32,036 nucleotides of DNA, taken from assembly GCA_947459205.1 (NCBI GenBank), contig CANHCR010000031.1:1-32036 (forward strand), given 5' to 3'. A program made the position numbers and the translations under genes. Below, piece after piece: positions 1 to 32,036 of this stretch; the stretch's first letter is position 1, and each line of letters opens with the position of its first letter. A model generated the notes under the pieces. It was not told where the DNA came from, searched no databases, and worked only from the letters and a program-made list of their open reading frames with translations. This DNA is from Caryophanales bacterium (GTDB lineage Bacteria > Bacillota > Bacilli > Paenibacillales > CANHCR01).

Positions 1-36
1 AAACTGTGCTATATTTTAGAAAAAGGAGGCGCGCCA

Positions 37-711
37 ATGAAACGCATAGTTATCATTTTCTCATTCTTCCTGTTCATAACGATTTTGTCAGCCTGCCAAA
101 GTGAACCGCTACCTAGCGAGAAGTCGATCATCGAGATGATTCAAAAAGCTTCATTACTCAGCACGGATTTTGAAATCAGTCCGATGTCATATAACAATGA
201 GGTTTGCATTTCACTTTCCAAACCGCAAAATATAAAAACATATGTGCAGTTGCGCTATACTGATCAAGCAAACATTTTTTGCGAAGCGCAAGAGTTTCAG
301 ACCACAAATCCCATTCGTTATCAGGATTGGGTCAATCAGGTGGAGACGGTTTACGGCAGCGAGGCGCTTTCCTCATTCCTAGAAAAAGTCCCGAAACTTC
401 CCGTAAAAGAAATTCCTTTTTATGTGCATCACGACGGCAAACTTTTGGTCAACACGAATCTTGGCGGGAGAGGTTCTTCGCTCGGACTCGTTCAAGAGTG
501 GGAGAAGGCAGCGGTCACACGAATCGAATCTTCTTCTGAAGACAGCGAGTCGCTCAAATACAAATTTATATTACCTTATTACAACGATCACGAAGAAAGC
601 GAGTCGCTAAGTCCAGAAGAAAAAGCGGGGAAAATCGAAAAAGAAATCGATTTGGTTCAAACAGATAAAGGTTGGCGATTGAACACGCTCATCGATACGT
701 TGGGGCGTTAA
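37..711 (+). CDS. Putative lipoprotein of unknown function
   Basis: This encodes a 224-residue protein with a short basic N-terminus, a hydrophobic stretch and a lipobox ending in LSAC, so Cys20 is the likely lipidation site and the protein should sit on the outer face of the membrane. A strong AAGGAGG ribosome binding site lies just ahead of the ATG. The mature part is hydrophilic, with acidic and lysine-rich runs near the C-terminus (residues about 160-205), and I recognise no enzyme motif. The gene stands alone: the next gene is convergent and an intrinsic terminator follows the stop. The function is unknown. The lipoprotein call rests on the signal sequence only. Confidence 0.85.
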   Translation: MKRIVIIFSFFLFITILSACQSEPLPSEKSIIEMIQKASLLSTDFEISPMSYNNEVCISLSKPQNIKTYVQLRYTDQANIFCEAQEFQTTNPIRYQDWVNQVETVYGSEALSSFLEKVPKLPVKEIPFYVHHDGKLLVNTNLGGRGSSLGLVQEWEKAAVTRIESSSEDSESLKYKFILPYYNDHEESESLSPEEKAGKIEKEIDLVQTDKGWRLNTLIDTLGR

Positions 712-731
712 AAGACAGCACATCGAACACA

Positions 732-770
732 AAAAACGGCGCAACCATACCTGTGGTCTGCGCCGTTTTT
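732..770. terminator. Bidirectional intrinsic terminator
   Basis: The arms AAAAACGGCGCA and TGCGCCGTTTTT are perfectly complementary, giving a T-tract on either strand. The hairpin lies between the convergent lipoprotein and ABC transporter genes and can serve both. Confidence 0.9.
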
Positions 771-774
771 AATA

Positions 775-2574
775 TTATGTTTCATGCGATTGAAATTGAG
801 TATTGTACAAACGGGCATAGAGTCCGTCCATTGCAAGCAGTTGTTGGTGGGTCCCGCGTTCAACGATTCTGCCTTCCTCTAGTACTAAAATAAGATCTGC
901 AGCCTGCACAGTAGACAAGCGATGAGCGATGACAAGTGTCGTACATGACGTTATCAATTTTGTCAATGCGTCCTGAACGTAACGCTCCGACTCGGTATCT
1001 AAGTGTGCCGTCGCCTCATCTAGCAACAAAATGTTCGGTTCCGCTAGAACAGCGCGCGCAATCGCCAATCGCTGCCGTTCCCCACCGGAAAGTCGATGCC
1101 CTCGCTCCCCAACAATCGTGTCAAAGTCTAGCGGCAATTTCAAGATAAAGTCATAAATGTTCGCCTTTCGGCACGCTGCTTCGAGTTGCTCATGATTCGC
1201 CTCGGGTCTTGCGAACAATAAATTTTCACGGATTGTCGCATGCCACAAAAACGTTTCCTGTGTCACCGTTGCCATCACATGGCGCAACGAGCGTAGTGAC
1301 GTTTGTTGAATCGGCACACCGTCAACCGTAATTTCACCTTGTTGCGGATCATACAAACGAGGAACTAACCCCAGCAACGACGATTTGCCGGCCCCACTCG
1401 GTCCAACGAGCGCTACCACTTGCCCAGGGTGTGCTTCAAATGAAATGTCATGCAAAACCGTCCGCGACTCATCATATGCAAATGAAACATTAGAAAAAAC
1501 AAGATGTCCGTTCACTCGATCTGGCAATTCAATGGGTTCGGATGCCTCACTCACACTCGGTCGCAAATCCAAATACTCAAAAATCCGTTTAAATACCGCC
1601 AAAGCGGTAGCCACCTCTACATGCAAATTCATTAACTGCGAAACCGGTTGATACAATCGCGTCAAACAAGCCGCAAAAGCAATAATCTCACCGATTGTCA
1701 TGCGCTCCAACATGACGTTCCAGCCGCCATAAAAATAGACGAGTGCCGTCCCGAGCGGCGCCAGCACACCAACCATCATGAGAAACCACCGACCAATCAA
1801 CTGCAACCGCAATTCCAAATGCATCACACGCTGATTGGTTTGCGTAAAGCGCTGTCGCTGATATTCCTCCTGATTAAATAATTTCGTTAACATCGCGCCT
1901 GACACGCCAAACATCTCATTGATTTGCGCCGACAAATCCGCCCGCGCCTCCTGAACTTGGGCACGCAGTCGTTTTCGCTTACGCGAAACGATTCTTACCG
2001 GAATGATGAATAACGGTAAAATCAACAAACTAACAACCGCCAACGCCCAATCCAAATAGAACAACACACCAATCGTCGATAACACAACAACCGTTTGTGT
2101 AATGCCAGAGACGACCAATTTACTAAGCACGTCTTGCACGGTTTGCACATCACCAATCAATCGCTGTACGATTTCACCACTTCGACTAGAGGTGAAAAAA
2201 GACGCCGATTGTCGTTGTAAATTTTGATACAGTTGCGCCCGCAAATCACGCATCACGCCTTCTGCTACTTTATTATTCGAATGATTTTGAAATACTCCGA
2301 GCAAACCACTGCATACAGGCAATGCAACTAGAAGGATGATTAGTATAGCAAAACGGCGCATATCCTCTTCAGGAATCGCATGATCTATCATATCCATCAA
2401 AATAAGTGGCGGTCCAAGCGATATAAGCGACGCTACAGCAGCAAGAGCAATGATAACAATTAAAGACTTTACATATGCACGAAACAAACCAAGCACTCTA
2501 GAAAGTGATGCTTCACGCCAATGAATCTTCGGTGGTTGCCCACCTTGATCTAGACGACTGAACGGATGCCCCAT
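775..2574 (-). CDS. ABC exporter, fused permease and ATPase (MsbA/MdlB type)
   Basis: This is a half-size ABC exporter: one polypeptide with an N-terminal six-helix transmembrane domain (about residues 30-310) and a C-terminal nucleotide-binding domain; it should act as a homo- or heterodimer in the cytoplasmic membrane. In the ATPase part I see Walker A GPSGAGKSS from residue 391, the signature LSGGERQ near 495, Walker B ILLLDEAT near 515 and the H-loop histidine in IAHRLST near 551. The frame is open to a TTG at 2643, but that start lies inside the terminator hairpin of the upstream gene; the ATG at 2574 has GGAGGAGGA directly before it, so I use it (599 aa). The substrate cannot be read from the sequence; lipid, peptide or drug export are all possible. 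No partner half-transporter is adjacent. Confidence 0.92.
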   Translation of the reverse strand: MGHPFSRLDQGGQPPKIHWREASLSRVLGLFRAYVKSLIVIIALAAVASLISLGPPLILMDMIDHAIPEEDMRRFAILIILLVALPVCSGLLGVFQNHSNNKVAEGVMRDLRAQLYQNLQRQSASFFTSSRSGEIVQRLIGDVQTVQDVLSKLVVSGITQTVVVLSTIGVLFYLDWALAVVSLLILPLFIIPVRIVSRKRKRLRAQVQEARADLSAQINEMFGVSGAMLTKLFNQEEYQRQRFTQTNQRVMHLELRLQLIGRWFLMMVGVLAPLGTALVYFYGGWNVMLERMTIGEIIAFAACLTRLYQPVSQLMNLHVEVATALAVFKRIFEYLDLRPSVSEASEPIELPDRVNGHLVFSNVSFAYDESRTVLHDISFEAHPGQVVALVGPSGAGKSSLLGLVPRLYDPQQGEITVDGVPIQQTSLRSLRHVMATVTQETFLWHATIRENLLFARPEANHEQLEAACRKANIYDFILKLPLDFDTIVGERGHRLSGGERQRLAIARAVLAEPNILLLDEATAHLDTESERYVQDALTKLITSCTTLVIAHRLSTVQAADLILVLEEGRIVERGTHQQLLAMDGLYARLYNTQFQSHET

Positions 2575-2613
2575 TCCTCCTCCATCAATCAACCCGAATC
2601 CCCCCTCGTATTC

Positions 2614-2643
2614 ATCATAACCGCAAAAAAGAAACCGCCGCAA
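2614..2643 (-). promoter_or_regulatory. Possible promoter for the ABC exporter gene
   Basis: On the minus strand TTGCGG and TATGAT are separated by 18 bases. The -35 element overlaps the terminator stem of the upstream surface-protein gene, so this is only a candidate; the other option is readthrough from upstream. Confidence 0.3.
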
Positions 2644-2667
2644 CCCAACGGATGAGTTGCAACGGTT
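2625..2667 (-). terminator. Intrinsic terminator of the large surface-protein gene
   Basis: On the minus strand AACCGTTGCAAC pairs with GTTGCGGCGGTT (two internal mismatches), followed by a run of TTTCTTTTTT. It lies about 35 bases after the stop of the surface-protein gene. Confidence 0.75.
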
Positions 2668-2701
2668 CCTGATTACTTAAAACTCGTTTTTTGCTAATAC
2701 A

Positions 2702-5700
2702 TTAGTTTGCCAACGTATTCACGCTCACTGCTGTTGACTGTGCCGAACGATTGTTTGCTGCATCGTATGCTAGCACTCTTACATTATACGATGTATTCGC
2801 AGTCAGATTCGCAAACGTATAACTCGGACTCGATGCCGTAGCAATGTAAGCACCATTCAAATAAACATTATAACCTCTCACACCAACATTATCAGTCGAT
2901 GCTGTCCAAGATGCAGTAAATGCGTTTCGAGTAACGTTCGAAGTCGTAACATTACTTGGTACAGTTGGAGCGACAGTGTCAATCACAGGTTCGCCATTCG
3001 TGATCACGCGATTGTTTAATTGGAACGTACCAAGTTGGAAATTATAATTTCTCGTTGCATTATTATCCCAAACGCCTGCACCATTATTGAATGCCGCCTC
3101 AATACCAGTTGCAGTGCCAATGTTTAACGTAATAACGTTAAAGCCTGCATAAGTTGATGGCTGCATAACAATTCCTGGAGATACTGTCCATGCACCACCA
3201 ATTGGGCGGTAGTGAATATTTGAAACTGTGCCGCTTGCTACTCGATAGAAAATTCGAATCGTGTTATTCGCTGCTGTTGTAACGGACAACGGTGTCGACA
3301 GAGCAGATTGATTATTTGCGTCATCAAGCGCTCTAATTGTATATACATAAGTCGTACTTGCCACTGTCGCGTTATCTGTAAATCTGTTTGTTGTCACTGT
3401 TGATAGCAGTGTTCCATTACGCAACACTTGATAACTTTTAACACCTACATTGTCTGTAGAAGCCGTCCATGTCAAAGTCACTGTCGTCGCTTGTAGCTGA
3501 GTAGTCAACACATTAGATGGTACCGCAGGTGCAATGGTGTCAATGAAAGGTTCGCCTACTTTTACTGTATTGTTCTCAACAGTTGACGTGCCCATCAAAA
3601 TCATATAATCCTTCGTGGCATTGTTATCCCACAAACCGTTACCATTAGTGAATGCTGCGCGCAATCCAGTTGCTGTACCCAAATCCAAAGTTACAACATG
3701 ATAACCATTAATCGTTGACGTATTCATTCTTGTACCTGGCGCGACTGTCCATGTACCACCGTTAGGACTATAGTGAATAAATACATTGCCATTCCATGAT
3801 ATCGGTGCTTTGTAATAAACGGTTGCTTTGTTAGAAGCAACTAAACTTGCTGTCAACGTATTTCCTGCCATATAGTTTCCTGCCGCATCAAGTGCTCGGA
3901 TTGAGTATACATAAGGGATATTCTCAACAATACCACTATCTGTGTAAGTTAATCCATTCGTGACTGTCGCCACAAGCACACTGTTGCGATAGATTTGATA
4001 TGCCGTCACTCCAATGTTGTCTGTTGCCGCACTCCAAGTCAGCATAATTGACGAATTGGTTTGCGATGCTTTGCGCAAATCTGTGATTGCTGATGGATTC
4101 GCCAAATCGATGTTCAAATTGCCGATCGTCGCCAAAGCACTGTTGCCGGCTTTATCCATTGTTGTACCAGTTGTGCTTACATTTGTTCCAGATTGGTTTA
4201 ACGTAATCGGTTGCGTACATGTCGCAATTCCAGAACCATTATCGGAACATGTAAATTCGATTGTAACTGGCGTTGTATACCAACCATTTGCGTTCGGCTC
4301 AGTTGTCGTCGTGCCGCTGATGATTGGAGCTGTTTTGTCAATCAAGATGTCTTCTACTTCGATGGTCGCGCTATTACCTGCCAAATCCATAACAGTAATT
4401 GTCTCGCCTTCTGTCAATCCTTCGCTGCTAATGACGATGTCAGTTGGGCATTCCACCACGCCAGACAAGTTGTCCGTACATGTGAAGCTGATCGTCACAT
4501 CGGACGTGTACCAGTCGCCATTTTTTGTCCCGCTTACGGTGTAACTAACAACCGGTGACTCGAGATCAATGTTGATGCCCTCTACACTTGTGTTGGTCTC
4601 ATTGCCTGCAACATCAATTGCTGTTCCAATCACTTTTGCATTTTCTACAGACTCGTTCAATGTCAATGATTCCGTGCAACTTGCGATATCTGATAATTCA
4701 TCCGAGCAACCGAATGCTACCGTTACTGGTGTATTGTACCAACCATTTGCGTTCGGCGCAGTTGTCGCCGTGCCGCTGACGATTGGTTTTGTTTTATCGA
4801 TAAAAATTTCTTCAATTTCAAACAAGAAACTGTTTCCTGCTTGATCATCAACAATTACCATCAATCCAGATGTACTGCCCTCTTCACTAATGATAAGATC
4901 AGCAGGACATTCCACGATACCAGATAATAGATCAATGCACGTAAATCTGATTGTGACATCTGAACTGTACCATCCGCCATTTTTCGTACCGTTTATCGTG
5001 TAATTTACAACAGGTACATCCATGTCGATGTTGATTCCATTAAATAAGAGTTCCGTTATGTTTCCTGCTTTATCGAAAATCTCGACCACAGCATTCAAAT
5101 CAATTCCCGATTGAGTAAATTCGATCGCATCCGGACAACTTACCACGCCGGACAAGTTATCAGAACATGTAAACTCAATCGTTACTGATCCGTTATACCA
5201 CCCGTTTGCATTTGGTAATGTCGTTGCAGCCCAAGTAACAATTGGTGCTGTTTTATCAATCTTAAATTCTTCGATATTTACTTCAACTACATTCCCTGCC
5301 AAATCTTCGACCATATAAGATAAGCCAGACGTAATCCCTTCATTGCTGATGACCACATCAGCTGGGCATTCTACAACACCCGACAACAGATCAGCGCAAA
5401 TAAATCTAACTGTTACATCTGATGTATACCACTCACCATTTTTCGTTCCAATTAATGTATAAATCACTTCTGGAGCATCCAAATCAACATTTACACCTTC
5501 GATGGCATATTCCGTTTTGTTTCCTGCCACATCAAACACTTCTAAAGTTTCAGTATAGTTTTGGACATTCTCTGCAAAATCGATTGGCAAAGGACAAGTA
5601 ACAACACCAGATTGTTCATCAGTACATGTGAATTCGAATGTAACAGGTCCGTTATACCAGCCATTTGCATTTGGAGTCGCAGATGCAATACCACTTACGA

Positions 5701-8017
5701 TCGGCGCTGTTTTATCAATTTGCAGGTCGATAATTGTAATCGTCGTCTCATTACCTGCAAAATCATACACCGTAAATGTCAAGCCAGTTGTGAATCCTTC
5801 AGTGGAAATCGTTTGATCACTCGGGCATGTATCTACACCCGACAAGTCATCGTCACACTGAAAAGAGATTACAACATCCGAAGTATACCAACCATTTGAA
5901 TATGTCCCGGTCAGCGTGTAATTAACAATTGGTGCAGACAAATCGATATTTACAACTGTTTCTACCAGCGTAATATTTCCTGCCACGTCCACAGCCTCGG
6001 CAATTACCAATTGATTTTCACCTGAAGTGCTAACAACTTGAGATACAGGACAAACATCAACACCAGCATGCGGATCTTCGCAGTTATACTCTAGGAGAAC
6101 AGGTGCATTATACCAACCGTTACTATTCGCTGCAGGAGCAACTGTCGTTGTCACTGTCGGACCATCAATATCGATGTTAATATTCTCAATTGTGACTGTC
6201 GTGCTGTTTCCTGCCTGATCAAAAACAGTTACAACAATTTGCTGACTGATGCCACTTTCCGTTAATGTGATCAACGAAGGGCACTCTTCAATTCCAGAAA
6301 CAGCATCTTCACAATAAAATTCTGCCGTTACATCCGAAGAATACCAGTCACCGTTGAAATCACCTGAAAGTAAATATTCTACAATCGGTGCAACTTTATC
6401 AATATGAATATCGCTAATCGTCAATTCTGTGGAATTACCAATCAAATCTGTGGCAGTGACAACCACGGACTGACCGAAAGCTTCCGTTGATAATGTTTGA
6501 GAAGCGGGACAAACAGCAACGCCCGACAAATCATCCGCGCAAATAAAATCGATGGTTACATCGTTTGTAAACCATCCGCTGCTATTTGCTGATTGTGAGA
6601 TACTATACAAAATTTGCGGACCTACTTTGTCAATATCAATATTTTCAACCGTTATACTATTGCTATTACCTAATTTATCAGTTGCAGTCAAAGTTATCGA
6701 TTGATCTGCACCACTATCTGTCAATGTTGTCGTTTGTGGACAAACAGCAACCGGCGATAATGAATCAGAACATGTGTAAGAAATGATCACATCTTCTTTG
6801 TACCATTCACCTGTTTTCGAAGTTTCGATTACATAATTAATTTCAGGGCCAGTAATGTCAACGCCAAAATCTAACGCCGCTGTATTCAAAGGGTGCGCAC
6901 TTTCTACAACAGAAAGTAGATGCACACTTTCCGATAATGAATCAACTACTTCATATGTCCATTCGCCATTCAAGTCTGCAGTTGTTTGTCCTAATTTTAC
7001 GTTATTAACGTACACATCGAGAACAGCACCTACTCCGGATAATCCAGTGATTGATGGCGTAGAGTCTGCTATAAATTGTTCGTTTGTCGGGCTAATAATA
7101 CTAATAGCAACCGGTTCGCGATACACATGAATGTCAAATTTTTGAGTGGTTAGACCATCTTCAGCAGTCACTTCGACTTCAAATTCGTTATCACCAACCA
7201 ACAACGGTAAATCTGCAGAAAATTCACCACTTACAATTTCGACACCATTTAACTTCAATGCTGCCTTCTCATCTTCCGCATTTGCTTTCACTTGTATTTC
7301 ATCAATGTCTTTTCCAACCGTGACATAGTAAGCAAATTGGCTATTCGAGAACGAAGGTGAGAGTTCACCCTCAGACAACTCTAGTCCGCTCAAATTTGCA
7401 TTCTTCGATGGCACATAAATAATCGTCGAAAACCCTAAGTCATTATGTAGATTATTAAAGTAATTGACGTTGTTTGTGCGTTTTTTCCACAACGTACCTT
7501 TGCTATAACCCAAAGTAGGATTCGTCGAAGTCAATGTTTCGCCAAGTGTGAAAAATGATCCGCTCGCACAGTTTACACAAGCAAATTTGAGTGCGTATTT
7601 TTCACCTACATTCACATCTGCCGGTGAAGCAAAATCAACTCGTTGCCAACCGTTCGCAATCGGGTTGCGAATAAACGATCCAGTAACGACAGTCTCGGTA
7701 GGTTTGCCGCTTCTGTCTAGCTGTACGATTTGAACATGTAGTCGTCCCAAACCTGCTGATCCCGCTTGACCAACCTTGAAAAACTCAATTGCGCTCAATT
7801 TCCCTGTAGTGCCCACTTCAAATGTCTGATACAAAGAATGTCCAACATTATTAATGGTGCCCACTTGCTGCGAACGTTGGAACGATGCTGGTTTGTGACT
7901 TTGATCCGTCACCTCCGCCGCCTGCACACCGACCGCCGTGAACAATAGCGCACTTAACACGACGAACAATGGTGCAATCCAATACCAAACGTTACTTCTT
8001 ACGATTGTCATTTGCAT
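2702..8017 (-). CDS. Giant secreted repeat protein with cadherin-like, Ig-like, FnIII and CBM25-type domains
   Basis: This 1771-residue protein has a Sec signal peptide (hydrophobic core about residues 12-30, likely cleavage after VQA). In order I see: an N-terminal beta-rich domain with a CxxC pair (about 45-205), a cadherin-like beta-sandwich beginning NANLSGLELS (about 206-300), an Ig-like segment (about 300-389), twelve repeats of about 76 residues (390-1306), then FnIII (1307-1395), CBM25-type module (1396-1491), FnIII, a second CBM25-type module (about 1585-1677) and a final FnIII to the C-terminus. The CBM25 calls rest on the YYK...IHY...W.V.PG...AAF.NG.G.WDNN pattern typical of starch-binding modules. 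No catalytic domain, LPXTG motif or SLH domain is visible, so I infer a secreted or non-covalently held polysaccharide-binding adhesin or matrix protein. The start has GAGGAGAGGG five bases upstream. It ends at an intrinsic terminator. Confidence 0.9.
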   Translation of the reverse strand: MQMTIVRSNVWYWIAPLFVVLSALLFTAVGVQAAEVTDQSHKPASFQRSQQVGTINNVGHSLYQTFEVGTTGKLSAIEFFKVGQAGSAGLGRLHVQIVQLDRSGKPTETVVTGSFIRNPIANGWQRVDFASPADVNVGEKYALKFACVNCASGSFFTLGETLTSTNPTLGYSKGTLWKKRTNNVNYFNNLHNDLGFSTIIYVPSKNANLSGLELSEGELSPSFSNSQFAYYVTVGKDIDEIQVKANAEDEKAALKLNGVEIVSGEFSADLPLLVGDNEFEVEVTAEDGLTTQKFDIHVYREPVAISIISPTNEQFIADSTPSITGLSGVGAVLDVYVNNVKLGQTTADLNGEWTYEVVDSLSESVHLLSVVESAHPLNTAALDFGVDITGPEINYVIETSKTGEWYKEDVIISYTCSDSLSPVAVCPQTTTLTDSGADQSITLTATDKLGNSNSITVENIDIDKVGPQILYSISQSANSSGWFTNDVTIDFICADDLSGVAVCPASQTLSTEAFGQSVVVTATDLIGNSTELTISDIHIDKVAPIVEYLLSGDFNGDWYSSDVTAEFYCEDAVSGIEECPSLITLTESGISQQIVVTVFDQAGNSTTVTIENINIDIDGPTVTTTVAPAANSNGWYNAPVLLEYNCEDPHAGVDVCPVSQVVSTSGENQLVIAEAVDVAGNITLVETVVNIDLSAPIVNYTLTGTYSNGWYTSDVVISFQCDDDLSGVDTCPSDQTISTEGFTTGLTFTVYDFAGNETTITIIDLQIDKTAPIVSGIASATPNANGWYNGPVTFEFTCTDEQSGVVTCPLPIDFAENVQNYTETLEVFDVAGNKTEYAIEGVNVDLDAPEVIYTLIGTKNGEWYTSDVTVRFICADLLSGVVECPADVVISNEGITSGLSYMVEDLAGNVVEVNIEEFKIDKTAPIVTWAATTLPNANGWYNGSVTIEFTCSDNLSGVVSCPDAIEFTQSGIDLNAVVEIFDKAGNITELLFNGINIDMDVPVVNYTINGTKNGGWYSSDVTIRFTCIDLLSGIVECPADLIISEEGSTSGLMVIVDDQAGNSFLFEIEEIFIDKTKPIVSGTATTAPNANGWYNTPVTVAFGCSDELSDIASCTESLTLNESVENAKVIGTAIDVAGNETNTSVEGINIDLESPVVSYTVSGTKNGDWYTSDVTISFTCTDNLSGVVECPTDIVISSEGLTEGETITVMDLAGNSATIEVEDILIDKTAPIISGTTTTEPNANGWYTTPVTIEFTCSDNGSGIATCTQPITLNQSGTNVSTTGTTMDKAGNSALATIGNLNIDLANPSAITDLRKASQTNSSIMLTWSAATDNIGVTAYQIYRNSVLVATVTNGLTYTDSGIVENIPYVYSIRALDAAGNYMAGNTLTASLVASNKATVYYKAPISWNGNVFIHYSPNGGTWTVAPGTRMNTSTINGYHVVTLDLGTATGLRAAFTNGNGLWDNNATKDYMILMGTSTVENNTVKVGEPFIDTIAPAVPSNVLTTQLQATTVTLTWTASTDNVGVKSYQVLRNGTLLSTVTTNRFTDNATVASTTYVYTIRALDDANNQSALSTPLSVTTAANNTIRIFYRVASGTVSNIHYRPIGGAWTVSPGIVMQPSTYAGFNVITLNIGTATGIEAAFNNGAGVWDNNATRNYNFQLGTFQLNNRVITNGEPVIDTVAPTVPSNVTTSNVTRNAFTASWTASTDNVGVRGYNVYLNGAYIATASSPSYTFANLTANTSYNVRVLAYDAANNRSAQSTAVSVNTLAN
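4099..6851 (-). repeat. Array of twelve ~76-residue Ig-like repeats arranged as six A/B pairs
   Basis: The encoded repeats start at a (A/G)P.V motif and carry (G/N)WY..(D/P)V...F.C.D..SG...C, then D.AGN and end in ID(K/L). Each has two cysteines about ten residues apart. From the fourth repeat onward they alternate between a TKNG.WYTSD type and a PNANGWYN.P type. The CCATTTGC-like element of the second type recurs at 4281, 4740, 5199 and 5658, exactly 459 bases (153 codons) apart, then 456 bases to 6114. The last two copies differ at only 3 of about 47 bases from 4281 and 4740, which points to recent tandem duplication of a two-repeat unit. Confidence 0.88.
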
Positions 8018-8066
8018 ATTTCCCTCTCCTCGCTTTTATCTGATTCATGCCAGTGGCATACAATAC

Positions 8067-8095
8067 ATCTTAATCAGCGAAAAAAAGGCGTTCAA
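8067..8095 (-). promoter_or_regulatory. Sigma-A-like promoter of the surface-protein gene
   Basis: On the minus strand TTGAAC and TAAGAT are separated by 17 bases, about 50 bases ahead of the start codon. Repeated motifs lie just upstream of it. Confidence 0.6.
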
Positions 8096-8111
8096 TACGA
8101 TTCTGTGAGAA

Positions 8112-8162
8112 ATTGTGTCTAATTTCGCAACCCGTATTTGTTATCGTTTTCATTGTGTCTAA
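8112..8162 (-). promoter_or_regulatory. Pair of 11-bp direct repeats upstream of the surface-protein promoter
   Basis: TTAGACACAAT (minus-strand reading) occurs at 8112-8122 and again at 8152-8162, exactly 40 bases apart, close to four helical turns. The nearer copy ends 17 bases from the -35 element, a position suited to an activator. The regulator is unknown. Confidence 0.45.
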
Positions 8163-8183
8163 ACTGTTACAATTCCATCGGTT

Positions 8184-8200
8184 TGTGAACAAAATGTGAA
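8184..8200 (-). promoter_or_regulatory. TTCACA-N5-TTCACA half-site pair, OmpR-family box candidate
   Basis: Two TTCACA hexamers on the minus strand are spaced by five bases (11-bp period), the arrangement used by OmpR-type regulators such as PhoP and, with a related hexamer, WalR in Bacillus. Only two half-sites are clear, so the call is tentative. Confidence 0.35.
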
Positions 8201-8222
8201 TAAAAACAGGACGAATTCTCAC

Positions 8223-8266
8223 AAAAATAGCCCCTTCCACTCGTTCTAAAAACGAGTAGCGAGGCT
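8223..8266 (-). terminator. Intrinsic terminator of the ddl operon
   Basis: On the minus strand ACTCGTT and AACGAGT form the core stem, extended by AGCC and GGCT, followed by ATTTTT. It lies 26 bases after the stop of the last gene of the unit. Confidence 0.75.
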
Positions 8267-8291
8267 TCATATCCAATCGTATGTTGTTTCG

Positions 8292-8630
8292 TTATCCCTT
8301 CACCTGACCGCTTTGTTCGCGTTCACCAAAAAACATCTCCCAAGCCAACGCAGTCTCAACGCGCGATTCTTCGTCCGTCAGCTTGCGCACAAGTTCCATC
8401 TCCACTTGCGTGATTTCCTCACCTTGAAAATTGATTTCTGCAATCGAGGCAATAATTTTCACAATCGCAATCGCCTGATTATCAGGAGTGTACGCAATCA
8501 CTTTTTGCCCGGTCGGAAACACACGGAAGCCCTTTTTCACCATTTTGCCCTTACCGTACTCCAGCAATTCGAACAATTCACGCTCCGACTTAAACTTACA
8601 AACCGAATTAAATTCTGTTGCAAAGCCCAT
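8292..8630 (-). CDS. Small conserved-looking protein of unknown function downstream of ddl
   Basis: This 112-residue protein is mixed alpha/beta in composition and has no signal peptide or membrane segment. It begins MGFATEFNSVCKF and contains a YTPDNQAIAIVKI strand and an acidic helical C-terminus. The opening resembles small Bacillus DUF2584-type proteins, but I cannot confirm that. Its GGGGGATT ribosome binding site abuts the ddl stop (13 bases between genes), and a terminator follows, so it is very likely the last gene of the amidase-ddl unit. No function can be assigned. Confidence 0.8.
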   Translation of the reverse strand: MGFATEFNSVCKFKSERELFELLEYGKGKMVKKGFRVFPTGQKVIAYTPDNQAIAIVKIIASIAEINFQGEEITQVEMELVRKLTDEESRVETALAWEMFFGEREQSGQVKG

Positions 8631-8643
8631 GCGAATCCCCCAC

Positions 8644-9732
8644 TTATTCCAAACTAAATTTCAAAGCTTGACGTTCTTCGTGACGCAACAATGCCAATGA
8701 AATCAACTCATCCAAAAGTTGTCCGTATGGTTTGCCCGTCTCCTTCCAAAGCAAAGGGTACATACTGAACGGAGTAAAGCCAGGCATCGTGTTAATTTCA
8801 TTTAAATAGATTTCGCCTGTCGTCCGCTCGACAAAAAAGTCAACGCGCGACAATCCGCTACCATCAATCGCTTCAAACGCCTTTACCGCCAATTTCCGCA
8901 GCAATTCACTCGTTTCTCCAGACAGAACGGCAGGAATGACCATTTCTGATTTACCATCCAAATACTTTGCTTTGTAATCATAAAATTCATTTGACGGGAC
9001 AATCTCGCCAACAACCGATGCATCAATCTGATTGTGACCCAGCACAGCCACCTCTACCTCACGACCGTCAATTGCCTCTTCAATCAGCACTTTTCGGTCG
9101 AAAAGCAACGCCAACTCAATCGCCGCTTGCAATTGATCGCGGTCCTTCGCTTTTGAAATACCGACGCTCGAACCCGAATTGGCCGGTTTAATAAAATTCG
9201 GATAGCTGAGTAATTGTTCTGCCTGCGCCAAAATTTGGTCAGGCATTTGCAACCACTGCGACTTTGTAAAATGAATAAACTTACACTGTGGCAAGCCGGC
9301 CTCAGCGAATACTTTTTTCATCATCACCTTATCCATGCCGACCGCAGATGCAAGCACACCCGTACCGACATAAGGTACATTCGCCATCTCTAAGAGTCCT
9401 TGAAGCGTTCCATCCTCACCATACGTCCCGTGCAGAAGCGGAAACACCACGTCAAAAGTTTCACCCGATTGCTCAAACAGCGTTTGCAACAAATCACCGC
9501 CGCTCTCGGAAAACTGTAATTGCTCTACGCCGACCTGCGCCGACTGCAACGGTGAACCTAATCGAAACGCTCCTTGTTTTGAGATAAATACAGGGTATAT
9601 GTCGTATTTATCAAAATCAAGCGCACCGATGACCGCCGCCGCCGTGCGCAAACTAACCTCATGCTCGCCGGATTTTCCACCATAAAAAATCGCCAGTCTT
9701 AATTTTGCCGGCTGTTGTTGTTCAGCAACCAT
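8644..9732 (-). CDS. ddl: D-alanine--D-alanine ligase
   Basis: This ATP-grasp enzyme joins two D-alanines in the cytoplasm to make the dipeptide that MurF adds to the peptidoglycan precursor. Recognisable parts are the N-terminal FYGGKSGEHEVSL motif, PLLHGTYGEDGTLQGLLE, the ATP-binding FIKPANSGSSVGISKA stretch, the EEAIDGREVEVAVLG segment and the C-terminal metal-binding EINTMPGFTPFSMYPLLW. The frame opens at a TTG (9738), but the ATG at 9732 sits seven bases after AAAGGAG, so I use it (362 aa, a usual length for the family). It lies between the Amidase_6 gene 34 bases upstream and a small unknown gene downstream, probably co-transcribed. Confidence 0.96.
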   Translation of the reverse strand: MVAEQQQPAKLRLAIFYGGKSGEHEVSLRTAAAVIGALDFDKYDIYPVFISKQGAFRLGSPLQSAQVGVEQLQFSESGGDLLQTLFEQSGETFDVVFPLLHGTYGEDGTLQGLLEMANVPYVGTGVLASAVGMDKVMMKKVFAEAGLPQCKFIHFTKSQWLQMPDQILAQAEQLLSYPNFIKPANSGSSVGISKAKDRDQLQAAIELALLFDRKVLIEEAIDGREVEVAVLGHNQIDASVVGEIVPSNEFYDYKAKYLDGKSEMVIPAVLSGETSELLRKLAVKAFEAIDGSGLSRVDFFVERTTGEIYLNEINTMPGFTPFSMYPLLWKETGKPYGQLLDELISLALLRHEERQALKFSLE

Positions 9733-9766
9733 TTGCAAACTCCTTTGTAATAACGTTCACTCGTTT

Positions 9767-10270
9767 TCACGAAACGACAATTGCAAAAAATGCATAGCGC
9801 GTGACGCCCGACCACGCTGGAGAATCTCGATAATTCCACAAGCGTTGATAACTATTATTCGTGTGCGCATTGACCAGCGGTTCACCAACATCATTGAAGG
9901 CCGTCACCATCGCACTATGCGTAAATCGACCGTCACCGTTCCAATCATATTGAATCACGTCACCAACTTGCAACGCACTCGCCGTAGCCTGCAGCTCACC
10001 GCGCAAACCGCGTTGAGCCGTCCGTAAGTACCAATGCAAACTATGCGCGACCGCCCAACTGTAGCTCCACGTTTCTGGACCACCAGGACGATAATCACCA
10101 CGTATCCACCAGCCTTGCGCCCTATTGTTAGTATAATTCATCGGCGCACCACCTGCAAAGAGACATTGCGAGATGAAATTGGTGCAGTCGACCGGGAAAT
10201 TAGGAAACGCCGGATTTCGACTGTTCCACCAACGGTCAGCGTACGCCTTTGCTTTCATTCGATCGTACAC
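9767..10270 (-). CDS. Amidase_6-domain protein (papain-like fold), no signal peptide
   Basis: The 167-residue protein consists almost entirely of one putative amidase domain of the type common in spore-forming Bacillales. The likely catalytic cysteine is in VDCTNFISQCLFAGGAPM near the N-terminus and the histidine in FTHSAMV near residue 120; the YDWNGDGRFTH and NAHTNN segments are also typical. Members of related families cut cell-wall peptides or amides, but no export signal is present here, so its site of action is unclear. I choose the GTG at 10270, nine bases after AGGAGG; a TTG two codons earlier would be too close to that site. The ribosome binding site lies in one arm of a perfect hairpin. 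It is the first gene of the ddl unit. Confidence 0.85.
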   Translation of the reverse strand: MYDRMKAKAYADRWWNSRNPAFPNFPVDCTNFISQCLFAGGAPMNYTNNRAQGWWIRGDYRPGGPETWSYSWAVAHSLHWYLRTAQRGLRGELQATASALQVGDVIQYDWNGDGRFTHSAMVTAFNDVGEPLVNAHTNNSYQRLWNYRDSPAWSGVTRYAFFAIVVS

Positions 10271-10280
10271 GTTCAACCAC

Positions 10281-10316
10281 CTCCTGATTCATTAATGTAT
10301 TCGAAAAAATCAGGAG
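10281..10316 (-). promoter_or_regulatory. Hairpin able to mask the ribosome binding site of the Amidase_6 gene
   Basis: CTCCTGATT and AATCAGGAG are perfect 9-base complements separated by an 18-base loop. The second arm contains most of the AGGAGG ribosome binding site (10280-10285 on the plus strand). Whether it folds in the cell is unknown. Confidence 0.5.
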
Positions 10317-10385
10317 CATGACGATAAAAAGGGGCATACCTGCCCGTTTGACGGCCAAAAACTGGCCAAATTTTCACAAAAAAAC

Positions 10386-10414
10386 TTTACTCACTCCCAC
10401 GCAAGTTATATACT
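10386..10414 (+). promoter_or_regulatory. Sigma-A-like promoter of the aconitase gene
   Basis: TTTACT and TATACT are separated by 17 bases, about 50 bases ahead of the start codon. Just upstream are two short dyads (GGGCA/TGCCC at about 10332-10345, GGCC/GGCC at about 10353-10367) that could be operators or a weak terminator. Confidence 0.6.
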
Positions 10415-10466
10415 ATTTTTATGCGCAAAAATGCAATTAAGCAAGAAAAGAAAGGGATGAAACAAC

Positions 10467-13181
<2,715 letters not shown>

Positions 13182-13191
13182 TTCATACACC

Positions 13192-13235
13192 AAAAAGCGA
13201 CTCTGCAGTTTCACACTGCAAAGTCGCTTTTTTTT
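13192..13235. terminator. Bidirectional intrinsic terminator after acnA
   Basis: AAAAAGCGACT pairs with AGTCGCTTTTT and an inner TGCAGT/ACTGCA stem extends the hairpin. It serves acnA on the plus strand and probably the convergent membrane protein gene. Confidence 0.9.
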
Positions 13236-13246
13236 GCATCTATTCA

Positions 13247-14128
13247 TCATTTTGCTTTCGGTTTCAAATACTCTTCCGTCAAAAAAGAATTTCCGTTTCG
13301 ATAAAATCGCGGATCAAACACAGCAATCCGCCGCTCATCCTCAACCCAGACCACGAACGGCGACCACTCAACGAGCGTCTGCGCATATTTATTGTTGCGG
13401 AACAACAGCTCTCGATCTGCATCTTCCTGCGATATCAATGTCTCCCGCAAACGTACCCCGCGTACGATGTCCCCAGACTTCATTTCGACAACCGCACCCT
13501 TTTTTCCAACCAACACAAACTGCGTCGGGATAAAGTCGGCGACCAGTGTCAACTGCTCATATTCATGCTTGTAGCGATCATAGAGCACGGCTCCCTGCAC
13601 CGCCTGACTGACTACCTGCAAAACAATGCACAACCACACCACACGGTATACTTTAAAAGATGGCCACTTATGCGGAGCGAAACGAACGACGAGAAACCCG
13701 ATCAAAATGAACAACCAAAAAACCAAATCTACAATCGGCGTCGTGCCGAACGTCAACCTGACCGATGAAAAAGGTTCAAAATAACCGGTACCCCATGCGT
13801 TGAAAATGTCAGCCGTATTGTGAATGAAAACTGCAAGCATACTGAACCCAAACAAAAAGCGCCCCTTCACCTTGAAAATGAGAGCACTCAATGCAGAAAG
13901 CAGCACCGCCCAAACCGGCACAAGAAACAGCGAGTGCGTAATGCCTCGGTGCCACATCTGGTATTGCCCTTCCGTATCCCAAAACGCCGAAATAACGTCA
14001 ATATCAGGGATTTGCGAGCCGACTAACGCACAACCTAGCAGTGCGCGCTTCTCAGGCTTCGACAAATTCCGCTTATCCACCGCGCCGTACAAAGCCAGTC
14101 CGAACAAAGTATGTGTCACGCTATCCAT
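13247..14128 (-). CDS. YfhP/YdjM-like membrane-bound putative metal-dependent hydrolase
   Basis: The 293-residue protein starts with MDSVTHTLFGLALYGA and has the conserved pattern of the DUF457 (YdjM) family: HTLFG, QIPDIDV, HRGITHS and HNTADIFNAWGT, whose His and Asp residues are thought to bind metal. Four or five hydrophobic segments fill residues about 65-190, followed by a hydrophilic C-terminal domain of about 100 residues. Relatives are E. coli YdjM and B. subtilis YfhP; the biochemical activity is not established for the family. AGGAGG lies nine bases ahead of the ATG. A terminator-like hairpin stands directly before this site, so expression probably depends on readthrough or antitermination. 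Confidence 0.85.
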   Translation of the reverse strand: MDSVTHTLFGLALYGAVDKRNLSKPEKRALLGCALVGSQIPDIDVISAFWDTEGQYQMWHRGITHSLFLVPVWAVLLSALSALIFKVKGRFLFGFSMLAVFIHNTADIFNAWGTGYFEPFSSVRLTFGTTPIVDLVFWLFILIGFLVVRFAPHKWPSFKVYRVVWLCIVLQVVSQAVQGAVLYDRYKHEYEQLTLVADFIPTQFVLVGKKGAVVEMKSGDIVRGVRLRETLISQEDADRELLFRNNKYAQTLVEWSPFVVWVEDERRIAVFDPRFYRNGNSFLTEEYLKPKAK

Positions 14129-14144
14129 CGCTGTTTGCCTCCTG

Positions 14145-14182
14145 AAAAAACAAAAGACGCTTGTCCAGTCAAGCGCCTTTTG
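14145..14182 (-). terminator. Strong intrinsic terminator placed directly before the yfhP-like gene
   Basis: On the minus strand CAAAAGGCGCTTG and CAAGCGTCTTTTG form a 13-base-pair stem with one G-U pair and a six-base loop, followed by TTTTTT. It closes the six-gene lepB/rnhA/queG operon but leaves no space for a promoter before the next gene's ribosome binding site. Confidence 0.85.
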
Positions 14183-14240
14183 TTCGTGAAGGTAGGTTTC
14201 TCTCTATGAAAAAAAGATGTTATCAAATGTCTATACAATG

Positions 14241-14269
14241 AAAATAACATATTTCTTTCATGAAAGCAA
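14241..14269 (-). promoter_or_regulatory. Possible promoter with palindromic operator for the yfhP-like gene
   Basis: On the minus strand TTGCTT and TATTTT are separated by 17 bases. A perfect 12-base palindrome, CTTTCATGAAAG (14255-14266), overlaps the -35 element. A transcript from here would pass through an ATGTTAT/ATAACAT dyad (14217-14250) and the terminator hairpin. Tentative. Confidence 0.35.
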
Positions 14270-14290
14270 GTTACTTTTCACGTTTTTTCA

Positions 14291-14530
14291 TTATTTTTTT
14301 CGCGAACGATTTTTCATCATTTGCTGAACCTTGTTCACCTGTTGTTGGTTCAGACCCATTTGTTTCGCCACACGCTTCAACATATCTGGGTCCTGCGCCA
14401 TTTTCGACATCATGTCCGGATCACTTTGCATCTTTTCAAGTTGCTTGCGAAACGTATAAATGCCAATGAAAAAACCACCGACTAATCCTGCCACTAAAGC
14501 CACTGATGCCCAAATAATGATTGCTGTCAT
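14291..14530 (-). CDS. yneF: YneF family (UPF0154) small membrane protein
   Basis: This 79-residue protein has one N-terminal membrane segment (about residues 4-26, glycine-rich: LVAGLVGGFFIGIY) and a charged, Met- and Gln-rich cytoplasmic tail with the repeated DPDM motif, ending in a basic KNRSRKK. This matches the UPF0154/YneF family of Firmicutes, which has no assigned biochemical function. It is the last gene of the operon, 25 bases after the HD-GYP gene. Confidence 0.88.
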   Translation of the reverse strand: MTAIIIWASVALVAGLVGGFFIGIYTFRKQLEKMQSDPDMMSKMAQDPDMLKRVAKQMGLNQQQVNKVQQMMKNRSRKK

Positions 14531-14555
14531 GTTTCCTGTTTCTCTCCCTCAACAT

Positions 14556-15593
14556 CTATAGTACTTTTGTAATAAATTTCGTCGCATTCGCCGGATCAGC
14601 CATATCGATTTGTTTCACTTCCATCGTATAGGGCTGCTCTTCCGACTCTACAATCCGAATAATCGGACGTCCCGGCAAACCACGATGCTGACCGACTACA
14701 ATGCCAACCTCACCACTCGACAACTTCACGGAAATCCCGGTCGGATAGACGGACACGCACTTCAAGAAATGCAACAACACTTCGCGATCAATTTTGTTGT
14801 AAGCAAGCATCATCAAATGTTCGCATGCCTCGTGAGGCAACATCCGCTTCGACTCATCGTTATCAAACAGTAAATTTTCGTACAAATTCGCAACCGCCAC
14901 AATTCGCGCATACTGATGAATTTGATCGCCGCCGATTCCGCGCGGCAAGCCTTTGCCATCCAACGTCTCATGATGTTGAAAGGCGGCATGCGCAATCAAC
15001 AAATTAAATTCTTGACGCTTTTTGATGACTTCAAAACCCTTCCATGTGTGGTGCAATTTCGTGTCAACCGATTGATCGTTGCAATCAGGCACTGCTTTGC
15101 CGATATCATGCAGCAATGCACCGACCGCCAGTTCCTTTAACTGTAGTTGGTTCAGACCCATGCTATTGCCTACCATTGTGGACATCACGCAAACGTTCAT
15201 CGCATGCAAATACTGATCCAAATCATTCGTGCGAATCTCGTTCAATTCAATCAATACCGACTTGTTCTTCATGACGTCATTCATGATTGCTTCAACACCG
15301 ATGCTAACTTCACGCGAGTTGATTTCCTTGCCTGACTTGATCGCTTTGTATGTCTCATTTAACTTACCAATCACAAGATGTTTCGTTTCTTCTGACAACA
15401 CTTGCTCCGGATTAACGTCTTCGAAATTAGGATCTTTAATATAAAGCGCCGTCGCCCCGATGTTTTTCAACGTGCTAATCATCGCCGGCGTCAACTGTAC
15501 GCCCTCTTTCAGCAAAATCGTACCGTTGCTGTTCAACACGTTGCGTCCGAGAAAATGTCCCGGTTGTAATTTTTCGATCGATATGTGGCGCAT
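14556..15593 (-). CDS. HD-GYP domain protein, putative cyclic di-GMP phosphodiesterase
   Basis: The N-terminal part (about residues 1-120) is a short sensor-like domain of the kind often found before HD-GYP domains in Firmicutes. The HD-GYP part has HDIGK (H162, D163), HHTWKGFEVI, an HAAFQHHE stretch (about 202-209) and DGKGLP where the canonical motif is DGxGYP, so the Tyr is Leu. Active members hydrolyse cyclic di-GMP to control adhesion, motility or sporulation; the substituted motif makes the activity probable but not certain. The ATG at 15593 has AGGGGG seven bases upstream; an ATG two codons earlier (15599) is too close to this site but cannot be ruled out. It follows queG by 12 bases. 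Confidence 0.9.
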   Translation of the reverse strand: MRHISIEKLQPGHFLGRNVLNSNGTILLKEGVQLTPAMISTLKNIGATALYIKDPNFEDVNPEQVLSEETKHLVIGKLNETYKAIKSGKEINSREVSIGVEAIMNDVMKNKSVLIELNEIRTNDLDQYLHAMNVCVMSTMVGNSMGLNQLQLKELAVGALLHDIGKAVPDCNDQSVDTKLHHTWKGFEVIKKRQEFNLLIAHAAFQHHETLDGKGLPRGIGGDQIHQYARIVAVANLYENLLFDNDESKRMLPHEACEHLMMLAYNKIDREVLLHFLKCVSVYPTGISVKLSSGEVGIVVGQHRGLPGRPIIRIVESEEQPYTMEVKQIDMADPANATKFITKVL

Positions 15594-15605
15594 CTCCATG
15601 CCCCC

Positions 15606-16745
15606 TCATCTATTTTCGCTGCCAATGTCAGCATGTAACGCTTTATCAATCCATTGTCTAGCCTCGTCGCTACCAATGCGAGAAAGCGCCCAAATCGCAG
15701 CCGAACGAAGCGCCGGACGCTGATCGCTAGTCGCTATCCGCCCCAAGGCGGGCACAGCCGTATGGTCGCGAAAATGCCCCAATGCGATGACGGCATTACG
15801 CTGAATCGGCGTTTTACCACGCCACGATGCAGCACTCGAACCAAACGCTTGTTGAAACTGGCGATTGCTCATCTCAAGGAGCGGCAACAGCAACGGCTTC
15901 GCTAATTCAGGATCTGGTTGCAAATCAGCATGTTGTGTCCAGTTTTTCCCCTTGTTTTTGGGACAAACAACCTGACAAGTATCACAACCGTACAAACGGT
16001 TACCAATCTTTCGTTTTACCTCGTCCGGCACATCTGTCTTCGTCTGCGTCAAGAACGAAATACAACGCGTCGCATCTAGTTGACCAGGACCTACTAACGC
16101 TCCCGTCGGACAAGCATCTATACAAAGCGTACACGAACCGCACTCATCCGTCAAAGGGATATCCGGCGGCAACGGCAAGTTTGTGATCATTTCTCCTAAA
16201 TAAATCCACGAGCCAAATTCCGGCGATATCACAGAGCAATTTTTCGCACTCCAACCGATACCAGCACGCTCCGCCACCGCACGATCGACGAGCGCTCCTG
16301 TATCCACCATCAGTTCGACACGCACATCCTCTATTCGCTCATGTAACCAATCTGCCAATCTCTGCAAGCGTACACGCAATGCGCGATGATAATCTTCTCC
16401 CCACGCCGAGCGTGCAATCACGCCACGATAAGCACCTGGCGCCGACTGCGGCGGATTCGGCAACTTGCTAGGGTAAGCCACGGCAATCGCCAAAATCGAC
16501 TGCGCTTGCTGCAAATGGATCGCTGGATGAACGCGCTTCTCTATATCTTTTTCTTCAAAACCCGAGGCAAACCCTTTATTTTGGTGGTCAATTAATTTTT
16601 GTTTTAACGAAAGAAACGGATCAGCCGCAGCAACACCCAATTGATCAATGCCGAGCGATGGCGCCACATCTTTCAACTGCCGTTTCAGTTCTTGCCAATC
16701 GGCCACTGTCAATTGTCCAATCACACGTTTCGGTTTCGCGACCAT
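15606..16745 (-). CDS. queG: Epoxyqueuosine reductase
   Basis: QueG performs the last step of queuosine synthesis, reducing epoxyqueuosine in the wobble position of certain tRNAs with cobalamin and two [4Fe-4S] clusters. The cluster ligands are C202, C205, C208, C212 (CGSCTLCIDACPTGA) and C228, C254, C257, C261 (CDTCQVVCPKNKG). The family motifs VDTGALVDRAVAERAGIGWSAKNC and GSWIYLGEMITNL are intact and D149 fits the catalytic aspartate. Residues about 300-370 form HEAT-like repeats for tRNA binding. The frame runs back to a TTG at 16760 overlapping rnhA, but the ATG at 16745 has GAGG nine bases upstream, giving the usual length of 379 residues. It overlaps no other gene and sits within the six-gene operon. 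The rest of the queuosine pathway is not in this window. Confidence 0.95.
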   Translation of the reverse strand: MVAKPKRVIGQLTVADWQELKRQLKDVAPSLGIDQLGVAAADPFLSLKQKLIDHQNKGFASGFEEKDIEKRVHPAIHLQQAQSILAIAVAYPSKLPNPPQSAPGAYRGVIARSAWGEDYHRALRVRLQRLADWLHERIEDVRVELMVDTGALVDRAVAERAGIGWSAKNCSVISPEFGSWIYLGEMITNLPLPPDIPLTDECGSCTLCIDACPTGALVGPGQLDATRCISFLTQTKTDVPDEVKRKIGNRLYGCDTCQVVCPKNKGKNWTQHADLQPDPELAKPLLLPLLEMSNRQFQQAFGSSAASWRGKTPIQRNAVIALGHFRDHTAVPALGRIATSDQRPALRSAAIWALSRIGSDEARQWIDKALHADIGSENR

Positions 16746-16756
16746 CGACCAGCACC

Positions 16757-17206
16757 TCAAGCTCCATTTTCACTGCACGACTTTACAGCCGCACGCGCCA
16801 ACTCATCGCAACGGTTGTTCCATTCATTATCGCTATGTCCTTTTACCTTATGATAAACTACTTGATGCTCATTCATCAACGATAACAATTGCTGCCACAA
16901 ATCTTGATTTTCAACCGGTTGATTCTTTGCATTTCGCCAACCATTGGCCAGCCAACGCTCATGCCAACGTTGCTTGAAACAATTGACAATGTATGCTGAA
17001 TCGCTATATACCGCGACTTCACACGGTTGGTTCAATTTGCGCAACGCCTCGATGACCGCCATCAACTCCATGCGATTGTTGGTCGTCTCCGCTGCACCAC
17101 CAGACAATTCTTTTTTGTGCTCGCCATACATCAAAATCGCGCCCCAGCCACCCGGTCCAGGATTGCCCGAGCACGCGCCGTCGGTATAAATCGTCACTTG
17201 TTTCAC
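16757..17206 (-). CDS. rnhA: Ribonuclease HI
   Basis: This enzyme cuts the RNA strand of RNA-DNA hybrids in the cytoplasm. The 149-residue length is typical of bacterial RNase HI. All catalytic acids are present: D9 (YTDGACSGNPGPGGWG), E47 (TTNNRMELMA), D69 (VYSDSAYI) and D134 (NRCDELA), with H124 in the flexible loop (VKGHSDNEWNNRCDELA). It also keeps the basic protrusion (WLANGWRNAKNQPVEN). Its start overlaps the lepB stop by four bases (ATGA), a sign of translational coupling. Confidence 0.97.
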   Translation of the reverse strand: MKQVTIYTDGACSGNPGPGGWGAILMYGEHKKELSGGAAETTNNRMELMAVIEALRKLNQPCEVAVYSDSAYIVNCFKQRWHERWLANGWRNAKNQPVENQDLWQQLLSLMNEHQVVYHKVKGHSDNEWNNRCDELARAAVKSCSENGA

Positions 17207-17739
17207 TGCAATTCACCCGCCTGTTCAAACGGCCACAATCGAAACTCCGCTCGTCCGTATATTAAATCAAGCGGTACCTGACCGAAATAACGACTATCCT
17301 TACTACTACCCATCGTTCGATTATCTCCCATCACAAAAACATTACCGTCCGCCACAGTATCCGGCCCATAATCGCCGTCCTCTATCTGTACATCTGTATA
17401 TTTTTCTAGTATCTTATTGCCGTTGCGATACAGCACACCACCACGAATTTCGACGAGATCACCAGCGACCGCCACCACTCGTTTCACCAAATACGGATCG
17501 CCAAACCCACTAAAACCGGGTTCCTTCAATATGACGATATCAGATATTTTCGGTTCATCCCATAAAAAAACAGCCCGGTTGACCAGCAATCGCTCTCCGT
17601 CGTGCAAAGTAGGTGACATCGACTGCCCCTTTACGATTGTCAGGTTAAAACCGAACTGATGAAGCAACACGACGATGACGACCGCCAGCACAATCAATTT
17701 CAACCACGAAATGATTTCTTGCTTAAGTTTGTCCAACAT
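17203..17739 (-). CDS. lepB: Signal peptidase I
   Basis: This membrane protease removes signal peptides from exported proteins on the outer face of the membrane. One N-terminal membrane segment (about residues 10-30) is followed by the catalytic domain with Ser40 (KGQSMSPT) and the general base Lys86 (YLVKRVVAVAGD), plus the family boxes GDIVxx-like SDIVIL and VFVMGDNRTMGSSKDSRYFG. The open frame extends 63 codons further, but the ATG at 17739 has GAGG seven bases upstream and gives the normal short Gram-positive length of 178 residues. It overlaps the end of the DUF402 gene by 17 bases and the start of rnhA by four, so the three are surely co-translated. Confidence 0.95.
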   Translation of the reverse strand: MLDKLKQEIISWLKLIVLAVVIVVLLHQFGFNLTIVKGQSMSPTLHDGERLLVNRAVFLWDEPKISDIVILKEPGFSGFGDPYLVKRVVAVAGDLVEIRGGVLYRNGNKILEKYTDVQIEDGDYGPDTVADGNVFVMGDNRTMGSSKDSRYFGQVPLDLIYGRAEFRLWPFEQAGELQ

Positions 17740-18292
17740 CACGCGACCTCGTAAAAAATGTATTTTTCCATAATCGATGATACTCGTATACGTGTTGATC
17801 GTGAAACGGCACATCGCGCCGCTCAATCCGCTGTAACAATCCTTGCAGCGAGTTTTGCACATTATCACACACACTTTGCGGATAGCGATATGACTTTGAA
17901 TTTTCCTCGTATTCATCTTGATCGACAACTGCTACGTTGCCGTTCGGATAAAGTACAACATCCAAGTCATAATCAATATATGTAATCACGTTGCCAGTTA
18001 AAATCGCCCTTGAAGAAATATTACAATAGTAACGAATGCCCGCCTGTTCGATTAACGCCACCACATTATACCATTGTCCAGGCACGAAAAACGTAATGCC
18101 AGGAATGCGGCTTTGCCACACCTTTCCGTTCGCCTCGCGAATCATCGTATTGTGATTGACAAACACCATCAAATTCGCGTCCGCATGTTCAGGTGCCAGC
18201 TTGTCCGCGGGAACGCGCCAATTTTCGAGCCACGTGCGATGCAAATGACCGTCATATTTAAAACTTTTGATGACATAGTTATGCGGTTCCAT
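17723..18292 (-). CDS. DUF402 (YgaC-like) probable nucleoside tri-/diphosphatase
   Basis: The 189-residue protein has the hallmarks of the UPF0374/YgaC group of DUF402 proteins: an N-terminal IKSFKYDGHLHRTW segment, a central WYNVVALIEQAGIRYYCNISS stretch, and YIDYDLDVVLYPNGNVAVVDQDEYEEN with the clustered acidic residues that bind divalent metal. The Staphylococcus homologue hydrolyses nucleoside tri- and diphosphates, so the same is inferred here. The ATG at 18292 follows GGGGAGGCGAGGCGA and is preferred over an upstream in-frame start at 18355 that would lie in the terminator of the previous gene. It is the first gene of the six-gene operon. Confidence 0.85.
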   Translation of the reverse strand: MEPHNYVIKSFKYDGHLHRTWLENWRVPADKLAPEHADANLMVFVNHNTMIREANGKVWQSRIPGITFFVPGQWYNVVALIEQAGIRYYCNISSRAILTGNVITYIDYDLDVVLYPNGNVAVVDQDEYEENSKSYRYPQSVCDNVQNSLQGLLQRIERRDVPFHDQHVYEYHRLWKNTFFTRSRDVGQT

Positions 18293-18312
18293 TCGCCTCG
18301 CCTCCCCTATAC

Positions 18313-18363
18313 TAAGAAAAGCATATCTGCACGCCAAAATCAAATGACGTAGCAAATATGCTT
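18313..18363 (-). terminator. Intrinsic terminator after the GNAT gene
   Basis: On the minus strand AAGCATAT and ATATGCTT form a perfect outer stem with further inner pairing (TGC/GCA, ACG/CGT), followed by TTCTT. Confidence 0.7.
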
Positions 18364-18386
18364 ATCGAGATTCAATCGTATGTCTT

Positions 18387-18812
18387 TCAAGCGCGAGAAA
18401 CCGCTCTTAACGGTTGATCAAGCGTTTGAGTGTGATCGAAATGACGGTTCATTTTCTCCCAAATGCTGAGCAGAGGTTTATTGTAAGAATCGTTTTTGAC
18501 GGCAATCGATTTCACTTTGCGTTGGATGAAACGGTCGTGCAATTTTTGCACCAACTGTTTGCCGATTCCCATATTACGGTGCTCCGGTGCGACAACGACG
18601 CGGTGATACAAGCCTTGATTCTTTTCAATCGTACCAATCGCTACGCCAACCACTTCCTGATCAACGGAAGCAACAACGATCAATTCGGAATCCCAAGCCA
18701 ATTGCCCAGCAAACGCAGCAATCGTTTCCTTGTAGCATTCCTCGCTCAAAGCTTCTTCAAACAATTGCGGCACACGTGCGCAATCGGCCAAACAAAACGA
18801 ACGAATTTGCAT
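18387..18812 (-). CDS. GNAT family N-acetyltransferase
   Basis: This single-domain protein of 141 residues begins MQIRSFCLADCARVPQLF, a usual GNAT opening, and has the acetyl-CoA-binding motif A in HRVVVAPEHRNMGIGKQLVQKL, with the R/Q-x-x-G-x-G pyrophosphate loop as RNMGIG. The substrate amine is not evident. The frame extends upstream to 18896, but the ATG at 18812 has AAGGGG and GGAG before it, and the promoter overlaps the upstream stretch, so the shorter start is right. It is divergent from sodA, with which it may share an operator, and is followed by a terminator. Confidence 0.88.
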   Translation of the reverse strand: MQIRSFCLADCARVPQLFEEALSEECYKETIAAFAGQLAWDSELIVVASVDQEVVGVAIGTIEKNQGLYHRVVVAPEHRNMGIGKQLVQKLHDRFIQRKVKSIAVKNDSYNKPLLSIWEKMNRHFDHTQTLDQPLRAVSRA

Positions 18813-18865
18813 GTCTCCAATCCCCTTACCCGCTGTAGCTTCTCTATCTATCTCGATAATATATA

Positions 18866-18876
18866 TCATAATATGA
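18866..18876. promoter_or_regulatory. Palindrome TCATAATATGA, copy 1, in the GNAT promoter
   Basis: An 11-base near-perfect palindrome covering the -10 element of the acetyltransferase promoter. The same 11 bases recur at 18985 in the sodA promoter, 119 bases away, suggesting a shared operator. Confidence 0.45.
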
Positions 18877-18896
18877 CAAAATGCATCAATATGCAA
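18868..18896 (-). promoter_or_regulatory. Sigma-A-like promoter of the GNAT gene
   Basis: On the minus strand TTGCAT and TATTAT are separated by 17 bases, about 55 bases ahead of the start codon. Confidence 0.6.
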
Positions 18897-18962
18897 CGCA
18901 AATATTAAAAAAACATTAAAAAGTTGAAAGAAAATTTACATTTGCGTCGACACGATTTTGCG

Positions 18963-18991
18963 TTGCGCTCACCTTAAAAATCGTTCATAAT
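18963..18991 (+). promoter_or_regulatory. Sigma-A-like promoter of sodA
   Basis: TTGCGC and CATAAT are separated by 17 bases, about 38 bases ahead of the start codon. Confidence 0.6.
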
Positions 18992-18995
18992 ATGA
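18985..18995. promoter_or_regulatory. Palindrome TCATAATATGA, copy 2, in the sodA promoter
   Basis: Extended here to TTCATAATATGAA (13 bases, odd centre). It covers the sodA -10 element and would block the promoter if bound by a repressor. Confidence 0.45.
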
Positions 18996-19029
18996 AAGGA
19001 ACATTAAATTTGAGGAGGTTATCATTAGT

Positions 19030-19644
19030 ATGGCTCACACATTACCAGCACTTCAGTATCCGCACAATGCGCTCGAACCGCACATTGATGCATTGACAAT
19101 GGAGATTCACCACGGTCGCCATCACCAAACGTACATCAACAACTTGAACGTTGCATTAGAGGCGCATGCGGATCTGCAAAGCAAATCAATTGAAGATCTA
19201 ATCAGCGACATCAGCGCTTTACCGGCAGCGATTCAAACAGCTGTTCGCAACAACGGTGGCGGTCATGCGAACCATAGTCTTTTTTGGGACACAATTGGTC
19301 CAAACGGTGGCGGCGCTCCAGTCGGCGCATTGGCAGCAGCGATTGACAGCGAACTCGGCGGTTTCGATGCTTTCAAAGCCGAATTTGCGAAAGCAGCAAC
19401 GACTCGCTTCGGTAGTGGTTGGGCATGGTTGAGCGTGACGAAAGACGGCAAACTTGTTGTCAGCAGCACGCCAAACCAAGACAGTCCAATCATGGAGGGC
19501 AACACACCAGTACTCGGTCTCGATGTTTGGGAGCACGCTTACTATCTGAATTACCAAAACAAACGTCCTGATTACATCGCAGCATTTTGGAACGTTGTCA
19601 ATTGGGCGAGAGTAAACGAATTGTACGAAGCAGCAAAACAATAA
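19030..19644 (+). CDS. sodA: Superoxide dismutase, Mn/Fe family
   Basis: This cytoplasmic enzyme converts superoxide to hydrogen peroxide and oxygen. The 204 residues match the family, and all four metal ligands are visible: H27 ([12 protein letters not shown]), H82 ([11 protein letters not shown]), D165 and H169 ([14 protein letters not shown]). The [11 protein letters not shown] and STPNQDSP patterns are those of the manganese or cambialistic type rather than iron-only, though the metal cannot be settled from sequence. TGAGGAGG lies about 11 bases ahead of the ATG. It is monocistronic, with its own promoter and a strong terminator. Confidence 0.97.
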
Positions 19645-19672
19645 TTAGCGAACTTCAGTTACATGTCATAGC

Positions 19673-19702
19673 AAAAAAAACGGGCAAACTGCCCGTTTTT
19701 TT
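19673..19702. terminator. Bidirectional intrinsic terminator after sodA
   Basis: AAAAAACGGGCA and TGCCCGTTTTTT are perfect complements around a three-base loop region. It serves sodA and the convergent metallophosphoesterase gene. Confidence 0.92.
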
Positions 19703-19713
19703 CATATCTTCCA

Positions 19714-20460
19714 CTACAGCGGTTTGCGGCCACTACGAATGGCAGCGATTACCGATTCGCCAAATGGATGGTCTGCACCGCTGAACGCCGCGACTGTTCG
19801 CTCCACATCATAACGAACTCGCCTCAATTCAACGGACGACGAACCCTCCTCTTCGCTTCGCAATATCGCATACGATGCGCGCGAATCACCGTCAAATGTC
19901 AAACCAACGCTACCCGTGTTAACGATCATTTTTCCGTTAAAAAATCGCACATACGGCAGATGTATATGGGCATAAGCGACAATCTGTGGAGCTACGTCAC
20001 CATCTTCCGCCGCAAACATCGACTGCAATTCCGATTCATTGGCACTCGGTAGGATCGACGTCAAAATCGACTGCGGCGTAGCATGTACACAACGCAAGCG
20101 AACATCGCCCGCCACATCCATCTCATATGCAAACGGCAACGTCCGCAAATACTCCAGTTGCGCCTCACTCAACCGCGCGCGCGTCCACGCCATCTCCGTC
20201 AGCAACGCCTGCGCATGTTGCTCGTTCTGAGCAAAACCCGGTTGAATCCGCGCTTCGCCCACCAACTCGTCGATGTTGCCTCTTATGACCGTTGTCTGCA
20301 GCGCCTGCACAGCCGCCACACATTTTTCTGGTTCTGGCCCTTTGAACACCAAATCACCGAGCACAATCACCCGCTCCACCGCTTGGCGCTCGATATCCTC
20401 TAGCACCGCTTCCAGCGCCGCGTAATTGCCGTGTATGTCTGCTAACAAGGCGATTTTCAC
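19714..20460 (-). CDS. Metallophosphoesterase family protein
   Basis: The 248-residue protein belongs to the calcineurin-like phosphoesterase superfamily (YfcE-like group). The metal-binding motifs run in order: DIHGN (D8, H10), GDLVFKGP (D36), GNID (N62), CVHATPQS and AHIHLPY in place of the usual GHTH. The substrate is unknown; relatives act on phosphodiesters, phosphoproteins or dinucleotide polyphosphates. Its ATG overlaps the mutY stop by four bases, so the two are translationally coupled. Confidence 0.9.
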   Translation of the reverse strand: MKIALLADIHGNYAALEAVLEDIERQAVERVIVLGDLVFKGPEPEKCVAAVQALQTTVIRGNIDELVGEARIQPGFAQNEQHAQALLTEMAWTRARLSEAQLEYLRTLPFAYEMDVAGDVRLRCVHATPQSILTSILPSANESELQSMFAAEDGDVAPQIVAYAHIHLPYVRFFNGKMIVNTGSVGLTFDGDSRASYAILRSEEEGSSSVELRRVRYDVERTVAAFSGADHPFGESVIAAIRSGRKPL

Positions 20461-21575
20461 ACGGACACCCCCTGTCTAATGATCTTCGAAAAAACGAGCG
20501 GCAACGTATAGTCACCTAACTCACGCACTGACACCCAACGCACATGTTCCGGCAAACCATCAACACCAACATGCTTCGCGTCATTGCCGTGGAATTCATC
20601 GTCCACATGAAAGCGATACACACGCAAATGCCAATGTATATGGCTGAAGACGTGCTCAAAATCAGGCATTCGCTCGGACCGTTGCATCGGAATTCCATAT
20701 TCAGCTGCACAATGCTCGCTAAGCAGAGGAATGTCCGTTTGCGTATCGTCATGCTCGATGTGCGGACACTCCCACAGCCCTGCCAACAATCCTTGCTCAG
20801 GCCGTCGCCGCAGCAAAAACTTGCGCTCCCCGCCAATCATCCGCTGCACGAACGCCACCGCACGAAACTCCGCGCGCGGTTGCTTCGCTTTCGTTTTCAC
20901 CGGCAACTCGGACTGTACGCCTGCCAGCTTTGCCTCGCAATCAGCCGCCACCGGACAGATGTCGCACTTCGGATTTTTCGGCACACAGACAAGTGACCCC
21001 AATTCCATCAGCGCCTGCGTGAAGTCTCCTGGCGCCTGAAGCGGGATGAGCGGTCGCAAAATGTTCTCAATCCGCACGCGAGTCTTCGCCTTGGCGATAT
21101 CGTCATACAGCAACTTGTAACGCGTCATCACACGCAGCACGTTGCCATCAACTGCCGGCTCTGGCACATCGTAAGCGATACTCAAAATCGCCCCAGCCGT
21201 ATAGGGTCCGACACCTTTGAGTGTCGCGATCTGCACCGCATCGCTGGGCACGACACCACCATAAGACGCCTGCACCTCACGCACAGCCGCCTGCAAATTG
21301 CGAGCGCGCGAATAGTAACCGAGACCTTCCCACATTTTCAGCACATCCGCTTCTGGCGCCTCTGCCAGATCATGAATTGTCGGAAAGCGTGCGATGAACC
21401 GCTCAAAATATGGAATAACCGTCTCCACACGCGTCTGCTGCAACATAATTTCCGACACCCACACGTGATACGGATTCTTATTTTTCCGCCACGGCAAATC
21501 GCGCTTGCGCTCTCCAAACCACGCGAGCAACCGCTCGGCAAAACTGTCACTCATCGATTCATTCTGTCCGCCCAT
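20457..21575 (-). CDS. mutY: A/G-specific adenine glycosylase MutY
   Basis: MutY removes adenine mispaired with 8-oxoguanine, preventing G:C to T:A changes. In the 372-residue form, the helix-hairpin-helix LKGVGPYTAGAILS is near residue 119, the catalytic D143 is in AVDGNVLRV and E42 in VSEIMLQQTRV. The [4Fe-4S] cysteines are C197, C204, C207 and C213. The C-terminal 130 residues form a NUDIX-like domain that recognises 8-oxoG (RKFLLRRRPEQGLLAGLWECPH). The frame opens at a GTG overlapping acpS (21608), but the ATG at 21575 has GGGAGG five bases upstream and is chosen. It lies between acpS and a phosphoesterase gene in one transcription unit. Confidence 0.96.
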   Translation of the reverse strand: MGGQNESMSDSFAERLLAWFGERKRDLPWRKNKNPYHVWVSEIMLQQTRVETVIPYFERFIARFPTIHDLAEAPEADVLKMWEGLGYYSRARNLQAAVREVQASYGGVVPSDAVQIATLKGVGPYTAGAILSIAYDVPEPAVDGNVLRVMTRYKLLYDDIAKAKTRVRIENILRPLIPLQAPGDFTQALMELGSLVCVPKNPKCDICPVAADCEAKLAGVQSELPVKTKAKQPRAEFRAVAFVQRMIGGERKFLLRRRPEQGLLAGLWECPHIEHDDTQTDIPLLSEHCAAEYGIPMQRSERMPDFEHVFSHIHWHLRVYRFHVDDEFHGNDAKHVGVDGLPEHVRWVSVRELGDYTLPLVFSKIIRQGVSV

Positions 21576-21604
21576 GATGCCCTCCCGCTTCCGTTCACTT
21601 CCAT

Positions 21605-22006
21605 TCACTCCATTTCCAGTACCGCAAACGCCGTCGCATGACCCGCCGTATGCGAAATGCTAATGTGCATGCGCGCACCCGTCACATTCAGCCCCAGTCG
21701 CTCATACACAATCGCAGCCACCGAACATTGCGGCTTACCAAGTGAATCATGTAAAATTTCAATATGTTGAAAACTGAGCGGATCACCGATGCCGCAGCCG
21801 AACGCTTTGGCCACCGCCTCCTTTGCGGCAAACCGCCCAGCGACGAACTGCGCACGCCGCGCTTCGTGCTGTGTGCCCCGTTCAGCGGCTAACCCCCGCT
21901 CCGCCGGCGTCAAAATGCGCTCGAGAAATTTTTCACCACTTGCACCGCTTAAGATAGCAGCAATTCGCTCGATTTCTACTATATCTGTGCCTATTCCGAC
22001 AATCAT
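21605..22006 (-). CDS. acpS: Holo-[acyl-carrier-protein] synthase
   Basis: AcpS moves the 4'-phosphopantetheine arm of CoA onto acyl carrier protein, activating fatty acid synthesis. The 133-residue protein starts MIVGIGTDIVEIERI, with the metal ligands D8 and E63 (GRFAAKEAVAKAFGCGI) and the C-terminal HISISHTAGHATAFAVLE all typical. The frame extends 31 codons upstream, into the 5' part of bioA on the other strand, but the ATG at 22006 follows AAAGGTG and gives the normal length. It is the first gene of the acpS-mutY-phosphoesterase unit and stands divergently only 32 bases from bioA. Confidence 0.95.
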   Translation of the reverse strand: MIVGIGTDIVEIERIAAILSGASGEKFLERILTPAERGLAAERGTQHEARRAQFVAGRFAAKEAVAKAFGCGIGDPLSFQHIEILHDSLGKPQCSVAAIVYERLGLNVTGARMHISISHTAGHATAFAVLEME

Positions 22007-22038
22007 CAAACCACACCTTTCATATGGAGGATGACAAC

Positions 22039-23397
22039 ATGAATCAAGACCAACAGCAACAATGGCTGGCCAAAGACCGGCAATACATTTGGCACCCATT
22101 CACGCAAATGAAAGACTACGCCACACGCGACCATATTCTCATGGAGCGCGCCGAGGGTACGTTCTTATATGATGCGGACGGCAATCGCTACTACGACACC
22201 ATCTCGTCTTGGTGGGTCAATCCGCACGGCCATTCGCACCCGCGCATTCGAAGCGCCATCAACGAGCAACTGCAAGCGTTCGACCATGTGCAGTTCAGCG
22301 GCTTCACGCACGTGCCCGCTATTCGCCTGGCTGAGCGCCTCGTGCAGATGGCGCCTGACGGGCTCAACAAAGTGTTTTACTCCGACAACGGCTCGACCGC
22401 TGTTGAAGTTGCGCTCAAAATGTCGTTTCAATACTGGCAACAGTCCGGCCTGACAAGCAAAACGAAATTTGTATTCTTAGAAAATAGCTACCACGGCGAT
22501 ACGCTCGGCGCGGTCAGTGTCGGCGGCGTCGATTTGTACCACGCACTTTATAAACCGCTGCTGTTTCACGCGCTCAAATTACCAGCGCCACAAGTCGCGC
22601 AACAGCAACTGAACGACGTCACTTCGCTTACCGCTGAACAACAGCAAGCGGTCAAAACCTCGCTTGACGTAGCTGAGCAACTATTTGCCGAACGCCACGC
22701 AGAAATCGCCGGCATCATCATCGAGCCGATGATCCAAGCGGCTGGCGGCATGAACATATACCCTGCAGCCTACCTTAGCGGCTTGCGTGCGCTTTGCGAT
22801 CGCTACAACATCCATCTGATCGCCGATGAAGTGGCTGTCGGCTTCGCCCGCACCGGCAAAATGTTCGCCTGCGAACACGCTGACATTAGCCCTGACATCC
22901 TCTGCCTGTCCAAAGCGCTGACTGGTGGCGTCTTGCCGCTATCCGTAACGATGTGCGGCGACCAAATATACGACGCATTTTATGACGATTACGAGACGTA
23001 CAAAACGTTTTTCCACGGGCACGGCTACACTGCCAACGCAATCGCCTGTGCCGCCGCGAACGCCAGTCTCGACATTTTCGCAGAACAACATACCGTCGGG
23101 CACGTCGCAACGCTCGCCCAAGAACTGAGCACACAACTCGAATCACTAAAAGAATTAGCGCACATCAGTAACGTCCGCCAACTCGGACTAATCGCCGCCT
23201 TCGATTTACAGACGAGCAATCACGCGCGCCCGCGCATCGGTTTCGAGACCTATCTGCAAGGACTGAAACACGGCATCATCCTGCGCCCGCTCGGCAACGT
23301 ACTGTACTACTGGCTGCCGTTATGTGTCACTGCTGACGACATCCGCGACATCGTCCGCCGCACAAAAATCGTCCTCGAGTCCGTTTTTAACAACTAA
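22039..23397 (+). CDS. bioA: Adenosylmethionine--8-amino-7-oxononanoate aminotransferase
   Basis: BioA makes 7,8-diaminopelargonic acid in biotin synthesis, using S-adenosylmethionine or, in some Bacillus, lysine as amino donor. The 452-residue class III aminotransferase has the BioA-specific opening WHPFTQMKDY, the SSWWVNPHGHSHP segment, DNGSTAVEVALKM, the YHGDTLGA motif, the cofactor-binding ADEVAVGFARTGKMFACEHADISPD and the PLP lysine K292 (LSKALTGG). The ATG at 22039 follows GGAGG by eight bases; an ATG five codons earlier has no site. No other biotin gene is in the window, so this is an isolated bioA. It converges on nadE with 12 bases between and no visible terminator. Confidence 0.94.
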   Translation: MNQDQQQQWLAKDRQYIWHPFTQMKDYATRDHILMERAEGTFLYDADGNRYYDTISSWWVNPHGHSHPRIRSAINEQLQAFDHVQFSGFTHVPAIRLAERLVQMAPDGLNKVFYSDNGSTAVEVALKMSFQYWQQSGLTSKTKFVFLENSYHGDTLGAVSVGGVDLYHALYKPLLFHALKLPAPQVAQQQLNDVTSLTAEQQQAVKTSLDVAEQLFAERHAEIAGIIIEPMIQAAGGMNIYPAAYLSGLRALCDRYNIHLIADEVAVGFARTGKMFACEHADISPDILCLSKALTGGVLPLSVTMCGDQIYDAFYDDYETYKTFFHGHGYTANAIACAAANASLDIFAEQHTVGHVATLAQELSTQLESLKELAHISNVRQLGLIAAFDLQTSNHARPRIGFETYLQGLKHGIILRPLGNVLYYWLPLCVTADDIRDIVRRTKIVLESVFNN

Positions 23398-23409
23398 AAT
23401 CGCAAGTCC

Positions 23410-24219
23410 TTATATACCCGGAATCGGCGCCCGCTTGTGCTCAGTCTTCAAATACTGCTGCTCCAACTTCGCGCGCACAGTCGCGTCGATTTCCTTACCC
23501 TCTAAATAATCGCAATTGTCATCATACGTGATGCCCAGTTCACTCTCATCCGTCTGCCCCGGCCACAGCCCAGCCGTCGGTGCTTTCGTGATCACCTGTT
23601 GCGGCACACCGAGATGCGTGGCCAACATCCGCACCTGGCGCTTATGCAACGTCGAAAGCGGCGTCAAATCGACCGCACCATCGCCGTATTTTGTGAAAAA
23701 TCCAGTCAACGCCTCCGAAGCGTGATCCGTACCGACAACCAACAAATTGCGCTCAAACGCCAGCGCGTACTGCAGCACCATCCGCATGCGCGCCTTCACA
23801 TTGCCTTTGCCGGCACGCGACATGTGACGAATCAAGCCGATATGCTTCATCGAATACTCGACTTCGAGCGCCGCCTCATCAACCAACTCCCCGATATTCG
23901 TCTCGACCAACTGCGTCAAGCCGAGCGCCTTGCCGACCGCATAACTATCCTCGATATCCTCCTGCTCACCATACGGCTGAAACACTCCGAGCGTGATATA
24001 CTCTTTCCCCGTCTCCTGCGATAACTCGTCGGTCGCCCGCTTACACAGCCCCGCCGTCACCGCACTATCAACGCCGCCACTGATGGCGATCAACAGCCCC
24101 TCGACATTTGCTTTCAACACATATTCTTTCAAAAAATCGACCCGCCGACGCACTTCCGCTTCCACATCAATCGTCGGACGCACGCCCAATTTTGCGATTA
24201 TCTCCTGCTGCAAACTCAT
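23410..24219 (-). CDS. nadE: NH3-dependent NAD+ synthetase
   Basis: NadE amidates deamido-NAD to NAD in the last step of NAD synthesis. The 269-residue protein has the ATP pyrophosphatase P-loop SGGVDS at residues 47-52, the QPYGEQEDIEDSYAVGKALGL stretch, KGNVKARMRMVLQYALA, VVGTDHASEALTGFFTKYGDGAVDLTPLSTLHKRQVR, and the PTAGLWPGQTDESELGITYDDNCDYL loop near the C-terminus. No glutaminase domain is present, so ammonia is the likely nitrogen donor. GGGAGG lies eight bases ahead of the ATG at 24219; an upstream in-frame start at 24252 has no good site. Confidence 0.96.
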   Translation of the reverse strand: MSLQQEIIAKLGVRPTIDVEAEVRRRVDFLKEYVLKANVEGLLIAISGGVDSAVTAGLCKRATDELSQETGKEYITLGVFQPYGEQEDIEDSYAVGKALGLTQLVETNIGELVDEAALEVEYSMKHIGLIRHMSRAGKGNVKARMRMVLQYALAFERNLLVVGTDHASEALTGFFTKYGDGAVDLTPLSTLHKRQVRMLATHLGVPQQVITKAPTAGLWPGQTDESELGITYDDNCDYLEGKEIDATVRAKLEQQYLKTEHKRAPIPGI

Positions 24220-24288
24220 CCTCTTGGCCTCCCAAACAATGATTTCCATCACATAATTCTACTCTATCATGAACCGCGCCACAGTAGC

Positions 24289-24333
24289 AAAAAAAACTGC
24301 CACCGACAGCGAAATCGTTTCGCTGGGCAACAG
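24289..24333 (-). terminator. Intrinsic terminator after the bacilliredoxin gene
   Basis: On the minus strand CAGCGAAA and TTTCGCTG form the core stem, partly extended outward, followed by a run of eight T. Confidence 0.85.
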
Positions 24334-24361
24334 TTTTCGAAAACACCTACAAACACTTGAA

Positions 24362-24796
24362 TTATTGACAGTACTCGTTGAACGCACCAGCAAGCGAAGC
24401 AGCAATTTGCTCGGCACTGCGATCTTCAATTTGATAGCGCTCAATCATGAAAATCACTTTGCCTTCCTTCATCAGCGCAATCGACGGTGACGACGGCGGA
24501 TATGGGGCAAAATACTCGCGCGCTTTCGCTGTTGCTTCCTTATCTTGACCAGCAAACACCGTATACAAGTTCGTCGGCAACACCTCATTTTTCAACGCCA
24601 AGGCAACACCTGGGCGCGCCATACCAGCAGCACAACCGCACACCGAGTTCACGACGACGAGCGTCGTTCCCTCCGCAGCTGCAAACGCCTGCTCGACATC
24701 CTCCGGCGTGCGCAACTCGGAAATACCGAGATTCGTCAACTGATCGCGCATCGGCTGAATCACATCGAGCATATATTGTTCAAACGACATAGACAT
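24362..24796 (-). CDS. Bacilliredoxin, BrxA/BrxB family
   Basis: Bacilliredoxins remove bacillithiol from S-bacillithiolated proteins after oxidative or chlorine stress. The 144-residue thioredoxin-fold protein has the defining CGC motif at residues 53-55 (VVVNSVCGCAAGMARPG), followed by typical family stretches around TVFAGQDKEATAKAREYF and PPSSPSIALMKEGKVIFMIER. The first two codons of the open frame (GTG at 24805) overlap the ribosome binding site; the ATG at 24796 lies eight bases after GAGGAG. The gene has its own promoter inside the 3' end of the upstream glycosidase gene. Its presence implies that the organism makes bacillithiol. Confidence 0.94.
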   Translation of the reverse strand: MSMSFEQYMLDVIQPMRDQLTNLGISELRTPEDVEQAFAAAEGTTLVVVNSVCGCAAGMARPGVALALKNEVLPTNLYTVFAGQDKEATAKAREYFAPYPPSSPSIALMKEGKVIFMIERYQIEDRSAEQIAASLAGAFNEYCQ

Positions 24797-24847
24797 GATG
24801 GTCACTCCTCTTTTTATATATAAATAATCTACAAACTATTTATTCAT

Positions 24848-24875
24848 ATTATACAACGTTTCAACGGATTTTCAA
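24848..24875 (-). promoter_or_regulatory. Sigma-A-like promoter of the bacilliredoxin gene
   Basis: On the minus strand TTGAAA and a consensus TATAAT are separated by 16 bases. It overlaps the last codons of the glycosidase gene, about 50 bases ahead of the bacilliredoxin start. Confidence 0.7.
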
Positions 24876-26270
24876 AATAGCACCCGCTCGCTCGACATCG
24901 AGCACATAACCGAAATGTTCGGCCGTCTGGCGCAATGGCAACCCGAACACTCGCCTCTGAGCACCGCCGTCTCCTCCATTCGCCAGCAGCGCCCGCACAA
25001 CCGGCACACGCAGTCGCAGCCCTGCTTTCTCAAGCGTAACCGCATGCGGATGCCAGCTCATGCTCATCCCCAAATAATCACGAAAAAATTGCCCATCGAC
25101 ATAAACAACCCCATCTCGCTGGAACATCATGCCGCGATAACTGAACGTCTCGCGCCCGCGCCGTCCCTCCTGATTTTCAACCCGCTGTAAAAAATGCGGA
25201 TTCGCCACCAACTGCTGATAATGCGCCAACATTTGCGGTTGTGCGGTCACTGCGTAATTGTTAATGCGACGATGCGCCGGTGCATTCAGCAAATTATTGA
25301 CATCGAAGTAGAAAATCGCCTTCACCCGCGGATAGTGGTGCTGTAACCCACCATACATGCGCGACAACTTGTTTTTTGCATACTCCACTCTGACTTTGCC
25401 ATCCGTACTCGAAAAGTGGCTCACGCCAAACTCTGACACTTGAATCGGTTTGCGCACACTGAACATGCGATAAGTGTAATCGAGCAACTTCAGCGGATCC
25501 TCATGATCGGCCGGTTGCTGCAAATCATCATTATGAAATGCGACATTGTAGACGTTGACACCGACCCAATCGACATATTCATCACCCGGATAATAATCGG
25601 CAATCGTCCGCTCTGGCGTCGGAAACACCGTCCACACCATGGCCACCTTCGGCGCGTGCGCGCGCAACAACCGCTGCACTAGGCGCCACTTCTCTTTGTA
25701 CAGATCTGGCACGCCCGAATAAGCTGTCCAATTGCCGTTCATCTCACTTGCAAATCGTAAAAATATCGGCACATCGGCCTCACCAGCCGCACGGACGAAC
25801 GCACGTAAGTAGGCATCATCGCGCACACTGTGCAAGCCATCATTCGGCTCCCAAGCAATATGCGGCACCGCTCCGCTTGCCTTCACGCGCTCCACCCAAT
25901 CCGCGGGGAACGGCTTGCCATAGCCTACATATTTGAAAAACGATGCGTGCGCCTTCCCAGTGATGCGGTTAAAACGTTGCGGATCAGCATACAGCCACGT
26001 CGCTTGCTCGATGTAAGCACCGAGATAGGCACCGGTGCGCGGCTCCAACTTTTGATACACATAGTCTCGCTCCAACAAGATGGTCGTATCCATGGGTATA
26101 CACTCAACGATTTTAATTTTTCCGGATTGACTTTTTACAAATTGACTTTTTACTTGATTCCCTTTTTGATGATGCGGATTTTTCATTTGCAAAAACAACA
26201 CTATGCAAGCGATCGACAACAATCCAATTCCAATAATCCAGGCACGCAACGAATTACTCCTATTCACCAT
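24861..26270 (-). CDS. Membrane-anchored GH26-like glycoside hydrolase with C-terminal stalk domain
   Basis: The 469-residue protein has one N-terminal membrane segment (about residues 11-28) without a clear cleavage site, so it is probably anchored with the enzyme outside. Residues about 75-350 look like a TIM-barrel glycosidase of the GH26 (beta-mannanase-like) type: the acid/base E176 in FLRFASEMNGNWTAYSG, WTVFPTPERT and YVDWVGVNVYN on the following strands, and the nucleophile E280 in IQVSEFGVSH. Residues about 375-469 resemble the copper-amine-oxidase N-terminal-like stalk domain common in secreted Bacillales proteins. The substrate is unknown; a beta-mannan or an exopolysaccharide is plausible. 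GAGG lies five bases before the ATG at 26270; an upstream in-frame start at 26306 has no better site. Confidence 0.82.
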   Translation of the reverse strand: MVNRSNSLRAWIIGIGLLSIACIVLFLQMKNPHHQKGNQVKSQFVKSQSGKIKIVECIPMDTTILLERDYVYQKLEPRTGAYLGAYIEQATWLYADPQRFNRITGKAHASFFKYVGYGKPFPADWVERVKASGAVPHIAWEPNDGLHSVRDDAYLRAFVRAAGEADVPIFLRFASEMNGNWTAYSGVPDLYKEKWRLVQRLLRAHAPKVAMVWTVFPTPERTIADYYPGDEYVDWVGVNVYNVAFHNDDLQQPADHEDPLKLLDYTYRMFSVRKPIQVSEFGVSHFSSTDGKVRVEYAKNKLSRMYGGLQHHYPRVKAIFYFDVNNLLNAPAHRRINNYAVTAQPQMLAHYQQLVANPHFLQRVENQEGRRGRETFSYRGMMFQRDGVVYVDGQFFRDYLGMSMSWHPHAVTLEKAGLRLRVPVVRALLANGGDGGAQRRVFGLPLRQTAEHFGYVLDVERAGAILKIR

Positions 26271-26362
26271 ACCCACCTCTACCGCAAAAGATGCAAATAC
26301 ATCCATTCTTCGATTAGAATAAACATATTGAGATACTTTATACGAAAAGGGAGCGAAACATT

Positions 26363-27688
26363 TTGAGTCAGCAAGTAATCGTTATCGGTGGCGGACCGTC
26401 TGGCTTGATGGCGGCGATCGCTGCAGCCGATGCAGGCGCAAGTGTGCTGTTGTTGGACAAGGGCGAAGCGCTCGGACGCAAACTGGCGATTTCGGGCGGG
26501 GGGCGCTGCAACGTCACCAACGCCAAAGACATCGACGAACTCATCCGCTTCATTCCTGGCAACGGTCGCTTCCTTTATAGTGCGCTCAGTTCGTTTGGCA
26601 ACCGGCAAATCATTGACTTTTTCACCGCGCTCGGCATCGCACTCAAGGAAGAGGACCACGGGCGGATGTTTCCCGTCAGCGACAAAGCGAAAACCGTCGT
26701 CGACGCCTTGCTCGCCAAAGTGCGTGCACTGGGTGTCAACATTCGCACGTCTTGTGCTGTCAAACAATTGCTGATGAGCGAACTGCCACTCGACGTCAAT
26801 CGGTTCGCAGGCAACCATGTGCATGGCGTCCTCACCGAAGATGATGAGACGTTGCAGGCGAAAGCGGTCATCATCGCCACCGGCGGCTGCTCCGTTCCGC
26901 ATACCGGCTCAACTGGCGACGGCTATCCGTGGGCGCGCGCAGCCGGACACACCATCACCGAACTGTTTCCGACCGAAGTGCCGATTACCGTGCTCGACTC
27001 ATTTGTGCGAGACCGCACATTGCAAGGCTTGTCGCTGCGCAACATCGCGCTCACCGTCTGGTCGCCGAAAGCAAAAAAAGTGAAAACACACGAAGGCGAT
27101 CTGATTTTCACGCACCTCGGCCTATCGGGACCAGCGGCCTTGCGTTGCAGCCAATACGTCGTCAAGACATTGAAAACCTTCGCCTGTTCAGAAATCAAAC
27201 TGACGATCGATCTCGTGCCCCCTTGCCACGCGAATGAGGTCGAACAGACACTACGCTCGACTGCCAAGCGCGAGTCGAAAAAAGCGCTGAAAAACGTGCT
27301 CAAGGCTTGTTTTTCCGAGTGGCAGTTGCCAGAACGACTGATTCCCACGTTGCTCGGACTTTGCCAAATCGACGGCGAATTGACCGCACCGCAAATTAGC
27401 AACAACGCCTGGCAAACGCTAACGCTCTACATCAAACAATTCCCGCTGCACGCCAACGGCACGCTTTCCCTAAGTGAGGCGTTCATTACTGGCGGCGGCG
27501 TCTCCATCAAAGAAATCGACCCGCGCACAATGGCCTCTCAATTAGCGGCAGGACTGTACTTTTGCGGCGAAGTGATGGACATTCACGGATACACCGGCGG
27601 CTACAACATTACAGCCGCATTTGCCAGCGGACATTGCGCTGGACGCTCCGCTGCACAGTTTGCAATCAGCGAAGCGAATCCTTTATAA
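26363..27688 (+). CDS. BaiN/RdsA family flavoprotein (HI0933-like FAD oxidoreductase)
   Basis: The 441-residue protein has an N-terminal FAD-binding Rossmann motif (GGGPSG at residues 9-14, then LLLDKG), the KLAISGGGRCNVTN signature of the HI0933/YtfP group near residue 45, a second dinucleotide-binding stretch VIIATGGCSVPHTGSTGDGYPWARAAGH, and the C-terminal TGGGVSIKEIDPRTMASQLAAGLYFCGEVMDIHGYTGGYNITAAFASGHCAG. One characterised relative, BaiN of a gut Clostridium, is a bile acid flavin reductase, but the function of most members is unknown. The start is a TTG nine bases after GGGAG. It is divergent from the glycosidase gene and upstream of the arsR-type gene, which has its own promoter inside this gene's 3' end. 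Confidence 0.9.
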   Translation: MSQQVIVIGGGPSGLMAAIAAADAGASVLLLDKGEALGRKLAISGGGRCNVTNAKDIDELIRFIPGNGRFLYSALSSFGNRQIIDFFTALGIALKEEDHGRMFPVSDKAKTVVDALLAKVRALGVNIRTSCAVKQLLMSELPLDVNRFAGNHVHGVLTEDDETLQAKAVIIATGGCSVPHTGSTGDGYPWARAAGHTITELFPTEVPITVLDSFVRDRTLQGLSLRNIALTVWSPKAKKVKTHEGDLIFTHLGLSGPAALRCSQYVVKTLKTFACSEIKLTIDLVPPCHANEVEQTLRSTAKRESKKALKNVLKACFSEWQLPERLIPTLLGLCQIDGELTAPQISNNAWQTLTLYIKQFPLHANGTLSLSEAFITGGGVSIKEIDPRTMASQLAAGLYFCGEVMDIHGYTGGYNITAAFASGHCAGRSAAQFAISEANPL

Positions 27689-27689
27689 T
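27660..27689 (+). promoter_or_regulatory. Sigma-A-like promoter of the ArsR-family/RND unit
   Basis: TTGCAA and a consensus TATAAT are separated by 18 bases. The -10 element overlaps the end of the flavoprotein gene. Confidence 0.55.
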
Positions 27690-27708
27690 ATTTTTGAACG
27701 CGTAAACA

Positions 27709-27718
27709 AGTTTAAACT
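27709..27718. promoter_or_regulatory. Candidate ArsR-family operator
   Basis: AGTTTAAACT is a perfect 10-base palindrome about 13 bases after the predicted transcript start and 28 bases before the repressor's start codon. Self-repression through this site is inferred from position only. Confidence 0.35.
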
Positions 27719-27745
27719 CATTGACACGAAAGGAGGGTGACGGTA

Positions 27746-28075
27746 ATGAACCATTCACAAGAAGTCATGAAGCATCTGGAGGCCATCTCCGATCCAATCC
27801 GCATGAAAATCATCTTCACCATCGGTTGTCAGGGACGACTAAACGTCAAACAAATCAGCTCGCATTTTACCATCAGCAGGCCGGCAATTTCGCATCATCT
27901 CAAAATTTTGCGCAATTTCGGTCTACTTTTTTGCGAAAAAGTCGGCAAAGAAATGTACTATTCGCTCAACAAACACAAACTCGTAATCCAATTGCGTGCG
28001 CTCGCCGATGAACTCGAGCAACTTGAACAACTCGAGCAAATTGAACAACTTAACGTAACTCCATCAGCCATTTAG
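27746..28075 (+). CDS. ArsR family winged-helix transcriptional regulator
   Basis: The 109-residue protein has the ArsR/SmtB winged helix: LEAISDPIRMKIIFTI, the recognition helix region ISSHFTISRPAISHHLKILRNFGLL, and a wing ending GKEMYYSLN. The CxC metal site of classic ArsR sensors (ELCVCDL) is absent (the position reads LNVKQI), so it probably does not sense arsenite in the usual way and belongs with the autorepressor type found beside exporters. The C-terminus is an unusual Leu-Glu-Gln repeat from an 18-base tandem duplication. The ATG at 27746 has AAAGGAGG nine bases upstream. It lies 55 bases before the RND pump gene, which it probably controls. Confidence 0.92.
   Translation: MNHSQEVMKHLEAISDPIRMKIIFTIGCQGRLNVKQISSHFTISRPAISHHLKILRNFGLLFCEKVGKEMYYSLNKHKLVIQLRALADELEQLEQLEQIEQLNVTPSAI
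28013..28051 (+). repeat. 18-base tandem repeat in the regulator's C-terminus
   Basis: CTCGAGCAACTTGAACAA is followed directly by a copy differing at one base and then by a three-base partial copy. It encodes LEQLEQ LEQIEQ L. Confidence 0.85.
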
Positions 28076-28130
28076 AACTAATTTTTAAATCAAACTTTAA
28101 AACAAACATAGAGATTTGGGAGGCTTAACC

Positions 28131-31124
28131 ATGCAATTTCTTGTCCGCTTCAGTATGAAAAACACGCTCGCCATCGTCCTGCTCATTTTGATGCTCGTGG
28201 GCGGTGGCTCATACTCCATCTATCTAATGAAAATGGAAAAATACCCGAACATCGACATCCCGTTCATGCGCGTCGAAGGCGTCTATCCTGGCGCTTCACC
28301 GGAACAAGTAATGCGTGACATCGGTGAACCTTTGGAACAGCAAATCCGCGCGATGGACGATGTCGTTAACGTTTACACATACGGCTTTCCCAACTACATG
28401 CTGACGATTGTCGAGTTTGAATTGGACGCCGACATGCAAACTGCGCGCCAAGAGTTAAACAGCGTGTCCGCTCAAATCAACTTGCCTGAACAGGCAGAAA
28501 CGTTAAAAGTGAAACAAGAAGATCCCGAAAAAATGGATATTTACGAAGCCGGGCTCGTTTTTGAAGACCGCGTTGCTGCCGAAACGTTCGTGCGCGATAC
28601 CGTTGAGCCGCAACTTCGCAACATCAAAGGCGTCGAAGCCATCAACATTTCCGGAATCGCCGAGCGCCAAGTCAACATTCGCTTGCGCCCATCGGAGCTG
28701 CAAAAATATAAACTGACATTCGAACAAGTGAAGCAGACCATCGCAGCAGCCAACATCACCATGCCGATTGGCGATGTCAACTTAGACAAACTGACAATGC
28801 CTGTGCGCATGGACAATCGTCTCACTTCAATTGAGGGCATCAAAAATATCAACATCGTGCTACCTGGCCCACCAGTCGCCGGCTCGCCGCTACCGACCAT
28901 CGCCAACCTGAAACTAAGTCAAATCGCCGATGTTGCATTCGAATCTGACAATCCGGTCATCACCCGCGTCAGCGGCAAACCAGCCGTTATTGTCGGTGTC
29001 GTCCCGCGCGGCGGTGAAGATGCCGTCAAAATCGCAAACGAAAGCAAGCAAATGTTGCTCGACATGAAAATGCCTGGAGGCATGAAATGGGTCGAACTAT
29101 CCGACCAATCGAAAGACATCGAGAAATCAGTCAACACCATGCTACGCGAAGTCTTCCTCGGTGCTCTCATGGCGATGATTGTCACGTTACTCTTCTTACG
29201 TAACTTACGCTCAACGCTGATCGCTATCATCTCCATCCCGCTATCGATGTTCGCCACCTTCATCATCTTGAACTACCTGGGTTACACGCTGAACATCATG
29301 ACCTTGGCGGGCATTGCCGTCGCCATTGGACGCGTTGTCGACGACTCGATCGTCGTCATCGAAAATGTCTTCCGCAGACTACAAAAATCAGGCGAACGAA
29401 ACGAACAAGTCGTCGAAAATGCCACTCAAGAAGTCGCGTCGGCTATCACCTCATCAACATTGGCAACCGTCGCCGTATTTCTACCGCTCGCCTTCGTATC
29501 AGGCATTGTCGGTAAATTTTTCATCCCGCTTGCTTGGACCGTCGTCGTCTCGTTGCTTTTCTCGTTACTGGTCGCCATCACCGTCGTACCTTTATTGTCC
29601 AAACTATTTTTAATCAACATGAAATTCAAACCGCATCGCGACACCTTGTTACAGATTCTATATCGCTCGGCTTTGAAATGGTCGCTGCGCAACCGTGCAA
29701 TCACCATCATCTTGTCGTTGATTTTGCTCGGTGTCAGCGTCTTCGGTTTCGGCAGCCAACTCGGCTTCAACTTCCTGCCGGCTGAGAAAATCCAAAAATT
29801 CAGCGTCAACATCCAAATGCCGATCGGTACCAACACCACCGAAACAGAAGCAATCACAAAAAAAGTTGAAACAACGATCGCAGCCTTCAACGAAGTCGAA
29901 CCTGCGAAAATTAACGCGACCATTCGCAACGAACAGGCAACCGTCGGATTCGTCACCAAAGAAGAAGTCGAAGATACAAAAGCGATGTCACAGCAATTGC
30001 GTCAACAATTCAAACAAATATCTGGTGCGAAAAGTATCACGCTTATCGGCCAAGGTGGCCCTGGCGACGCAAATGTCTCGATTTTAGTGAACGGTCCTGA
30101 CATGACCAGCATCGAACAAGGATCTACCATGATTGTCGACAAATTGAAAACCGTAACCGGTCTTGCTGACGTCCGTTCCACCAGCGAAGGCGAAAAACCG
30201 GAAATTTCGATTGAATTGAACAAACAAAACTTAGCCAAAAAAGGTCTGAACGCGACAATGGTGTCGATGGCACTGCGTGAAATGATCGACGGCGTCAACA
30301 TCACCCAAGCAGACCTCGATGATCGCACAATCGATCTCGTACTTGGGCTCAAAACGAACGATATCAGCAAACTAAGCGACCTCGGCAACCAAACCGTTAC
30401 CAACATACTTGGTCAGCCGATTCCGCTCAAAAACGTCGGTCAAATCGTACGAGTCAAATCGAAACTAAGTGTCCAACACTTGAACCAAAAAGAATTTTTA
30501 CAAGTCAATGCTGCCATCACCGACACAAACACTGGCAAAGTCAACACCGAAATGTCTGAAGCCCTTGACTCCCTGGAACTCCCTGAGGGCGTAACCTGGA
30601 CCGTGACCGGTGCTACTGAGGAAATGCAAAAAGGATTCGTCAACATCGGCATCGCGCTCGCAGTCGGCATCCTGCTCGTGTTCATCGTCATGCTCATCGC
30701 CTTCGGTGAATCACTGATGCCAATCGTAATCCTTGCCTCCATCCCGTTCTCGCTCATCGGTGCACTCGCCGGACTTTACATCGTCGACGAACCAATCGGC
30801 ATGCCAGCGATGATCGGAACACTGATGCTAAGCGGCATCGTCGTCACCAACGCCATCGTACTACTCGAAAAAGTCAAACAAAATCTCGAAGAGGGCATGA
30901 ACAAGCAACAAGCCTTACTTGAAGCCGGCGTGGTCCGTCTGCGACCGATTTTGATGACCGCCATCGCCACCATGTGTGCATTGTTGCCACTCGCATGGTC
31001 CACCGATGCTGGCCTCATCTCGCGTTCACTTGCAGTCGTCGTCATCGGCGGTCTCATGACCTCAACATTCTTGACCCTGTTCATCGTCCCTGTACTTTAC
31101 AGCGTGTTTAAAAAGGGCAAATAG
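28131..31124 (+). CDS. RND family efflux transporter (SwrC/AcrB-like)
   Basis: This 997-residue inner-membrane pump has the duplicated RND layout: TM1 (about 10-32), a large external loop with PN1 and PN2 porter subdomains, TM2-6 (about 340-500), a second TM7 near 525-545, a second external loop and TM8-12 (about 835-990). The proton-relay aspartates D404 and D405 lie in GRVVDDSIVVIENVFRR of TM4, as in AcrB. It is a little shorter than B. subtilis SwrC, which exports surfactin and antibiotics. No membrane-fusion or outer-membrane partner is adjacent, as expected in a Gram-positive. The longer open frame to a TTG at 28116 overlaps the ribosome binding site GGGAGG; the ATG at 28131 is the right start. 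It follows an ArsR-family repressor, so its expression is probably inducible by an unknown compound. Confidence 0.95.
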   Translation: MQFLVRFSMKNTLAIVLLILMLVGGGSYSIYLMKMEKYPNIDIPFMRVEGVYPGASPEQVMRDIGEPLEQQIRAMDDVVNVYTYGFPNYMLTIVEFELDADMQTARQELNSVSAQINLPEQAETLKVKQEDPEKMDIYEAGLVFEDRVAAETFVRDTVEPQLRNIKGVEAINISGIAERQVNIRLRPSELQKYKLTFEQVKQTIAAANITMPIGDVNLDKLTMPVRMDNRLTSIEGIKNINIVLPGPPVAGSPLPTIANLKLSQIADVAFESDNPVITRVSGKPAVIVGVVPRGGEDAVKIANESKQMLLDMKMPGGMKWVELSDQSKDIEKSVNTMLREVFLGALMAMIVTLLFLRNLRSTLIAIISIPLSMFATFIILNYLGYTLNIMTLAGIAVAIGRVVDDSIVVIENVFRRLQKSGERNEQVVENATQEVASAITSSTLATVAVFLPLAFVSGIVGKFFIPLAWTVVVSLLFSLLVAITVVPLLSKLFLINMKFKPHRDTLLQILYRSALKWSLRNRAITIILSLILLGVSVFGFGSQLGFNFLPAEKIQKFSVNIQMPIGTNTTETEAITKKVETTIAAFNEVEPAKINATIRNEQATVGFVTKEEVEDTKAMSQQLRQQFKQISGAKSITLIGQGGPGDANVSILVNGPDMTSIEQGSTMIVDKLKTVTGLADVRSTSEGEKPEISIELNKQNLAKKGLNATMVSMALREMIDGVNITQADLDDRTIDLVLGLKTNDISKLSDLGNQTVTNILGQPIPLKNVGQIVRVKSKLSVQHLNQKEFLQVNAAITDTNTGKVNTEMSEALDSLELPEGVTWTVTGATEEMQKGFVNIGIALAVGILLVFIVMLIAFGESLMPIVILASIPFSLIGALAGLYIVDEPIGMPAMIGTLMLSGIVVTNAIVLLEKVKQNLEEGMNKQQALLEAGVVRLRPILMTAIATMCALLPLAWSTDAGLISRSLAVVVIGGLMTSTFLTLFIVPVLYSVFKKGK

Positions 31125-31147
31125 GGCAGCACAACCCCGCATACAAT

Positions 31148-31179
31148 AAAGCACCTGTCCGATTGGACAGGTGCTTTTT
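31148..31179. terminator. Bidirectional intrinsic terminator between the RND gene and the tRNA cluster
   Basis: AAAGCACCTGTCC and GGACAGGTGCTTT are perfect complements around a four-base loop, with T-runs in both directions. It ends both the pump transcript and the rRNA-tRNA transcript. Confidence 0.92.
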
Positions 31180-31194
31180 AATTGATTAAATATA

Positions 31195-31276
31195 TGCGCA
31201 TGAAGGGACTCGAACCCCCACGGTGTTACCCGCCAGAACCTGAATCTGGTGCGTCTGCCAATTCCGCCACACGCGC
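31195..31276 (-). tRNA. tRNA-Leu (anticodon CAG)
   Basis: Acceptor arms GCGCGTG and CATGCGC (one G-U pair) enclose a long variable arm as expected for leucine, and the anticodon loop reads TTCAGGT. The CCA end is not encoded. It is the last tRNA of the cluster. Confidence 0.95.
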
Positions 31277-31294
31277 GAACTTTTGATTAGAGAA

Positions 31295-31376
31295 TGGAGG
31301 GTGATGGATTTGAACCACCGAACTCTGAGAGAACAGATTTACAGTCTGCCGCGTTTGGCCACTTCGCTAACCCTCC
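31295..31376 (-). tRNA. tRNA-Tyr (anticodon GTA)
   Basis: Acceptor arms GGAGGGT and ACCCTCC, a class II variable arm, and the anticodon loop CTGTAAA. The CCA end is not encoded. In organisms with QueG this G34 tRNA is a queuosine target. Confidence 0.95.
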
Positions 31377-31382
31377 AGGTTA

Positions 31383-31458
<76 letters not shown>

Positions 31459-31488
31459 AAAACAAACAATTTCATTCAAATAAAAAAA

Positions 31489-31565
31489 TGGCGGAGCTGA
31501 CGGGATTCGAACCCGCGGTCTCCTGCGTGACAGGCAGGCATGTTAGGCCTCTACACCACAGCTCC
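31489..31565 (-). tRNA. tRNA-Asp (anticodon GTC)
   Basis: Acceptor arms GGAGCTG and CAGCTCC, anticodon loop CTGTCAC, discriminator G. The 3' CCA is encoded. It is a queuosine target tRNA in other bacteria. Confidence 0.95.
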
Positions 31566-31577
31566 ACATATAAAAAA

Positions 31578-31650
31578 TGGACGGTGAGGGGATCGAACCC
31601 CCGACCCTCTGCTTGTAAGGCAGATGCTCTCCCAGCTGAGCTAACCGTCC
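31578..31650 (-). tRNA. tRNA-Val (anticodon TAC)
   Basis: Acceptor arms GGACGGT and ACCGTCC and anticodon loop CTTACAA. The CCA end is not encoded. Confidence 0.95.
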
Positions 31651-31661
31651 TAATTTAGAAA

Positions 31662-31735
31662 TAGCGGTGGAGGGGATCGAACCCCCGACCTCACGAGTAT
31701 GAATCGTACGCTCTAGCCAGCTGAGCTACACCGCC
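31662..31735 (-). tRNA. tRNA-Met, elongator (anticodon CAT)
   Basis: Acceptor arms GGCGGTG and CACCGCT form seven pairs including G1-U72, and the anticodon stem lacks the three G-C pairs of an initiator, so this is an elongator. A CAT tRNA-Ile read after lysidine modification cannot be fully excluded. The CCA end is not encoded. Confidence 0.88.
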
Positions 31736-31768
31736 ATAAAAACTTTCAGTACTTTAGAAGAAGTACAA

Positions 31769-31856
31769 CGGAGAGTAAGGGATTCGAACCCTTGCTGGGC
31801 GTTAACCCACTAACCGTTTAGCAAACGGTCCCCTTCGGCCACTTGGGTAACTCTCC
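31769..31856 (-). tRNA. tRNA-Ser (anticodon GCT)
   Basis: Acceptor arms GGAGAGT and ACTCTCC, discriminator G, a long variable arm, and anticodon loop TTGCTAA. The CCA end is not encoded. It is the first tRNA after the 23S gene, 47 bases from its 3' end. Confidence 0.95.
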
Positions 31857-31903
31857 ATTAGGGAATACACCCTAAAAACCGGATGCGAAACGAATGTGTG
31901 TTG

Positions 31904-32036
31904 TTGGATAAGCCCTCGACCGATTAGTATCCGTCAGCTCCACGCATTGCTGCGCTTCCACTCCGGACCTATCAACCTCGTCGTCTTCGAGGGGTCTTAC
32001 TCCTTGCGGATGGGAAATCTCATCTTGAGGGGGGCT
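31904..32036 (-). rRNA. 23S ribosomal RNA, 3' end (partial)
   Basis: The minus strand carries the conserved 23S 3' terminal region, with ACTAATCGGTCGAGGGCTTA near the end and the AAGATGAGATTTCCCATCC stretch upstream. The gene continues past the window edge. The exact 3' end is approximate. Confidence 0.93.

Follow-up and report, generated by a model that had tools for sequence, protein, structure and literature searches.

Gene and protein architecture

The window, the whole 32,036-nucleotide stretch analysed here, carries on its minus strand a gene (2702..8017; all features described below lie on this strand) whose open reading frame and Pfam matches indicate a multidomain protein of 1771 amino acids that is probably secreted and non-catalytic. 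An AGGAG-type sequence resembling a ribosome site lies directly upstream, and a hairpin search located a terminator-like structure of 18 pairs followed by a T-run directly 3' of the gene (2630..2670). The neighbouring genes, which by Pfam encode an ABC transporter, a D-Ala-D-Ala ligase and an aconitase, look unrelated. The G+C content of the gene is 41.9%, against 48.1% for the window, making it AT-rich relative to its surroundings.

Hydropathy indicates a probable signal peptide (approximately residues 1-34; 7916..8017) with a putative cleavage site; this N-terminal segment is strongly hydrophobic, and no other part of the protein is. The segment is followed by a weak DUF4082-like domain (residues 65-156; 7550..7825; 24.0 bits, below the Pfam cut-off of 28.4), a cadherin-like beta-sandwich domain (PF12733; residues 219-301; 7115..7363) and a Big_13-like Ig domain (residues 312-379; 6881..7084; 22.8 bits, below the cut-off of 27). 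A single-sequence structure model of the N-terminal region (pLDDT 40) was unusable. Beyond an array of Ig-like repeats, the C-terminal part contains two copies of the starch-binding module CBM25 (PF03423; 175.9 bits against a Pfam cut-off of 27.3), located at 3530..3835 (E 4.7e-29) and 2984..3268 (E 8.7e-26), and a C-terminal fibronectin type III domain identified by Pfam and profile matches (residues 1687-1762; 2732..2959), with more fn3-like stretches ahead of the CBM25 modules and in between. Pfam detected no catalytic domain, for example GH13, in the 1771-residue protein at E<=0.001, and Pfam and hydropathy revealed no surface anchor in the form of an LPXTG-like motif, a C-terminal or second strongly hydrophobic segment, or an SLH domain. 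From this domain content we infer a secreted, non-catalytic, starch-binding protein, both its function and its secretion being predicted.

Two-domain periodicity of the Ig-like array

The central part of the protein consists of twelve Ig-like repeats (R1-R12) of 76-77 residues each, encoded in a single minus-strand open reading frame at approximately 4106-6856. A single array of twelve repeats had been anticipated in the original prediction, together with an element recurring at 4281, 4740, 5199, 5658 and 6114. Both were confirmed: all five positions encode an NGWY motif, and the spacings are 459, 459, 459 and 456 bases. Because the array is on the minus strand, position 4281 falls inside the C-terminal repeat, R12. 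Repeats R5, R7, R9 and R11 (type A) have 76 residues and R6, R8, R10 and R12 (type B) have 77, counting the closing Asp in the case of R12, so that an A/B pair spans 153 residues, or 459 bases; the 456-base step arises because R4 is one residue short. The one-residue difference between the two types lies in the loop ahead of a conserved Trp.

Base identity within the array is 0.524 at a lag of 459, whereas lags 30-1399 average 0.260 (s.d. 0.023). At the protein level, repeats two positions apart are on average 0.49 identical, against 0.40 in permuted orders (p ~1e-4), whereas immediate neighbours are 0.37 identical. Alternation had been claimed for all twelve repeats. It holds in R5-R12 (residues 693-1304; 4106..5941), where repeat alignment gives a protein identity of 0.54 for repeats of the same parity and 0.35 for those of different parity, but it is absent from the diverged N-terminal block R1-R4 (residues 388-692; 5942..6856), where both values are 0.38. 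The array contained no direct repeats at a seed of 12 and a length of 40, and Tandem Repeats Finder reported no array at the repeat region.

Divergence and age of the repeats

Whole-repeat DNA identity does not exceed 65% for any pair (R7/R9, with R10/R12 at 64%), and the best whole-repeat protein identity is 63%. Towards the C-terminus, adjacent 459-base units have identities of 63%, 60% and 58%; two more unit comparisons (32% and 48%) cannot be set beside these, being ungapped and located at the shortened R4 or past it. According to Nei-Gojobori counts, the proportion of differing synonymous sites is 0.73-0.84 in eight of the ten lag-2 pairs, while R4/R6 has 0.70 and R10/R12 has 0.55; dS is above 2 or infinite in nine of the ten, R10/R12 giving 0.98. 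Since synonymous sites are thus saturated or nearly so, the duplications can be dated only as old.

Neighbouring copies of the recurring element had been described as differing at about 3 of 47 bases. This is true of the copies at 4281 and 4740, in R12 and R10, and of no other neighbouring pair, the remaining three differing at 18, 17 and 24 of 47. The accompanying suggestion that divergence is greatest among the N-terminal repeats and falls along the array is borne out for the array as a whole (Spearman 0.85, p 0.0017, over ten lag-2 pairs that overlap and are not independent). It takes the form of a step between R1-R4 and R5-R12, not of a slope, as the trend within R5-R12 is not significant (rho 0.37, p 0.47).

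A patch of identity between R10 and R12

Comparison of bases and codons showed that codons 1-19 of R12 (4280..4336) and of R10 (4739..4795) share a 57-base patch in which 51 bases are identical. Wherever the two repeats encode the same residue within the patch the codon is also the same (14 of 14), compared with 9 of 25 such positions in codons 20-72 (Fisher p 9e-5; Met and Trp excluded). The patch is best read as the trace of a local gene-conversion-like event, and it is probably the source of the near-identity on which the original prediction drew. Such a transfer alters the sequence of a repeat, not the number of repeats.

Alternatively, the patch might reflect constraint or chance in place of recombination, an explanation that we regard as improbable. 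It does cover the conserved W motif, and chance has a small but non-zero share, in that a run of 14 identical codons arose in 3 of 1,000 codon shuffles. However, over the same 19 codons no more than 36-38 of 57 bases agree between R6 or R8 and R10 or R12, which shows that the codons are not dictated by constraint on the motif, and the R10/R12 identity ends sharply at codon 20. A literature search on gene conversion in bacterial Ig-like stalks returned, as judged from the search entries, nothing on the present protein.

A paralogous array and the phylogeny of the repeats

The same genome encodes a paralogue on another contig (C40), with fn3 and CBM25 domains and four repeats (P1-P4) in the order ABAB that follow the 76/77/76 geometry; its 5' side is lost at the contig end. 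We placed these repeats in two trees, one of 97 rows, drawn from the 159 repeats that scored at least 60 bits with at most three per foreign locus, and one of 16 rows and 77 columns, in which R4 and P4 are long rows and a single branch is starred. A separate clade of the four paralogue repeats was rejected (p-AU 0.008). In the 97-row tree P1 joined R1 and P3 joined the A repeats, both on starred branches, and P4 stood beside R12 with weak support; P2 scored best against R12 and R10. The larger tree also contained an A clade of R3, R5, R7, R9 and R11 together with P3 (support 98/87), while in the smaller tree R5, R7, R9 and R11 formed a clade (90/76) beside P3 (94/90), neither branch being starred. 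R6 and R8 were joined in both (99/98 and 92/81, respectively). A matching B clade was neither recovered nor rejected (p-AU 0.21), and neither tree divided the repeats cleanly into six of type A and six of type B.

Because the paralogue repeats group among those of the present array, and the arrays have four and twelve repeats, the A and B types are older than the split between the paralogues, and the arrays differ in repeat number. The clade of R5, R7, R9 and R11 in the smaller tree is consistent with an enlargement of R5-R12 in the present lineage after that split. Growth by two-domain units is well supported as the history of R5-R12: of the proposal that A/B pairs are duplicated, the part concerning the past survives, as pair duplication best explains R5-R12 and the four-repeat paralogue shows that pair number has changed, but the part concerning the present is not supported.

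A second possibility is that the alternation, instead of recording pair duplication, is a product of convergence, with neighbouring domains having to fit one another and selection keeping alternating types. The alternation is older than the paralogue split and has been retained although silent sites are saturated, and the A and B types differ by a residue in the loop ahead of the conserved Trp, all of which would suit such an explanation. It nevertheless seems unlikely to us, as R1-R4 belong to the same array and do not alternate, and multi-domain units are, according to the available text of a survey, a common mode of growth in domain-repeat arrays (PMC1553488).

Related arrays and the question of present-day length change

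With the whole protein as query, a search of genome contigs gave 20 matching stretches, none of them a relative of the whole protein. Phage records gave no match, and plasmid records gave 12, all below 60% identity. A repeat profile found matches in 24 of 296 genomes of the order (E<=1e-8) and in 3 of 398 genomes of a class sample (E<=1e-15), its own genome included in each count. The order-level matches mostly comprised one strong repeat per protein and therefore could not be used as orthologous arrays.

Searching genome contigs with the six A/B pairs identified 34 loci. Arrays with at least three repeats made up 35 rows, which include the present array and its paralogue and some frames found twice, and in six of these rows (L043, L044, L079, L082, L091 and L100) the best repeat pair reached at least 80% DNA identity. 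In the Bacillus sp. FJAT-27225 array (L082), single units are 95-100% identical. In a Peptococcaceae array (L079), two of its three repeats are duplicated at 100% DNA identity and the third at 88%; the duplicated three-repeat unit of this array and of L091, both from Peptococcaceae BRH_c4a, is a candidate for a recent multi-domain duplication, or else an assembly effect. Five actinobacterial arrays (L080, L083, L084, L086 and L088) correspond one-to-one, with 19 of 19 reciprocal best matches in each of the ten comparisons, a count made after removing a single low-scoring repeat each from L080 and L084 and leaving out L087, which is split over two frames. These 19-repeat arrays keep their order across several genera, and the highest similarity within them is often between repeats three or six positions apart, which suggests a fixed three-repeat super-period. 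The one repeat family thus occurs in three states, saturated here, with units 95-100% identical in Bacillus sp. FJAT-27225 and a Peptococcaceae genome, and fixed one-to-one in the five actinobacterial arrays, the latter two states occurring in distant relatives, and it could serve to ask what makes a stalk stable or variable in length.

Two proposals would have the array changing in length. It is doubtful that the A/B stalk is still recombining in such a way that conversion tracts like the 57-base R10/R12 patch preserve short stretches of identity from one B repeat to another, at which rare unequal crossovers would lengthen or shorten the array by exactly one A/B pair, letting pair number vary slowly between lineages and tune stalk length. 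Still less probable, and indeed very improbable, is the expansion proposed in the original prediction, in which A/B pairs would be expanding or contracting at present, as in 'Periscope'-like length-variable proteins, and pair number would differ between strains: the exact 459-base period through R5-R12, a patch suggestive of recombination between copies in the not too distant past and a paralogue with four repeats and not twelve all speak for it, but no repeat pair or adjacent unit attains the 95-100% identity of the family's true recent duplications, and synonymous sites are saturated or nearly so. Growth at the C-terminal side was not shown, as a single clade of the last four repeats (R9-R12) was rejected (p-AU 0.0003). 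An exact period in DNA can long persist under constraint on domain length, whereas recent duplication requires near-identical DNA; by eye the two look alike.

Predicted fold, calcium site and disulfides

An AlphaFold model of R9-R12 (pLDDT 96.5, pTM 0.75) shows a tandem Ig-like beta-sandwich. Among the top Foldseek matches are GhpA, SiiE and an ice-binding adhesin, interspersed with complement and further Ig-like proteins. SiiE (2yn5) aligned to the model with a Z of 7.3 at 3.3 A over 148 residues, corresponding to two repeats, a Z range that is common for unrelated models, and the top structural match, a Deinococcus S-layer protein, reached a Z of 8.5 but at 20 A rmsd. Such middling Z values are evidence on the fold of the model and not on its function.

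An inter-domain Asp triad (D76 of the preceding repeat, D31 and D60) is present in all twelve repeats, in all four of the paralogue and in 236 of 254 other repeats, and a pair of cysteines in 12/12, 4/4 and 136/254, respectively, the other repeats being matches of at least 40 bits and hence biased to conserved repeats. The cysteine pair makes one disulfide per repeat probable. In the SiiE type I Ca2+ site, as described in the available text of PMC5466336, one Asp is likewise contributed by the preceding domain and two by the next, and a profile match that is weak and not significant (E 0.21) places D60 and D76 in line with SiiE. By its resemblance to this BIg type I site, the triad suggests that the stalk is probably stiffened by calcium.

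A model for the stalk

We consider it likely that the array is an old Ig stalk, probably stiffened by Ca2+ and bearing disulfides, that spaces the CBM25 modules, arose partly by pair duplication and is not changing in length at present. The twelve repeats would form an elongated, rod-like stalk between the N-terminal beta-sandwich region on one side and an fn3-CBM25-fn3-CBM25-fn3 region on the other, with calcium at the Asp triads stiffening it and one disulfide in each repeat. An ancestral A/B array would have predated the split from the four-repeat paralogue; R5-R12 would then have been enlarged, long ago, by unit duplications that preserved the A/B phase, leaving as the sole recent event visible the conversion-like transfer between R10 and R12, which covers about 57 bases. 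It is plausible that the carbohydrate-binding modules owe their reach to the number of repeats, although no anchor was found. With Ig domains of typical size, a stalk of this kind would be about 45-50 nm long when extended.

Comparison with known systems

The predicted protein resembles the Periscope Proteins (SasG, Rib and SHIRT), which in the accessible portions of PMC8201768 and PMC9704523 are likewise exported and carry a stalk of tandem folded domains of more than 50 residues, here twelve repeats of 76-77 residues with a confident beta-sandwich model. It differs from them in repeat identity, for which PMC8201768, in the portion available, gives a criterion of at least 80% and which here peaks at the 63% (protein) and 65% (DNA) given above. 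A cell-wall motif such as LPXTG, typical of Periscope Proteins if not universal, is absent. The stalks of SiiE and other BIg adhesins (PDB 2YN5; PMC5466336, available text) share the tandem Ig-like arrangement with the present protein, whose Asp pattern, as read from sequence, may correspond to their three-Asp inter-domain site with one Asp from the preceding domain. SiiE, however, is described there as a type 1 secreted Salmonella protein of 53 domains, whereas the present protein has a likely signal peptide, and cysteine-paired domains ahead of CBM25; the signal-peptide-like N-terminus argues for a route other than type 1 secretion.

Elsewhere, the closest arrays (Deinococcus L071, Bacillus L082, Intrasporangium L080 and Peptococcaceae L079) each score above the cut-off for NF047446 (OmpL47-type), for NF038114 (PxKF-associated) or for both, with three of five relatives scanned reaching that for NF047446. 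In contrast, the present protein scores 30.4 bits on NCBIfam NF047446, where the cut-off is 40, and has no PxKF match. None of the twelve single repeats had a convincing Pfam match either (best E 0.0053), and with the OmpL47 model below its cut-off this cysteine-paired branch of repeats seems to be without a curated model.

MaAmyA and MaAmyB of Microbacterium aurum, as presented in the available text of PMC5093618, are large, exported, starch-acting proteins that also have CBM25 and FNIII domains; the present protein differs in having a twelve-domain Ig stalk and no GH13 catalytic domain. The domain-repeat survey, in the part of its text available (PMC1553488), describes growth by several domains at once, often in the middle of an array, and the likeness to the present array lies in the multi-domain growth. 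According to the same text, repeat proteins are much commoner in eukaryotes, whereas the present case is bacterial.

The starch-binding set of the genome

Among 60 genomes searched, CBM25 matches numbered 38 in the genome of the window (G000, 2.5 Mb) and 65 in a second genome (G010, 2.7 Mb), compared with at most 7 in each of the other 58, so that two small genomes of the order stand out by a strong expansion of CBM25. With 38 matches in its genome, the present protein appears as part of a large starch-binding set. We scanned ten further CBM25 frames of this genome, one more (on contig C20) lying outside the scan, and found an alpha-amylase domain in five, an SLH domain in one and a CotH domain in one. 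The SLH domain lies near the C-terminus of a 2485-residue fn3/CBM25 protein on contig C6 (L130:2520-9974); the set thus includes at least one protein with a recognisable anchor to the surface. On contig C16, a frame of 1250 residues (L128:3754-7503) fuses four CBM25 modules to a CotH-kinase domain, a pairing that is, to our knowledge, unusual.
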